From the NCBI GenBank assembly GCA_029248915.1, contig JAQWIK010000102.1, positions 1 through 64,000 on the forward strand: 64,000 nt of DNA, read 5' to 3'. The position numbers and the translations under genes were made by a program. This DNA is from Paracoccaceae bacterium (GTDB lineage Bacteria > Pseudomonadota > Alphaproteobacteria > Rhodobacterales > Rhodobacteraceae). The notes under the pieces were generated by a model. That model searched no databases and was not told the DNA's origin. It saw only the letters and a list, made by a program, of their open reading frames with translations. The first letter of the stretch is position 1; every line of letters starts with the position of its first letter. Positions 1 to 64,000 of the stretch are shown piece by piece.

Positions 1-923
1 GGCAGGAGAGCTCAAAGGGAAAAGATACGCCATCTGGTCACTGGGAAATTGCTGGGTTGCCTGTTACCTGGGATTGGCATTATTTTAAAGATAAAACAAA
101 TTCGTTTCCAAGAGAAATTATAAGCGAGATTTGTCAAATAGCTCAGGTTGATGGCATTCTAGGAAATAAACATGCATCTGGTATCGATATAATTGAAGAA
201 TTTGGGCAATCCCACGTCGAAAGTGCTATGCCAATATGCTACACATCTGCTGATAGTGTTTTTCAGATAGCGGCGCATGAAACTGTCTTTGGTCTCGGTC
301 GGCTCTACGAGTTATGTGAAAAACTAGCGCCGATAATTCATAATTTAAATGTTGGGCGGGTAATTGCTCGTCCGTTCGTTGGATCAAAGGATGAAGGCTG
401 GAAAAGAACAAAAAATCGTAGAGATTATGCTATGTTACCGCCTAGTCCTGTTTTAATTGACTGGGTTAAGGCTTCTGGTGGAAAAACATATGCAATTGGA
501 AAAATAGGAGATATTTTTTCGATGCGAAACATAGATAGTAGCGTGACTGGCACTGATTTAGATCTTATGCAACAGCTGCAAAAACATATCAAACTTGCAG
601 AAGACGGGTCCTTAATATTTGCAAACTTTGTTGAATTTGATAGTTTATTTGGCCACCGTCGAGATCCAATTGGGTATGCCAAGGCGCTAGAACGTTTCGA
701 TAAGGGAATAGCAACTGTGATTGGAAACCTGTTAGAAGATGATTTGCTTATTATTACTGCAGATCATGGCAATGATCCAACTTGGTTTGGTACAGACCAT
801 ACGAGGGAGCAAGTCCCGGTTCTTTTACAAGGTAAAACAAAATTTTTTCAATCTAAAATTGAGTTTAGTGTCGTTGCAAAGCTGGCTGCTCAGCACTTGG
901 GGGTTGCAATTCCAAACCCTTAG
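1..923 (+). CDS. deoB: Phosphopentomutase (DeoB), 5'-truncated by the window edge
   Basis: DeoB interconverts ribose-1-phosphate or deoxyribose-1-phosphate with the 5-phosphates, feeding salvaged nucleoside sugars into the pentose phosphate pathway; it is a cytosolic metalloenzyme of the alkaline phosphatase superfamily. The ORF track starts at an internal TTG (57), but the same frame stays open to the left edge and reads KGKDTPSGHWE, the DeoB segment before the substrate loop, so the true start lies outside the window. The C-terminal part carries the metal-binding TADHGND and the downstream GTDHTREQVPVLL, both diagnostic. About 306 residues are present, so roughly the first 90-100 of a ~400-residue protein are missing. 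upp follows 36 bp downstream in the same direction, so the two probably share a salvage transcript. Confidence 0.95.
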   Translation, partial: QESSKGKDTPSGHWEIAGLPVTWDWHYFKDKTNSFPREIISEICQIAQVDGILGNKHASGIDIIEEFGQSHVESAMPICYTSADSVFQIAAHETVFGLGRLYELCEKLAPIIHNLNVGRVIARPFVGSKDEGWKRTKNRRDYAMLPPSPVLIDWVKASGGKTYAIGKIGDIFSMRNIDSSVTGTDLDLMQQLQKHIKLAEDGSLIFANFVEFDSLFGHRRDPIGYAKALERFDKGIATVIGNLLEDDLLIITADHGNDPTWFGTDHTREQVPVLLQGKTKFFQSKIEFSVVAKLAAQHLGVAIPNP

Positions 924-959
924 CATCAGTTTAAATTAATGAATTTAGAAAGGTAAAAT

Positions 960-1592
960 ATGGTAAAACATCTTACGGTCGTTGATCATCCACTAGTACA
1001 ACATAAACTTACGTTAATGAGGAAAAAGACTACTTCAACTGTAGAATTTAGACAGCTGCTAAGGGAGATTAGTCAATTTTTAGCTTACGAAATTACTAGA
1101 AATTTACCTATGACTACTAGAAGAATAGAAACTCCTATTGAGGAAATGGATGCGCCGACACTAGATGGAAAGAAGTTAGCATTAATTTCAATTTTACGTG
1201 CGGGAAATGGGCTTTTAGACGGCGTTTTAGAGTTAGTACCCTCAGCTAGAGTAGGTTTTGTGGGTTTGTATAGAGATGAAGAAACCCTGCAGCCCATTCA
1301 ATATTATTACAAGGTTCCTCATGGATTAAAAAATCGTATGGTTATTGCTGTAGATCCCATGTTGGCAACGGGAAATTCATCTGCCGCAGCTATAGAGTTA
1401 CTCAAAAAGTCTGGAGCAAAAAACATCAGGTTTCTTTGTTTATTGGCGGCCCCAGAAGGTATCAAACGAATGGAAGAGGCTCATCCTGATGTGCCGATTG
1501 TCACTGCAGCTGTCGATAGCCACTTAAATTCTAATGGTTATATTGTCCCTGGATTAGGTGATGCTGGGGATAGGATGTATGGCACGAAATAG
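960..1592 (+). CDS. upp: Uracil phosphoribosyltransferase
   Basis: Upp converts uracil plus PRPP to UMP in pyrimidine salvage (cytosolic). The 210-residue length is normal for the family. The PRPP-binding loop is visible as [15 protein letters not shown] around residues 128-142, the [10 protein letters not shown] segment near residue 80 matches the family, and the C-terminal [13 protein letters not shown] is the conserved uracil-binding end. The ATG at 960 follows GAAAGG with normal spacing. It sits directly behind deoB, which fits joint control of nucleoside and base salvage. Identification is secure from motifs; co-transcription with deoB is inferred from spacing. Confidence 0.97.
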
Positions 1593-1636
1593 TTAATACA
1601 ATCCTTTCAAGAAATTATTAAACCCAATAAACAAGG

Positions 1637-2656
1637 TTAATTGTTACAAATATTTTGTAGGGATACCCAGTTAGCATCAGGTAAACTCGTTTCGACAGAT
1701 GATTTTTTAATTTCGTCGGCTTCGATCAGTTCAAATGATCCTTCACCCGTTATATCAATAGCTTTTGCGAACGGTAAGAGACTTAATTTTGTGTCATGGA
1801 AAGCTTTTATTATTTTATTTGTTCGTATAGATTCTTGAGGCTTGGTTACTAGATAATCGGCGTAATCCATCAAAGTTTCGTCATTTATCAAGCCAGTTGT
1901 AAGGAGCCTGAAAGTACTTATCAAACTAATTGTTTGTATCAACTCTTCCATCGGATCATACGTTTGGGATCGGAGCTTTTCTATTACCAAAAAGCCTGCT
2001 AAAACATCTGGATCTTCAAAGTCTTCAACTAGATTTCTGTTTGCTAATAGTATGTTTCCAGGAAGATTTATAGTAGTTTTTATTCCATCTGGAACTATAA
2101 AAATCGAGGTGTTTTCTGTAAACAAACGTTCGCTCAGATGCTTAAGAGATGTTTTTGAAAAATCCGCTTCACATGCTGGACCCGTTACTCGCTTAAGATG
2201 TTCAAAAAGTTTATTACCTATCTCAATATGCTTAACTTCAGGTAGGATTTCCGCTGTATAATTTCTAACAGCCTGAGGCATCCAAAAAACTAAAGTTAAA
2301 AAGACAATTGAAAATATTCCTAAAAATATTCCTGTGCGTAGTCTACCAGGGTGCGGGCGCCGGCGGGCAATAACAGTACGTAACTTTTCGATGGCATCTA
2401 TCATTTCTTTCTCTGCAAAATTTAATTCCAGACTTTCCTCCTGATCACCATCAGGATGATAAATAGCGGGAAAATTTCCTGGATTAGCTCTCTCGATTGC
2501 AGCAAGCGACCAATGGGCCAAAGGCTGTTCTTGCATATCGCTAATTAAAAGCGTTGTTTCGCCAATTGAGATTAAAACATCTTTTCGTTGTGAAGCATTA
2601 TTATTACGCCAAAGGCCTAAAGCTTCAATCCTTTGGTATTTATCCAGTGCTGTCAT
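1637..2656 (-). CDS. Membrane-anchored protein resembling a zinc-less M48-type peptidase
   Basis: A 339-residue protein of unknown function. Residues ~1-100 are soluble and include SIGETTLLISD; one hydrophobic segment follows (about residues 108-130, GIFLGIFSIVFLTLVFWMP); then a ~205-residue domain, probably periplasmic. In that domain INLPGNILLANRNLVEDFEDPDVLAGFLVIE aligns in layout with the M48 segment N-A-x-x-x-PGG-x-I-x-x-x-x-GLL...LA-x-x-x-AHE-x-x-H, but VIEKLR stands where HExxH should be, so the zinc ligands appear absent. The C-terminus DANWVSLQNIC looks like a conserved tail. I believe it belongs to an uncharacterised Rhodobacterales family. It is convergent with upp (44 bp gap, no clear terminator) and 53 bp downstream of the acyl-CoA synthetase gene. 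M48 kinship is an inference from the motif layout. Confidence 0.6.
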   Translation of the reverse strand: MTALDKYQRIEALGLWRNNNASQRKDVLISIGETTLLISDMQEQPLAHWSLAAIERANPGNFPAIYHPDGDQEESLELNFAEKEMIDAIEKLRTVIARRRPHPGRLRTGIFLGIFSIVFLTLVFWMPQAVRNYTAEILPEVKHIEIGNKLFEHLKRVTGPACEADFSKTSLKHLSERLFTENTSIFIVPDGIKTTINLPGNILLANRNLVEDFEDPDVLAGFLVIEKLRSQTYDPMEELIQTISLISTFRLLTTGLINDETLMDYADYLVTKPQESIRTNKIIKAFHDTKLSLLPFAKAIDITGEGSFELIEADEIKKSSVETSLPDANWVSLQNICNN

Positions 2657-2709
2657 GAAGAACTTTTATTTTGCCTCGCTGCACGCAAAAATATTTAGTT
2701 ATTACCCGT

Positions 2710-4332
2710 TTACTCAAATGATTTTCGCAGTTCAAACTTCTGGATTTTACCGGTGCTTGTCTTAGGAAGTTCTTGGAAGATTATTTTCTTTGGAGTTTTA
2801 AATCCTGCGAGTTTTTCTCTAGAAAATTTTATAAGCTCTTCTTCTGTGGCACTTGCTCCATCTAATAGCTCTATAAAAGCACAGGGTACTTCACCCCATT
2901 TTTCATCGGGTTTTGCAACCACTGCGCAGAGTGAAACAGCTGGATGGGACATAAGACAACCTTCAACTTCCACAGAACTTACGTTTTCACCACCTGATAT
3001 GATGATATCTTTGGCGCGATCTGCTATTTGGATGTAAGTATCGGGGTGTTGAACGGCAATGTCTCCTGAATGAAAATAACCGCCATCAAACGCTTCTATG
3101 GTTGCCTTCTCATTTTTGAAATAGCCCTTCATCACAGAATTGCCTCGTATCATTATTTCCCCTTGTGTTTTACCGTCTTTGGGAACCTCAGACATCGATT
3201 GGTCCATAACCGTGATATGCTCCATCATTGGAAAGGCGACACCTTGCCGAGCTTTAATAGCGGCACGCTGTTCGTCTTCCAAGTTCGCCCATTTTTCAGT
3301 TTCCCAATAACATTCAGTCACATGACCATAAGTTTCAGTTAGGCCATAAACTTGCGTTACGTTGAAGCCCAATTTTTCAATTTTTAATAGTGTTGCCGGA
3401 GCGGGTGGCGCACCGGCTGTAAAAACTTCTACCGTATGATTAAAACTGCGTCGCTCGGCTTCATTTGTATTCACTATCATGTTCAAAACAATTGGTGCAC
3501 CTCCAAAATATTGAACTCCTTCATCAGCTATTGCGTCATATATCACTTTAGACGAAATATCTCGACAACATACTAGTGAACCTCCCAAAACTGGCATCAT
3601 CCAAGTGTGGTTCCAGCCATTACAATGAAATAATGGTACAATGGTCATAAAAACTGGGTTCAAAGTCATTCTCCAGCTGACGACGGTCCCCATCGTCATC
3701 AAATATGCTCCTCTGTGATGATATACTACGCCTTTAGGCTTTCCTGTAGTGCCAGAAGTATAATTAAGTGCTAAGCTTTCCCATTCATCGCTGGGCATAA
3801 TCCAGCAAAAATCTAATTCTCCGCTTTGTAAAAATTTTTCATATGTTTCATATCTTCCTGTTGCATGAAAGCCGGCCGCTTCATCAGGGACTTCAATTAA
3901 AGTTGGACGGGGTCCAGAAAGATTTTCTATAGCTTCTTCAATGACCGAGAGAAATTGTGAATCTGCAAAAACTACTTTGGCTCCACCATGTTCAAATATA
4001 TACGAAATAGTACCAGTGTCTAAACGAGTATTTATGGTGTTTAAAACTGCTCCACAGGCTGGTATTCCAAAATGCGCTTCTGCTTGGGCGGGAATATTAG
4101 GTAAAACAGTTGCTACTACGTCACCAGGCTGTATTCCAATTTTGGTAAGTGCGCTGGCAAGTTGGGTGCAACGTTGGAAGTATTGCAAATAAGTTTTTCT
4201 ATGAGAGCCATAAATTACTGCAGTTCTATCTGAAAAAACAGTGGCTGCTCGTCGTAAGTGCGATAATGGTGTCAATGGCACATAATTCGCTTCGTTTTTC
4301 TCAAGTCCCACTTCATCAGACATCCAGCCCAT
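2710..4332 (-). CDS. AMP-forming acyl-CoA synthetase
   Basis: This ANL-superfamily enzyme activates a carboxylic acid to its CoA thioester through an acyl-adenylate. Visible motifs are the P-loop-like YTSGTTGKPKGVVYHHRGA, the adenylate-binding YGLTETYGH, the hinge region HSGDIAV...RAKDIIISGGENVSSVEVE, and the C-terminal catalytic lysine motif PKTSTGKIQK. I moved the start from the track's 4383 to the ATG at 4332 because GGAG lies 6 nt upstream there; this gives 540 residues, the usual size. The N-terminal EANYVPLTPLSHLRRAA recalls the short/medium-chain, plant AAE-like acyl-CoA synthetases. The true substrate cannot be read from sequence; DmdB (3-methylmercaptopropionate-CoA ligase) belongs to the same superfamily. 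It lies just downstream of the beta-oxidation genes on the same strand. Confidence 0.9.
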   Translation of the reverse strand: MGWMSDEVGLEKNEANYVPLTPLSHLRRAATVFSDRTAVIYGSHRKTYLQYFQRCTQLASALTKIGIQPGDVVATVLPNIPAQAEAHFGIPACGAVLNTINTRLDTGTISYIFEHGGAKVVFADSQFLSVIEEAIENLSGPRPTLIEVPDEAAGFHATGRYETYEKFLQSGELDFCWIMPSDEWESLALNYTSGTTGKPKGVVYHHRGAYLMTMGTVVSWRMTLNPVFMTIVPLFHCNGWNHTWMMPVLGGSLVCCRDISSKVIYDAIADEGVQYFGGAPIVLNMIVNTNEAERRSFNHTVEVFTAGAPPAPATLLKIEKLGFNVTQVYGLTETYGHVTECYWETEKWANLEDEQRAAIKARQGVAFPMMEHITVMDQSMSEVPKDGKTQGEIMIRGNSVMKGYFKNEKATIEAFDGGYFHSGDIAVQHPDTYIQIADRAKDIIISGGENVSSVEVEGCLMSHPAVSLCAVVAKPDEKWGEVPCAFIELLDGASATEEELIKFSREKLAGFKTPKKIIFQELPKTSTGKIQKFELRKSFE

Positions 4333-4440
4333 GAAATTCTCCATCTTCAAATTTTTTACACTTAAAACATAATATAAAATCAAATATAATGTGAAGTCCT
4401 TGAGTTATATTCAATAAAAATTTCACAGAAGAATTTATGG

Positions 4441-4478
4441 AAGTTCGTTAAACATTTCCAAAAGCCTAAAACGAACTT
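4441..4478 (-). terminator. Inverted repeat downstream of fadJ, possible terminator
   Basis: A perfect 9-bp inverted repeat, AAGTTCGTT at 4441-4449 and AACGAACTT at 4470-4478, encloses a 20-nt loop. It begins about 24 nt after the fadJ stop codon (minus strand) and lies before the acyl-CoA synthetase gene, so it could end or attenuate the beta-oxidation transcript or protect its 3' end. No long U tract follows directly, so a classical intrinsic terminator is not certain; a protein-binding site is the alternative. Confidence 0.45.
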
Positions 4479-4501
4479 TGATCAAAATACTATGAATTTC
4501 A

Positions 4502-6688
4502 TTATGTTGCGAACCGGCTATAAAATTCCTCTCCAGTTTTGCCCATTTCAATGAGTAGGGAAGGGGGCTTAAACCTATTCCCGTAAATGGAGCAAAGCTC
4601 CTCACATCTTTCGGTTGCGTAGGCAGTTCCCAAAATATCTAACCAGCTCAGTGGACCGCCTGACCATGGAGCAAAACCCCAACCTAAGATTGCTCCAACA
4701 TCTCCTTCGCGTATATCCATTAAGACTCCCTCCTCGAGGGCTCTTACCGCTTCCAAAACTTGAACAAACATTAATCTGTGTTGCACATCTAAAAGGCTTG
4801 GTTGGTTTGTAGAATACGGGTATTTTTCCTTTAACCCTGACCAATAACCTGTTCTTTTGCCTTTATCATCATAGTCGAAAAAACCAGCTTTTGATTTGCG
4901 ACCTAACCGACCGATTTTTTCCATCCAAAAGATGACCTCATCCACACAGTCGTCTGGATAGTTTTGACCCATTGCGGCTTTTGTTGCTCTGGCTATTTTG
5001 GCGCCTAAGTCAATTGAAGTCTCATCGACAAGTTGAATTGGTCCTACTGGGAAGCCAAGCATCTGTGCGGCATTATTAACCATAGATGGAGGTATGCCCT
5101 CGGACACCATCCTAATACCTTCATTAATGTAAGGAATAATGCACCTATTAGCATAAAAAAACCTTGCATCATTGACGACTATTGGTGTTTTCTTGATTTG
5201 TCTTACGAAATCCAATGCTTTTGCAACAGCGGTATCATTCGTTTGTTTTCCACGAATTATTTCTACTAAGCGCATTTTCTCGACAGGACTAAAAAAGTGT
5301 ATACCAATGAACTGGTCTGGCCTGGATGATGCTTTGGCAAGATCATTTATTGGTAGCGTTGATGTATTTGACGCAAATATACATTCTGTGGAAATTGCAC
5401 GTTCTACCTCTTTGGTTATGTCACTTTTAACCTTTGGATCTTCAAAAACTGCTTCAATAATAAGATCAGCCTCTGAAAGTGCATTTAAATTTGTGGTGGG
5501 TAAGATTTTTGATAATATACTTTCTTTTTGGTCTTGTGATGTTTTGCCTAACTTAATGCCCTTGTTTAGGTGGTTCGCTGCAAAGTTTTTCCCATTTTCT
5601 GCGGATTCCTGCGTTTGATCTATGAGAACAACGTCAATCCCTGCCTGAGCAGAAACTAGGGCAATTCCCGCTCCCATCATTCCTGCGCCAAGGACCCCTA
5701 GTTTTTTAACGGATTGATCGGTTATTGTCTTAGGTCTAACAGCTCCTTTCTCCAAAGCGGTCTTGTTCAGGAAAAGACTTCTTATCATGGCTGTAGAGGA
5801 TGGATTCATTATAACATTAGTAAACCAGCGAGCTTCTACTTTTAACGCTAAATCAAAAGGTACAAGAGCTCCTTCATACACTGCACTCAATAATGCTTTT
5901 GCCGCTGGGAAGGCTCCTTGCGTTTTTCCATTGACCATTGCTGAGGCACCAACAAAAGTCATAAAGCCATTTGGGGTATAAGGTGTGCCACCTGGAATTT
6001 TATATCCTTTTTGGTCCCAGGGTTTAACTATATCGCTTTCTTTAGCTGCGAGGACCCAGTCACGAGCAGCCATCATTGGGTCGTCATTAACTTCGTCAAT
6101 AATTCCTACTTTTTGGGCTTTCCCTGGTGTTACGGTTTTTCCCTCTAAAAGATATGTAGAGGCGGTCATTGCCCCAAGCTTTCTTACTAATCTAGTTGTT
6201 CCACCGGCTCCTGGGAAAAGACCTACAAGAATTTCTGGTAGCCCTATTTTTGATTTTGGGTTGTTTGCTGAAAATATCCTGTGGGTAGATAAAGGAATTT
6301 CCAAACCAATACCTAAGGCAGTGCCTGGTAATACAGAAACGATCGGTTTACCGCCTTTTTGCGTTTTTGGATCCATGCCTGCTAGCTCAATTTTTCTCAA
6401 AACAGAGTGCATTTTCATCACGCCATTAAAAACTCCTTCAGCTGGATTTTCTCCAGCACTTTCTTTGAGCTGAGCAAGAACATTCAGGTCCATTCCTGCT
6501 GCAAAATCTTTTTTACCGCTAGTCAATATGCAGGCAACTATATTCTTATCGTCTATAACTTGGTCAATTAATTTTTCTAGTGTTTCTAAGGCGTCAAAAC
6601 TTAGCACATTCATTGATTTTTTTTCGCAATTCCATGTTATTGTGGCTATTGCTTGACTATCAATAACTATCGAGAAATCAGAATTCAT
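4502..6688 (-). CDS. fadJ: Bifunctional enoyl-CoA hydratase / 3-hydroxyacyl-CoA dehydrogenase (FadJ/FadB type)
   Basis: It carries out the two middle steps of beta-oxidation: hydration of trans-2-enoyl-CoA, then NAD-dependent oxidation of the 3-hydroxyacyl-CoA. Domain order in the 728 residues: crotonase domain (~1-290, with GTALGIGLEIPLSTHRIF and GLFPGAGGTTRL), a Rossmann domain beginning LGVLGAGMMGAGIA near residue 328, the HFFSPVEKMRLVEIIRG signature, then two 3HCDH C-terminal domains (NDARFFYANRCI; GWGFAPWSGGPL). The length matches Rhodobacterales FadJ-like proteins. The start ATG is 14 bp from the thiolase stop, so the two are translationally close and probably form the alpha and beta parts of one beta-oxidation complex. 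FadJ versus FadB naming is not resolvable here. Confidence 0.94.
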   Translation of the reverse strand: MNSDFSIVIDSQAIATITWNCEKKSMNVLSFDALETLEKLIDQVIDDKNIVACILTSGKKDFAAGMDLNVLAQLKESAGENPAEGVFNGVMKMHSVLRKIELAGMDPKTQKGGKPIVSVLPGTALGIGLEIPLSTHRIFSANNPKSKIGLPEILVGLFPGAGGTTRLVRKLGAMTASTYLLEGKTVTPGKAQKVGIIDEVNDDPMMAARDWVLAAKESDIVKPWDQKGYKIPGGTPYTPNGFMTFVGASAMVNGKTQGAFPAAKALLSAVYEGALVPFDLALKVEARWFTNVIMNPSSTAMIRSLFLNKTALEKGAVRPKTITDQSVKKLGVLGAGMMGAGIALVSAQAGIDVVLIDQTQESAENGKNFAANHLNKGIKLGKTSQDQKESILSKILPTTNLNALSEADLIIEAVFEDPKVKSDITKEVERAISTECIFASNTSTLPINDLAKASSRPDQFIGIHFFSPVEKMRLVEIIRGKQTNDTAVAKALDFVRQIKKTPIVVNDARFFYANRCIIPYINEGIRMVSEGIPPSMVNNAAQMLGFPVGPIQLVDETSIDLGAKIARATKAAMGQNYPDDCVDEVIFWMEKIGRLGRKSKAGFFDYDDKGKRTGYWSGLKEKYPYSTNQPSLLDVQHRLMFVQVLEAVRALEEGVLMDIREGDVGAILGWGFAPWSGGPLSWLDILGTAYATERCEELCSIYGNRFKPPSLLIEMGKTGEEFYSRFAT

Positions 6689-6702
6689 TTTTTAAAACTT
6701 CC

Positions 6703-7914
6703 TTATACCCGCTCAATCACCGTTGCAGCGCCCATTCCAGACGCCACGCAAAGAGTTGCAAGGCCAAGCTCTTTATCAGTTCTTTCAAGTTCATCTAGCA
6801 ATGTACCTAAAATCATCGTTCCGGTTGCACCCAAAGGGTGTCCCATGGCTATTGCACCACCATTAGGGTTTACGTTAGCACTATCGACATCAAACGCTTG
6901 TAAAAATAGAAGAGCCACTGAGGCAAAAGCCTCGTTTACTTCAAAAAGATCAATATCTTTTATGAGGAGGTTATTATCTTTTAGAACTTTCTCTGTAGCA
7001 TTGATAGGGCCGGTCAACATAATTGTTGGATCTGTTCCTATTTTTGCAGTACCTTTAATTTTTGCTCGAGCTTTTAATCCCCATTTTTCCCCAAACTCTT
7101 TATTTCCAAGCAAAATAGCTGCTGAGCCGTCTACAATTCCTGAGCTGTTTCCTGCATGGTGAACATGGTTGATTTTTTCTAGATGAGGATATTTCATCAT
7201 TGCCACTTTGTCGAAGCCAGGCATTAATTCCCCTTGCTCTTTAAATGCGGGTTTAAGCGCACCTAACGTTTGCATATCCGTAGTAGGTCTCATGTATTCA
7301 TCTTTATCTAAAATCAGTAGGCCATTAATATCTCTTACGGGTACAATAGAACTTGAGAAGTAATTTTCGTTCCACGCTATTTTGGCGCGTTTTTGGCTTT
7401 CTACAGCATATTCATCAACTGAATCCCGGTCGAACCCGTGTTCAGTAGCAATTATGTCAGCGCCAATCCCTTGTGGAACAAAATAATTATCAAACGTGAA
7501 TGATGGATCGACACCAACTGCACCCCCGTCGCTCATCATTGGGGTACGGCTCATACTTTCTACTCCACCTGAAATATAGCTATCGCCTGAACCTCCAGCT
7601 ATTTGATTGGCCGCTAAGTTTACCGACTCCAAACCAGAGGCGCAAAACCGGTTTATAGAGAGTCCTGGAATGGATTCGTCCAGTTGGGAAGCTAGGACTG
7701 CAGTTCTGGCCAGACAAGCTCCCTGTTCGCCTACCTGGGTAACATTTCCCCAAATCACGTCTTCTATTGCATGACCTTCTAGGCCATTACGGGTTGCAAT
7801 TGCATCTAAAGCGGTAACGGAAAGGCTTAGTGCACTTACTTCATGTAAAGCGCCATCTTTGCGGCCTTTGCCTCGTGGTGTCCGAATTGAATCATATATA
7901 TAGACTTCTTTCAT
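6703..7914 (-). CDS. fadA: Acetyl-CoA C-acyltransferase (thiolase)
   Basis: This thiolase performs the last beta-oxidation step, cleaving 3-ketoacyl-CoA with CoA to acetyl-CoA and a shortened acyl-CoA. The nucleophilic cysteine is in NRFCASGLESVN (about residue 91), the NEAF box in DLFEVNEAFASVAL, the active-site histidine in GGAIAMGHPLGATG, and the second cysteine in TLCVASGMGAA near the C-terminus, so all catalytic residues are present. The 403-residue length is standard. It lies between the GST gene (9 bp) and fadJ (14 bp) in one minus-strand operon. It could act on ketoacyl-CoAs of various lengths; a purely biosynthetic role is less likely next to fadJ and two acyl-CoA dehydrogenases. Confidence 0.94.
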   Translation of the reverse strand: MKEVYIYDSIRTPRGKGRKDGALHEVSALSLSVTALDAIATRNGLEGHAIEDVIWGNVTQVGEQGACLARTAVLASQLDESIPGLSINRFCASGLESVNLAANQIAGGSGDSYISGGVESMSRTPMMSDGGAVGVDPSFTFDNYFVPQGIGADIIATEHGFDRDSVDEYAVESQKRAKIAWNENYFSSSIVPVRDINGLLILDKDEYMRPTTDMQTLGALKPAFKEQGELMPGFDKVAMMKYPHLEKINHVHHAGNSSGIVDGSAAILLGNKEFGEKWGLKARAKIKGTAKIGTDPTIMLTGPINATEKVLKDNNLLIKDIDLFEVNEAFASVALLFLQAFDVDSANVNPNGGAIAMGHPLGATGTMILGTLLDELERTDKELGLATLCVASGMGAATVIERV

Positions 7915-7923
7915 TTTTTTCTC

Positions 7924-8556
7924 TCAAGCTCGTTCTGATGGGTTTCCTGGCATCAAATCATAGGGATGCTGCCAGCCAGTTATTTTTGATATATTTTCAA
8001 GCCATCGGTCTATGTTTGGCCACTCACTGCGCTCAAAACCAAAGAACTCTGGGTAATAAAGATAAGAGCAGCAAGTCATGTCGGCGTGAGTTATACTATC
8101 ACCGACTAGAAAGTTTTTATCAGTTAGAGCTCCTTCAAGTATGCTGTATGACCCTTTTAATCGAGCAAGATTAAAGTCGATTACAGGTTGGGGTCTTTTC
8201 TCCTGCGGGAGAAAGTTCATTAAAAATCTAGTATTACCCACAACAGAAGAAAATTTATGATTGTCCCATAGAACCCATCTTAGTATCTCAAGTTTTTCAT
8301 TTTCATTTGTACCGCCATGTTTTCCTGTTTTACTGTGCAGGTAAGTTTGTATCACGCCAGATTGGGTTAACTTGGTATCGCCATCTACTAAGACAGGAAC
8401 TTCGCCCATTTCATTTATTTGACTTCTATATTCGTCACTTCGTGCTTCACCATTGAAAAAATCCACAAATACAGGGGTCCAGTCTATTTTTGCAAACTGC
8501 AACGCAAGTGCAGCTTTATATGAATGGCCACTTTCTCCAAAACAATATAATTTCAT
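7924..8556 (-). CDS. Glutathione S-transferase family protein
   Basis: A 210-residue cytosolic GST-fold protein: N-terminal thioredoxin-like domain (residues 1-80, MKLYCFGESGHSYKAALAL, then the cis-proline region GEVPVLVDGDTKLTQSGVI with the Ser that contacts glutathione) and an all-alpha C-terminal domain containing DSITHADMTCCSYL, the usual N-capping motif region. It is embedded between an acyl-CoA dehydrogenase and the thiolase with gaps of 12 and 9 bp, so it is expected to be co-expressed with beta-oxidation. The reaction is unknown; glutathione conjugation or removal of a reactive enoyl-CoA-derived electrophile is a plausible reason for its position but is inference. Confidence 0.9.
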   Translation of the reverse strand: MKLYCFGESGHSYKAALALQFAKIDWTPVFVDFFNGEARSDEYRSQINEMGEVPVLVDGDTKLTQSGVIQTYLHSKTGKHGGTNENEKLEILRWVLWDNHKFSSVVGNTRFLMNFLPQEKRPQPVIDFNLARLKGSYSILEGALTDKNFLVGDSITHADMTCCSYLYYPEFFGFERSEWPNIDRWLENISKITGWQHPYDLMPGNPSERA

Positions 8557-8568
8557 AACATCTCCAGC

Positions 8569-9726
8569 TTAAAATCTTGCTTTACTAAATTTCCTTGAGA
8601 TTAATTCTTTCATAACCTCATTCGTTCCTCCATAGATCCGCTGAACTCGTCCGTCAGTCCACATCTCTGCGATATCATATTCTTGCATATAACCGTAACC
8701 GCCGTGTAATTGTAGACATTCGTCTAGAACTTCCCCTTGCGTATCAGAAAGCCAGTATTTAGCCATGGCTGCTTTTTCCACTGTTAAATTTCCTAGCAAA
8801 TGTTCTGCAATACAGTTATCCAAAAATGCACGTGCTACAACTGTCTTTGTTTGACATTCAGCTAGCTTAAACCGTGTGTTTTGGAATTGCATAATGGGTC
8901 CACCAAAGGCTTCTCTTTCATTGCAATATTCTATTGTTCTGGCAACAGCGCCTTCCATAGCGCCGACTGCGCCACACCCAATTATCAACCTTTCTTGAGG
9001 AAGTTGAGCCATCATCTGGTAAAAGCCTTGCCCTTCGTCGCCTCCTAAAATATTTTCTGGTGGTATCTCCACATTCTCAAAAAAAAGCTCAGAAGTGTCA
9101 TTAGAGTGCATACCAACTTTCTCTAAATTCCTACCTCTAGAAAAACCCTCTGCGTTATCTGTTTCGACGACAACTAACGAAGTACCTTTAGACTTTTCAG
9201 ATGGATTTGTTTTAGCTGCGACAATCACTAAATTAGCGTGTTGACCATTGGTAATGAATGTTTTCTGGCCATTTAATCTATAAGAATTACCTTCTTTTAG
9301 CGCACGGGTTTTTAACGATTGTACATCCGATCCCCCCGCTGGTTCGGTCATAGCCAAAGCCCCCACCAATTCGCCGCTTACCATCTTAGGCAGCCATCGT
9401 TTTTTTTGCTCCTCCGTTCCGTAAGCGAGAACATAATGAGCAACAATTCCAGAATGGATGCCATGTCCCCAACTAGCCAGGTTTGCACGACTTGCCGCCA
9501 TTAAAATCACCGCTTCATGTCCAAAATCTCCACTAACGCCGCCATATTCTTCTGGAATTGAAGGACAAAGTAAGCCAAGTTCAGCTGCCTGCTGCCAAGT
9601 TGAGCGATCCATTTCACCTTGCTTTCGCCATCGTTCAAACTGAGGCCGCCATTCATCGGCGATAAACTTAGCTGTCATAGTTTCCAACATTTGATGTTCT
9701 TCGGTCATCCAGTTAGATAAACTCAT
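8569..9726 (-). CDS. Acyl-CoA dehydrogenase (385 aa)
   Basis: This FAD enzyme makes the trans-2 double bond in acyl-CoA and passes electrons to ETF. The normal three-part fold is visible: N-terminal helices, the middle beta domain with [16 protein letters not shown] and [15 protein letters not shown], and the C-terminal helices with [17 protein letters not shown]. The position after YGGTNEV is close to where the catalytic Glu sits in medium/long-chain dehydrogenases, so the active residue is probably this or another Glu nearby. Length and motifs resemble long-chain or isovaleryl-type family members, but chain-length preference cannot be read off. It is 15 bp downstream of the larger paralogue and 12 bp upstream of the GST gene. 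Electron-transfer flavoprotein genes are not in the window. Confidence 0.92.
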
Positions 9727-9741
9727 CTAATTTTCCTTTAA

Positions 9742-11523
9742 TTAAAATTCGCCTGGTTCTACAGCCATTACACATTCTGCTCCAGATATTATTCGGGCTA
9801 AATGAAGTGAAGTGGCAGGTAAATGCCTGCGCATATAGTATCTGCCGGTTTTTAGCTTTGTCTTATAAAACGCTGCGTCATCCTGATTGGCTGATAAACA
9901 ATTTAGCGCTGACCTAGCCATACGAGCCCACATGTAACCAAGGCAAACGTAGCCGAAAAGGTGCATAAAATCATTTGATCCGGCTAATACATTCAAAGGG
10001 TTTTTTTGACCATTTTTTAGAAAGTATTCACCCGCAGATTGTAAATCAGAAACTCCTTTTGAAAGAGGTTTAAGAAAATCAAGTTGAAAATTTCCATCTT
10101 GGCTCTCATTTTCTTTAATAAATTTAGCAAGTAGTGCGAAAAATTCTAAAATATATTTCCCGTTATCTTGTGGCAGTTTTCTGCCAACTAAATCTAAAGC
10201 TTGGATGCCATTAGCGCCCTCATAAATCATAGCAATTCGTGCGTCGCGTACGTATTGGGACATACCCCATTCTTCTATATAGCCATGCCCTCCAAAAATT
10301 TGTTGTGCTTGGACAGTCATTTCAAAGCCCTTGTCTGTGAGAAAACCTTTAATAACTGGGGTAAGTAAGCTTATTAGGCCATTGGTAGAATTTCCATCTG
10401 AACGTGAAGTTTCATCAATTAACTGAGCACCCCAAAAGGTGAATGCACGGGCACCTTCAACAAAGCTTTTTTGGTCCATAAGGCTTCTTCTAATATCTGG
10501 ATGAACAATTATTGGATCTGCGGAGCCCTTTTGGTCACTTTTCCCTAAAAAATTTTTGCCTTGAAGACGGTCTTGGGAATAGGCGATTGCATTTTGAAGA
10601 GCTACCTCTGCTTGTGAATAACCCTGCAAACCTACGCCTAACCTGGCTTCATTCATCATTGTGAACATAGCTCGCATTCCCTTGTGTTCATCACCGATTA
10701 AAAACCCTGAAGCACCATCGTAATTCATAACACAGGTAGAGTTTCCGTGAATGCCCATTTTATCTTCTATTTTTCCTACAGATAATTTATTTCGCTCTCC
10801 TAGGGATCCATCTTCTTCCACTAACACCTTAGGAACTATGAACATAGAAATACCTTTTATACCGTCAGGCCCACCTGGTATTTTGGCTAAGACCAAATGA
10901 ATTATATTTTCCGATAAATCGTGATCTCCTGCTGATATAAATATTTTTTGGCCAGTAATTTTATAAGTACCATCTTCCAGAGGTTCAGCTTTAGTTCGCA
11001 TCAATCCCAAGTCTGTTCCACACTGAGGTTCGGTTAAGTTCATTGTCCCTGTCCACTCGCAGGTAACAAGTTTTGGTAAATATTTTGATTTTTGTTGATC
11101 CGTACCGTGTGTGTGGATTGCAGAATAGGCGCCATGTGTAAGGCCATGATACATGCCAAAAGCCATATTAGAAGAAGCCATCATTTCTCCAATGGCAGTA
11201 CCGAGAATGTAGGGCAATCCTTGTCCACCATATTCGGTATCACAATCAACAGTTGTCCAGCCATCTGCTCTAATTTTATCAAATGCTTCTTTGAAGCCTC
11301 TTGGGGTTCTGACTATGCCATTTTCTAGCAAGCAGCCTTGGGTATCTCCGACCTGGTTCAAAGGAAAAAGAATATCAGAACAGATCTTACCTGCTTCGTT
11401 AAGAATACTTGTAAGAAATTCATTATCTAAATCTTTATATCCTGGAATTTTCGAATTATGTACTTCTAAGACATCGTTGAAAATAAATTCCATGTCTCGG
11501 AGTGGTGCTTTATAAACTGACAT
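9742..11523 (-). CDS. Large acyl-CoA dehydrogenase with extra C-terminal domain (DmdC-like family)
   Basis: A 593-residue flavin dehydrogenase with the core acyl-CoA dehydrogenase fold ([29 protein letters not shown]; the catalytic segment [16 protein letters not shown] with its Glu) followed by a ~130-residue helical C-terminal extension typical of the acyl-CoA_dh_C group. This group includes DmdC, the 3-methylmercaptopropionyl-CoA dehydrogenase of the DMSP demethylation pathway, as well as general long-chain enzymes. N-terminal [17 protein letters not shown] matches that family. Its place at the head of the beta-oxidation operon, right after merR, suggests fatty or branched acid oxidation; a DMSP role is possible but no dmdA or dmdD is in the window. 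The substrate is unresolved. Confidence 0.9.
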
Positions 11524-11535
11524 ATATTTATCCTC

Positions 11536-11931
11536 TTATATTCTTTTTTCTAAACCCATTGAGCTGATAAGCTCTTTACCCCAATGTATTTGTTGCTCTA
11601 GCTCTTTGATTGTCTCTTCTATTTCATCGCGCTGCTCTTCTAGATCGTTAAGTTTATTTTTTGCTAATTCGTAGGTGCGCAAAAGTTGGGTTTGTTGTTT
11701 GTCACCCATATCGTACATTTCCAACAGTTGACGGATGTCTTCGAGTGAAAACCCAAACCGCTTTCCTCTTAGAATAAGTTTTAATCTACCCCTGCATTTT
11801 TTTGTAAACAATCTTTTGTGACCCTGACGCGTGGGAAAAAGAAGTTCTTTAGACTCATAAAAACGCAAAGTTCTCGGAGTTACATTAAACTGGTCACACA
11901 TTTCTCTAATATTCCAAAAATCTTGATGCAA
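11536..11931 (-). CDS. MerR-family transcriptional regulator (operon-proximal copy)
   Basis: A 131-residue MerR-type regulator: winged HTH at residues ~7-75 (CDQFNVTPRTLRFYESKELL; LRGKRFGFSLEDIRQLLEMY) and a C-terminal coiled-coil dimerisation helix. No ligand-binding domain and no metal-binding cysteines follow, unlike MerR or SoxR. It starts with TTG (11931) behind a strong GGAGG 5 nt upstream. Only 12 bp separate it from the large acyl-CoA dehydrogenase, so it likely leads and regulates the beta-oxidation operon. The short MerR regulators LiuR and its relatives control branched-chain and fatty acyl-CoA catabolism, which fits; the assignment to that group is inference. It is a clear paralogue of the next gene. 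Confidence 0.9.
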   Translation of the reverse strand: MHQDFWNIREMCDQFNVTPRTLRFYESKELLFPTRQGHKRLFTKKCRGRLKLILRGKRFGFSLEDIRQLLEMYDMGDKQQTQLLRTYELAKNKLNDLEEQRDEIEETIKELEQQIHWGKELISSMGLEKRI

Positions 11932-11985
11932 AACAGCCTCCTAAAAGCAAATCAGGCCAATCATTACAAAATATTTTTGAATAAG

Positions 11986-12015
11986 TTAACGTTGACGTAA
12001 AGGAACTTTACGTCA
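11986..12015. promoter_or_regulatory. Candidate MerR operator with three ACGT cores
   Basis: TTAACGTTGACGTAAA at 11986-12001 is an imperfect dyad of two ACGT cores 6 bp apart, the general form of LiuR-type MerR sites as I recall them. It overlaps a perfect 10-bp inverted repeat, TGACGTAAAG (11993-12002), GAA, CTTTACGTCA (12006-12015). The element lies 55 bp upstream of the first merR TTG and covers the stop codon of the second merR gene. Likely role: autoregulation and control of the downstream beta-oxidation operon. The 23-nt repeat followed by a T run could alternatively form a plus-strand hairpin. Confidence 0.55.
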
Positions 12016-12390
12016 TTTTTTTGGATGTAAGGTTTTTGAGGTTATTTTCCTTAAATTTTCTAGTTCTTCAAGAGTTTCGGCCAATTGTATCTGTTGTTCT
12101 TTGAGTTCTTTCAATTTACGTTCGGCCATTTTAAGAAAGACTTCCATCTGGGCTTCAGTTCCGTCTTGATCATAAATTAATAACCATTGTCTTAATTCTT
12201 CAAGTTGGAAGCCAAAGTTTCGCCCGCGCAATATTAAGGTCATGCGGGCGCATTCTCGAGCTCCATAAAAACGCGAGCGACCCTGTCTTTCAGGAGATAA
12301 TAGCTCGATATATTCATAATATCTAAGAGTTCTAGGTGTGACTTCAAACTTTGAGCACATTTCTTTGAACGTAAGTCTAACATCGCTCAT
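12013..12390 (-). CDS. MerR-family transcriptional regulator (second tandem copy)
   Basis: A 125-residue MerR protein with HTH CSKFEVTPRTLRYYEYIELL and LRGRNFGFQLEELRQWL followed by a C-terminal coiled coil; no sensor domain. It is clearly paralogous to the gene 81 bp downstream, sharing VTPRTLR, LILRG and the FGF-x-LE-x-x-RQ core. Its ATG (12390) is 98 bp from the divergent thioesterase gene, so it may regulate both directions. Two adjacent, diverged copies suggest two inducers or a heterodimer. The specific ligand is unknown. Confidence 0.9.
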   Translation of the reverse strand: MSDVRLTFKEMCSKFEVTPRTLRYYEYIELLSPERQGRSRFYGARECARMTLILRGRNFGFQLEELRQWLLIYDQDGTEAQMEVFLKMAERKLKELKEQQIQLAETLEELENLRKITSKTLHPKK

Positions 12391-12487
12391 ATATACCGTG
12401 CCTTTGCTTATAAATCGTTATATCTTTTGTTAAAGCAACTGGTCTGTTTGTTCAAATCGCTTATAAGACGCTCTAGTTAATTAGTTT

Positions 12488-12919
12488 ATGAAAAAAAATA
12501 TGATAGAAAAGAAAAAAAAAGCAGTTCGAGATTTTTTTGCTATTTTGCCGCACTCACAAAGTTTGGGTATGGGAATTGATTTTATAAGAGATGGTGAGGT
12601 TGGTATGAGTATGCCCTACGATAGTAGGTTGATCGGCGATCCTCAAACTAAAGTTATCCATGGAGGTGCTGTATTTGCGCTTTTAGATACGTGTTGTGGT
12701 GCAGCAGCAATGTCACATCCAGATCAGGTGGGTCCAACAGCAACAATTGATTTAAGAGTTGACTACATGCGACCGGCTGCACCTAATCAAAGAATTAAAG
12801 CTATCGCTACATGCTATAATTTGACTAAAAACGTTGCCTTTGTGAGGGCAGTTGCTTTGGATGATAACGAAAAAAAACCGGTTGCTATGGCGGCGGGTGC
12901 GTTTGTGACGGGGAACTAG
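12488..12919 (+). CDS. PaaI-family hotdog thioesterase (first copy)
   Basis: A 143-residue single-domain hotdog-fold acyl-CoA thioesterase. The active-site region is VIHGGAVFALLDTCCGAAA: the HGG segment plus an Asp on the central helix, the PaaI arrangement. TIDLRVDYMRPA forms a typical core strand. PaaI proteins hydrolyse stalled or excess aryl- or acyl-CoAs and recycle CoA. It is divergent from the merR genes, with its paralogue 3 bp downstream, and so probably forms a CoA-recycling partner to the beta-oxidation block. The exact acyl group is not readable. The N-terminal lysine-rich stretch is unremarkable, and the start ATG lacks a strong Shine-Dalgarno. Confidence 0.88.
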   Translation: MKKNMIEKKKKAVRDFFAILPHSQSLGMGIDFIRDGEVGMSMPYDSRLIGDPQTKVIHGGAVFALLDTCCGAAAMSHPDQVGPTATIDLRVDYMRPAAPNQRIKAIATCYNLTKNVAFVRAVALDDNEKKPVAMAAGAFVTGN

Positions 12920-12922
12920 CCT

Positions 12923-13429
12923 ATGGTAAAACTTTCTCCAGAACCGGTGGCTTTGATTAAAAAAAGAAGAAATGAAGCTTTATCAAAGTTAATTGAAAGC
13001 ATTCCTTATATATCTTTTTTAGGCGTTGGCTTTGATAGAAGAGGTGATGAAATCACGGCTATACTACCTTTTAACGAAAATTTGATCGGCAATCCTAGTC
13101 TTCCTGCGCTACATGGGGGTTCGATTGCAGCATTTTTAGAAATAAGTGCGATTATTGAGCTTAGTTGGATGCAAATCTGGCGTCAAATTGAAGATCCTGA
13201 TCCCTCAACTGGTTCTCCAAAAGATTTAGGGGACATTTCTCTCCCTAAGACGATTGATTTTTCTGTTGATTATTTAAGAAGTGGTCTTCCCAGAGATGCA
13301 TATGCTCGTGCTACAGTTAATAGAGCTGGAAGACGATATTCATCAGTGCATGTTGAGGCCTGGCAAGATAACCGCAATAAATTATTTGCTCAAGGAACTG
13401 GACACTTTTTGATGCCAGTAAAAAATTGA
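12923..13429 (+). CDS. PaaI-family hotdog thioesterase (second copy)
   Basis: A 168-residue paralogue of the preceding gene, 3 bp downstream. The active-site helix reads ALHGGSIAAFLEISAII, so a Glu sits where copy one has Asp; TIDFSVDYLRSGLPRDAYARA is the core strand. It carries an insertion, roughly residues 85-110 (RQIEDPDPSTGSPKDLGD), that the first copy lacks. Both acidic residues occur in active hotdog enzymes, so activity is expected. Tandem thioesterases that differ in the pocket suggest different acyl-CoA substrates or a hetero-oligomer. Function beyond acyl-CoA hydrolysis is not known. Confidence 0.85.
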   Translation: MVKLSPEPVALIKKRRNEALSKLIESIPYISFLGVGFDRRGDEITAILPFNENLIGNPSLPALHGGSIAAFLEISAIIELSWMQIWRQIEDPDPSTGSPKDLGDISLPKTIDFSVDYLRSGLPRDAYARATVNRAGRRYSSVHVEAWQDNRNKLFAQGTGHFLMPVKN

Positions 13430-13441
13430 ATCGTAGAGTTT

Positions 13442-14746
13442 TTGAAACAAGATATCACAAACAAAAGAGTTCTCGCGATAGCAATACCAATTGTGCTATC
13501 CAATATAACAGTTCCAATATTAGGAGCAGTTGACACAGCTGTAGTTGGCCAACTGGGGAAAGCTGCCCCAGTGGCAGCTGTTGGCGTTGGTGCAATTATC
13601 ATAACTTCATTTTACTGGCTTTTTGGCTTTCTTAGAATGGGTACAACAGGTCTTGTAGCACAAGCTGTTGGGTCTGAAGATGAAAGTGAAATTCGGTCAT
13701 ATTTACTTAGAGCGTTAATTTTAGGATTTTCCGCAGGCCTTCTTATATTTCTACTAAGAACGCCATTAGTGGCAATCGGGTTTTGGTTTTCTCCAGCCTC
13801 TATCCAAGTAGAGGAATTAGCAAACAAATACGTTTCTATAAGGGTCTGGAGTGCACCTGCTGCGATTAGTTTATATGGTATAGTTGGTTGGTTAATAGCA
13901 CTAGAAAGAACGAAGAGCGTTCTTATCCTTCAGTTTTTTATGAATGGAGTAAATATTTTATTAGATATTTGGTTTGTATTGGGATTTAATTGGGGAGTTG
14001 AAGGTGTTGCAATTGCAACAGTCATTGCTGAAATCTCAGCGTTAATTCTGGGACTTTTCCTTTGTTACGACCGCTTCAAAGATAATTCGTGGCCAAGCCT
14101 CCAAGCAATATTTTCAACCGAGCGATTAAAAAATATGCTTTTAATCAACCTTGATATACTACTTCGCTCGATAATGTTGGAAGTAATTTTTGTTTCCTTT
14201 CTTCTATATGGAGGGAAATTTGGAGATGTAAAATTAGCGGCCAATCAGATATTGCTTCAGTTTCTTCATATTGCAGCCCATGGCCTTGATGGCTTTGCGT
14301 TTGCTGCTGAAACATTGGTTGGCCAAGCATTTGGTAGAAAGGACCGAACTGTTTTGCGAAAAAGTGTGAAAGTTACATCAAAACTTGCATTTTTATTGTG
14401 CTGCATAATGGCAATCATCTTCTTTTTAACTGGCTCATCTTTAATTGATGTAATGACTACAGCTGAAGACGTCCGATCGGAAGCTAAGAGCTATATTGTC
14501 TTCATAGTTTTAGTCCCAATCTTAGGAGTGTCGGCATATATGTTGGATGGAATTTTTGTGGGAGCAATGAAAACTAAAGATATGCGTAATATGATGTTTA
14601 TTAGCTTGATTTTTTACATTTTAGCTTTGATTTTGTTGGTGCCGCATTTTGGAAATATTGGGCTTTGGTTGGCTTTGCTTATTTCATTTGTTGTTCGTGG
14701 AGTAACCCTAACATTACGTTACCCAAGCTTAGAAAAATCAATTTAG
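13442..14746 (+). CDS. MATE-family efflux transporter (DinF-like)
   Basis: A 434-residue inner-membrane protein with about 12 hydrophobic helices arranged as two similar halves, the MATE plan. N-terminal motifs RVLAIAIPIVLSNITVPILGAVDTAVVGQLG and the mid-chain HGLDGFAFAAETLVGQAFG are typical of the DinF branch of Na+- or H+-coupled multidrug/toxin exporters. It begins with TTG at 13442, 12 bp after the thioesterase stop, so it is probably translated from the same transcript. Cargo is unknown; export of acyl or aromatic compounds can only be guessed from the neighbours. Confidence 0.9.
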   Translation: MKQDITNKRVLAIAIPIVLSNITVPILGAVDTAVVGQLGKAAPVAAVGVGAIIITSFYWLFGFLRMGTTGLVAQAVGSEDESEIRSYLLRALILGFSAGLLIFLLRTPLVAIGFWFSPASIQVEELANKYVSIRVWSAPAAISLYGIVGWLIALERTKSVLILQFFMNGVNILLDIWFVLGFNWGVEGVAIATVIAEISALILGLFLCYDRFKDNSWPSLQAIFSTERLKNMLLINLDILLRSIMLEVIFVSFLLYGGKFGDVKLAANQILLQFLHIAAHGLDGFAFAAETLVGQAFGRKDRTVLRKSVKVTSKLAFLLCCIMAIIFFLTGSSLIDVMTTAEDVRSEAKSYIVFIVLVPILGVSAYMLDGIFVGAMKTKDMRNMMFISLIFYILALILLVPHFGNIGLWLALLISFVVRGVTLTLRYPSLEKSI

Positions 14747-14823
14747 GAATTATTCTAAGCGTATTAAATTTGTTTTTTGAAGCAAAACTTGACCTTTTTA
14801 TTAAAGTTCGTCATTTGGCAAGC

Positions 14824-15159
14824 ATGTTAATCTTTAAGCTTTTCAGGAAAGACGAGTGGCTACAATTTAAAGCATCAGGTAAAACTGACGGTGCACCCAT
14901 TGATATGGCAGACGGTTTCATTCATTTTTCTAAGGCTAGTCAAGTACAAGAAACAGCGGCAAAGCATTTTAAAGGCGAAAAAAATCTGGTTCTTGTTTCG
15001 TGTGATGCGGATAATTTGAAACAAGATCTGAAGTGGGAAATATCAAGAGGAGGAGATTTATTTCCTCATCTTTATCGCCAATTATTATTTGAAGACATTA
15101 TATCTAAAATCGAGATACCAAAAATAAAAGGTACCCATAAATTTCCGGATATCTTTTAA
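14824..15159 (+). CDS. DUF952 family protein
   Basis: A 111-residue cytosolic protein of unknown function. Features of the DUF952 family are visible: LIFKLFRKDEWLQFKASG at the start, the conserved DGFIHFSKASQVQETAAKHF block, the strand ENLVLVSCD-like segment NLVLVSCDADNL, and FPHLYRQL near the end. The track ORF begins at 14665, inside the MATE gene; I chose ATG 14824, which gives the normal family length and removes the overlap. Its stop overlaps the pyrD start by one base (TAATG), so the two are translationally coupled. Confidence 0.85.
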   Translation: MLIFKLFRKDEWLQFKASGKTDGAPIDMADGFIHFSKASQVQETAAKHFKGEKNLVLVSCDADNLKQDLKWEISRGGDLFPHLYRQLLFEDIISKIEIPKIKGTHKFPDIF

Positions 15160-16217
15160 TGAGTTTTTTTGAAAATGCTGGGTTAAAATTATTAAGGCTT
15201 TCAAACCCTGAATTTTCTCATAACATCGCCATTAAAGCTCTGAATTTAGGGTTAGCTTCAAAGTCTGAGACCTTGGTTTTTGATAACTTAAAAACATCAA
15301 TATGTGGTTTGAAAATTGATAACCCCATTGGTTTAGCAGCTGGATTTGATAAAAATGCAGAGGCAGTGGATCCCTTGCTCAGGTGTGGTTTCGGTTTCAT
15401 CGAAGTGGGTGCAATAACGCCCAAACCACAACCAGGAAACCCTAAGCCCAGATTGTTTCGTTTACCAGAAGATCAAGCAGTTATTAATAGGTTTGGTTTT
15501 AACAATTTAGGCATGGAAATGGCATCGGCACGATTAGCGAGACGATCAGCAAAAGGCATCGTTGGCATCAACCTGGGCGCAAATAAAAATAGTGAAGATA
15601 GAATAAAAGATTACGTAAAAGTTTTGAAGTGTTGTGGACCTTTTGTTGATTTCGCAACAATTAACGTAAGTAGTCCTAACACTGAAAATTTAAGGGATCT
15701 TCAAGAAAAAGATTCTTTGAAAATTTTGTTAGATCAAGTCATGGAGTGTCGTGATAATCTCAAAGTTAAAGTTCCTATTTTTCTAAAAATTTCTCCAGAT
15801 CTTTCTTTAAATCAAATTGATGATATCGCGGAAATCGCACTCAAAGTGAATATTGATGCAATTGTGGCTACTAATACAACTTTAGATCGTCAAGGTATTA
15901 AAAGTAGAATAAAAAATGAAAAAGGTGGCCTGTCAGGTAAGCCATTATTTTCCAAATCTACCTGGGTACTGGCACATTTATCAGAACGTTTAGATAATAA
16001 TATACCGCTAATTGGAGTCGGAGGTGTCTCAACTGCAACCGATGCATATCAAAAAATACTCGCCGGCGCGTCAGCTGTTCAGCTCTATACGGGTCTGGTA
16101 TATCGTGGCTTAGGTTTGATTTCTGAGATTAACAAGGAGCTGAGCGCGATTTTATCAAGAAAAGGAATTGATCGCCTAACAGACGTAGTTGGTAAGGAGC
16201 GGAATAACTTTTTATAG
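15159..16217 (+). CDS. pyrD: Dihydroorotate dehydrogenase (quinone), class 2
   Basis: PyrD oxidises dihydroorotate to orotate in pyrimidine synthesis and reduces membrane ubiquinone. The 352-residue length and an N-terminal helical segment before the barrel indicate class 2, membrane-associated. FMN barrel motifs are DNPIGLAAGFDKNAEAV, GFGFIEVGAITPKPQPGNP, and NVSSPNTENLRDLQ with the catalytic Ser (about residue 171); GVGGVSTATDAYQKILAGASAVQLYTGL is the C-terminal phosphate-binding part. The ATG overlaps the DUF952 stop. It is convergent with glyA across a hairpin. Confidence 0.96.
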   Translation: MSFFENAGLKLLRLSNPEFSHNIAIKALNLGLASKSETLVFDNLKTSICGLKIDNPIGLAAGFDKNAEAVDPLLRCGFGFIEVGAITPKPQPGNPKPRLFRLPEDQAVINRFGFNNLGMEMASARLARRSAKGIVGINLGANKNSEDRIKDYVKVLKCCGPFVDFATINVSSPNTENLRDLQEKDSLKILLDQVMECRDNLKVKVPIFLKISPDLSLNQIDDIAEIALKVNIDAIVATNTTLDRQGIKSRIKNEKGGLSGKPLFSKSTWVLAHLSERLDNNIPLIGVGGVSTATDAYQKILAGASAVQLYTGLVYRGLGLISEINKELSAILSRKGIDRLTDVVGKERNNFL

Positions 16218-16226
16218 GTTGTGGAG

Positions 16227-16253
16227 AAAAAGGGATTGTGAGGATCCCCTTTT
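16227..16253. terminator. Bidirectional hairpin between pyrD and glyA
   Basis: AAAAAGGGAT (16227-16236) pairs with ATCCCCTTTT (16244-16253), allowing one bulged base, around a short loop. It is flanked by A and T runs so that either strand gives a stem ending in U residues. It sits in the 45-bp gap between two convergent genes, the expected place for a shared terminator. Confidence 0.65.
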
Positions 16254-16262
16254 ACGATAATT

Positions 16263-17561
16263 CTAGAGATTTGGGTAAAGGGGATATTTAGCACAAAGCA
16301 CTGCGACCTCGGACCTAACCTTCTCCTCAACAGCATGGTTTCCTTCTTCACCATTTAAGGCCAAACCGTCAACAACTTCAATAATCCAACGGGCGATTTG
16401 GCGAAAGTCATCTTCGTCAAAGCCACGCGTTGTTCCTGCGGGCGATCCCAATCTGATACCCGATGTTACAGCTGGCTTTTCGGGGTCAAAAGGTACACCA
16501 TTTTTGTTGCAAGTAATGTAGGCTCGTTCCAGAGCCTTTTCACTTGCATTCCCTTTAACACCCTTCGGTCGTAAATCGACTAATAAAACATGTGTGTCAG
16601 TGCCATGCGTTACGGTGTCTAGTCCGCCCTTTATCAGCTCGTCTGACAATGCCTGAGCATTCTTAATTACTTGTTTAATATAATGCTTGAAGTCTGGCTT
16701 TAGTGCTTCTCCAAAGGCGACGGCCTTAGCTGCTATGACATGCATTAATGGGCCACCTTGAATACCCGGGAATATAGCGGAATTAAATTTTTTTGCTAAG
16801 TCCGCATCATTTGTTAGGATCATGCCTCCCCGTGGGCCACGGAGTGTTTTATGTGTTGTTGTAGTTGCGACGTGGCAATGTGGAAACGGCGATGGATATT
16901 CCCCAGCAGCTATTAGTCCGGCGAAGTGTGCTACATCTGCTAAAACGTAAGCCCCTACACTATCAGCGATGCTTCTGATCTTCGCAAAATCTATTGTTCT
17001 CGGTATTGCTGACCCGCCTGCGATAATTAATTTTGGTTTATGTTCTTTTGCCAGTTCCTCGATTTGATCATAGTCGATTAGATTATCTTGTTTTCTAACA
17101 CCATATTGTACTGCATTAAACCATTTCCCTGATTGGTTTGGTTTTGCACCGTGTGTAAGGTGACCCCCTGCGTCCAGTGACATCCCTAAAATTGTATCTC
17201 CAGGTTTAACTAATGCTGTAAATACGCCTTGATTAGCCTGACTTCCGGAATTTGGCTGGACATTCGCGAAATCGCAGTTGAATAATTTGCAGGCACGCTC
17301 AATGGCGAGGTTTTCAGCAACATCAACATACTGACAGCCACCATAGTATCTGCGCCCAGGATAACCTTCAGCATATTTATTTGTTAGAGCACTACCCTGT
17401 GCTTCCATAACAGCTGCCGAAACGATATTTTCGGATGCAATTAACTCAATCTCATTCCGCTGACGGCCTAGTTCTGAAGAGATTGATGCAAATAATTCAG
17501 CATCGCTCTCTGCCAAAGTGTTAGTAAAAAAACCACTATTGTTGTTAAGTTGATCCAACAT
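16263..17561 (-). CDS. glyA: Serine hydroxymethyltransferase
   Basis: GlyA is the PLP enzyme that interconverts serine and glycine while loading 5,10-methylene-tetrahydrofolate, the main source of one-carbon units. The lysine that binds PLP is in [26 protein letters not shown] and [16 protein letters not shown] are the N-terminal substrate and cofactor segments; the C-terminal [18 protein letters not shown] is also conserved. The track begins at TTG 17591, but ATG 17561 has GGGAG 8 nt upstream and gives 432 residues, the family norm. I saw no glycine riboswitch in the 170-bp gap upstream, which also serves divergent nadK. Confidence 0.97.
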
Positions 17562-17731
17562 CAAAAAATCTCCCGAGTCGAAGGTCTGCAAGAAGGTCCC
17601 TTACATCATACATTACTAGTAAAAAAGCCTAAAAATAAATTAGTGCAAGAAAATAGCATGTCATCACTGGTACTTTTCGCAAACTTATGCTTGTTTAAAC
17701 AGGTAAATGGATTTCAAAAAGATTAAGTCAA

Positions 17732-18493
17732 ATGGGTCAAAAAATTGCTTTTACATCCAGTGAAGAAAAAATTGCCACTGAAGCTATGGAAAGGCTTATT
17801 AAGCTTTATGGCAACTGTGCTTTGGAAGAAGCAGATGTAATTGTTGCGCTTGGTGGCGATGGCTTCATGTTGCAAACCCTTCATAATACTCAAGATTTGT
17901 CAGCACCAGTTTATGGAATGAACCGTGGAACAGTTGGTTTTCTTATGAATGCTTATGATGAAAAAGGTCTAATTCAACGACTAGAAATCTCAGTAGAAGA
18001 AAAGCTAAACCCATTAAGAATGGAAGCGATCACCACCGATGGTGTTGTGAAAACTGCTCTAGCGATCAATGAAGTTAGCTTGTTACGTGCTGGGCCACAG
18101 GCAGCTAAGTTATCGATTTCAGTCGATGGAAAGACCCGTATGTCGGAGTTAATTAGCGATGGTGTGTTATTGTCTACACCTGCTGGAAGTACTGCGTATA
18201 ACTATTCAGCAACTGGTCCAATTTTGCCAATTGGTTCCGATGTTTTGGCTCTTACTGCGCTGAATGCTTTTCGTCCACGGAGATGGCGTGGCGCTTTGAT
18301 ACCTAAAAGATCAAGGGTCGAGGTGGTAGTATTAGAGCCAGAAAAAAGACCCATTATGGCAGATGCTGACAGTAGGAGTGTAAAAAACGTAGCACAGGTT
18401 AATATTAGCAGTGCTGATGATATTCAGCACCAAATACTTTTTGATCCGGGCCACGGTTTGGAAGAAAGGTTAATCTCAGAACAATTCAATTGA
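17732..18493 (+). CDS. nadK: NAD kinase
   Basis: NadK phosphorylates NAD to NADP with ATP (or polyphosphate), supplying the cell's NADP pool. The glycine-rich GGDGFMLQTLH (around residue 42) is the diagnostic ATP/NAD site, followed by GMNRGTVGFLMN, the NE pair in LAINEVSLLR, and the C-terminal domain glycine block SDGVLLSTPAGSTAYNYSATGPILP. 253 residues is typical for alphaproteobacterial NAD kinases. The Shine-Dalgarno before ATG 17732 is weak. Stand-alone gene, divergent from glyA and convergent with prpE (20-bp gap). Confidence 0.95.
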   Translation: MGQKIAFTSSEEKIATEAMERLIKLYGNCALEEADVIVALGGDGFMLQTLHNTQDLSAPVYGMNRGTVGFLMNAYDEKGLIQRLEISVEEKLNPLRMEAITTDGVVKTALAINEVSLLRAGPQAAKLSISVDGKTRMSELISDGVLLSTPAGSTAYNYSATGPILPIGSDVLALTALNAFRPRRWRGALIPKRSRVEVVVLEPEKRPIMADADSRSVKNVAQVNISSADDIQHQILFDPGHGLEERLISEQFN

Positions 18494-18513
18494 GATAGAA
18501 AAAGATTAAATAG

Positions 18514-20403
18514 TTATTTTGCATATCCAAGAGACTGTAATGAAACTTTGATTTCGTCTAAAATTGTTGGATCGTCAATTGTTGCTGGCAACTTGAATTC
18601 CTGACTATCAGCAATTTTTACCATCGTGCCCCGTAAAATTTTTCCTGATCGCGTTTTTGGCAAGCGGGGAACTACTGCTGCTAATTTAAATGATGCTACG
18701 GGTCCAATTTGGTTACGTACCAATTTAATACACTCATTGACGATTTCTTGGTCGGGTCGGTTAACGCCCTTAGTTAAACATAAGAATCCCAAAGGAACTT
18801 GTCCTTTAAGTTGATCTGAAACTCCTATAACAGCGCATTCGGCTACATCTGCGTGATTAGATAAAGCTTCTTCCATTGCTCCTGTTGATAAACGATGACC
18901 TGCGACATTTATGACGTCATCTGTTCGAGCCATTATGTAAAGGTATCCATCATCGTCTATCAATCCAGCATCACCGGTTTCATAAAAGCCGGGAAATGTA
19001 GAAAGGTAAGACTTTTTAAATCGTTCTTCAGCGTTCCAAAGCGTTGGTAAACTTCCTGGTGGCAGTGGCAATTTGATAGCCACTGCTCCTAATTGACCAT
19101 TGGGTAATTCATTTCCATTATTATCTAAAATTTTTACATCGTACCCTGGCATTGGCACTGATGGACTTCCCACCTTAATTGGCAGGGCTTCAATGCCCGT
19201 TGGGTTGCCAACGATTGTCCATCCTGTTTCGGTCTGCCACCAATGGTCAATAACTGGTACACCCAACAAGTTTTGAGCCCAATTTATCGTATCAGGGTCC
19301 GCGCGCTCTCCTGCAAGAAATAGTGCCTGCAAACAGCTTAAATCATACTGCGATTTAAACTTACCCTCGGGATCTTCCCGTTTTATTGCTCGGAATGCTG
19401 TTGGAGCAGTAAAAAATGCTTTCACTTTATGTTCGCTTATTACCCGCCAAAATGTTCCTGCATCTGGAGTGCCGACAGGCTTACCTTCAAATAATACAGT
19501 AGTATTTCCGTGAATTAAGGGTGCGTAGCAAATGTAACTATGGCCAACCACCCAGCCAACATCAGAAGCAGCCCAGAAAACGTCCCCCGGGTCAACATTG
19601 TATATATTCTTCATGCTCCAATGCAGTGCCACTAGGTGTCCAGCGGTTGGTCTAACGACTCCTTTTGGTGCCCCAGTTGTTCCAGATGTATACAAAATAT
19701 ATGCGGGGTGATTTCCCTCAACCATAACACAACTAGCGGGTTCTACATTTAATTGGAACTCATCCCAGTCAAAATCCCTATTTTGTATTAAACTTGCTAC
19801 AGCTTCCGGCCGCTGCAATATCACAACACTTTCGGGCTTGTGCTTGGAAAGCTCAATCGCAACATCTATTAATGGCTTATACTCAATAATTCTTCCTGGC
19901 TCGATACCGCATGATGCGGCCAAAATAGTCTTTGGTTTAGCATCATCAATTCTTACAGCAAGTTCGTTGGAAGCAAAGCCACCAAATACAACAGAATGAA
20001 TTGCTCCAATTCGTGCGCATGCTAACATGGCAACAAGGGCCTCTGGAAACATCGGCATATAGATGATTACTCTGTCCCCTTTTGTAATTCCTTTGTTGAT
20101 GAGAGCGCCCGCTAAAACACTCGTTTTTTCTAGTAGTTGCGCATAAGTAATATGCTGTTTCTTTTCCGTGATAGGGCTATCATAAATAATAGCAGTTTGA
20201 TCACCCCGACCATTCTCGACATGCCTATCTACTGCGTTGAAGCAAGTATTTACATAACTATCAGTATACCATTCAAATATAGGTGCATTGCTATCATTTA
20301 GAGCAAATGTTGGTTTTTGCGCCCAATCTATATTTTCGGCTGCTTCCATCCAAAAACTCTCTGGGTCTACTTGCCAGCTTTTATAAATTGAATGATAGTC
20401 CAT
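18514..20403 (-). CDS. prpE: Propionate--CoA ligase (PrpE)
   Basis: This acetyl-CoA synthetase-like enzyme converts propionate, ATP and CoA to propionyl-CoA. Motifs: YTSGTTGAPKGVVRPTAGH (phosphate loop), DHWWQTETGWTIVG (adenylate site), the YETGDAG...MARTDDVINVAGHRLSTGAMEEAL hinge, and the C-terminal lysine loop RLPKTRSGKILRGTM. The 629-residue length and the segments CGIEPGRIIEYKPLIDVAIELSKHKP and VVRPTAGHLVALHWSMKNIY are characteristic of PrpE rather than Acs. It starts at ATG 20403 with GGAG upstream. No methylcitrate or propionyl-CoA carboxylase genes are in the window, so the onward route is not visible. Control may involve the dyad at 20511-20526. Confidence 0.92.
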   Translation of the reverse strand: MDYHSIYKSWQVDPESFWMEAAENIDWAQKPTFALNDSNAPIFEWYTDSYVNTCFNAVDRHVENGRGDQTAIIYDSPITEKKQHITYAQLLEKTSVLAGALINKGITKGDRVIIYMPMFPEALVAMLACARIGAIHSVVFGGFASNELAVRIDDAKPKTILAASCGIEPGRIIEYKPLIDVAIELSKHKPESVVILQRPEAVASLIQNRDFDWDEFQLNVEPASCVMVEGNHPAYILYTSGTTGAPKGVVRPTAGHLVALHWSMKNIYNVDPGDVFWAASDVGWVVGHSYICYAPLIHGNTTVLFEGKPVGTPDAGTFWRVISEHKVKAFFTAPTAFRAIKREDPEGKFKSQYDLSCLQALFLAGERADPDTINWAQNLLGVPVIDHWWQTETGWTIVGNPTGIEALPIKVGSPSVPMPGYDVKILDNNGNELPNGQLGAVAIKLPLPPGSLPTLWNAEERFKKSYLSTFPGFYETGDAGLIDDDGYLYIMARTDDVINVAGHRLSTGAMEEALSNHADVAECAVIGVSDQLKGQVPLGFLCLTKGVNRPDQEIVNECIKLVRNQIGPVASFKLAAVVPRLPKTRSGKILRGTMVKIADSQEFKLPATIDDPTILDEIKVSLQSLGYAK

Positions 20404-20510
20404 TTGTTTTCTCCGTCAGCGATATCATTGTTAAAGCGTGAAATTTAACCTAGAGCAAGACACCAATTTTTGATGAAGTCTCTAACTTTTCTGGACAATT
20501 TTCTTAAAGC

Positions 20511-20526
20511 AAGTGTAATTTCACTT
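20511..20526. promoter_or_regulatory. Dyad in the prpE / DUF3572 divergent promoter region
   Basis: AAGTGTAATTTCACTT is a 16-bp near-perfect palindrome (only the base pair at the two mirrored positions T/T breaks symmetry). It lies in the 148-bp divergent gap, 108 bp upstream of prpE and 26 bp upstream of the DUF3572 start, a position suited to an operator for either gene. The regulator is not identifiable. Confidence 0.4.
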
Positions 20527-20551
20527 TAGAGCAGAATAAGAAGCCTAATTT

Positions 20552-20830
20552 ATGGATAAAGAAATAGCAGAAACAAGGGCACTTGAAGTATTAACTTGGG
20601 TGTTATCTGAGGACGACTTGATACAGGTGTTTATGGGTGCGACTGGTGCATCTCAAAATGATTTGCGTTCGAATACTTTAAGTCATGAATTCCTTATTTC
20701 GATATTAGACTTTGTTTTGATGGATGATAATTGGGTTCTTTCTTGCAGTAAATTTCTGAGTATAGACCCTTCTCAAATAGGCATAATAAGATCATCACTA
20801 GATGGTGGTCGAGAGGTTAGTTGGACGTGA
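20552..20830 (+). CDS. DUF3572 family protein
   Basis: A 92-residue, probably all-helical cytosolic protein of unknown function. The block LEVLTWVLSEDDLIQVFMGATGASQNDLR and the DFVLMDDNWVL segment match the DUF3572 family, common in Alphaproteobacteria. Its end overlaps the HAD phosphatase start by 10 bp (if TTG 20821 is used), so the two genes are translationally coupled. It has no catalytic motif or cysteine pair that would suggest a chemistry. Confidence 0.85.
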   Translation: MDKEIAETRALEVLTWVLSEDDLIQVFMGATGASQNDLRSNTLSHEFLISILDFVLMDDNWVLSCSKFLSIDPSQIGIIRSSLDGGREVSWT

Positions 20831-21540
20831 TCAAGGAATTTTCAGAAATAAAAGGTCTTTTGTTTGATAAAGACGGCACTTTATTTGATTTTGATAGAAC
20901 TTGGAATTCTTGGACATCAAGAGTATTGGCTGAAATTTCTGAACAATCTAATGTGAGCATCAGTGAATTAGCCAAGTCTATAGATTTCAATCTACTTACG
21001 GGAAAACTTTTACCTCAGAGCATCGTAATAGCTGGAACGCATAGGCAAGTGACAGCTGCCATCCATAGCAAGGTGCCAACTTGGGATTTTGATTATCTCG
21101 AAAGTTACCTAATGGAAATTGTCATTGAAACTCCTCAGTACGAAGTAGTTCCCTTACGAGAGTATTTTCAGAAACTCAAATTAAAGGGATTTTCACTTGG
21201 TGTAATGACAAATGATGCTGAAAAAGGAGCAAAGGCTCATTTATCAGCAGCAGGTATATTTGATATATTAGACTTTGTAGCAGGTAGTGATACTGGCTAT
21301 GGCTCCAAACCGGCCCCCGAACCTTTGCTAGCTTTTGCAGAAAAAACATATTTAAAACCAAATGAAATAGCGATGGTTGGAGATAGTTTACATGATTTAG
21401 AAGCTGCAAATGCAGCTGGGATGGTGAGAGTTGCCGTTTTGACAGGAATGGCTACTGAAAAACAACTTAAAAAATATGCTGACATAGTATTACCCTCAAT
21501 AGCTGATCTTCCTGATATATTATCAAAAAATTCTGTTTGA
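20821..21540 (+). CDS. HAD-family hydrolase, phosphoglycolate-phosphatase-like
   Basis: A 239-residue HAD phosphatase. Motif I is LLFDKDGTLFDF, with nucleophile Asp and general acid Asp; motif II is the Thr in LGVMTNDAE; motif III Lys is in YGSKPAPEPLLAF; motif IV is MVGDSLHDLEAA. An alpha-helical cap (class C1) lies between motifs I and II, as in phosphoglycolate phosphatases. Start is uncertain: TTG 20821 or GTG 20827, both near GAGAGG. The substrate could be 2-phosphoglycolate or another small phosphate ester. It is coupled to DUF3572, and 76 bp upstream of the MttB-family gene. Confidence 0.88.
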   Translation: MDVIKEFSEIKGLLFDKDGTLFDFDRTWNSWTSRVLAEISEQSNVSISELAKSIDFNLLTGKLLPQSIVIAGTHRQVTAAIHSKVPTWDFDYLESYLMEIVIETPQYEVVPLREYFQKLKLKGFSLGVMTNDAEKGAKAHLSAAGIFDILDFVAGSDTGYGSKPAPEPLLAFAEKTYLKPNEIAMVGDSLHDLEAANAAGMVRVAVLTGMATEKQLKKYADIVLPSIADLPDILSKNSV

Positions 21541-21616
21541 TTGCGACGTTAAAAGTCGGGAAAAGGCGGGATATAATTTTATTTAAAGTGCTTCCATTCT
21601 TTTAGGAGGTCAGTGG

Positions 21617-23176
21617 ATGAGTAAACAGGCTCATAAGCGTAGAAGGGAAGGCGGCAGAGCTGGTAACGCTTCAAGGCGTGGCTCAGCTTCCATAGAACAA
21701 ATGCCATGGCATTTGCCAATTAACAGTGATGCCCCGACAGAGCCATTAAATGATGATGGTATTATGGCAATTCACGAAGGTGCGATGCGTATTTTGGAGG
21801 AAATTGGTGTAGAATTCCTCAATGAAAAGGCACTGACAATATTGAAAAAGGCAGGATGCAAAATTAATGAACAAAATGTTCGTATGGACCGACACTTTGT
21901 AATGGAAATGATAGCGAAAGCTCCACCGACGTTTGATATTACTCCCCGTAACGTAAAGAGAAAGATCACTGTAGGTGGCCCCTATATTTTATTTGGTAAT
22001 GTATCTTCTCCACCTGCCTACTGGGATATGGAAATTAATAAAAAAATACCTGGTTCGCGTGAAATGTTTACTAACTTTTGTAAGTTGAGCCAATATTTCA
22101 ATTGTATTCATTTTCTTGGTGGCTACCCGGTAGAACCTGTCGATTTGCACCCAAGTACACGTCATTTAGATGCCGTCTTTGATAAGTTGATTTTATCGGA
22201 CAAGGTGGCTCATGCCTATAGTTTGGGCAAAGAGCGGGTCGAAGATGTGATGGAAATGGTCCGCATTGCAGGTAATCTGACCCATGATGAATTTGAGGCA
22301 AGCCCTAAAATGTTCACGAACATAAATTCTACATCTCCTCTTAAACATGATGAGCCTATGTTAGATGGCTGGATGAGACTAGCTGAAAAAAACCAGGCTC
22401 TAATTGTAACGCCTTTTACTTTAGCAGGGGCCATGGCTCCTGTGACAATGGCTGGGGCAGTTGCGCAATCGATAGCAGAAGCCTTATGTGTGGTTGCTTT
22501 GGCTCAATATATTCGACCTGGGGCAGCATGTGTGATTGGAACTTTTACCTCAAATGTTGATATGAAATCTGGCGCGCCTGCTTTTGGAACTCCAGAATAT
22601 ATGCGGGCCACTCAAATGACGGGTCAACTTGCTAGATATTATGGCTTGCCGATGCGATCGTCGGGCGTCTGTGCTGCTAATATTCCAGATGGTCAATCAA
22701 TTTGGGAAACATCTAATAGCTTGTGGGCCGCGGTGCAGTCGGGCACTAATTTGGTTTATCATGCTGCAGGTTGGTTAGAGGGTGGACTAATTGCTAGTCC
22801 AGAAAAATTTATAATGGATTGTGAAATTATACAACAAATTCAACGGTATTTTGACCCCATGCTCACAGCAACAAAAACAGAAGATATAGCGGTTGATGCT
22901 ATCAAAGAGGTTGGAAACGATGGGCACTTTTTTGGTATTCAACACACTCAAGATCGTTATTCAGAAGCTTTTTATCAGCCATTTCTTTCTGATTGGCGAA
23001 ATTTTGAGGCCTGGGAGGCAGCTGGAGGTATCTGGACCGCGGAGCGCGCGCACAAAAAATATAAAATGATTTTAAACGAATTTGAGGCACCACATTTAGA
23101 TCAAGGCATCAAAGAAGAGTTAGAAAGTTTTATTGCACGTAGAAAATCTGAGGGCGGAGCACCGACCGATTATTGA
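21617..23176 (+). CDS. MttB-family trimethylamine/quaternary-amine methyltransferase, non-pyrrolysine type
   Basis: A 519-residue TIM-barrel protein of the trimethylamine methyltransferase (MttB) superfamily: MRILEEIGVEFLNEKALTILKKAGC at the N-terminus, GAMAPVTMAGAVAQSIAEAL in the middle, YYGLPMRSSGVCAANIPDGQS later. The reading frame is uninterrupted, so there is no amber codon for pyrrolysine, as in the MtgB-like subgroup that demethylates glycine betaine or other quaternary amines onto a corrinoid protein. It has a strong AGGAGG Shine-Dalgarno, and a plausible TATAAT at 21572-21577. The basic, glycine-rich N-terminus (HKRRREGGRAGNASRRG) is typical of Rhodobacterales copies. No corrinoid protein gene is next to it, so substrate and methyl acceptor are unknown. 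Confidence 0.88.
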   Translation: MSKQAHKRRREGGRAGNASRRGSASIEQMPWHLPINSDAPTEPLNDDGIMAIHEGAMRILEEIGVEFLNEKALTILKKAGCKINEQNVRMDRHFVMEMIAKAPPTFDITPRNVKRKITVGGPYILFGNVSSPPAYWDMEINKKIPGSREMFTNFCKLSQYFNCIHFLGGYPVEPVDLHPSTRHLDAVFDKLILSDKVAHAYSLGKERVEDVMEMVRIAGNLTHDEFEASPKMFTNINSTSPLKHDEPMLDGWMRLAEKNQALIVTPFTLAGAMAPVTMAGAVAQSIAEALCVVALAQYIRPGAACVIGTFTSNVDMKSGAPAFGTPEYMRATQMTGQLARYYGLPMRSSGVCAANIPDGQSIWETSNSLWAAVQSGTNLVYHAAGWLEGGLIASPEKFIMDCEIIQQIQRYFDPMLTATKTEDIAVDAIKEVGNDGHFFGIQHTQDRYSEAFYQPFLSDWRNFEAWEAAGGIWTAERAHKKYKMILNEFEAPHLDQGIKEELESFIARRKSEGGAPTDY

Positions 23177-23197
23177 ATTATTGAAAAACTCATAATT

Positions 23198-24061
23198 TTA
23201 AACTTTCTTTAATTTGTACAAATTAAAAAGATTGAAAAAAGATAAAGCGCTGATAACTATGCATCCGCCAAGAATAGCATATTGGCCTGGGTATTCACCC
23301 AAAACGAACCAAACTAAAATTGGGGCCAACACAGATTCTAACAAAACGAGTAACGAAACTTCTGAGGAACTGATGAAACGTGGTCCTAGTGTAAGTAAGC
23401 ATGAGGAAGCCCCGATGATAGTTCCATGCATCAAAATTAGGTTCCAATCTTTTGCCTGAACTTCGAATGGTGAAATAAAGAAAGATAAAACTAACGCACC
23501 TCCAATGTATCCAAATGGAATCGCAGGGATCATAGAAATTGTTCGTGCTGCACGGACGGCTGTCAACGCCGCTGCGAAAGCAACTGAAACATAGACCGCC
23601 CAAATGTCACCTTTCCATGATGCAATTTGAATTGTTGTAGAACCGTAAGTGATGAAACATAATCCAATTGCTACTAACGCCATTGTAAGGACCATTAAAA
23701 TTTTTATTGGCTCAGCTAAAAAGATGCGGCTAAAAAGAGTGGCAAAAACTGGCATAGAGGCTAATATAAAGACGACATTTGCTACGCTGGTATTTGTAAC
23801 CGCTAAAACAAATGCGGGAGCTGTGCTTGCTATTAAAACTGCATAGATTGAGCTGGGGATTCCAGCTTTAAAAACATCTCTAAAACCTTGTACTCCATAG
23901 AGAAACACGACAATAAAAAGTGCGAAAATACCAGAAATTAAGCTTCGCCAAAATGCTGTCACCATTGGCTCAGCAGAAATTAACCTGACAAATAAAGAGT
24001 CAGGTACAACGAGTAACACGCCACATGTAGTTATTAATAGACCTTTAAGTTGCCCGTTCAA
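23198..24061 (-). CDS. EamA-family (DMT superfamily) permease
   Basis: A 287-residue inner-membrane protein with ~10 hydrophobic helices in two EamA repeats. The first repeat contains FWRSLISGIFALFIVVFLYG and IASTAPAFVLAVTNTSVANVVFILASMPVFATLFSRIFL, the second GTIIGASSCLLTLGPRFISSSEVSLLVLLESVLAPILVWFVLGE, the standard pattern of drug/metabolite exporters. Cargo is unknown; some members export amino acids or metabolites. It is convergent with the MttB-family gene (21-bp gap). No clear operon partner; DUF4389 lies 61 bp upstream in the same direction. Confidence 0.88.
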   Translation of the reverse strand: MNGQLKGLLITTCGVLLVVPDSLFVRLISAEPMVTAFWRSLISGIFALFIVVFLYGVQGFRDVFKAGIPSSIYAVLIASTAPAFVLAVTNTSVANVVFILASMPVFATLFSRIFLAEPIKILMVLTMALVAIGLCFITYGSTTIQIASWKGDIWAVYVSVAFAAALTAVRAARTISMIPAIPFGYIGGALVLSFFISPFEVQAKDWNLILMHGTIIGASSCLLTLGPRFISSSEVSLLVLLESVLAPILVWFVLGEYPGQYAILGGCIVISALSFFNLFNLYKLKKV

Positions 24062-24122
24062 TTAATATTCCCATTAAAGCTGGTAAAATTTGAGAAATTT
24101 AATATTCAATAAGTTGTTTAAA

Positions 24123-24383
24123 TTATATTTTTGACCAGGGAAAAGGTTTATAGTCACTGGCTGATAACATAAATTGTATTGCTTGACCAAACCAGTTCTT
24201 AAGATTAGATGCCAGATTTGCGATAAATGGGTTCTTTTCTTTTGTGGTGAGGAGCCAAAAAAATTGAATAAAAGCTAAAAAACTAATCACGGTCAGTCCC
24301 AAGTTTAATAGCAACCCAAATACCAACATTTGTAAGCCGCGAATTAAAATAATTTTTCTATTTTGAGCGCTAGAATTTTCCAT
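24123..24383 (-). CDS. DUF4389 membrane protein
   Basis: An 86-residue inner-membrane protein with two likely transmembrane helices (about residues 12-34 and 39-48, FGLLLNLGLTVISFLAFIQFFWLL). The trailing segment NPFIANLASNLKNWFGQAIQFMLSASDYKPFPW is the recognisable DUF4389 signature. Function unknown. It is separated from the EamA gene by 61 bp on the same strand. Confidence 0.8.
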   Translation of the reverse strand: MENSSAQNRKIILIRGLQMLVFGLLLNLGLTVISFLAFIQFFWLLTTKEKNPFIANLASNLKNWFGQAIQFMLSASDYKPFPWSKI

Positions 24384-24478
24384 CTAAGTCTCTCCTAATA
24401 GTTAGTGGTTGTTATATATTAAGCGATAAATTTGAAAAAATTATTATTCGTACTATATTTTTTTCATCGGAGAGTAAA

Positions 24479-24583
24479 ATGCGTAGAGTAAAAGATATTG
24501 AGTGTGATAAGTGTGGGCAAGAGTTCAGTGCCAGTGAACATACGCAATGCCCAAAATGTTTAAAGCTCGAAGAAAAGAAATAA
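24479..24583 (+). CDS. 34-residue zinc-ribbon mini-protein
   Basis: Not in the ORF track because of its size. ATG 24479 follows GGAGA with 6-nt spacing, a near-ideal ribosome site, and the frame ends at TAA 24581-24583. The peptide has two CxxC pairs, CDKCGQE and CPKC, spaced by 13 residues, which is a zinc-ribbon layout, with charged ends (MRRVKDIE; LEEKK). It could bind RNA or DNA, or a protein partner, but no function is known. It is divergent from DUF4389 and convergent with DUF1127. The ribosome site and the cysteine spacing are what argue that it is real. Confidence 0.65.
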   Translation: MRRVKDIECDKCGQEFSASEHTQCPKCLKLEEKK

Positions 24584-24630
24584 CAGCTTTTAGTTCCGAA
24601 TTTTTAGTTCAAGGCACAAATAAATTTAAA

Positions 24631-24652
24631 TGGGCCCGTTTAAACAGACCCA
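24631..24652 (-). terminator. Candidate terminator of the DUF1127 gene
   Basis: On the minus strand TGGGTC and GGCCCA form a short GC-rich stem (one mismatch) around TGTTTAAACG, followed by TTTAAATTTATTT. The stem overlaps the last codons and stop of the DUF1127 gene. This is a modest but positionally sensible intrinsic terminator. Confidence 0.5.
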
Positions 24653-24873
24653 GCTAAATTAGGATTGATAAGTACGCTAATCATGTCCCGCGTAGACATT
24701 CTATTTTCGGCGTTGTCTAAATCTGCGCGAACACTGTTAACAATTTCACTTACAAAACTTGCCCTGGATAATCCTATGTCGTTTAGTTGACTGTCTGAAA
24801 GTGTTCTTAAAGCATCATTGGCTGCACTTGCTGTTCGGCTTAGAACCATAGCTTTATATATTTTTTTAAGCAT
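24640..24873 (-). CDS. DUF1127 (YjiS-like) small basic protein
   Basis: A 77-residue protein with the DUF1127 core LRTLSDSQLNDIGLSRASF (about residues 23-41), a small helical domain. Family members in Alphaproteobacteria are short arginine-rich proteins linked to stress, phosphate and RNA-level control; a subset affects mRNA turnover. This one has a longer C-terminal half with an acidic NSVRADLDNAENRMS stretch. Start ATG 24873 has AGGAG 6 nt upstream. Its start codon lies inside a perfect 11-bp inverted repeat (see 24866-24900), suggesting translational control. It is a single gene with its own terminator. Confidence 0.88.
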   Translation of the reverse strand: MLKKIYKAMVLSRTASAANDALRTLSDSQLNDIGLSRASFVSEIVNSVRADLDNAENRMSTRDMISVLINPNLAGSV

Positions 24874-24900
24874 ATCTTTCTCCTGTTTTGATATGCTTAA
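24866..24900 (-). promoter_or_regulatory. mRNA hairpin enclosing the DUF1127 ribosome-binding site
   Basis: On the minus strand UUAAGCAUAUC pairs perfectly with GAUAUGCUUAA (11 of 11 bp) around a 13-nt loop AAAACAGGAGAAA. The loop holds the Shine-Dalgarno (AGGAG) and the right arm contains the AUG, so folding would bury the start codon. Such a start-codon hairpin is a candidate RNA thermometer or regulated switch, though a DNA operator palindrome cannot be excluded. A 13-T run lies just upstream (24913-24925). Confidence 0.6.
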
Positions 24901-25084
24901 GTACTTAGTTTATTTTTTTTTTTTTACTTCAGATAAATCAGTATTGCCGCTATGCGCGAAATACATACCTAACTGACTAAATTCATAGACGCTACTTATA
25001 AGAAATATTAGTATAATTGAAAACAGTCCTGGCGAAGTTGTGATGACCAGATACTTGTCTTTTATAAAGGATAATTAAGAAATT

Positions 25085-25159
25085 TGGTAGCCCGTACGAG
25101 AATCGAACTCGTCTTTCCAGGTTGAAAACCTGGCGTCCTAACCGATAGACGAACGGGCC
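25085..25159 (-). tRNA. tRNA-Glu (anticodon UUC)
   Basis: On the minus strand the cloverleaf is complete: acceptor GGCCCGT/ACGGGCT (with one terminal G-U pair), D arm with GGTTAGGAC, anticodon stem CCAGG/CCTGG around TTTTCAA giving UUC, and T loop GTTCGATTC with stem CGAG. A genomic CCA follows the discriminator A. The set matches bacterial tRNA-Glu. It lies just upstream of recJ on the same strand, the usual Rhodobacterales arrangement. Confidence 0.97.
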
Positions 25160-25244
25160 ACACGTTTTGATCGGGTTTTATGCAATGAACTAAAAAGGCG
25201 CAAGTCAAAAAAAATAAAATTTTAAAAATTTTTGTTCTTAAGTA

Positions 25245-26987
25245 TCAAACATTAGAAAACTGCGCATCTTCTAGGCGCAATTGAACACTTTTTCGACCGC
25301 GCCAGTAGTTTATATCAAGTTTTCCACAAAGGTGTATTGAGTTCCCACCATGGTTCTCAAGAGTGCTTCCAATCTCATTATCAAATGCATTGAAGCAAAT
25401 CGCATCTAACGATCCAGTATCATCGCTAAACTTAAGTCGCAAATGGGAAGTTCCTATTCTTTTTAAAAAAGTAATTTGCATGTTTGCAAAAACAAATGTT
25501 GGTGCTTTAGCGCCTGGGCCATATGGTCCTGCAGAATTTAATAGTTCAACAAGCTCCAATGTTGCTGCGCTGGGTAATAGTAAAGTATCTATATTTACTT
25601 TCGGTGAGCTGTCTATTGTTGTACTCTGTTGCTCTATGATTTCAGTGAGGCGAGACATCGCTTTTTCTAAGTTTTCTTTGGCCAAGCTGAGCCCTACGGC
25701 CATTTTGTGCCCACCCCCAGTAAGTAATAATCCTTCGCCCATCAATTTTTGAATGGCAAAGCCCAGGTCCACCCCAGAAATGGATCTGCCAGAACCCTTT
25801 CCGATTACTCCATCAAATCCAATAACCACAGAGGGTAGATTGGTTGCTTCTTTCAAGCGTGAAGCGACTATTCCTACAACGCCAGGGTGCCAAGAGTCTC
25901 CTGCAGCCCACGCAAGTGAGCCGACAGTTTTTCGATTAATTGCCTGTTCCAGTGCGGCTTCTTTGATTTGATTTTCAAGATTGCGACGTTCAAAATTCAG
26001 TTGATCCAAGCGTTCGGCCATTGCTTTGGCGGCCTCAAGATCTTGTGAAATCAGTAATTGAGCGCCCAAGTCTGGTTTTCCTATTCTTCCTCCGGCGTTT
26101 ATGCGAGGCCCCAATAAAAATCCAAGATGGTAAGCGGAAAGCTCTTGATCAATCTTTATCTGGTCTGACAAAGCTGCAAGCCCTATCCTTTTTCTGCGTG
26201 TTAAAATTTTTAAACCTTGTCTTACGAAAGCTCTATTTACCCCGATTAAGGGAGCAACATCAGCGACAGTAGCAAGTGCAACCAAATCTAACATTTCTAA
26301 TAAATCAGGCGATTTTTCCTCATTTACTCTTTGAAGGCGGCGCGTTTCTACCAAGCATAGAAAAACAACTGCAGCAGCACATAAATGGCTTAAATTGCCT
26401 AATTCATCTTGCCTATTTGGATTCACAACAGCATGACATTTAGGCAATGTTTCACTTGCTAAATGATGATCCAAGACCACTAAATCGGAAGTCTGTATGG
26501 TTTCGATTGCCTCATGGCTTAGAGTTCCACAATCAACACAGATAATCAGTGAGTTCGCGCTTTCTAAAAGTTGTAACGCCTTTATATTAGGCCCAAAACC
26601 TTCTTTAATCCTATCAGGTACATAAAGGGTACATTCAACATTAAAAAATCGAAACCAATCTATCAAAAGTGCTGCTGAGCATCCGCCGTCCACATCATAA
26701 TCTGCAAATATCGCAACTTTTTCACCAGTTTTTGCCGCAATCAAAATTCTCTCTGCAGCTTTCGTCATATCTTTTAATTTAGCCGGTTCTGGCATTAACT
26801 CTCGTAGGGTTGGTTCGAGATATTTTTCTAAAGAGTTTGCACTTACATTTAAGCGGCTTAGAACAGCGCATAGCGCAATGGGTAAACCCGTTTCTTGAAA
26901 AAGTTTTTCCTGATTTCTTTCTTGCTCAGCACTAGGACCAATCCATTGCTTTCCTAAGATAGATTTTTCTATACCAAGATAGCTCAA
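25245..26987 (-). CDS. recJ: Single-stranded-DNA-specific 5'-3' exonuclease RecJ
   Basis: RecJ degrades single-stranded DNA 5' to 3' in recombination and mismatch repair. DHH phosphoesterase motifs: FADYDVDGGCSAALLIDW (about residue 95), VDCGTLS, LDHHLASETLP (motif III with DHH), and GPRINAGGRIG. The DHHA1 segment GVVGIVASRLKE...GSGRSISGVDL and the C-terminal OB fold (HLRLKFSDDTGSLDAICFNAF) are present, so it is complete at 580 residues. It is 6 bp from glpX and in the hom-glpX-recJ run on the minus strand. Confidence 0.97.
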   Translation of the reverse strand: MSYLGIEKSILGKQWIGPSAEQERNQEKLFQETGLPIALCAVLSRLNVSANSLEKYLEPTLRELMPEPAKLKDMTKAAERILIAAKTGEKVAIFADYDVDGGCSAALLIDWFRFFNVECTLYVPDRIKEGFGPNIKALQLLESANSLIICVDCGTLSHEAIETIQTSDLVVLDHHLASETLPKCHAVVNPNRQDELGNLSHLCAAAVVFLCLVETRRLQRVNEEKSPDLLEMLDLVALATVADVAPLIGVNRAFVRQGLKILTRRKRIGLAALSDQIKIDQELSAYHLGFLLGPRINAGGRIGKPDLGAQLLISQDLEAAKAMAERLDQLNFERRNLENQIKEAALEQAINRKTVGSLAWAAGDSWHPGVVGIVASRLKEATNLPSVVIGFDGVIGKGSGRSISGVDLGFAIQKLMGEGLLLTGGGHKMAVGLSLAKENLEKAMSRLTEIIEQQSTTIDSSPKVNIDTLLLPSAATLELVELLNSAGPYGPGAKAPTFVFANMQITFLKRIGTSHLRLKFSDDTGSLDAICFNAFDNEIGSTLENHGGNSIHLCGKLDINYWRGRKSVQLRLEDAQFSNV

Positions 26988-26993
26988 GTCAAT

Positions 26994-27959
26994 TTATTTC
27001 GTTGGATTTCTGTAAATCATTCGACGTATTGATCCTGTTTTTGAACGCATAAGAATAGTTTCCGTGGTGATGAAGCCCACTTCTCTTTTTATCGCAGGAA
27101 GCAAAGAGCCTCCTGTGACTCCGGTTGCTGCGAAAATAACATCCTGCGTAACCATTTCATCCTTAGAGTAAATGCGGTCAAAATTGGTTATTCCTACTTT
27201 GATGGCTCGAGCTTTTTCGTCTTCGTTGCGAAAGATAAGCCGCCCGTAGATTTGTCCACCCATGCATTTCAAAGCAGCGGCAGCAAGTACTCCTTCCGGT
27301 GCCCCACCAATTCCCATGTACATATCAATTCCAGTTGTATTGGGTTCTGCGCAATGCATAACCCCAGCCACGTCGCCATCGGTAATAAGGCGAATAGCAG
27401 CTCCTGTAGAACGTACGTCTTCAATAATCGTTTGATGGCGTGGCCTATCCAATACGCATACTGTTATGTCTTTTGAATTACATTTTTTGGCTTTAGCCAA
27501 TGAGAGAATACGTTCTCGCGGGGACATATCTAAAGTAACTACATCAGTTTTATACCCTGGCCCAATTGCAAGTTTTTCCATGTAAACATCGGGCGCATGT
27601 AGCATTGATCCGCGGGGTCCCATAGCAATAACGGTTAATGCGTTGGGCATATCTTTTGCTGTTAGGGTTGTGCCTTCAAGCGGGTCAAGGGCTATATCTA
27701 CCCCGGGACCATTTCCAGTTCCTACTTCCTCACCAATGTAAAGCATGGGCGCTTCATCCCTTTCTCCCTCGCCAATGACAACAAAACCGGAAATATCTAA
27801 TTTATTTAATTGATCGCGCATTGCATTTACTGCTGCTTGATCTGCTGCTTTTTCGTCACCTCGCCCGATTAAGTCCGCAGACGCAATCGCGGCCGCTTCA
27901 GAAACCCGAGCCAAACCCAATGACAACATACGATCATTAAAATCTATTTTATCACTCAT
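26994..27959 (-). CDS. glpX: Class II fructose-1,6-bisphosphatase (GlpX)
   Basis: It removes the 1-phosphate from fructose-1,6-bisphosphate in gluconeogenesis (and possibly the sedoheptulose bisphosphate analogue). Metal- and substrate-site motifs of the class II family are present: VVIGEGERDEAPMLYIGEEVG and DIALDPLEGTTLTAKDMPNALTVIAMG (around residues 60-110), then GGAPEGVLAAAALKCMGGQIYGRL. The 321-residue length is normal. It sits between hom (25 bp) and recJ (6 bp) with no gaps for internal promoters, so one transcript is likely. Confidence 0.96.
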   Translation of the reverse strand: MSDKIDFNDRMLSLGLARVSEAAAIASADLIGRGDEKAADQAAVNAMRDQLNKLDISGFVVIGEGERDEAPMLYIGEEVGTGNGPGVDIALDPLEGTTLTAKDMPNALTVIAMGPRGSMLHAPDVYMEKLAIGPGYKTDVVTLDMSPRERILSLAKAKKCNSKDITVCVLDRPRHQTIIEDVRSTGAAIRLITDGDVAGVMHCAEPNTTGIDMYMGIGGAPEGVLAAAALKCMGGQIYGRLIFRNEDEKARAIKVGITNFDRIYSKDEMVTQDVIFAATGVTGGSLLPAIKREVGFITTETILMRSKTGSIRRMIYRNPTK

Positions 27960-27984
27960 AATTTCTGTCCCAACTTTATATTTC

Positions 27985-29271
27985 TCATACTGCTTCTACT
28001 CTAATTGCCACTGGTTGAGCTTTTAAAACCTTAGTATTTGGTAATTCTTGAATCGCCTTCATTAAATCTTCATGTTTGATCTCATGCGTCACGATCAAAA
28101 CAGGCGCATTTTCATCTTCATGACCATACTGGCGCATGCGATCAATTGAGACGTTAAATTGACTTAAAATTTTAGTTATTTTAGCAAGCGCGCCTGGTTC
28201 ATCATGAAGAAGCATTCGCAGATAATATGGGGCGGGTGTTTGTGATTTTGAAGATGCAGTCTTTTTAAGTGTTATTGCTGGCTGGCCAAAAGTTGCCAAC
28301 CTGATCCCGCGAGCAAGGTCTGCCACGTCAGATAGAACAGCACTGGCAGTTGGCCCTTCACCCGCACCAGCGCCACGAAGCATAATTTGACCGACTTGGT
28401 CACCTTCAATCACTACCATGTTAGTCCCGCCTTCGAGTTGGCCTAAAGGTGAGGTGCTGGGAACAAGGCACGGGCTCATTCTCTGCTCTAATCCGATACT
28501 GGTCATTTGACTGACGCCTAATAATTTTATTCGAAATCCCATGTCTGCGGCTTGATGAATATCATTAATCGTTATTTTATCTATGCCATCCAATTCAACT
28601 CCATCGAAATTCACCTCTGTTCCGAAAGCAATTGATGAAAGTATGGAAAGTTTGTGGGCGGCATCTATTCCACCAATATCCAAATTGGGGTCTGCCTCCA
28701 AATAACCCAATTTATTAGCTTCTGAAAATACTTCCTCATAACTTAGCCCTGAAGACTCCATGCGGGTTAAGATATAGTTACAGGTCCCGTTCATAACGCC
28801 TATAATTCTGTTGATAGAGTTACCAGCTAAGCCTTCTGTTAAGGACTTAATAACTGGGATACCACCGGCAACGGCCGCTTCAAATCGTAAAATTGAGCCA
28901 CTTTTTTCTGCTTTTAAAGCTAACTCGTGGCCGTGATGAGCTAAAAGAGCTTTATTAGCCGTAACAACATCTTTCCCTTTATTTATAGCGACCTCGACAG
29001 CTTCTTTGGCAACCCCGTCATGACCACCAATAAGTTCGATGAAAACGTCAATGTCATCTCTGTTCGCAAGAGAGATAGGATCTTTTTCCCAATGATATGA
29101 AGATAAATCCAGACCTCTTTTTTTAGTCTTGGATTTTGCTGTTATAGCGGAAATTAAAATTTTTCTTCCCGTTCGCTCTTCCAGAAGGGATTTTTTATTT
29201 TGGATTATCTTAATTACGCCAATGCCAACAGTGCCTAACCCGGCAATACCAAGCCTTAAGGGTTTAGTCAT
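27985..29271 (-). CDS. hom: Homoserine dehydrogenase
   Basis: Hom reduces aspartate semialdehyde to homoserine, leading to threonine and methionine. N-terminal Rossmann motif LGIAGLGTVGIGVIKI; catalytic block GTCNYILTRMESSGLSYEEVFSEANKLGYLEADPNLDIGGIDAAHKL with the active Lys/Asp residues; C-terminal ACT domain (about residues 350-425: YYLRMLLHDEPGALAKITKILSQFNVSIDRMRQYG) for feedback by threonine. 428 residues, full length. First gene of the hom-glpX-recJ group; divergent from the TetR gene across 131 bp that contains the operator-like palindrome at 29375-29388. No SAM riboswitch was seen upstream. Confidence 0.96.
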   Translation of the reverse strand: MTKPLRLGIAGLGTVGIGVIKIIQNKKSLLEERTGRKILISAITAKSKTKKRGLDLSSYHWEKDPISLANRDDIDVFIELIGGHDGVAKEAVEVAINKGKDVVTANKALLAHHGHELALKAEKSGSILRFEAAVAGGIPVIKSLTEGLAGNSINRIIGVMNGTCNYILTRMESSGLSYEEVFSEANKLGYLEADPNLDIGGIDAAHKLSILSSIAFGTEVNFDGVELDGIDKITINDIHQAADMGFRIKLLGVSQMTSIGLEQRMSPCLVPSTSPLGQLEGGTNMVVIEGDQVGQIMLRGAGAGEGPTASAVLSDVADLARGIRLATFGQPAITLKKTASSKSQTPAPYYLRMLLHDEPGALAKITKILSQFNVSIDRMRQYGHEDENAPVLIVTHEIKHEDLMKAIQELPNTKVLKAQPVAIRVEAV

Positions 29272-29374
29272 TTCCGATCCTTCTCAATGCCGTTAGTGCG
29301 GTTGGTGTATATTGAGATCACATCCCTTGCAATCTATAAGATCCGCTACCTTTTGTTATATTCAGGGTTTTTTT

Positions 29375-29388
29375 TGAACAATTGTTCA
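29375..29388. promoter_or_regulatory. Perfect palindrome upstream of tetR, likely operator
   Basis: TGAACAATTGTTCA is a perfect 14-bp palindrome ending 14 bp before the TetR-family ATG. TetR regulators usually bind palindromes in their own promoter, so autorepression is likely; the divergent hom start is 104 bp away and could be affected. It overlaps the expected promoter or leader of the regulator gene. Confidence 0.6.
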
Positions 29389-29402
29389 GTTAATATCTGG
29401 AG

Positions 29403-29987
29403 ATGGCTCGAACTTCAGGATCTTACGCAAAGCTTACAAAGCCTAAAATTAGTGAGATTGCTTTACATCTGTTCGCTGAGAGAGGTTATGCAGCTGTTTC
29501 CATGAGGCAAATTGCTTCCAAAGTTGGTTTGCAAGCTGGGGCTTTATATAACTATTTTCCGGATAAACAGACGATCTTAGCTGATTTGTTAATAAACCAT
29601 ATGGAAAACTTATTGCAAACTTGGCATAAGCAAAAATTACCTCAAAAACCGGATAAACTATTAGAGTTTTTTGTTGATTTTCATATCGAATATCACCTTA
29701 ATCGGCCGGAAGAAGTTTTTATAGCCTACATGGAACTTCGAAATTTAAATCCGGATAATTTTCAAAAAATTGAAAAGCTTAGAAATAAATATGAACGCAT
29801 ACTTAGCGAAATTTTAACCGTGGGAGTAAATAAAAATTTATTTTCATGTGAAAATACTAAAGTAACCAGCTTGGCGATTATAGGAATGCTCAAGGAAGTA
29901 CATACTTGGTATAAAAAAGGAGGAAAAATATCTGTGCCTGAGATGAAAAGTATTTATCGAGAGATTGTTTTAAAAGCTGTAACGTAA
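29403..29987 (+). CDS. TetR/AcrR-family transcriptional regulator
   Basis: A 194-residue regulator with the TetR N-terminal HTH: ISEIALHLFAERGYAAVSMRQIASKVGLQAGALYNYFPDKQTILADLL (residues ~17-64), followed by a helical ligand-binding domain of which YHLNRPEEVFIAYMELRNLNPDNF is typical of the fatty-acyl or CoA-responsive branch. Ligand unknown. The gene precedes, 93 bp away on the same strand, a HIBADH-family dehydrogenase that may be its target. The palindrome at 29375-29388 is the likely self-operator. Confidence 0.9.
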   Translation: MARTSGSYAKLTKPKISEIALHLFAERGYAAVSMRQIASKVGLQAGALYNYFPDKQTILADLLINHMENLLQTWHKQKLPQKPDKLLEFFVDFHIEYHLNRPEEVFIAYMELRNLNPDNFQKIEKLRNKYERILSEILTVGVNKNLFSCENTKVTSLAIIGMLKEVHTWYKKGGKISVPEMKSIYREIVLKAVT

Positions 29988-30080
29988 AACATATTTTACC
30001 CAAATGAGTGTCGTGTTCTGGCGTGTTAAGTTTTTTTTTTAAAATAGAATGAAAAAAATTCTAAAAAAAGGGAATAAAAT

Positions 30081-31019
30081 ATGCATGTTGGATTTATTGG
30101 TTTAGGAAATGTTGGTGGTAAATTATCAGGAAGCCTCTTACGAAATGGGGTAAAACTCTCAGTTCATGATCTTGATGCAAACTTAGTGGATGATCTTGTA
30201 TCGAGAGGAGCGAGTGATGGAAAAAACCCACAAAATATTATGGAGGCATGTAATGTCATAATAACGTGTTTGCCTAGTCCAAGTGCATCTAATGAAGTAA
30301 TGCAACAGATGCTTGATTTTGTAACTGCAGAAAAAGTTTGGCTTGAAATGTCAACTACTGATGAGGCTGAGGTTAGGCGATTAGGAGCTTTAGTAGAGGA
30401 AAAGGGTGGTGCTGCTGTTGATTGCCCTGTGTCGGGTGGTTGCCATAGAGCTGATACGGGGAATATAAGTATCTTTTCTGGGTGTGAGCGAGCAACTTTT
30501 GAGTACATCCTACCGCTCTTAACAAAAATGGGCCGTAGGGTTTTACACACTGGAGATTTAGGCTCTGCGAGCATATTAAAGGTCATTACAAATTATCTTG
30601 CAACTGCAAACCTTGTTTCTTGTGCTGAAGCATTAACAGTCGCAAAAGGCGCAGGAATGGATTTACGCGTAGCTTACAAAGCTTTTTCCATCTCTTCTGG
30701 AAACTCATTTGTTAATGAAACTGAAAGCCAAGTCATTTTAAATGGAAGTAGAGATATTTCTTTCACAATGGATCTAGTTGCTAAAGACATAGGTTTGTTT
30801 CAATCAGTTGCAGATAGAGCAAAAATTCCTTTAGAATTGAACCCCTTATTGATTTCGATATTTGAGGATGGAATAGAAAGGTTCGGTGCCAGAGAACTGT
30901 CACCCAACATTATAAAGCGACTTGAAGAAACTACGGGCCTAGATATTCGAGCTGCTGGGTTTCCATCAGAAATGGTGGACGATGAACCTGAAGAAACCGG
31001 ATATGAGGTAACAATATAA
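30081..31019 (+). CDS. NAD(P)-dependent beta-hydroxyacid dehydrogenase (HIBADH family)
   Basis: A 312-residue beta-hydroxyacid dehydrogenase. N-terminal Rossmann fold GFIGLGNVGGKLSGSLL; substrate-site DCPVSGGCHRADTGNISIFSGC; catalytic-lysine helix LKVITNYLATANLVSCAEAL. The order matches 3-hydroxyisobutyrate and tartronate-semialdehyde reductases. The C-terminal tail beyond a typical HIBADH (AAGFPSEMVDDEPEETGYEVTI) is acidic. Substrate is not resolvable; 3-hydroxyisobutyrate would fit valine degradation. Start ATG 30081 has AGGGA upstream. It may be controlled by the TetR gene that precedes it. Confidence 0.88.
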   Translation: MHVGFIGLGNVGGKLSGSLLRNGVKLSVHDLDANLVDDLVSRGASDGKNPQNIMEACNVIITCLPSPSASNEVMQQMLDFVTAEKVWLEMSTTDEAEVRRLGALVEEKGGAAVDCPVSGGCHRADTGNISIFSGCERATFEYILPLLTKMGRRVLHTGDLGSASILKVITNYLATANLVSCAEALTVAKGAGMDLRVAYKAFSISSGNSFVNETESQVILNGSRDISFTMDLVAKDIGLFQSVADRAKIPLELNPLLISIFEDGIERFGARELSPNIIKRLEETTGLDIRAAGFPSEMVDDEPEETGYEVTI

Positions 31020-31042
31020 ATTTCTATAAATTAAAATATGGT

Positions 31043-31600
31043 CTAGGACCTACGACGGTCGCGTCGACTATTCATAGGCTGAAAAGCTACACCCACATGC
31101 GCCTCGCAATAAGGTTTTCCTGATTGAGTTGCTAGGCCGCAAAACCAAAAATCCTCTGTAGCAGGATCTCCAACTGGCCATTTACAAGTTTTTTCGGTTA
31201 ACTCTAATAGGCTCAATTTTTTCGCCTTTTTTTCTATCTCACTTACACGAGCTAATGCTTCAGGGCTTATTTCGTTCGCTGATGGCTGAGGTGGAAGAGG
31301 TTGGCCAGCGGGAATTATCTGCCGCCGAAGTGAAGTAACATTATCTGGTTTTGGTTCTGTAGTTTCGACTTTGCGCACTTTCTGTTTGGCTTTTAAGTTA
31401 CCTTTAGGAGCTGACTTCGTTTTTGACTCTGTTTTATTTGTAGTGCTCGTTGTCGCTCTGTTAGATAAACCTAAGCGGTGAACCTTTCCGATGACTGCGT
31501 TGCGTGTGACACCTCCAAGTTCTTTGGCTATCTGACTTGCTGAATTTCCTTCAGCCCACATTTTAGTCAATATTTCAACACGATCGTCAGTCCAAGACAT
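31043..31600 (-). CDS. gcrA: GcrA-type cell cycle regulator
   Basis: GcrA is an alphaproteobacterial sigma70-dependent transcription factor that acts at promoters carrying methylated GANTC sites laid down by CcrM, linking replication to gene expression. The N-terminal HTH is textbook: MSWTDDRVEILTKMWAEGNSASQIAKELGGVTRNAVIGKVHRLGLS. A low-complexity basic/Lys-Thr linker follows (residues ~50-100), then the C-terminal sigma-binding part with TCKWPVGDPATEDFWFCGL and KPYCEAHVGVAFQP. At 185 residues it is complete. Single gene, 24 bp from the convergent dehydrogenase gene. Confidence 0.95.
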   Translation of the reverse strand: MSWTDDRVEILTKMWAEGNSASQIAKELGGVTRNAVIGKVHRLGLSNRATTSTTNKTESKTKSAPKGNLKAKQKVRKVETTEPKPDNVTSLRRQIIPAGQPLPPQPSANEISPEALARVSEIEKKAKKLSLLELTEKTCKWPVGDPATEDFWFCGLATQSGKPYCEAHVGVAFQPMNSRRDRRRS

Positions 31601-31709
31601 TTTTCATCCTCAATTTTCTAGGTGCATATAATAGTTAAACCTGCAGGAGATACAAGGTCCACAAGTAGTTTTAGATATAAAATTAATAAAAAGATTCATT
31701 GATTGTGTA

Positions 31710-32423
31710 CTATCTATTTTTACCGCTCGGTAAGACTTGTTGCAGTGCACCTGCCAACACTAAATATGATGAACATAAAATAAGGCCATAGATTGCCACA
31801 CTGTTGGGATCAAAATTCACCCAAGCTGCCCATGCTCCAAAACCAGTCCATAATAATGCTATGGGCAAACTTATAATTCTCCACCTTACAGTTCTTACTG
31901 GGTGGATAAATTTTATTTGTAGAAACATCGACAAGGCCAAAACAGCAACTATTGCAATTATTAACCAAAAACTTGGTTTTATAGCAAACAAGACAAGTAT
32001 TACCATGTTCCAGCATCCTGGGAAGCCTTGAAAGCTATTGTCTTTTGTTTTCATATTACCATCACAAAAGTACATCGCTGACGAAAAGGTTATTATTATA
32101 ATCACAAACCAACCAGTCCATCCAGGCAGGAGGCCTGATTTAAACAGTGCAAATGCTGGGATGAAAACGTAAGTTAGATAATCTATTATTAAATCCAATA
32201 AATTTCCATCAAAGCGAGGGGCATATTTTTTGACATCAAAATGCCGAGCTAATGGCCCATCTATTCCATCAACGGCAAACGCAACTACAAGCCACAAAAA
32301 CATCATGCTCCATTTCCCGTCTGCTGCTGCAAGCATTGCCAGCATTGCAAAAACAGCTCCCGTTGCCGTAAAAAGGTGGACTAGTAAGGCTGTAAAACTT
32401 TGTTTCGGTGATTTTTTTTTCAT
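31710..32423 (-). CDS. pcs: Phosphatidylcholine synthase
   Basis: Pcs condenses choline with CDP-diacylglycerol to make phosphatidylcholine, a route limited to some bacteria. The protein (237 residues) has about 7-8 hydrophobic helices and the CDP-alcohol phosphotransferase signature DGIDGPLARHFDVKKYAPRFDGNLLDLIIDYLTY with the conserved Asp set (D-G-x2-A-R-x8-G-x3-D-x3-D form). That spacing and the GNLLDLIIDYL stretch match Pcs rather than PgsA. It needs choline, so uptake systems elsewhere are expected. Same strand as xerC (25 bp downstream of its end). Confidence 0.92.
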   Translation of the reverse strand: MKKKSPKQSFTALLVHLFTATGAVFAMLAMLAAADGKWSMMFLWLVVAFAVDGIDGPLARHFDVKKYAPRFDGNLLDLIIDYLTYVFIPAFALFKSGLLPGWTGWFVIIIITFSSAMYFCDGNMKTKDNSFQGFPGCWNMVILVLFAIKPSFWLIIAIVAVLALSMFLQIKFIHPVRTVRWRIISLPIALLWTGFGAWAAWVNFDPNSVAIYGLILCSSYLVLAGALQQVLPSGKNR

Positions 32424-32448
32424 TAACTTTTAATATCCAGATCAAAAC

Positions 32449-33399
32449 TTAGGTTAGATGACTGTTCGAATTAGCTTTTGGGTGTGTTTTTGAATAGACT
32501 TCCATCAAGCGGGAAGAATCCACAGACGTATAAATTTGAGTTGTAGAAAGGCTAGAATGTCCCAATAACTCTTGTATTGAACGAAGGTCCGCACCAGATG
32601 TTAAAAGATGAGTTGCGAAGCTGTGCCGCAATGAGTGAGGCGTTGCATTTGAGGCTATACCTAGTTTTTCACGTATCAATTTCATAACTAATTGTATTGA
32701 CCTCGGGTTTAAGCTTCCGCCCCTGACGCCTCTAAAGATATTATCGTTACCATTCAAAGTAAATGGTAACGTATTGAGATAGTTTTCGACAGCCTCTCTA
32801 GCTATTTGTAAGATTGGTATAATCCTAAACTTGTCGCCTTTGCCTTGAATTTTTAAAGTATCTGTCAATGGCATTTCACTATACTTCAAACTAAGTGCTT
32901 CTGAAATTCGCAGGCCACAACCGTATAGCAACAATATTACTGCGGTGTCTCTAGCTATTACCCATGGCTCGTTATCGGTTAAATCGATACTTTGTGAGAT
33001 TTCTTTGGCAGCTTCCTTTGAAAGTGCTCGAGGCAATTTTTTTTGAAATTTTGGAGCTTTAGTGATTAATACCATGGTCGGGTCAATCCCGCGTCTTTTT
33101 GCAAACCATTTGTAAAAAGATTTTACTGACGAAAGTTGTCTCGCAATCGATCTAGAGGTTTTCCCTGATCTGCGATTTTCCGCTATCCAGGATCTCATAG
33201 AGACCTGATCTATTGAATCAAGCTGGCTAGCCCCATTTTTATTACCACTATGTATTGTTAGAAAAGAAAGAAAATCTAGAACGTCTCGCCTGTACGCTAC
33301 TAAGGTGTTAGAAGATGAACCCTCCAAGGCAGATTTCACACCAAGCCAATCATCCACCAAGTTTAATTGAGCTGGAGATATGACTTCTAGTTTAACCAA
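32449..33399 (-). CDS. xerC: Tyrosine recombinase XerC
   Basis: It resolves chromosome dimers at dif with XerD. The N-terminal core-binding domain (SNTLVAYRRDVLDFLSFL) precedes the catalytic domain with all active residues: Arg in YGCGLRISEALSL, Lys in GKGDKFRIIPI, HSLRHSFATHLL (His-x-x-Arg), His in LGHSSLSTTQIYT and the nucleophilic Tyr in QIYTSVDSSRLMEVY. The 316 residues are full length. XerC rather than XerD is preferred because the adjacent DUF484 gene is an established xerC neighbour; this is a host recombinase, not a phage integrase. Its first 13 bp overlap DUF484. Confidence 0.9.
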   Translation of the reverse strand: MVKLEVISPAQLNLVDDWLGVKSALEGSSSNTLVAYRRDVLDFLSFLTIHSGNKNGASQLDSIDQVSMRSWIAENRRSGKTSRSIARQLSSVKSFYKWFAKRRGIDPTMVLITKAPKFQKKLPRALSKEAAKEISQSIDLTDNEPWVIARDTAVILLLYGCGLRISEALSLKYSEMPLTDTLKIQGKGDKFRIIPILQIAREAVENYLNTLPFTLNGNDNIFRGVRGGSLNPRSIQLVMKLIREKLGIASNATPHSLRHSFATHLLTSGADLRSIQELLGHSSLSTTQIYTSVDSSRLMEVYSKTHPKANSNSHLT

Positions 33400-34082
33400 T
33401 GGCTTATTCTGAGCTCAAACACGCTCCCCATAAATTTTAGAAGCTCAATGCCTTGTTTTGCAGTAAATTTTTCTTTTTCTTTGCTCGCCAACGCCAGAAT
33501 ACCTATGATATTTTCGCTGCCAATTCTTAGTTTTATACAACCTTCTGATTTTAAATTTTTAGAAAGCTTTCCATATAACTGTTCAGAGCCTTTGGGGGTG
33601 GGTCTCAGTACAATATCGTCTTTACCGTTATTTTTGCCTTGAGAGATATAAGTATCAACGAAGTTAGCAGGAAATACATCTTGAAGTTTTACCAATTTTT
33701 CTCCCGGTTTTAAGTTATTTTCAAGTAAAGAATGAGTTTCGAACCCCAGTCTAATGCAATCAACCTTCAAAATCTCACAAACTTCCGTATTTAAGTTCTT
33801 GACGAATTCATTAAAATTATTTTGTTCTAGCGACTTCAACACGGCCTGGTGAACTTGCTTCATACCAACCAAATTTTCATATGCTGTGGCAATAACCTGT
33901 TGATTGGACCTCTTTAATTTTTTTAATTCGCCGTCCATTTTTTGCAAAGCTACGCTTCGAAGGTCTACTATTTTATTACCCAAGTTTTTATCGCTAGCTT
34001 CTATAAGTGCTCTTAGTAATATTTCGTCATTCAAAATTTCGTGGGCTTGCATTAGGATTTCTTCACGAAGTTTATTGTCCAT
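33387..34082 (-). CDS. DUF484 family protein
   Basis: A 231-residue cytosolic protein with an N-terminal helical/coiled-coil region (residues ~5-80) and a GAF-like C-terminal domain (LKVDCIRLGFETHSLLEN; LRIGSENIIGILALASKEKEKFT). The DUF484 family has no agreed biochemical role but is repeatedly found beside xerC and is presumed linked to chromosome-dimer resolution. It overlaps the xerC start, so translation is coupled. GAF-domain similarity is inferred from motif order. Confidence 0.85.
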   Translation of the reverse strand: MDNKLREEILMQAHEILNDEILLRALIEASDKNLGNKIVDLRSVALQKMDGELKKLKRSNQQVIATAYENLVGMKQVHQAVLKSLEQNNFNEFVKNLNTEVCEILKVDCIRLGFETHSLLENNLKPGEKLVKLQDVFPANFVDTYISQGKNNGKDDIVLRPTPKGSEQLYGKLSKNLKSEGCIKLRIGSENIIGILALASKEKEKFTAKQGIELLKFMGSVFELRISHWLN

Positions 34083-34120
34083 TGTTTACCACTCATTTAA
34101 TATTTTTTTCATATCATTTT

Positions 34121-34774
34121 TTAAATTATTTTTTGTCCTGTTTTTTCTATGTCGGATAAAAAGGCAGCTAACCCCTTGTCAGTCAGAGGGTGCGACACTA
34201 AGGATTTTATTACTGCAGGTGGTGCTGTCATTACATCTGCCCCAATTAAAGCGCTTTGAGTTACATGGTTAATTGTTCGAATTGAGGCAGCAAGAATTTG
34301 GGTTTCGTAGCCATAGTTGTCATAAATTAATCGAATGTCTCCGATTAGATCTAGCCCATCTAAATTGATATCATCGAGCCTTCCAATAAAGGGAGATATG
34401 AACGTTGCACCTGCCTTGGCAGCGAGTAACGCTTGGTTTGGTGAAAAGCAAAGAGTGACATTTACCATGTGCCCTAAATCAGACAAGGCTTTGCATGCTT
34501 TCAATCCATCCCAAGTTAGCGGAACTTTGACTGCTATGTTATCTGCTATTTGAGCTAATTTTACGCCTTCGGCTATCATCTGTTTGGATTCTGTAGCTGT
34601 AACTTCTGCACTTACAGGACCAGATACTATCTCACAAATTTCCTGAGTAACCTCTATTATATCTCTTCCAGACTTCCGTATTAATGATGGGTTAGTTGTC
34701 ACTCCATCTACCATCCCCAATTCGTTAAGTTCTTTAATTTCATCAATTTCAGCGGTATCTACGAAAAATTTCAT
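34121..34774 (-). CDS. fsa: Fructose-6-phosphate aldolase / small transaldolase
   Basis: A 217-residue TIM-barrel aldolase of the transaldolase superfamily. N-terminal [31 protein letters not shown] is the signature, and the Schiff-base lysine is in [15 protein letters not shown]. Enzymes of this short class act either as fructose-6-phosphate aldolase or as true transaldolase, linking glycolysis and the pentose phosphate path; sequence alone does not separate them. The track starts at 34801; ATG 34774 follows AAGGA with good spacing and gives the standard length. It is divergent from priA. Confidence 0.9.
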
Positions 34775-34895
34775 AATAATTATCCTTTTGGGATTGGCCA
34801 ATGTTAAGTGTCTTCGTTATATCAAGTGATTAATGCAAGATTGTTCTCTATTAAAGTCTTTTGCTGCATTATCGTTAAATTAATTTGAGGTTAAT

Positions 34896-37094
34896 TTGAA
34901 AGCGCAGGAATTTTATAATGAAAATGACGTCATTGCTGTTGTTACGACGGAGCCATTTGCACGTTTCTTAGATTACTTGGCTCCTGAGGGTGGTTGTAAA
35001 GTCGGCTCTTTTTTAATTCTTCCTTTGGGCAAAAGGAAAGTTATAGGTGTTGTTTGGGGGGCTGGCGAAGGCAATTATGAACGCTCAAAATTGCGTAGTG
35101 CGACGAGCGTGATTAATGTTCCAACCATGTCCTACACCATGAGACGATTTTTAGAAGTTGTTTCGGATTACACAATCACACCTATAAACCTTATTTTACG
35201 TCTATGTACACGTGTTCCAGACTTGACCAAACCATCTGTTACGCTGAAAGTTTTTTCGTTAGTTTCAAATTACACTGATTTTAAAAAAACGCCCCAGCGT
35301 GACCTTTTGATTTCTGCTTTGTCAAAAAATAAAAGAAGTAAACTTACCGCTAAAGAAATAGTTAGTATTTCTGGAGTTAGCAGTGCTGTGATTACAGCGG
35401 CAGCTCGTGCTGGTATACTTGATGAACAACGTATTGAGCGCGATAGCCCTTATCCAGCGCTTGATCCCGACTTTAAACCCAAAAAGCTAAATTCAAGCCA
35501 AATTAATGCTGATAAAGAAATAAGACATGTCCAAAAGCAAAATAATTTTACCGCAATTCTTTTGCAAGGAGTGACAGGCTCAGGTAAAACGGAGGTTTAC
35601 CTTGAGGCGGTAGCCAATGCTTTGAAAAATGGACAGCAGGTTTTAGTTCTTCTTCCAGAGATTGCTCTTACTTCAGAGTTTTTTAATCGTGTTAAAAACA
35701 GATTTGGTGAAAAACCAGCAGAATGGCACTCAGGAGTGACCCTTGCTGAAAGAAGACGGGTTTGGAAAATGGTATCAAGCGGAGGCGCCAAGTTAGTTAT
35801 TGGTGCACGCTCAGCTTTATTTTTACCTTTTATTAACCTAGGTTTAATTATTGTAGATGAAGAGCACGACCAATCATATAAACAAGAGGATGGCGTTATT
35901 TATAATGCTCGAGATATGGCTGTTTTGAGATCTTCGATCGAAGGTTCGATGGTAATTCTTGCTTCGGCAACTCCAAGCCTTGAGAGTTGGGTGAATGCGA
36001 AAAATGGTAAGTATAAACACGTTTACATTAATGAACGATATGGGCAGGCAACTCTACCGAGCTTGTTAGCTATAGATTTGCGAAAAGAAAAATTGAAGTC
36101 TGATGAATGGATTTCCGTCAGTTTAAAAGAATCTGTTACAGAATGCCTCAATAATAACGAGCAATCTCTTTTATTTTTAAATAGAAGGGGTTATTCCCCA
36201 ACTACAGTTTGTAGAACCTGTGGGAACCAAATATCGTGCGATGAATGTGATGCAAGGATGGTTGAGCATCGTTTCATTAAACGCCTTATGTGTCATCAAT
36301 GTGGTCATACCAAGGTAATGCCTGATAAATGCCCTTCATGTGGGATTGAGGGAAAATTAGCGGTAATTGGTCCTGGAGTGGAACGATTGGCTGAAGAGGC
36401 TCAACGAAAATTTCCCAACGCTAAAATATCAGTTTTGTCTTCTGATTTATACGGATCAGCCAAATCTCTTAAAGCTGAAATTCAAAAAATTTCTGAAGGA
36501 AATATAGATATAATTATTGGTACTCAATTGGTGGCTAAAGGGCATAACTTTCCAAAATTGAGGTTGGTTGGGGTAATTGATATCGATATTGGTCTGCAGG
36601 GATCAGATTTGAGAGCAGCCGAGCGTACTTATCAATTGGTTAGGCAAGTTTCTGGAAGAGCCGGGCGAACAGATAATAAAGGAATGGCCTTAATCCAAAC
36701 CTATCAGCCTGAGCATCCTGTAGTTGAAGCAATTATAAAAGGCGATGATGACGATTTTTGGGTATCAGAAGCTAAACAGCGCGAGCTAGCCTGTATGCCT
36801 CCATTTGGAAAATTGGTGGGAATAGTTATATCTTCAAATAGTCTTGACAAGGCCATGTCTTTAGCCAATCAGCTAAAAAAAAATACCCATCCTCTCGATA
36901 TATTGGCAGCTAAAATCTACGGCCCCGCTCCTGCACCGATTTCAAGGATTAAAGGTCGCCACCGGATACGTTTTTTAGTTAAATCCCCAAGGACCTCAGG
37001 GCTCCAAGACGCAATTCGAAATTGGGTGGCTACTGTTTCGCTTAAGGGAGATTTGCGATTATCCATCGACATCGACCCTCAAAGCTTTTACTAG
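34896..37094 (+). CDS. priA: Primosomal replication protein N' (PriA helicase)
   Basis: PriA rebuilds replisomes at stalled forks; it is a 3'-5' SF2 helicase that reloads DnaB. Domains: N-terminal 3'BD; Walker A GVTGSGKTEVYL (~residue 229); Walker B DEEHDQSYKQ; the zinc module CRTCGNQISCDECDARMVEHRF...CHQCGHTKVMPDKCPSCG (eight cysteines); helicase motifs V-VI as GTQLVAKGHNFPKL and RQVSGRAGR. At 732 residues it is full length. It starts with TTG (34896) behind GAGG. The MFS gene follows closely on the same strand, so operon reading is likely. Confidence 0.97.
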   Translation: MKAQEFYNENDVIAVVTTEPFARFLDYLAPEGGCKVGSFLILPLGKRKVIGVVWGAGEGNYERSKLRSATSVINVPTMSYTMRRFLEVVSDYTITPINLILRLCTRVPDLTKPSVTLKVFSLVSNYTDFKKTPQRDLLISALSKNKRSKLTAKEIVSISGVSSAVITAAARAGILDEQRIERDSPYPALDPDFKPKKLNSSQINADKEIRHVQKQNNFTAILLQGVTGSGKTEVYLEAVANALKNGQQVLVLLPEIALTSEFFNRVKNRFGEKPAEWHSGVTLAERRRVWKMVSSGGAKLVIGARSALFLPFINLGLIIVDEEHDQSYKQEDGVIYNARDMAVLRSSIEGSMVILASATPSLESWVNAKNGKYKHVYINERYGQATLPSLLAIDLRKEKLKSDEWISVSLKESVTECLNNNEQSLLFLNRRGYSPTTVCRTCGNQISCDECDARMVEHRFIKRLMCHQCGHTKVMPDKCPSCGIEGKLAVIGPGVERLAEEAQRKFPNAKISVLSSDLYGSAKSLKAEIQKISEGNIDIIIGTQLVAKGHNFPKLRLVGVIDIDIGLQGSDLRAAERTYQLVRQVSGRAGRTDNKGMALIQTYQPEHPVVEAIIKGDDDDFWVSEAKQRELACMPPFGKLVGIVISSNSLDKAMSLANQLKKNTHPLDILAAKIYGPAPAPISRIKGRHRIRFLVKSPRTSGLQDAIRNWVATVSLKGDLRLSIDIDPQSFY

Positions 37095-37133
37095 CTTTTT
37101 AATTTACACTACTTCTGTTGACAGGTTTTGCTG

Positions 37134-38375
37134 ATGGCTCGTTTGGTTTCAATCTTTGAGGTGAGCGAATTGCCTTTTTGGCGGAGGCCAATTTCTCTTC
37201 TGTTCATAATGGCTGTGGCGATGCCGATCGCATTTTCTGTGTGGTCAGCGCTATTAAACAACTTTGTTATTCAGATAGCTGATTTTGATGGCTCAGACAT
37301 TGGTTTGCTGCACACAGTTAGGGAAGTTCCTGGGTTTTTAGCGATAGGTGTAATTTTAATCATCATGTTTTTAAGGGAGCAAACTCTTGGACTAATTTCT
37401 CTTGCTTTACTTGGTGTCGCAACTGCTTTGACTGCTTACTTTCCTTCTGTATCTGGGTTGCTGATTATTACTCTTATAAGTTCATTTGGGTTCCATTACT
37501 TTGAAACCGTCAATCAATCATTACAGTTACAATGGCTCCCAAAAGAAAAGGCTCCTCAGATCATAGGTTGGCTAGTTGGGGCGGGCTCTATAGCAACGCT
37601 TATTGTTTATCTCGGAATAATTATTGGTTGGCAAAAATTAGAACTTTCATTCAATTTTATTTATCTAACGTCAGGTGGTTTAACAGCTTTAATAGCAATA
37701 TTGTGCTTATTATTTTTTCCAACCTTTAAAACTGAAACAAAACAAATAACGAAATTGGTGCTGCGTCGTCGTTACTGGTTATATTATGCTTTGCAATTTT
37801 TATCCGGCGCGCGAAGACAAATATTTGTTGTCTTTGCAGGTTTTATGATGGTTGAAAAGTTTGGTTTTGAGGTGCATCAGTTGACGGCACTTTTACTAAT
37901 TAATTTGGCAATAAACATTTTTGTAGCACCGCTTTTTGGCCATTTTATAGCTCACTTTGGAGAGCGACGTGCTCTAATAATTGAGTATTTGGGCTTAGTA
38001 TTCGTTTTTGTGGCTTACGGTGGAATTTATTTGTTTGATTGGGGGGTTGTGTTGGCAGCGACATTGTTTGTTCTAGATCATTTGTTTTTTGGTCTGCGAA
38101 TGGCTCTTAAGACTTATTTCCAAAAGATTTCTGCTCCTGAAGATATTGCTCCAACTGCAGCTGTTGCGTTTACTATAAATCATATCGCTGCTGTATTCCT
38201 TCCAGTTCTATTAGGACTATTATGGCTGATTTCACCGGCTATTGTTTTTATGGTTGCAGCCTTGTTAGCTTTCTTATCGTTTACATTGGCTTTATTGGTT
38301 CCTAGATTTCCTGATATCGGGAATGAAACCTTGCTAGCACTGAAAACATATTCAAAATATAAAAATGGGGAGTGA
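37134..38375 (+). CDS. Major facilitator superfamily transporter
   Basis: A 413-residue inner-membrane protein with ~12 predicted helices. Typical MFS loops are visible: FDGSDIGLLHTVREVPGFLAIG after helix 2, and APLFGHFIAHFGERRALI in the second half. Cargo is unknown. The track starts at TTG 37128; ATG 37134 has AGG at better spacing (8 nt) and is preferred. It is 3 bp from prmA and likely co-transcribed with priA and prmA, though no functional link to replication or methylation is apparent. Confidence 0.85.
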   Translation: MARLVSIFEVSELPFWRRPISLLFIMAVAMPIAFSVWSALLNNFVIQIADFDGSDIGLLHTVREVPGFLAIGVILIIMFLREQTLGLISLALLGVATALTAYFPSVSGLLIITLISSFGFHYFETVNQSLQLQWLPKEKAPQIIGWLVGAGSIATLIVYLGIIIGWQKLELSFNFIYLTSGGLTALIAILCLLFFPTFKTETKQITKLVLRRRYWLYYALQFLSGARRQIFVVFAGFMMVEKFGFEVHQLTALLLINLAINIFVAPLFGHFIAHFGERRALIIEYLGLVFVFVAYGGIYLFDWGVVLAATLFVLDHLFFGLRMALKTYFQKISAPEDIAPTAAVAFTINHIAAVFLPVLLGLLWLISPAIVFMVAALLAFLSFTLALLVPRFPDIGNETLLALKTYSKYKNGE

Positions 38376-38378
38376 AGA

Positions 38379-39242
38379 TTGGTAACCTATTCGGCAATTA
38401 CAAAAGTGAAAGATAGAAAACGAGCTGAAGGCTTGGGTGTTGCTTTTGAAAAACTTAATCCAGCACCCATGGGGGTGGGGGTATTTGAGTTGGAGGATGG
38501 TTCTAGTGAATGGGAAGTAGGTGCTTATTTTGATGATGAACCAGACGAAGTGTCAATTCTAATATTGGAAAACGCTTTTGAAGCAACTGGAATTGTCATA
38601 TCTGAAATACCTGAAACAGATTGGGTTTCGAAAGTAAAACGAGAGTTGAGCCCTGTTGAAGCTGGTCGGTTTTTCGTTTTTGGTGACCACGATGCAGAAA
38701 AATTACCACAGGATCGAGTTGGATTGCTTATTGAGGCATCAATGGCCTTTGGTACTGGGCATCATGGGACAACAAAAGGTTGCCTTTTAGCTTTAGATAG
38801 TCTCATTTCGAAGAACAAAAGGTTGGATAATGTCATTGATATAGGCTGTGGTACGGCAGTGCTTGCTATGGCTGTAGGAAAGGTTTCTTCCTCTAAGATT
38901 ATTGCGAGTGATGTGGACCAAGTTGCAGTAGAAGTTGCTTTGGCAAATTTGAAGGCTAACAAGTTGCAAAATCGCATTGATTGTCTAGAAGCCATGGGTT
39001 TTGAGAATGAGCTAATCAAGTCCAATGCACCTTTTGACCTAATATTTGCAAATATTTTGAAACCACCTTTAATTGATTTGGCTCCTTCAATTAGGAATTA
39101 TTTAAAAAGTGGTGGGCATGCGATTGTGTCAGGAATTTTAGATGTGCAAGCTTCTGAAATAATTGAGGTTTATCATCAAAATAATCTAAAGGTCCTTGAC
39201 CGCATTGATATTGGTGAATGGGTAACACTTACTTTTATTTGA
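38379..39242 (+). CDS. prmA: Ribosomal protein L11 methyltransferase
   Basis: PrmA trimethylates lysines and the N-terminus of ribosomal protein L11 with SAM. The N-terminal substrate-recognition domain (residues ~1-115) contains WVSKVKRELSPVEAGRFFVFG; the methyltransferase core has MAFGTGHHGTTKG, the SAM motif NVIDIGCGTAVLAMAVG and NILKPPLIDLAP (motif IV-like). 287 residues. It starts with TTG at 38379 behind GGGGAG (good spacing), 3 bp from the MFS stop. A 169-bp gap then leads to ruvC. Confidence 0.93.
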   Translation: MVTYSAITKVKDRKRAEGLGVAFEKLNPAPMGVGVFELEDGSSEWEVGAYFDDEPDEVSILILENAFEATGIVISEIPETDWVSKVKRELSPVEAGRFFVFGDHDAEKLPQDRVGLLIEASMAFGTGHHGTTKGCLLALDSLISKNKRLDNVIDIGCGTAVLAMAVGKVSSSKIIASDVDQVAVEVALANLKANKLQNRIDCLEAMGFENELIKSNAPFDLIFANILKPPLIDLAPSIRNYLKSGGHAIVSGILDVQASEIIEVYHQNNLKVLDRIDIGEWVTLTFI

Positions 39243-39411
39243 CCTTTACAAATTTTTGAAAGAGTTATTTGTTTTGGAAATAATCTGAAAATAGCCTCAT
39301 TTAAAAATCAGGCTGTAAAAACCCGATTAACGACGTATTGGATAATAAAGGCATTGGATTTTGTTCACGTTTCGTGCTACTCTTTTTTTTAGGTAATAAA
39401 GGCAGTAATAA

Positions 39412-39912
39412 ATGCGGGTTTTAGGAATTGATCCAGGCTTAAGAAATATGGGCTGGGGAATAATTGACGTAAAAGGAAACAAACTAACTCACATAGCAAA
39501 TGGTGTTTGTAAATCTCAGGGTGAGGATTTGGCTACAAGGCTACTTTGTTTGTTTGATCAAATGGAACAAATACTACAAAAATGGCTGCCGACGCATGCA
39601 GCAGTAGAAAATACTTTCGTTAATAAAGATGGCGTGAACTCACTTAAACTGGCCCAAGCAAGAGCTATCGCTTTATTAGTTCCGAGGAAATTTGGCCTTG
39701 CTGTGTCAGAATATGCTCCTAACAAAGTGAAGAAGACCGTCGTTGGCGTTGGACATGCAGACAAACAACAAATAGCGCATATGGTTCAGCTTCAGCTTCC
39801 CGGCGTTAAATTAAATGGACCAGACTCAGCAGACGCTCTGGCTATTGCAATTTGTCACTCATATCATGCAGTATCGAATAATCGTTTTCAGCAAGCCCTA
39901 GAGAAGGTGTGA
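39412..39912 (+). CDS. ruvC: Holliday junction endonuclease RuvC
   Basis: RuvC cleaves Holliday junctions symmetrically. The four acidic catalytic residues are in place: Asp in [15 protein letters not shown] (residue 7), Glu in [11 protein letters not shown], and the two Asps in [13 protein letters not shown]. The 166-residue length is normal. ATG 39412 lies after AAGG. It leads ruvA (2-bp gap) and ruvB. The 169-bp upstream gap has an AGCCT/AGGCT mini-hairpin but no clear regulatory box; I saw no LexA palindrome. Confidence 0.97.
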
Positions 39913-39914
39913 TT

Positions 39915-40586
39915 ATGATTGGCAGATTGCGTGGTCGTGTAGATTATAAAGCACAAGATCATTTTTTGTTAGATGTTAATGGTGTTGGATATCTAGTCTT
40001 TTGCTCAGAACGGACACTTGCCGACATACCAACCAATGGAGAGTTTACAACAATTTATACCGACTTACTTGTTAGAGAAGACTTAATGCAGCTCTTTGGG
40101 TTTGTATCGCAGGTAGAAAAAGAATGGTATCGGTTGCTAATTTCTGTTCAAGGGGTCGGTGCCAAGGCCTCTTTGGCCATTTTAAGTGCTTTGGGAGAAG
40201 ATGGAGTTAGTCGAGCCATCGCACTAGGTGACTGGACTTCAATCAAGTCTGCTAAGGGTATAGGTCCAAAGACTGCTCAAAGAGTAGTGAATGAACTGAA
40301 AGACAAAGCAGCCCATGTTATGTCGATCGTACCTATCGAAGTTAGTAGGGGCGAAAAGGTTATAGATGATGATGACGTTGTTGAAGTTATTGATAATCAA
40401 GCATCTAAAGATTTAGCTATGTCAAACAAAAATGCGCAAGCTGATGCTTTATCAGCATTGCAAAATCTTGGTTACACACCAGGCGACTCTGCTACTGCGG
40501 TAGCGAAAGTGCTTCATGAAAATTCTGATTTAAGCACTGAAGAATTAATCCGGGACTCACTCAAAATGCTTAGCCCAAAAGGATAA
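39915..40586 (+). CDS. ruvA: Holliday junction branch-migration protein RuvA
   Basis: RuvA binds the four-way junction and loads RuvB. Domain I is [30 protein letters not shown], domain II has the tandem HhH ([34 protein letters not shown]), then an acidic flexible linker ([16 protein letters not shown]) leads to domain [27 protein letters not shown]. The track uses GTG 39909; ATG 39915 has GAGAAGG 7 nt upstream and gives the standard MIGRL start. It lies between ruvC and ruvB (2 bp each side). Confidence 0.97.
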
Positions 40587-40588
40587 TA

Positions 40589-41608
40589 ATGAGCGAAATT
40601 AATCCCTTACTTCGAGAAGAGCCAATACCTGATGATAGTGATAGAGCTCTAAGGCCAAAATCGATTAGCGAATTTATAGGACAGTCAGAAGCTCGTTCTA
40701 ACCTCCGTGTTTTTATTGAAAGTGCAAGGCGGCGCAATGATGCTATGGATCATACCCTATTTTTTGGACCCCCAGGATTAGGTAAAACTACTCTTGCTCA
40801 AATAATCAGTAGGGAACTGGGTGTAAATTTTAAAATGAGTTCTGGCCCAGTTTTAGCAAAAGCAGGTGATTTGGCGGCAATTTTAACCAATTTAGAGACT
40901 AACGATGTTTTGTTTATTGATGAAATTCACAGACTGAACCCAGTCGTCGAAGAGATTTTATACCCAGCGCTGGAGGATTTTGAATTAGATCTTGTAATTG
41001 GAGAAGGTCCAGCAGCAAGAACAGTTCGGATTGAACTTCAGCCATTCACGCTAGTTGGGGCAACAACCAGATTGGGGCTTCTTACGACGCCACTGCGTGA
41101 CCGGTTTGGAATACCAATTAGGCTGCAGTACTATTCTGACGAAGAACTTTATGAAATTGTCAAATTGAATACAGAGAAACTTGGTGTTGCTTCCGATGAA
41201 AATGGGGCAAGAGAAATTGCACGGCGAGCTAGAGGTACCCCGAGAATAGCTGGGCGTCTTCTAAGACGAGTGGTTGATTTTGTATTGGTTGAGGGTGATG
41301 GTGTTTTAAACAAAAAAATAGCTGACCACGCTTTAAGTCGCCTTGGAGTAGATAATTTAGGCCTTGATGGTGCAGATCGAAGGTACTTAAAATTAATAGC
41401 AGAACAGTATTCTGGCGGACCTGTTGGAATTGAGACTTTATGTGCGGCGATATCTGAAAGTAGGGATGCATTGGAAGAAGTTATTGAACCTTACCTGTTG
41501 CAAATGGGATTGATTCAGAGAACACCCCGCGGCCGCATGCTTGCGAATAACGGTTGGAAGCACCTTGGGATGCAACCACCCAAGTCGCAAGGAAATATGT
41601 TTGAGTAA
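40589..41608 (+). CDS. ruvB: Holliday junction branch-migration helicase RuvB
   Basis: RuvB is the hexameric AAA+ motor for junction migration. Walker [13 protein letters not shown], Walker [16 protein letters not shown], sensor 1 [18 protein letters not shown] and arginine finger region [22 protein letters not shown]-like (here RRVVDF), with the C-terminal winged helix ([30 protein letters not shown]). 339 residues. It ends the ruvCAB operon, 18 bp before the next gene on the same strand. Confidence 0.97.
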
Positions 41609-41625
41609 ATTGAAATTAAGTATTT

Positions 41626-42276
41626 TTGGTAAGAATTTTGAAAAAACATAAAGGCTCAATAGAAACTTATTTTACTCGATCAGATGGAAAGTATATTTTT
41701 GCTAGATGGGGAAGACCCATCGCCCCAGTTGTTTTCGGTGTGCAGGATGAAACTCTTGTAACTTTAAAATCAGTTATTCAATCAATAGTTGATTTGGCTA
41801 ACCACGAATTAGTGGAAACTGATCCTGAGTTGGGATCAAATGCAATGTTTTTTTTCTTTTTATCTTGGGAAGAGTTGCTCGAAGTAAAGGATTTAGACAG
41901 AATTATTCCGCATCTGGGCAATTTGGTTGAACGCTTAAAATCTATTCAAGCAAATCAATATAGGTTTTTCAGGTTTGATACCGCTGGCGGTATCAAAGCA
42001 GTTTTCACGTTTATTTGCATGGACGACAACTTAGCCTCAGTATCTGCTGAAGTGTTATGTTTGAACCAAGTTGTTCAGATGTTTTTACTTTGGTCCGATG
42101 ATGCATTTAAAGAAAAATCTCCCACTTCAATTACAAATAATGGCGCGGTTATAATCAATCCGATAATAGGTGATACTATCAGAGCAGTTTATGATCCGAC
42201 GATGCCAATAGTTTCAACTGATAAAAGTCATGCCTTAAGAGCGCAGGCCAGAATAGATTTGTTTAGAAAGAATTAA
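41626..42276 (+). CDS. Conserved hypothetical protein between ruvB and ybgC
   Basis: A 216-residue protein with no recognisable catalytic motif. FARWGRPIAPVVFGVQDETL near residue 25 and ETDPELGSNAMFFFFLSWEEL look like strongly conserved family blocks; the rest is mixed alpha/beta and soluble. I recognise the pattern as a Rhodobacterales protein found in the same place between ruvB and ybgC, but no function is known to me. The start is uncertain: TTG 41626 (track) or TTG 41638, neither with a clear Shine-Dalgarno. It is 3 bp from ybgC. Confidence 0.8.
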   Translation: MVRILKKHKGSIETYFTRSDGKYIFARWGRPIAPVVFGVQDETLVTLKSVIQSIVDLANHELVETDPELGSNAMFFFFLSWEELLEVKDLDRIIPHLGNLVERLKSIQANQYRFFRFDTAGGIKAVFTFICMDDNLASVSAEVLCLNQVVQMFLLWSDDAFKEKSPTSITNNGAVIINPIIGDTIRAVYDPTMPIVSTDKSHALRAQARIDLFRKN

Positions 42277-42278
42277 GT

Positions 42279-42671
42279 ATGAAAAATCATTCAATGAATA
42301 TCCGAGTTTATTATGAAGATACGGATTTAGGAGGAGTTGTATACTATGCTAATTATTTGCGATTTATAGAAAGAGCCCGAAGCGAGTGGATCCGCAATCT
42401 TGGAATTGATCAAATCAAAATGCGGAATGAGGAAAAAGCCATTTTTGTAGTGACAAAACTTAAAGCAGATTACCTACGGCCGGCACATTTCGATGATATG
42501 CTTAAAGTCGAAACAAAGATAAAAGTTGTTTCCCCGGTCAGAGCGTATTTCTACCAAAATATTTTTCGCGAAGAAGAAGTTATATTTAATGCAGAAGTAT
42601 GTGTAACATGCACTTCAACTTCCGGTAAAGTCGAACGATTACCAGAAAAGATTAAAACATTAATGACATAA
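42279..42671 (+). CDS. ybgC: Tol-Pal-associated acyl-CoA thioesterase YbgC
   Basis: YbgC is a 4-hydroxybenzoyl-CoA-thioesterase-type hotdog enzyme at the head of tol-pal operons, proposed to work in envelope phospholipid metabolism. The active-site strand and helix are YYEDTDLGGVVYYANYLRFIERARSEW with the catalytic Asp in YEDTD; core strand KADYLRPAHFDDMLKV. 130 residues is typical. It is 3 bp after the hypothetical gene and 66 bp ahead of tolQ. Confidence 0.93.
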   Translation: MKNHSMNIRVYYEDTDLGGVVYYANYLRFIERARSEWIRNLGIDQIKMRNEEKAIFVVTKLKADYLRPAHFDDMLKVETKIKVVSPVRAYFYQNIFREEEVIFNAEVCVTCTSTSGKVERLPEKIKTLMT

Positions 42672-42737
42672 AACTATACTCGGTCCCTTTTCTCATGTTA
42701 ACAGGGTGCCGGTTTTATAATCGTGAGGAAATTGCCC

Positions 42738-43448
42738 ATGATATCAGAAGCATTAATATTAACAGCTATAGTAGCAACTCCAGAAATGGATTTTTCATTT
42801 TGGGCTCTCTTCGCTCGAGCAACAATTACGGTTAAAATTGTTATTTTATTGCTGATTGGTGCGTCTTTTTGGGCATGGTCCATTATTATTCAAAGACATC
42901 TAATTTTCAATTCAGCTAGAAGGGATGCTACAAGATTTGACCGAGCTTTTTGGTCTGGTGAGCCTTTGGACGAATTATATCAACAGCTTGGGCAGAACCC
43001 ACGGGGGCGAGCGGCGAAAATTTTTGTAGCGGGTATGAAGGAATGGGAGCAGTCACAGCGTGCGGATGGTGGTTTAATAGCTGGCATTCAATCACGCGTC
43101 GATAGATCAATGGATGTAGCCGTCTCGAGAGAGGCTGAAAAATTACAATCAGGATTGATTGTTTTGGCAACTGTTGGCTCAACGGCGCCATTTGTGGGCT
43201 TGTTTGGTACAGTTTGGGGCATAATGAATGCCTTTATTGAAATTGCCCAACAGCAAAATACAAACTTAGCTGTTGTTGCCCCTGGGATTGCTGAGGCCTT
43301 GTTGGCCACAGGTCTTGGCCTACTAGCGGCTATTCCAGCTGTAGTTTTTTATAACAAGCTTAATTCTGACTGTGATAGAATCGTGGCTGGATATGAAAGT
43401 TTTGCTGATGAGTTCTCAACAATATTGAGCCGTCAATTGGATAGTTAA
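42738..43448 (+). CDS. tolQ: Tol-Pal proton-channel subunit TolQ
   Basis: TolQ with TolR uses the proton motive force to drive TolA, keeping the outer membrane tethered during division. It has three transmembrane helices; TM1 near residues 20-45 (VKIVILLLIGASFWAWSIII), TM2/3 with LIVLATVGSTAPFVGLFGTVWGIMNAF and GIAEALLATGLGLLAAIPAVVFYN, the MotA/ExbB signature. ATG 42738 has GAGGAA upstream; the track's GTG 42723 is rejected. 236 residues. tolR starts 1 bp after its stop. Confidence 0.96.
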   Translation: MISEALILTAIVATPEMDFSFWALFARATITVKIVILLLIGASFWAWSIIIQRHLIFNSARRDATRFDRAFWSGEPLDELYQQLGQNPRGRAAKIFVAGMKEWEQSQRADGGLIAGIQSRVDRSMDVAVSREAEKLQSGLIVLATVGSTAPFVGLFGTVWGIMNAFIEIAQQQNTNLAVVAPGIAEALLATGLGLLAAIPAVVFYNKLNSDCDRIVAGYESFADEFSTILSRQLDS

Positions 43449-43449
43449 T

Positions 43450-43923
43450 ATGAGTGCCACTGCTAATTTGAAAAACCTTAAGCAGTCTAGACGAAGATAT
43501 AGTCGAAGATCAGTTCCTATGTCTGAGATAAACGTGACACCTTTTGTCGATGTAATGTTAGTTCTTTTAATTATTTTTATGGTAGCAGCTCCCATGTTAA
43601 CTGTTGGAGTCGATGTTGAATTGCCAAAAAGTGCAGCTAATGCATTAGAAACAGAAAATGAAGAGCCCTTAACCATTACGATAACAAAGGAAGGGGAAAT
43701 TGTTTTGCAAACGAGTACTATACCGAGGGAACAATTGATTACTCGTCTTCAAGGTGTTGCTGCTGAACGTGCAAGTAATCGTATTTTTTTGCGGGCTGAT
43801 GGAGCAGTTCAATATGAGTTCGTTATGCAAATTATGGGCGCTTTGAATGCCGGCGGTTTTCAGGATATAGGATTAGTCACGGATATTGGAGGCCCAGCCT
43901 TAAACGACGTTTCTGAAGAGTAA
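43450..43923 (+). CDS. tolR: Tol-Pal proton-channel subunit TolR (ExbD family)
   Basis: A 157-residue ExbD-type protein with one N-terminal transmembrane helix carrying the proton-conducting Asp: SEINVTPFVDVMLVLLIIFMVAAPML, where D is the D23-like residue of TolR. The periplasmic domain includes GAVQYEFVMQIMGALNAGGFQDIGLVTD. Arg/Lys-rich start (KNLKQSRRRYSRRS) is cytoplasmic. It sits between tolQ (1-bp gap) and tolA (7-bp gap), as expected for the motor complex. Confidence 0.95.
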   Translation: MSATANLKNLKQSRRRYSRRSVPMSEINVTPFVDVMLVLLIIFMVAAPMLTVGVDVELPKSAANALETENEEPLTITITKEGEIVLQTSTIPREQLITRLQGVAAERASNRIFLRADGAVQYEFVMQIMGALNAGGFQDIGLVTDIGGPALNDVSEE

Positions 43924-43930
43924 AAAGGTT

Positions 43931-44944
43931 ATGCAATTTGGGCATTATATATCTGGTTTTGCACATTTGGTTCTTTTAACGGGATTATTTATAGGTCCTG
44001 TTTTTCAAAATGATATAGAACCAGTTGATTATTCGACTGTTTCTTTAATTTCTGAACAGGATTTTATTGATCTTACTGCATCGAATATTTCACCTTCAGT
44101 ATCTGAAGACGCAAGTAAATTTATTCCAATGAATGAAAATAATGATAAATTAAATTTTAAATTTAATGAGGAAAGTAAGGTTTTAAAATCAGAAGGCCCC
44201 GAAGTTGTTCTTGATGAACCTATAGAGCCAGAAATTAAAAAACCTGAAATGGAATTAGCTCTGAAACAAAGGCCTCCTGAAATATCTAAAGAATTGAAGT
44301 CTCCAGTTTCAGAAATAGCAAATAAAATACCCGATGTTCAAAATGAATCCACTAAATTGAATAAGCCCAGCAAAACTTCAAAGCCAAATAAAATGACGCA
44401 ACCTGAAATTAATCTTTCCCAAGAATTAGAGATTGCTAAAGGTTCTGTAGATGATTTAGCCGTTGTGAAAGATAATATAAAAGCCTCAACTGATATTATA
44501 GTTTCATCACTGAGGCCTAAAAGCCGTCCGCGCTACATATCTAAACCAAATTTTGAGATCAAATCAGAAAGTAAGGTAATAGAGTCGGTCGTTTCAGATG
44601 CAATTCAATCGTCGTCTGCACAAAACTCGCTAAGTAAGCCTTTAACAGAAACTGAAACGGGTAATTTACAAACAGCAATACAAACATGTTGGTTTAGGGA
44701 CCCTGGCTCATTGGCCGAGGATGTGAAATTAACTATATTTATGTCCCTTGATAGAAATGGACGAGTTAATCCAAACTCTATTAAGGTTGTTGAAATATCA
44801 GGTGGTGACGAGGGTGCTCAAGAGGTGGCTTTCAGAAGAGCAAAAATAGCAATTATAAGTTGTGGAAAAAACGGCTATAAGTTACCACCAAATAAATATG
44901 AGCGTTGGCGGGAAATAGAAGTGGTATTTGATCCAACCAACTAA
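43931..44944 (+). CDS. tolA: TolA (Tol-Pal energy transducer)
   Basis: TolA spans the periplasm between TolQR and TolB/Pal. It has one N-terminal hydrophobic helix (HYISGFAHLVLLTGLFIGPVF), then a long Pro/Glu/Lys/Ser-rich periplasmic linker (~residues 45-210) with repeated acidic and KP-rich pieces, then a C-terminal TolA/TonB-like domain: LQTAIQTCWFRDPGSLAEDVKLTIFMSLDRNG...NKYERWREIEVVFDP. The linker is Ser/Pro/Lys-rich rather than the Ala-rich helix of E. coli TolA, a common alphaproteobacterial variant. Position in tolQRAB-pal identifies it. Confidence 0.88.
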   Translation: MQFGHYISGFAHLVLLTGLFIGPVFQNDIEPVDYSTVSLISEQDFIDLTASNISPSVSEDASKFIPMNENNDKLNFKFNEESKVLKSEGPEVVLDEPIEPEIKKPEMELALKQRPPEISKELKSPVSEIANKIPDVQNESTKLNKPSKTSKPNKMTQPEINLSQELEIAKGSVDDLAVVKDNIKASTDIIVSSLRPKSRPRYISKPNFEIKSESKVIESVVSDAIQSSSAQNSLSKPLTETETGNLQTAIQTCWFRDPGSLAEDVKLTIFMSLDRNGRVNPNSIKVVEISGGDEGAQEVAFRRAKIAIISCGKNGYKLPPNKYERWREIEVVFDPTN

Positions 44945-44984
44945 TTAAGATTAAAATTATTAGGTAGAAAATAAGGAATTGGTT

Positions 44985-46289
44985 TTGAAAACATTCTTAG
45001 TAATTTTTTTTATTAGTTTATCAACATTTGTTCAATCTGCGCCTCTGCGCATCACAATAACAGAAGGCGTAATCGAACCGTTACCTTATGCTGCGCCTAC
45101 ATTTATCGGCGAAACAGGTGCGTCGAATGAATTAGCAAATAAAATAACAGAGTTAGTTAAAAATGACTTATTAGGTTCGGGGTTATTTAGAGAAGTACCC
45201 AAGTCATCTTATATATCGGGCATAGATAAATTTAATTCCCCTATCCAATACTCAGATTGGAAAGCAATAAAAGTGCAAGCTCTTTTGACTGGCTCAGTTC
45301 TTGTTTCCGGTGAAAAGCTGTCGGTAAAATTTAGGCTTTTTGATGTTTTTTCGAATAACGAACTTGGAAAAGGTCTTCAGTTTAATTCTACAAAACAGGG
45401 ATGGCGGCGTGTTGCTCATAAAGTAGCTGATGAGGTTTATTCCCGAATAACTGGCGAGCAGGGATATTTTGACAGCCGTGTTGTTTATGTTGCTGAAACT
45501 GGAAAAAAAGGTTCTCGAAAAAAACGTTTGGCTATTATGGACTTTGACGGTGCGAATTCGAAACATTTGACCGATGGTTCCTATATTGTATTAGCTCCTC
45601 GGTTCTCGCCCACAGGAGAACGAGTATTATATACTAGCTATGAAACTGGAACCCCCCAGATATATGTAATAAATGTCGCCACCTCGAAGCGAACTGTTTT
45701 GAAAAACCGAAAAGGAACAATGAGTTTCGCCCCACGGTTCTCTCCAGATGGGCAATCTGTCGTTTACTCTTTAGAGCAGGGTGGTAATACGGACATTTAC
45801 GTCATGAACCTAAGAAACTCCTCCAGCGCTAGATTAACATCAGCGCCATCCATTGAGACTGCACCCAGCTTTTCCCCAGATGGATCTGAAATTGTATTTG
45901 AAAGTGATAGATCAGGAACTCAGCAGTTATATGTGATGTCCTCCCTTGGAGGTGGTGCGAAAAGAATTAGCTCTGGGGATGGTCGCTACGGAACTCCTGT
46001 TTGGTCGCCACGGGGTGACCGGATAGCTTTTACCAAACAAAGCCGGGGGCGTTTCCATATTGGTGTCATGCGTGTTGACGGTTCTAAGGAAAGGTTGTTA
46101 ACAGCATCTTTCCTCGATGAAGGTCCAACTTGGTCTCCAAACGGCAGAGTTATTATGTTTACCAGAGAAACACAGGGCGAGACAGGCGTTTCAGCTCTTT
46201 ATTCGGTTGATGTTTCAGGAAGAAATTTAAAAAAAGTTAAGACAAGAGACGGAGGATCTGATCCGTCTTGGTCACCACTTGGAAAATAA
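44985..46289 (+). CDS. tolB: Tol-Pal periplasmic beta-propeller protein TolB
   Basis: A secreted protein with signal peptide [20 protein letters not shown], an N-terminal alpha/beta domain (residues ~25-170) and a six-bladed beta-propeller with repeated FSPxG/D-type blades, for example [48 protein letters not shown] and [13 protein letters not shown]. TolB bridges TolA and Pal. The start is TTG 44985, behind AAGGA with 6-nt spacing; the track's 44979 TTG is less well placed. About 434 residues. Confidence 0.95.
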
Positions 46290-46342
46290 CATTATTTGCA
46301 GGGTTAGTATTTCATGTTATCACTGAATTTGAGAGGCTAATA

Positions 46343-46849
46343 ATGACAAAATTTAGTTTATATTTGTGCGCGATTTTGATCATATTTTTAGGTGGATGTT
46401 CACAAAATGCATCGACCCCATTCTCAACAAATGGTATGTTGAACAGCTCTAGTTCTAAATTCGAAGGTAACGTCAGTAACCCAAGTTCGATAGCTTTTTT
46501 TAAAAATAATGTTGGCGATCGTGTACTATTTTCCATCGATCAATCAGATTTAGATCAGTCAGGTAAGGACATATTGTTGGGCCAAGTCAAATGGTTGCAA
46601 GCAAACGTTGATTACAAAATTATTATTGAGGGGCATGCAGATGAAAGGGGTACAAGAGAATATAATCTTGCGCTTGGAGCTCGAAGAGCTAACTCTGCTC
46701 GTGAATTTTTGGTATCTAGAGGAATAGAGAGCTCTCGTATTCAAACAGTGAGCTTTGGAAAAGAGCGACCAGTAGAACTTTGCAGCAACGAAAATTGCTA
46801 CAGTGAGAATAGGCGAGCTGTTTCAGTAGTTTCTAACCTAAATTTTTAA
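46343..46849 (+). CDS. pal: Peptidoglycan-associated lipoprotein Pal
   Basis: Outer-membrane lipoprotein that binds peptidoglycan and TolB. The signal peptide ends in a lipobox, FLGGCSQ, with the lipidated Cys at residue 18. The OmpA-like domain holds IIIEGHADERGTREYNLALGARRANSAREFLVSRGI with the Asp/Arg that contact meso-diaminopimelate. The track ORF begins at 46268, inside tolB; ATG 46343 with GAGAGG upstream gives 168 residues and is preferred. Downstream gene cpoB is 12 bp away. Confidence 0.96.
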   Translation: MTKFSLYLCAILIIFLGGCSQNASTPFSTNGMLNSSSSKFEGNVSNPSSIAFFKNNVGDRVLFSIDQSDLDQSGKDILLGQVKWLQANVDYKIIIEGHADERGTREYNLALGARRANSAREFLVSRGIESSRIQTVSFGKERPVELCSNENCYSENRRAVSVVSNLNF

Positions 46850-46861
46850 TTGGAGTTTAAG

Positions 46862-47677
46862 ATGATAAGGTCGGTTGCTTTAATTTGCGCATTACTTTTT
46901 GCACCGACAATTATTTATGCTCAAGACAACAACAAGACATTAGCTGATGTAAGGCAAGACCTTAATATTCTTTACGTTGAAGTTCTGAAACTAAGGCGGG
47001 AGTTGTCTACAACACAAACTTCTTCGATGATATCGTCTAACGAAGCCTCTGTATTAGAAAGACTTGATGGAATGGAACAAGAGTTGAGGCGTTTAACTTC
47101 TGAAACAGAAAATTTAGAGTTCAGAGTCAATAACATTGTAAGAGATGGCACCAATAGGGTTCGCGACCTTGAGTATCGGTTGGTGGAATTAGAAGGGGGA
47201 GACCTTAGTAAAATTGATTATGCTACAACCCTGGGAGGTGACTTAGAAATATCGTCAGAAATTAACGTTGAAGAAAATTCTGGGCCAGAATTAGCAATTG
47301 GAGAAAAAGCAGATTTTGAAAATGCACAAAATGCATTGTTAGAAGAGCGCTTTGAAGACTCCTTATTGCTATTTGAGCGATTTCTGGAAAACTACCCTGA
47401 TAGTCCACTGAGCGCAGCTATCATTATAGGCAGAGGAAACGCATATGAGGGGCTTGGGGAAATCAAAAAAGCAGCAAGAGCATATCTAAATAGCTTTTCA
47501 TTATACGAAGACTCGCCAGTTGCCCCAGAAGCGCTGACCTTGTTGGGGAATGCTCTTGTAAATTTGGGGCAAACTGATGCCGGATGCCAAACTTTAGCGC
47601 AAGTTCTTATGCGCTTCCCAGGTTCTGATTACAGTCTTGAGGCCGAGAAAATGATGTCGGAACTGCAGTGTCCTTAA
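46862..47677 (+). CDS. cpoB: Tol-Pal system protein CpoB (YbgF)
   Basis: A periplasmic protein that ties Tol-Pal action to peptidoglycan synthesis at division. Signal peptide IRSVALICALLFAPTIIYAQD; a coiled coil (about residues 30-105) typical for trimer formation; a C-terminal TPR block, FENAQNALLEERFEDSLLLFERFLENYPDSPLSAAIIIGRGNAYEGLGEIKKAARAY. ATG 46862 has GGAG 6 nt upstream; the TTG 46850 of the track is rejected. 271 residues. Its stop overlaps the tilS GTG start by 10 bp. Confidence 0.93.
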   Translation: MIRSVALICALLFAPTIIYAQDNNKTLADVRQDLNILYVEVLKLRRELSTTQTSSMISSNEASVLERLDGMEQELRRLTSETENLEFRVNNIVRDGTNRVRDLEYRLVELEGGDLSKIDYATTLGGDLEISSEINVEENSGPELAIGEKADFENAQNALLEERFEDSLLLFERFLENYPDSPLSAAIIIGRGNAYEGLGEIKKAARAYLNSFSLYEDSPVAPEALTLLGNALVNLGQTDAGCQTLAQVLMRFPGSDYSLEAEKMMSELQCP

Positions 47678-48927
47678 GTGTTAAAATTACGACACAGGTA
47701 TTTCAAACACTTTCAGATCTCAAAAAAAAGTATGGGTTTGTTGAGCTTGGTTTAGCTGTTTCTGGGGGGAGTGATAGTTTAGCTATGCTCTATCTTTGTA
47801 AGGACTGGGCAGTAAAAAACAAAATCAAACTGCGTTGTGTTACTGTAGATCACAAGCTTCGTTCTGAGTCGTTAATTGAGGCAGAACTAGTCGCAGGTCA
47901 TTGCAAGAAGCTAGGCATAAATCATGAAATAGTTGGATGGGACCATGAAGAGAAGCTGAAGGGTAACTTATCTGACTTAGCTCGCTCAGCCCGATATAGG
48001 ATAATTGATAAATGGCGCAAAAATATAAATTTTGTTTTAGTGGGCCATACCCAGAATGATCAGGTTGAAACTTTTTTTATGAATTTGAAGAGGGGATCCG
48101 GAATTGAAGGTTTGAAAGGTATGCCTGTGAGTTTTAGAAGATCTGAAGGTTACTATATATTAAGACCATTAATTCATACCTCAAGGGAAAGTTTGCAACA
48201 GTATCTTAAGGAAAAGAATATAACTTGGGTAAGTGACCCCTCTAATTCGAACGAAGATTTTGAACGAATTTCTCAGCGCAAAACATGGACAATATTAAAG
48301 TCGAAAGGTTTTTCTGAGAACCGTATCGAATTGAGCGCAGACCATATGCGAAGAGCCCACGAGGCTTTAAACCACATGTTGCCTATTCACTTCAAATCGA
48401 TTGGAAAACAAGAGATTACTGATTTATTGTGGGAGTATAATAGCTTTGTCTTGTTGCCGGAAGAATTTAAACTTCGCTTAATTTCTGCTGTTGTAATGTG
48501 GAATGGGAATGTTCATTACCGTCCAAGATTTAAAGCTATTTTGGATGTCTTGAAAAATATAAATGAAAAGAAAACAGTCGTTTTGGGAGGTTCTATATTT
48601 TATTATAATGCTGGCAAAATTCGGATCACAATCGAGTATCAATCTGTAAAGGGAAATGCCATAAGTTGTACGTCCGGATTAGTATGGCGAAATATTTGGA
48701 AAGTTGAAAGGGAAATTAAAGATGGGTACATTACTGCTATTGGGATTGACGGCAATAAACAGTTATCAAAACAACAAAGATCGACGATGCCCTTCCGATC
48801 AAGAATTATTCAACCAGGTATTTTTGTAAAAGAAAAACTGTTGATTGTCCCAACGCTTGATAGTGACAGTTCCGAGTATTTGTCATTTTGTGGAATAAAG
48901 TTTAATGATTTTCTTCACAACCATTGA
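47668..48927 (+). CDS. tilS: tRNA(Ile)-lysidine synthase TilS
   Basis: TilS puts lysidine at C34 of tRNA-Ile(CAU), making it read AUA; it is essential. The N-terminal ATP-pyrophosphatase P-loop is VSGGSDSLAML; the second block GHTQNDQVETFFMNLKRGSGIEGLKGMP and RPLIHTSRESLQQYLKEKNITWVSDPSNSN are typical. The C-terminal region is long and low in conservation. GTG start at 47668, overlapping cpoB. 419 residues. tilS-ftsH adjacency is ancient, and the 66 bp to ftsH keeps one transcript plausible. Confidence 0.95.
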   Translation: MSLSVKITTQVFQTLSDLKKKYGFVELGLAVSGGSDSLAMLYLCKDWAVKNKIKLRCVTVDHKLRSESLIEAELVAGHCKKLGINHEIVGWDHEEKLKGNLSDLARSARYRIIDKWRKNINFVLVGHTQNDQVETFFMNLKRGSGIEGLKGMPVSFRRSEGYYILRPLIHTSRESLQQYLKEKNITWVSDPSNSNEDFERISQRKTWTILKSKGFSENRIELSADHMRRAHEALNHMLPIHFKSIGKQEITDLLWEYNSFVLLPEEFKLRLISAVVMWNGNVHYRPRFKAILDVLKNINEKKTVVLGGSIFYYNAGKIRITIEYQSVKGNAISCTSGLVWRNIWKVEREIKDGYITAIGIDGNKQLSKQQRSTMPFRSRIIQPGIFVKEKLLIVPTLDSDSSEYLSFCGIKFNDFLHNH

Positions 48928-48993
48928 ACCTTGCGTATGACTTTCTATATTTATAAGTAAGCAAACCAAACTAGACAATTCTGGAGATATTCC

Positions 48994-50901
48994 TTGGGTA
49001 ATAATCGAAACGTAGCATTTTGGGTAGTTCTGTTCCTTTTAATTGTTGTATTATTCAACGTATTCAGCACAGGCAGCAGTAGTATGCAAAGCCGTGAAGT
49101 GCCTTTCTCAGAGTTTGTTAACAACGTGACTGGAGGAGAAATCAGAGCGGTGACCCTGGACGGGGAAAAAGTGCGGTTTACGGGGCCCGATAATAGAGAA
49201 CAGTTTACTATTCGACCTGGTGATGCTGATGTTACCAATTTATTGATTGCAAACGATGTTGCAATCAGAGCTGAACAACAGGAAACGTCTGGGCTTCAAT
49301 CCTTTTTAATGACTGTTTTTCCATTCCTTTTACTGATCGGTGTTTGGATCTATTTCATGAACCGAATGCAAGGTGGTGGTAGAGGTGGAGCGATGGGATT
49401 TGGCAAATCCAAAGCAAAGCTGTTAACCGAAAAACAAGGCAGAGTTACCTTTGACGATGTGGCGGGTATAGACGAAGCTAAAGAAGAACTTGAAGAGATT
49501 GTTGAGTTTCTGAGAAATCCACAAAAATTCAGTAAACTTGGAGGTAAAATTCCTACTGGCGCTTTGTTAGTTGGACCACCTGGTACTGGTAAGACTTTGT
49601 TAGCTAGAGCAATAGCAGGAGAGGCTGGCGTTCCGTTCTTTACAATTTCTGGTTCGGATTTTGTTGAGATGTTTGTTGGTGTAGGCGCTTCTCGTGTGCG
49701 TGACATGTTTGAGCAGGCGAAAAAGAACGCTCCGTGTATTGTATTCATAGATGAAATCGACGCCGTGGGACGCAACCGTGGAAGTGGATACGGTGGCGGA
49801 AACGATGAGCGCGAACAAACCCTTAATCAGCTTCTGGTTGAAATGGACGGGTTTGAGGTCAACGAAGGTGTAATTATATTGGCTGCTACAAACCGACGAG
49901 ACGTTTTAGATCCAGCATTACTGCGACCGGGGCGATTTGATCGTACGGTTAATGTGCCAAATCCGGATATTAAAGGCCGTGAAAAAATTCTTAATGTGCA
50001 TGCGAAAAAAACCCCATTGGGACCGGATGTCGATCTTAGATTAATAGCCAGAGGGACGCCCGGCTTTTCGGGTGCTGATTTGGCAAATCTAGTAAATGAA
50101 GCGGCTTTGATGGCAGCGCGGATCGGTAGGTCAGTTATAACAATGATCGATTTCGAAAATGCAAAAGATAAAGTAATGATGGGGTCCGAAAGGCGCTCTA
50201 TGGTCTTGACCCAAGAGCAAAAAGAAAAAACAGCATATCATGAAGCTGGGCATGCGGTTGTGGGGTTAGCATTGCCTCAGTGTGATCCGGTATACAAAGC
50301 CACAATTATCCCTCGTGGGGGTGCTTTAGGAATGGTCGTGTCACTTCCTGAAATTGATCGTTTAAATTGGCATAAATCTGAATGTGAAGAAAAGTTGGCG
50401 ATGACCATGGCTGGTAAAGCCGCTGAAATAATAAAATACGGTGCAGATAATGTATCCAATGGGCCAGCTGGAGACATTCAACAAGCTTCAGGTTTAGCTA
50501 GAGCTATGGTTCTTCGTTGGGGTATGTCTGACAAGGTTGGAAATATTGATTACACCGAAGCTCATGAAGGTTACCAAGGCAATACAGCCGGATTCTCAGT
50601 GTCGGCAAATACGAAAGAGTTGATAGAAGAAGAGGTTAAGAGCTTTATTCAAAAGGGCTATGATACTGCTTTTAAAATATTAACAAAAAAGAAAAAAGAG
50701 TGGGATCGTTTAGCTTTAGGGTTGCTTGAATATGAGACCTTGACTGGTGAAGAAATAAAAAAAGTTATGAATGGCGATCCTCCACACTCTGATGATGAGG
50801 GTAAGGATGATGGTAGTGCATCAGCACCTTCTGTTACAGCTATCCCTAAAACAAAGCCCAAAGCAAAACCAAGCGGCAGTATGGAGCCAGAACCTAGCTA
50901 A
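48994..50901 (+). CDS. ftsH: ATP-dependent zinc metalloprotease FtsH
   Basis: FtsH is the membrane-bound AAA+ protease that removes misassembled membrane proteins and regulators such as sigma32 or LpxC. It has two transmembrane helices (residues ~5-25, and [20 protein letters not shown] near 100), a short periplasmic loop, Walker [20 protein letters not shown], Walker [12 protein letters not shown], the second region of homology ([21 protein letters not shown]), and the zinc site [10 protein letters not shown]. The C-terminal tail is Lys/Pro-rich. TTG start at 48994 behind GGAG. 635 residues. Confidence 0.97.
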
Positions 50902-50916
50902 ACAAGCTTTTTGCGA

Positions 50917-50940
50917 CCAAAAGAATATTTTTCTTTTTAG
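50917..50940. terminator. Bidirectional AT-rich hairpin between ftsH and lpd
   Basis: AAAAGAA (50919-50925) and TTCTTTT (50931-50937) form a 7-bp stem around TATTT, followed by T on the plus strand and preceded by A-rich sequence. It lies in the 35-bp convergent gap and overlaps the lpd stop. It is likely to serve both genes, though the stem is weak (AT-only apart from one G-C pair). Confidence 0.45.
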
Positions 50941-52325
50941 GCGTGAATTGCTCCACTACCACAGGCCAACGCGGCTTCTCGAACTGCTTCTGAATAGGTT
51001 GGATGGGCGTGGCAAGTAAGGGCCACATCTTGAGCAGATGCCCCAAACTCCATTGCTATGCATAGCTCATGGATAAGGTCTCCAGCTGCTGGACCAATGA
51101 TGTGTGCTCCTAGGATCCGGTCGCTGTCTTTATCAGCTATAATTTTTACAAAGCCATCTGCGGCGAAATTTGCCTTCGCTCTGCCGTTTCCCATAAACAT
51201 AAATTTACCAATTTTCACGGAGTAGTCATTTTCTTTGGCTTGCAGTTCAGTTAGTCCCACAGACGCAACTTCTGGAGAAGTATAAATAACGCTTGGGATT
51301 ACTTGATAATTAATATGTCCATTTTTACCAGCAATTTGTTCTGCTACTGCAATGCCCTCATCTTCTGCTTTATGAGCCAACATTGGACCTTCAACAACAT
51401 CACCAATTGCGTAAATATTTGGTACCATTGTTTGCCACTCATTATCAATTTTGATTTGGCCACGCTCGGTTAATTCAATATTCAACTTATCTATTCCTAG
51501 GCCATTAGTGCTCGGTTTTCTCCCGGTTGCGACTAAAACGATATCTCCATCTAATTCATGCAAACTTTCATCTTTATTTAGCTTATATTTTACTTTTCCC
51601 CCAGATTTGGATTTACTAGCGGACTGCACGGCGGCTCCCATAATAAAGGAAATACCTTGTTTTTTTAGAATTCTCTGGAAGGTTTTTTGCACCTCTGTAT
51701 CCATACCAGGTGTTATATAATCTAGGTACTCAATAATCGTAACTTTTGTACCAAGACGCGCATAAACGGAGCCGAGTTCCAACCCAATAACGCCCGCACC
51801 GATAACTGTCATTGTTTTTGGTATTTTGGATAATGATAACGCTCCAGTTGATGACACTATTATCTTTTCGTCGATTTCGACGTTGGGAATAGTACTTGGT
51901 TCTGACCCTGAAGCGATAATTATATTATTAGCGTCGTAAGTTGTATCGTTTATTTGAACTTTTCCTGGAGCGGATATTGAGGCCCAACCTTTTAAATGAT
52001 CTATTTTATTTTTTTTGAATAAAAACTCGATGCCTTTGGTATTTGCTTCAATCGTTTCAGTTTTATAATTTTGCATTTTAGCCCAATCTACAGACGGCGG
52101 CTTTGCTATTAATCCCATTTTCTCAAAATTATGTTCAGCCTCATGAAGTTGGTGACTGGCATGTAACAATGCTTTGGATGGGATACAGCCTATATTTAAA
52201 CATGTTCCGCCGAGAGTATCACGACCTTCCACACAGGCTGTTTTAAGACCCAGTTGAGCGCAACGAATAGATGCAACATAACCTCCCGGTCCACTCCCTA
52301 TGACTATAACATCATATTTCGACAT
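50937..52325 (-). CDS. lpd: Dihydrolipoyl dehydrogenase (E3)
   Basis: E3 reoxidises the dihydrolipoyl arm of 2-oxoacid dehydrogenase complexes and reduces NAD. FAD site [14 protein letters not shown]; redox disulfide [20 protein letters not shown]-binding [17 protein letters not shown]; interface domain with the catalytic HAHPT ([11 protein letters not shown]) near the C-terminus. 462 residues is normal. It is the last gene of sucCDAB-lpd (24 bp from sucB), so it mainly serves 2-oxoglutarate dehydrogenase here. Confidence 0.97.
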
Positions 52326-52349
52326 CTCATTTCCCTTTCCTGCACCTAA

Positions 52350-53570
52350 TCAAAGATCCATTAGAAGTCGCCGTGGGTCCTCTAATGCTTCTTTTACTCT
52401 AACTAAGAATGTTACTGCGCCTTTTCCATCGACAATCCTATGGTCGTAACTCAATGCTAGATACATCATGGGTCGAATTACTACTTCGCCGTTTATTGCC
52501 ATAGGGCGGTCTTGGATTTTATGCATTCCCAAAATACCAGATTGCGGAGGATTTAAAATTGGTGAAGACATAAGAGATCCGTAAACTCCGCCATTTGAAA
52601 TAGTGAACGTCCCACCTTGCATTTCATCAATACTCAGCTTGCCATCTCTTGCTCGCTTTCCCTTCTCAGAGATAGATTTTTCGATTTCTGCGAAAGACAT
52701 GCTGTCGGCGTTTCGAATGACTGGAACGACCAATCCAGTAGGAGTCCCCGCAGCAATTCCCATGTGTACATAATTTTTATATATTACGTCAGTTCCATCA
52801 ATTTCTGCATTCACTTCGGGAACTTCATTTAGAGCATGGCAGCAAGCCTTTGTAAAAAATGACATAAACCCTAGTTTAGTGCCATGTTTTTTTTCAAATA
52901 ATTCTTTAAATTCACTTCTCAAAGACATAACCTCTGTCATGTCTACTTCATTGTAAGTTGTTAACATTGCGGCTGTATTTTGACTATCTTTTAGACGTTT
53001 TGCTATCGTTTGTCTTAGCCGGGTCATTTTGACCCGCTCTTCTCGATCAGCGTCTTCTACTGAACTTGGAGCGCGCGAGATTGAGCTCTTTTCTGTTGTC
53101 TCAATCGCAGCAGACTGTAGAGCTTTCAGGACATCATTTTTCATTATCCGGCCATCTTTTCCAGATCCTTCAATTGCATCGGCTGAAATTTTATTTTCAG
53201 CCATCAACTTTTTCGCAGAAGGAGCGTTCTCGATATTGGGGTTTTGATTAATAGATTTTGCTCCTGTATTGGGTTCGAAAACATTGTTATCTTTTTTTGT
53301 AGCCAGTTTTTTCTTATTTTCTGATTTTTCAATGTCGCCCTCACTGATTGTTGTGAGCAATGCATCCATATTAACAACACTCCCCTCCTGGGCTACTATC
53401 TCACCCATGACCCCAGCGACAGGGCTTGGCACTTCAACTGTTACTTTGTCAGTTTCAAGTTCGCAGAGCATTTCATCCATATTTATTTTATCACCAGGCT
53501 GCTTGAACCAAGTTGCAACTGTTGCTTCTGTTACGCTTTCACCAAGAGTAGGAACTCGTACATCGGTCAT
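52350..53570 (-). CDS. sucB: Dihydrolipoamide succinyltransferase (E2 of 2-oxoglutarate dehydrogenase)
   Basis: It transfers the succinyl group from lipoate to CoA. Domains: one N-terminal lipoyl domain with the lipoylated Lys in [11 protein letters not shown] (about residue 43), a short Ala/Lys linker, a peripheral subunit-binding domain ([27 protein letters not shown], ~115-145), and the catalytic core ending [15 protein letters not shown] with the His and Asp of the active site. Start overlaps the sucA stop by 1 bp (TAATG), with AAGGAA inside the sucA end acting as its Shine-Dalgarno. Confidence 0.97.
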
Positions 53571-56536
53571 TATTTGATTTCCTTTAAATTTAGAGCCTCA
53601 TCAACAATCAATTTTTGTTGTTCTTTGTGTTGACTTGCCAGTCCTGTAGCCGGAGAAGCACTCGCTGGCCTACCAACAAAAATTGGTCTTTTGGACTTAG
53701 CTTTCATCCTACTTAGAACCCACTCAATATTTGGCTCCATAAAAGACCATGCACCTTGGTTTTTGGGTTCCTCTTGGCACCAGATCATCTCTGCATTTTT
53801 GAACCTCTCAAGTTCTTTAACTGCTGACATTGCTGGAAAAGGATAAAATTGCTCAAACCGAAGTAGATAGATATCGTTTATTTCTCGTGCGTCTCTTTCT
53901 TCTAATAAATCGAAATAGACTTTTCCTGAGCACATAACCACACGCTTGATATCTTTATCTTTGACCAACTTGGCGCTTGAGTTTCCCTTTTGCGCATCAT
54001 CCCATAAAACACGATGGAAGGATGAGCCATTTGTGAAATCATCAACTTTAGATGTGCAGAGCTTATGCCTTAGAAGTGATTTGGGAGTCATTAAAACAAG
54101 TGGTTTTCGAAAATCTCGATGTACTTGCCTTCTCAATATATGAAAGTAATTGGCCGGTGTGGAGCAATTGGCTACGATCCAATTATCTTGGCCACACATT
54201 TGCAAAAAACGCTCTAATCTTGCAGAACTATGCTCAGGACCTTGCCCTTCAAACCCATGGGGTAGTAACATTGTCAGTCCAGACATTCGGAGCCATTTGC
54301 TTTCACCAGAGCTAATAAATTGATCAAACATTATCTGGGCGCCATTAGCAAAATCACCAAATTGTGCTTCCCATAAAATCAAAGCATTTGGTTCAGCTAG
54401 AGAGTAACCGTATTCAAACCCCAAGACTGCATATTCAGATAACATGGAATCTATTACTTCATATTTGGCTTGCCCTTTTCTTATGTTATTAAGCGGATAG
54501 TAACGCTCTTCAGTTGATTGATTGATTAGTCCAGAATGCCTCTGACTAAATGTACCTCTTGTGCTATCTTGCCCTGATAATCGAACAGGAAAGCCTTCTG
54601 TTAGAAGTGACCCAAAAGCCAGAGCTTCAGCTGTTGCCCAATCAAAACCTTTACCAGCCTCAAACATTTTGCCTTTAGTGTCTGAAAGCCTGGAAACAGT
54701 TTTATGCAAGTCGTAATCTTTTGGCGGCTGAGACAAGGCTTTACCAATGTCAGAGAATGTCTCTTCGCTAATAGCTGTTTTCCCCCTTTGATAGTCTTCT
54801 TTATTTCTATCTAAATGTGACCAACGTCCATCAAGCCAATCAGCCTTATTTGGTTTGTAATCTCGACCGGCCTCAAATTCAGCGTTCATTTTTGCCTGAA
54901 AAGAAGCTTTCATGTCTTCGATTTCACCTTCAGGTATCAAACCGTCGTTAACCAGTCTTTCGGTATAAATTGAAAGTGATGTTTTTTGCTTTTTGATGTG
55001 CTTGTACATAAGAGGATTTGTGAACATTGGTTCATCCCCTTCATTATGCCCAAACCGCCGGTAACATATTATATCTAAAACAACATCCTTATGAAATTTT
55101 TGTCTATATTCCGTCGCGACTTTGGCCGCATGGACAACAGCTTCTGGATCATCTCCGTTTACGTGGAATATAGGGGCTTCAACCATTAAAGCTATGTCAG
55201 TTGGGTAAGGTGATGATCGGCTGAAGTGCGGAGCAGTTGTGAAGCCAATCTGGTTATTGACCACAATATGCATTGTACCGCCTGCTTTATGCCCAACTAA
55301 ACCTGATAAGCCAAAACACTCAGCCACTACACCCTGACCAGCAAAAGCGGCATCACCATGTAACAGTACAGGCATAACTGAGGTTCGCTTGTTATCTTTT
55401 AATTGTTCTTGCTTTGCTCTCACTTTACCAACAACAACAGGGTTTACAGCTTCCAAATGGCTCGGATTTGCAGTTAAGGATAAATGAACATTATTACCGT
55501 CAAATTCTCGATCTGATGATGCTCCAAGATGGTATTTTACATCACCGGATCCATCTACCGCGTCTGGTTTAGAGGATCCTCCTTGGAACTCATTAAATAT
55601 CGCCCGATACGGTTTGCTCATAACATTTGCAAGCACTGATAATCGGCCTCTATGGGGCATACCTATTACTATTTCTTGAACACCAAGTGCGCCGCCACGC
55701 TTTATAATTTGTTCCATTGCAGGGATAAGGCTTTCACCACCATCTAACCCAAAGCGTTTTGTGCCCATATATTTAACGTGCAGAAATTTTTCAAAGCCCT
55801 CTGCTTCAACTAATTTATTCAAGATGGCCTTTCGCCCCTCACGAGTAAATTTTATTTCTTTTCCATAACCTTCAATCCGCTCTTTAAGCCAAGCTGATTG
55901 CTCGGGATCAGAAATATGCATGTATTGCAAAGCAAAAGTACCACAATAAGTTCTTCGTACTATTTCAACAATTTGTCTCATTGATGCAATTTGGAGACCT
56001 AAAACATTATCAATAAAAATTGGACGGTCTAAATCTGTTTCCAAAAATCCATAGCTTTTGGCGTCTAATGAATTTCTTGCTTCCGATGTGTCTCGCATTC
56101 CAAGAGGGTCCAAATCTGCAGCAAGATGGCCGCGTATTCGATAAGCCCGAATTAGCATTAGTGCTCGAACGCTATCTAGAACCGCTCGTTGAATTGCATC
56201 ATTAGATATTTCGACATTTTTTTCTTCAGCAATCTGGCTTATCTTTTCAGCAATCTTGTTAGTTTCTTCGCTTTGAGCCCATTGCCCATCTAATGCAGCT
56301 GTAAGGTCATCGTTTGGCTCTGGTGGCCAATCTCGTCTTCCCCAACTTGGACCTTCTGCATCTTTTTTAATGCTTACTTCATCATCGCCCATCGACTTGA
56401 AAAATTGTTGCCAGGTTTCATCCAATGCTTGCGGATCTTGGGCATATTGTGCGTATAAATGTTCTAAATATTCGGCATTATGCCCTTGCATAAAAGATGA
56501 GGCTTTTAATTCCGAGTTAGGGGAGTGATCATTCAT
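53570..56536 (-). CDS. sucA: 2-oxoglutarate dehydrogenase E1
   Basis: E1 is the thiamine-diphosphate enzyme that decarboxylates 2-oxoglutarate and succinylates lipoate. The N-terminal E2-binding segment ([24 protein letters not shown]), the ThDP core with [18 protein letters not shown] and [14 protein letters not shown], the Mg-binding [12 protein letters not shown] region, and the C-terminal [16 protein letters not shown] are all present. 988 residues is normal. The gene is 59 bp after sucD in the operon. Confidence 0.98.
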
Positions 56537-56595
56537 GGTTTCGCCTAATTTTTAAATTTTTGGTTTAAACAAAATTTTTGTTATATTCTTTTCAA

Positions 56596-57477
56596 TCAAC
56601 CAATCGCCTTCAACACTGCTTCACCTAAACTACCAGGGCTCTCTGCTACAATTATGCCTGCTGACTGCATGGCTTCGATTTTATCTTCAGCGCCACCCTT
56701 GCCGCCTGCTACTATTGCGCCAGCGTGTCCCATTCTTCTGCCGGGTGGGGCAGTTCTACCGGCGATAAAACCAGCTGTTGGTTTGCTACGCCCTTTTTTT
56801 GCTTCATCTTTTAGGAACTGGGCGGCTTCTTCTTCCGCAGAGCCACCTATTTCTCCTATCATAATAATACTTTCTGTTTCATCATCTTTCAAAAACCATT
56901 CAAGAACATCTATGTGTTCTGTCCCTTTAACAGGGTCTCCTCCAATTCCAACACAAGACGATTGTCCTAAGCCGACGTCAGAAGTTTGCTTTACAGCTTC
57001 GTAAGTTAAGGTGCCTGACCTTGATACTACTCCAACAGATCCTCTCTTATGGATATGGCCAGGCATAATGCCTATTTTACAAGCGTCTGGGGTTATTACT
57101 CCCGGACAGTTCGGTCCAATAAGAATAGAAGTTGAATTTTCGAGTGCTCTTTTCACTTTCAGCATATCCTGAACAGGTATACCCTCAGTAATGCAAACAA
57201 TTAAACCCATTTGAGCGTCTATAGCTTCTAAAATAGAGTCTGCTGCGAAGGGGGGAGGAACATATATGACCGATGCATCTGCGCTGGTTGCATGTTTTGC
57301 CTCGTGCACAGAATTGAATACAGGCAAACCTAAATGATTGCTACCGCCTTTTCCAGGAGTTACCCCTCCAACCATTTTTGTTCCATAAGCTATAGCTTGC
57401 TCAGAATGAAATGTTCCTTGTGAACCAGTAAAGCCTTGACATATTACTTTAGTTTTTTCGTCAATTAATACAGCCAT
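56596..57477 (-). CDS. sucD: Succinyl-CoA synthetase alpha subunit
   Basis: The alpha subunit carries the phosphohistidine and CoA site. N-terminal CoA-binding Rossmann domain ([38 protein letters not shown]), [11 protein letters not shown], and the active-site His in [14 protein letters not shown] (about residue 247). 293 residues. It lies 3 bp from sucC. Nucleotide preference (ATP or GTP) is set by the beta subunit and is not read here. Confidence 0.97.
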
Positions 57478-57480
57478 TAC

Positions 57481-58674
57481 TCAACCTTTCACTGCTCTTA
57501 CAATTTTTTCTGCCCCGTCTTTTAAGTCGTTTGCAGCAATGACATCCAGCCCAGAGTTGTTTATTATGTCTTTTCCTTTTTCAACGTTTGTCCCTTCCAG
57601 ACGAACAACTAAGGGAACTTGCAAACCAACCTCTTTGACAGCAGCAACTACTCCTTCGGCGATCACATCACATCGCATGATCCCACCAAAAATATTGACT
57701 AATATACCTTTAACTTTAAGATCAGATGTAATTATTTTGAAGGCCTCTGTGACTTTCTCTGTTGTAGCGCCGCCTCCAACATCTAAAAAATTAGCTGGCT
57801 CAGCGCCATATAGTTTAATGATGTCCATAGTTGCCATAGCAAGCCCGGCACCATTCACCATACATCCAATTTCGCCATCTAAAGCTATATAATTCAAGTC
57901 GTATTTGCTGGCTTCCAATTCTTTAGGATCTTCTTCTGTGGTATCCCTTAAGTCAGCTATATCTTGGTGCCTATAGATCGCATTACTATCAAAGCCTACC
58001 TTAGCATCTAAGACTGTAAGATTGCCTTTTTTTGAAACGATTAACGGATTAATCTCTAACATTTCCATGTCTTTTTCTACAAACGCTTGGAAAAGTTGCC
58101 CCATGAGTTTTACGCATTCTTTAACTTGGTAATTTTCCAGTCCTAGAGCAAAAGCGATTTTCCTACCATGGAAAGCTTGATATCCGGTTGCCGGGTCAAC
58201 AGAAAAAGAAAGAATTTTTTCAGGGCTGGTGGCAGCAACCTCCTCAATGTCCATTCCACCCTCTGTTGAGCACACAAAAGATATCCTGGAAGTTACTCTG
58301 TCCACCAAAAGGGCAAGATACAGTTCTCGCTCAATTTCGGCGCCCTGTTCTATGTAAACTCGATTTACTTGTTTTCCGGCAGGGCCCGTTTGATGTGTTA
58401 CGAGTGTGCGGCCAAGCATCTTTCTTGCTTCGTCTGCTGCTTCTTCAACAGAATTAGCAATTCTTACTCCACCACTTTCTCCCGCGTCTTTTTCTTTAAA
58501 AGTGCCTTTGCCCCGCCCTCCAGCGTGAATTTGAGCTTTCACAACCCAGACTGGGCCGTCGAGTTCGCCAGCCGCGGTCTTTGCATCTTCAGATTTTATC
58601 ACGATGCGGCCGTCTGAAACACGCGCACCATAATTTCTGAGCAAGCCTTTGGCTTGATATTCGTGGATGTTCAT
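57481..58674 (-). CDS. sucC: Succinyl-CoA synthetase beta subunit
   Basis: The beta subunit provides the ATP-grasp domain. N-terminal [16 protein letters not shown] and [16 protein letters not shown] identify it; [24 protein letters not shown] holds Mg and phosphate contacts; [33 protein letters not shown] and IFGGIMRCD complete the C-terminal power helix and interface. 397 residues, full. First gene of the sucCDAB-lpd operon; two palindromes lie 102-146 bp upstream. Confidence 0.97.
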
Positions 58675-58775
58675 TATTTAGCCTTGTGTTGGTGAGTTAT
58701 TGAATCAATGGCATAATGAATAACATAAAGAGAAGAAGTTTCTTCCGATTGTATAAGAAATTCCACAAAATGGTA

Positions 58776-58819
58776 TTTTTGTGATCACATAAAAAAAATT
58801 AGTGATCACAAAATATAGT
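58776..58819. promoter_or_regulatory. Twin GTGATCAC palindromes upstream of sucC
   Basis: TTTTGTGATCAC ends at 58790 and GTGATCACAAAA begins at 58804, giving 12-bp inverted arms around a 13-nt AT-rich spacer. Each arm contains the self-palindrome GTGATCAC (58783-58790 and 58804-58811); their centres are 21 bp apart, two DNA turns. They lie 109-137 bp upstream of the sucC ATG, after mdh. Likely a cooperative operator; the regulator is not known. A stem-loop in RNA is the alternative. Confidence 0.55.
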
Positions 58820-58897
58820 TATAACCTTTATTCTGATAAATTGCTTTAAATTAGTAATCAAAAAAACCAAGCTGGTTTGGTTGATTTTCTTATGAGA

Positions 58898-59896
<999 letters not shown>

Positions 59897-60015
59897 CTAA
59901 TCGCTTATTACAAATTCTGCAAGCCTGTCATCGCAATCCGTACATTATTCCAAAAATATCTTTATAACATTGTATTATTTAAGTGTTAAATAAAAATTTC
60001 GTATATAAATCGTAA

Positions 60016-60771
60016 ATGATGTACTTGAACTTTGAATTTATAGTAATCGCCGCTCTTGCGACGGTTTTTGCAGGGATTAGCAAGGGAGGATTTGGATCTG
60101 GTGCAGCTTTTGCTTCGGCTGCAATTCTTGCAACAATTATTGAGCCAGGAACGGCTATTGGAATAATGTTGCCACTTTTAATTTTGATGGATCTTGGAAG
60201 TTTAAAGCCATATTGGAAAAAATGGAGGTCCCGGGAGTCTTGGATACTTATAATTGGTAGTATACCCGGAGTAATCCTAGGTACCTTACTTTACTCCAAT
60301 GTAAGTGCTGATTTTTTTAGAATATTGATAGGGGTTATTTGTCTATCTTTTGTTATTTGGCAATCTTTGCAAAAGTGGAATGTTATCGAAAAATCTGTTC
60401 ATCCACTGCGAGACCTTTACGGAATTTTTTTGGGATGCTTTGCTGGCTTTACAAGTTTCATTAGCCACGCTGGAGGTCCACCGGCGGCAATTTATCTTTT
60501 ATCAAAGAAACCTTCGAAAACTGAATATCAAGCGACGACTGTTATAGTGTTCTGGGCAGTGAACTTGGCCAAGGCGATACCTTATACTTTTCTAGGTTTG
60601 TTTACAATCGATACTCTTGTTTTGGATATGATTTTGTCACCCTTTGCTCTGCTAGGAGTTTGGATAGGGGTAAAAGCGCATTATTTGATCTCTGAGGAGC
60701 TATTTTTTCTTTTTACCTATATTCTTCTCACAATAACTGGCGTCAGGCTAATTTGGGTCGCGCTGGTATAG
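60016..60771 (+). CDS. TauE/SafE-family sulfite exporter-like permease
   Basis: A 251-residue inner-membrane protein with ~8 hydrophobic helices. Family motifs are FAGISKGGFGSGAAFASAAILA in the first repeat and the second-repeat FAGFTSFISHAGGPPAAIYLLSKK. TauE/SafE proteins export sulfite or organosulfonates, or act on other anions; cargo here is unknown. Start ATG 60016 or 60019: neither has a Shine-Dalgarno, but TATAAA sits 6 nt upstream, so the mRNA could be leaderless. Divergent from mdh and same strand as sdhC. Confidence 0.85.
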   Translation: MMYLNFEFIVIAALATVFAGISKGGFGSGAAFASAAILATIIEPGTAIGIMLPLLILMDLGSLKPYWKKWRSRESWILIIGSIPGVILGTLLYSNVSADFFRILIGVICLSFVIWQSLQKWNVIEKSVHPLRDLYGIFLGCFAGFTSFISHAGGPPAAIYLLSKKPSKTEYQATTVIVFWAVNLAKAIPYTFLGLFTIDTLVLDMILSPFALLGVWIGVKAHYLISEELFFLFTYILLTITGVRLIWVALV

Positions 60772-60955
60772 TTAATCTTATTCCAATCAGAAGCTAACAA
60801 CAGAGAACTTCAATGAACCAAAGATTATGGTGGTTGAATTGTAGGAAGGGTAATTTAATTTCATTTTTTATACAGTGAAGTTAAAACAGACTAGCAAAAC
60901 GAAAATATTGTTCTATTACTTTTATTAATCACGATAAAATTTAAGGGTGTTTTCA

Positions 60956-61342
60956 ATGAATAATGCAGATCGAGGTAATCGACCTCTCTCGCCACATTTG
61001 TCGATATATAGGCCTCAGTTAACCTCGATAACTTCAATATTAATACGGATTACGGGAAACGCCTTGATTGTTTGTGTTTTTCTAATCGTTTGGTGGCTGT
61101 TTTCGGCGGCCACTTCTCCGCAATATTTTGAAGTGGTTGACGGGATCATTAATAGTTGGTTCGGAACACTGATTTTAATATCCTCTCTTTGGGCCGTTTG
61201 GTATCATCTCTTGGGTGGTTTGCGGCATTTAATTTGGGACAGAGCAATTGGTTTAGATTTGAAGACCGCTGAATATCTCGGCTGGGCTGTAATCTTAGGT
61301 TCTTTTCTATTAACTATTACAACAGTTGTCATTTTGTGGTGA
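60956..61342 (+). CDS. sdhC: Succinate dehydrogenase cytochrome b556 subunit
   Basis: One of the two membrane anchors of complex II; binds haem b and ubiquinone. RPLSPHLSIYRPQLTSITSILIRITGNAL is the signature (Ser and Arg near the quinone) and the haem His is in WYHLLGGLRHLIWD. Three helices. ATG 60956 has AAGGG 8 nt upstream; the track's GTG 60947 is dropped. 128 residues. sdhD begins 40 bp later. Confidence 0.95.
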   Translation: MNNADRGNRPLSPHLSIYRPQLTSITSILIRITGNALIVCVFLIVWWLFSAATSPQYFEVVDGIINSWFGTLILISSLWAVWYHLLGGLRHLIWDRAIGLDLKTAEYLGWAVILGSFLLTITTVVILW

Positions 61343-61382
61343 GCTAAAGAGGCTCGTCTAATTATAGGATTTGTGGATTAAA

Positions 61383-61718
61383 ATGGGTTACTCAAAATCG
61401 TTAATTAATCATCATTTTGCGATGAAGCTATCTTCTATTGCCCTTTTCTTTTTGATCCCTGTATTTATTTTTACTTTTGGATCAGTCATCGGCGAAGATC
61501 ATAAAACTGTGGTTGAGCATTTTTCTAAGCCAGTTCCTGCGCTGATTGTCGCACTTACGTTAATTATTGGGCTACAGCATTTCCAATCAGGCGCTCAAAC
61601 CCTAATTGAAGACTATGTTCGCGGTGGTGGTTTCATGATAGCTACAATTTTCGTTAAGGTTCTTAGCTACTGCCTGATAGGTGTTGGTTTATACTCGATT
61701 GCAAGAATAGCGCTGTAA
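61383..61718 (+). CDS. sdhD: Succinate dehydrogenase membrane anchor subunit
   Basis: The second membrane anchor of complex II. 111 residues with three helices: [53 protein letters not shown] (the His ligand region), and [21 protein letters not shown]. The [15 protein letters not shown] stretch is the alphaproteobacterial SdhD pattern. ATG 61383 is preferred over the track's 61371 TTG. sdhA begins 10 bp later. Confidence 0.93.
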
Positions 61719-61728
61719 AGGTGAATTA

Positions 61729-63534
61729 ATGTTAGCTTATTCCTACGAAACGCACGACTATGATGTAGTGGTTGTTGGTGCAGGTGGCGCTGGTCTGCGA
61801 GCAACTTTAGGGATGGCTGAACAAGGGCTTAAGACAGCTTGCGTTACCAAGGTGTTTCCGACACGGTCTCACACAGTAGCTGCTCAGGGAGGCATAGCTG
61901 CTTCTTTGTCAAATATGGGCCCAGATCACTGGCAATGGCATATGTATGATACTGTAAAAGGGTCTGATTGGCTGGGCGATACTGACGCTATGGAGTATCT
62001 GGCGCGAGAAGCCCCAAAAGCCGTTTACGAACTGGAGCATTATGGAGTGCCATTCAGTCGTACTGAAGAAGGAAAAATTTACCAACGGCCGTTTGGCGGT
62101 CATACAACTGAGTTCGGAGAGGGCCCTCCAGTACAAAGGACCTGCGCTGCTGCGGACAGAACTGGCCACGCAATTTTGCATACGCTTTACGGTCAGTCTC
62201 TAAAGAATGAAGCCGAGTTTTACATCGAATATTTTGCGCTAGACCTTATGTTTTCAGATGATGGTGTTTGTACTGGTGTTGTTTGCTGGAAACTCGATGA
62301 TGGAACAGTACACGTTTTTAATGCCAAAATGGTTGTTTTGGCGACGGGTGGTTACGGTAGGGCCTATTTCAGCGCAACTTCTGCTCACACCTGCACCGGT
62401 GATGGTGGTGGCATGGTAGCTCGTGCAGGTCTTCCGTTGCAAGATATGGAGTTTGTTCAATTTCATCCAACTGGAATTTATGGTTCTGGTTGTCTGATTA
62501 CGGAGGGAGCTCGAGGTGAAGGTGGATACCTTACAAATTCAGAAGGAGAGCGTTTTATGGAACGCTACGCTCCTCATTACAAGGACTTAGCGCCTAGAGA
62601 TTATGTCTCGCGTTGTATGACTATGGAAATTAGAGAAGGAAGAGGTGTTGGTGGGGAGAGTGATCATATTCATCTAAATTTAAGTCACCTTCCTCCTGAG
62701 GCGCTCGCGGAGCGCCTTCCTGGCATCTCAGAAAGTGCGAAAATTTTTGCTGGTGTAGATGTAAACAAAGAGCCTATACCTGTGTTGCCTACTGTTCATT
62801 ATAATATGGGAGGTATTCCGACCAATTACTGGGGCGAAGTTATAAATCCTAGTGCAGATGATCAAAATGCAATAGTTCCCGGTTTAATGGCTGTCGGTGA
62901 AGCTGGTTGCGCTTCGGTGCATGGTGCAAACAGACTTGGATCAAATTCACTTATTGATCTTGTTGTGTTTGGTAGAGCAGCTGGGTTGCGGGCGGGACAA
63001 GTGATTGATAAAGATAGCAAAATCCCATCAACTAATGTTTATGCGGTTGAATCCGCTTTAGATCGGTTCGATCATTTTAGGCATGCAAAAGGAGCTGTTC
63101 CTACATCCGAGTTGAGACTAGAAATGCAGAAAACAATGCAGAAGGATGCTGCAGTTTTCAGAACATCGGAAACGATGTCGCAAGGACTGGATGAAATGGT
63201 TAACTTGGCAAAAAAGGTCTCTGATTTAAATGTTACTGACCGATCACTAGTCTGGAATAGTGACTTAATGGAAACTTTAGAACTAACAAATCTGATGCCG
63301 AACGCTTTGGCTACTATCGCTGGAGCCGAGGCTCGTAAAGAAAGCCGTGGGGCGCACGCGCATGAAGATTTTACAGTTAGAGACGACGAAAAATGGAGAG
63401 TTCACTCGCTGGCAAAAGTAGACGGATCTATGGTAAAATTATCTTACAGAGACGTAATACGTGATCCACTGTCTGATGAAACAGAGGGTGGTATCGAATT
63501 GAAAAAGATTGCTCCCAAGGAACGAACTTTTTAA
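61729..63534 (+). CDS. sdhA: Succinate dehydrogenase flavoprotein subunit
   Basis: SdhA oxidises succinate to fumarate with covalent FAD. Dinucleotide fold [19 protein letters not shown]-linking His in [16 protein letters not shown] (about residue 48); substrate site motif [12 protein letters not shown]-like ([12 protein letters not shown]); catalytic arginine region [13 protein letters not shown] and the C-terminal [16 protein letters not shown]. 601 residues, complete. It lies in sdhCDAB with 10 bp from sdhD and 78 bp to sdhB. Confidence 0.98.
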
Positions 63535-63612
63535 CTTGAAAAATGGAAGCTTAGAACACCAAATGGTTAATGGTAAATTGATTTTAAATGCTTGCAAGAA
63601 CGGAGTTGGGCT

Positions 63613-64000
63613 ATGGTCCAGTTGAGATTACCAAAAAATTCTAGAGTTTTGACGGGTAAAACTTGGCCAAAACCAGAAAATGCATCAAATATTAGGAAGT
63701 TTAAAATCTATCGATGGTCACCGGACGATGATGAAAATCCACGGGTTGATACATATTTTGTTGATTTGGATAACTGCGGGCCGATGATACTTGATGCGCT
63801 CATTAAGATCAAAAGTGAGATTGACCCGACCCTGACTTTCCGACGTTCTTGCCGTGAGGGTATATGTGGATCTTGTGCCATGAACATTGATGGCATTAAT
63901 ACTTTGGCGTGTATTTATGGTCTCGACGAAGTAAAGGGCGACGTAAATATATATCCGTTGCCCCATATGCCAGTTATAAAAGACTTAATCCCTGACTTAA
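63613..64000 (+). CDS. sdhB: Succinate dehydrogenase iron-sulfur subunit, 3'-truncated
   Basis: Absent from the ORF track because it runs off the window. From ATG 63613 (GGAG 6 nt upstream) the frame is open to the right edge, ~129 codons. It encodes the N-terminal plant-type [2Fe-2S] ferredoxin domain: [19 protein letters not shown], then [16 protein letters not shown] and NTLACI, whose four cysteines bind the 2Fe-2S cluster, and [15 protein letters not shown]. The downstream [4Fe-4S]/[3Fe-4S] domain is cut off. It completes complex II with sdhC, D and A. Confidence 0.96.

Follow-up and report, generated by a model that had tools for sequence, protein, structure and literature searches.

The locus considered here raises the question of why a gene should carry a perfect inverted repeat over its own start codon. 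The gene belongs to the DUF1127 type, a widespread group of small proteins whose roles (RNA binding, PhoR binding, stress) are debated, and it lies in the analysed stretch of 64,000 nucleotides of a Paracoccaceae bacterium (GCA_029248915.1, contig JAQWIK010000102.1, positions 1 to 64,000), hereafter the window. A sequence-only reading had proposed translational control by a switch that responds to temperature, salt or a protein. The reading that we favor, and to which we give about even chances, is that the hairpin limits DUF1127 initiation and that ribosome traffic on a short upstream open reading frame (uORF) modulates it. This conserved uORF had been missed earlier; it is the more likely controller, and it explains a nearby A tract as lysine codons. 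The features are collected in Table 1.

Table 1. Features of the DUF1127 locus, in window coordinates
Feature	Position	Strand	Basis
Putative uORF MYFAHSGNTDLSEVKKKK, in frame with DUF1127, with its stop codon 9 nt ahead of the 5' arm	24910..24966	-	Peptide and start conserved in relatives
GCATAGCGGC, most conserved part of the leader, H-S-G codons CAT AGC GGC	24946..24955	-	Leader comparison
A13 tract, lysine codons of the putative uORF (four AAA)	24913..24925	-	Sequence
5' arm of hairpin, TTAAGCATATC	24890..24900	-	Inverted repeat and fold; compensatory changes in relatives
13-nt loop, AAAACAGGAGAAA, with Shine-Dalgarno AGGAG (24884-24880)	24877..24889	-	Inverted repeat and fold
3' arm of hairpin, GATATGCTTAA, with AUG start codon (24873-24871)	24866..24876	-	Inverted repeat and fold
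DUF1127-type gene, 77 aa, MLKKIYKAMVLSRTASAANDALRTLSDSQLNDIGLSR...	24640..24873	-	ORF, PF06568 search, relatives
Terminator-like hairpin overlapping the DUF1127 stop codon	24631..24652	-	Terminator search

The perfect 11-bp inverted repeat around the ribosome site was indeed present, and the minus strand between 24866 and 24900 consists of nothing but its two arms and the loop. RNA folding of 24850-24930(-) bore out the described arrangement, with AUG in one arm and AGGAG in the loop: the hairpin was recovered with a minimum free energy of -11.8 kcal/mol (z = -4.63), and none of 200 shuffles was equally stable. As background served 234 other ORF starts of the same genome, taken from the window and about 305 kb of further contigs. 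Pairing of AUG with upstream sequence at a probability >0.9 was predicted for 18 of these 234 starts, the value for DUF1127 being 0.9996. Occlusion of AUG as such is thus not rare, but the perfect 11-bp AUG stem is unique among the sampled starts, where the longest Watson-Crick stem including AUG had at most 8 bp. Opening the AUG was calculated to cost 10.3 kcal/mol, compared with 2.3 +- 1.3 kcal/mol when only the sequence upstream of the Shine-Dalgarno (SD) sequence was shuffled (p = 0.0007). The T tract reported next to the hairpin has the stated length of 13; in the mRNA it is an A13 (24925-24913) and, rather than abutting the stem, ends 12 nt ahead of it. An Rfam 15 scan of 24500-25300 gave a tRNA as its sole match at E up to 1, and no known element on the leader.

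The match of the 77-aa protein to DUF1127 (PF06568) is marginal, with 23.8 bits in the genome search and 22.8 in hmmscan of the protein against a cut-off of 23.3, and covers residues 21-38 only. Its earlier description as small and basic holds for its size; with a pI of 8.2 and 9 K+R versus 8 D+E it is only mildly basic and nearly charge-balanced, and it carries a long C-terminal extension. Of the 16 genus genomes, 10 (its own included) have relatives of the protein at E 1e-5, and 45 other genomes have none; a profile search retrieved members in eight more genera of Rhodobacteraceae. CcsR-like sRNAs of the CcaF1-CcsR or CIN1 type were not found downstream on the same transcript, where the terminator-like hairpin overlaps the stop codon and Rfam 15 gave only tRNA. 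Directly upstream of the leader, on the same strand, lies a tRNA-Glu(TTC) gene (window 25085-25159), in a position that is conserved in clade A only. Co-transcription of this tRNA with the DUF1127 leader is possible.

The hairpin was followed through the leaders of 29 genes, a comparison that comprises few clades and a draft genome and in which some hairpins were found by looking. The layout with AUG in the stem and SD in the loop was seen in three of the four members of clade A, the clade of the window, and in all five of clade C (10-14 pairs, G-U pairs counted). L070, from another genus, has a perfect 9-bp AUG-in-stem hairpin (ACATAACTT/AAGTTATGT). L082, L083 and L085 combine AAGCA-13 nt-UGCUU with an outer helix, as does L074 with a G-U pair. 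When SD and everything downstream of it were kept fixed and the upstream sequence was shuffled, the cost of opening AUG was exceptional for A1 (p 0.0007), A2 (0.026), clade C (0.0003-0.015), L070 (0.002) and three of the four rows of clade F (0.004-0.014). It was unexceptional for A3/L004, A4/L005 and clades E, G, H, I, J and K, and mixed in clade B. Combined by Fisher's method over 11 clade medians, p amounted to 5e-5 (7e-5 without the window's clade A, 0.012 with the worst value per clade).

Compensatory changes point in the same direction. An alignment of 14 hairpins had standard pairs in 85% of cells versus 29-41% in slid registers, a comparison biased toward the structure, which was itself derived from these sequences. 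Four pairs were changed on both sides, a number reached by none of 500 shuffles, and the covariation score exceeded that of all shuffles; nine sequences, with the short paralogs left out, followed the same trend. Run over the 16 genus genomes, a covariance model had DUF1127 leaders as its nine best matches; next came paralogs, shortened or with a broken frame, whose leaders still have much of the stem. The proposal of translational control via start-codon occlusion is strengthened by the recurrence of this layout with compensatory changes in several lineages. The alignment of orthologous leaders did not uphold it throughout: in the close relative L004 an uncompensated C-A mismatch has cost one pair. 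The AUG hairpin is weak or lacking there, in clades G, H, I, J and K and in most of clade B, pairing being missing in leaders of clades B and H. In L071 and L078 it is the SD that is paired (CCTTGG/CCAAGG), and L008 forms a different stem over it. Judged from these sequences, the hairpin is most likely functional, yet was gained, lost or replaced among lineages. Genus searches for further leaders around G155 and G367 returned no new members and around G377 six; an order-level search gave only weak matches and the plasmid collection nothing useful.

The second element of the leader was found further upstream. The block GCATAGCGGC lies about 80 nt upstream of AUG, and its non-coding occurrences in the genus are confined to positions upstream of the window's DUF1127 family. 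It falls within the putative uORF, which reads ATG TAT TTC GCG CAT AGC GGC AAT ACT GAT TTA TCT GAA GTA AAA AAA AAA AAA TAA. A promoter block, with GCATAGCGGC as -35 element and a TATGAT-like -10, had been considered and was dropped in favor of the uORF, because codons account for the spacing and the open frame has an in-frame start. The predicted peptides of relatives have a pattern around H-S-G-[N/F], namely MYCTHSGNTDLSEVKKK, MKKTHSGNTHLNEVKKNL, MQLLHSGFANLPDEK, MHSGFDLVYDENLGR..., MYLLHGGNSTLVEVEIV, MLHSGNSTMYDAAHAAI, MLHGGNSNLDDVAHAESA, MHNGNTTLYDVKGHNLG and MHFLHCSNSNLDEVS. Nearly all rows have an in-frame ATG or TTG at most 12 nt from the H codon, which itself keeps a near-constant distance of 77-83 nt before AUG. 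In each of two separate sets, amino acids in the uORF frame were more similar than after permutation of the columns (p 0.0058 and 0.0060), on short alignments with frame and anchor picked by eye, and the codon-position entropy was 0.71/0.53/1.00 in the first peptide set. A search with the pattern in 397 genomes found six places, all six upstream of DUF1127 genes.

Other signs argue against a coding role: changes inside clades A and B did not fall on third positions in excess and rather avoided them. There is also no clear SD ahead of the uORF, and the pattern search met the block before two classical DUF1127 genes, L130 and L133, where a dyad is all that is shared. All in all, we consider it likely that the uORF is coding. 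It may lie outside the DUF1127 mRNA. It ends upstream of the hairpin in most members of clades A, B, D, E, G, H and J, reads through the hairpin in C1, C3 and C5, and is fused in frame with DUF1127 in clade F. The HSGN uORF of L082, L083, L085 and L073 runs in frame into DUF1127 with no stop; these genes could encode an N-terminally extended protein, with the hairpin inside the coding region.

How could the two elements act together? With SD exposed in the loop, the 30S subunit could dock, and basal DUF1127 initiation should be low because 11 pairs would have to be opened to reach AUG. Ribosomes that pause or terminate at the end of the uORF would disturb the 5' arm and thereby free AUG. In the window species, the uORF stop codon is so placed that a ribosome decoding the final codons would, given its size, reach the edge of the stem with its front. 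Ribosomes may there be slowed on the run of AAA lysine codons adjoining the hairpin; iterated AAA codons are reported to disturb ribosomes in E. coli (PMC4363877). Where the uORF passes through the stem, as in C1, C3 and C5, translation itself would open it. DUF1127 output would then be a readout of the translation state of the uORF. Repression by the hairpin, its coupling to the uORF and the signal are inferred, and some observations fit less well. A ribosome that terminates on the clade A uORF should do no more than touch the 5' arm at its edge, relatives differ in where the uORF ends with respect to the hairpin, and the AUG hairpin is not universal, as L004 and several clades demonstrate.

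Alternatively, the hairpin alone could be a fixed brake or standby device, with 30S docking on the loop SD and melting the stem at a low, constant DUF1127 output, and with the upstream block unlinked to it. The stem is conserved although the uORF ends differ, and inspection of the leaders revealed no alternative structure of the 5' arm common to the relatives. Pairing of this arm with upstream sequence was encountered in single relatives only (L005, TATGCTTAAGCATA; L009, CCTATA/TATAGG) and was rejected. The near-constant distance between block and AUG suggests, however, that the two elements belong together, and we regard a fixed brake as unlikely.

Binding of a factor in trans would be another way to use a hairpin at this position. 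The MS2 replicase translational operator is a hairpin with AUG in its 3' arm, and the DUF1127 hairpin resembles it in this respect but has SD in the loop. The factor could be DUF1127 itself, another RNA-binding protein or an sRNA on the 5' arm or loop. Besides the placement of the hairpin on AUG, the RNA binding by CcaF1, a DUF1127 protein of R. sphaeroides, would be in line with this idea (PMC10253847); Salmonella YjiS, unlike CcaF1, does not seem to bind RNA (PMC11707872). Possible self-control by DUF1127 is a weaker idea than first stated, given the near balance of charges in the 77-aa protein and its long C-terminal extension. As the loop is moreover only loosely conserved apart from SD, a site for a trans factor appears distinctly improbable.

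There is little chance that the hairpin mainly serves to protect or process the 5' part of the mRNA through RNase E or RNase III, with translation as a side effect. A precedent exists in the R. sphaeroides DUF1127 transcript ccaF1-CcsR, which is processed by RNase E (PMC10253847). Pairing is anchored on AUG in every lineage that has it, however, and a stability element would not need that.

A DNA-level explanation, in which the upstream block is a dyad operator of CTGC-N3-GCAG type and the inverted repeat is due to chance or is itself an operator, is similarly improbable. The CTGCATRGCGGCAATTCY motif also precedes two classical DUF1127 genes, L130 (G348) and L133 (G084), as block CTGCATRGCGGCAATTCC; these two have only a TTGCTGC-ATR-GCGGCAA-like dyad in common, which fits a DNA operator. 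Such dyads occur upstream of several DUF1127 genes, classical ones included, and CTGC-N3-GCAG is found in the leaders of L008, L009, L012 and L014 and CTGC-N4-GCAG in those of L074 and L085. The genus, by contrast, lost the left half of the dyad and kept the H-S-G half, and the hairpin arms change together, which fits RNA pairing over a recognized DNA word. The CTGC-N3-GCAG type is presumably the operator of PhaR. The window's genome, which is 90% complete, yielded no match to PF07879 (PHB_acc_N, PhaR), and a PhaR operator at the DUF1127 leader was rejected as a candidate, though the boxes in the relatives led us to keep it among the rivals.

An RNA thermometer, in which warming would melt the stem and start translation, is scarcely credible. 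In its favor are the AU-rich stem over the start codon and a modelled opening that at 30 °C is about 200 times that at 10 °C. The predicted opening of AUG, however, is 1e-11 at 10 °C, does not reach 1e-7 at temperatures up to 37 °C (2e-8 at 37 °C itself) and is still 2e-5 at 55 °C, which makes simple thermal sensing unlikely. SD is unpaired at every temperature, and relatives vary greatly in how stable the stem is. The suggested temperature-responsive switch is not supported, the stem being too stable in the model.

Control of initiation by hairpin and uORF, the reading that we favor, has parallels among known systems. In erm/cat attenuators a short leader ORF is followed by a hairpin that hides the downstream initiation site. 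The DUF1127 leader shares this arrangement: MYFAHSGNTDLSEVKKKK is an uORF with a conserved peptide, and the hairpin hides AUG (paired >0.99 in the model). In erm/cat, both SD and AUG are hidden and the hairpin opens on drug-dependent stalling at a set codon, whereas here SD is not hidden but lies in the loop and relatives differ in where the uORF stops. RNA thermometers such as ROSE and fourU (PMC3669281) likewise carry their stem in the 5' UTR, at the initiation site; the DUF1127 leader differs from them in its unpaired SD and in a stem that, in the model, does not melt at relevant temperatures.

The precedent is S. meliloti duf1127_1, which is controlled by translation of an uORF and is induced via this uORF by translation inhibitors through transcription attenuation (PMC12218461). 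Both cases involve a DUF1127 gene, a short uORF whose translation controls the gene (proposed here) and a structure of the leader RNA. In S. meliloti, transcription ends prematurely between uORF and gene by way of C-rich codons (PMC12218461), whereas here the hairpin is on the DUF1127 start codon. This position and the short distance of 36 nt between uORF and gene make control of initiation more likely here. The terminator search at the locus gave no terminator-like hairpin between the two. If the favored reading is true, uORF and hairpin would put DUF1127 synthesis directly under ribosome traffic in a lineage of uncultured marine bacteria and would broaden what is a single example in S. meliloti, through a different physical mechanism. 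The relatives with the same leader offer testable predictions. We tentatively suggest that the H-S-G-N/F leader peptide and the start-codon hairpin may constitute a previously undescribed two-part Rhodobacteraceae leader that reports the translation state, in the window species via ribosomes slowed on the AAA run; taken with the S. meliloti case, this would mean that DUF1127 genes in general sense translation.

Several further copies of the locus came to light. The window's own genome holds a second DUF1127 copy of clade B type (L081/L029, G000:C10:4839-4919), which has the same HSG uORF block and is truncated by the contig end. Three species have shortened paralogs of 28 aa (MLRRLHKALMFSNAANAAGNNTSEINFT and similar; L127, L125 and L121, at about locus position 1500 on the locus minus strand), which are devoid of the DUF1127 core and keep the leader, with the AUG hairpin retained to varying degree; of two further copies, L118 is related but altered and L119 has a broken frame. 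Finally, L055 (NYSL01000042.1), titled as a Cryomorphaceae MAG, is a near-identical copy of the window's Rhodobacteraceae locus with 8 differences in 400 nt, and this record is probably a misnamed bin.
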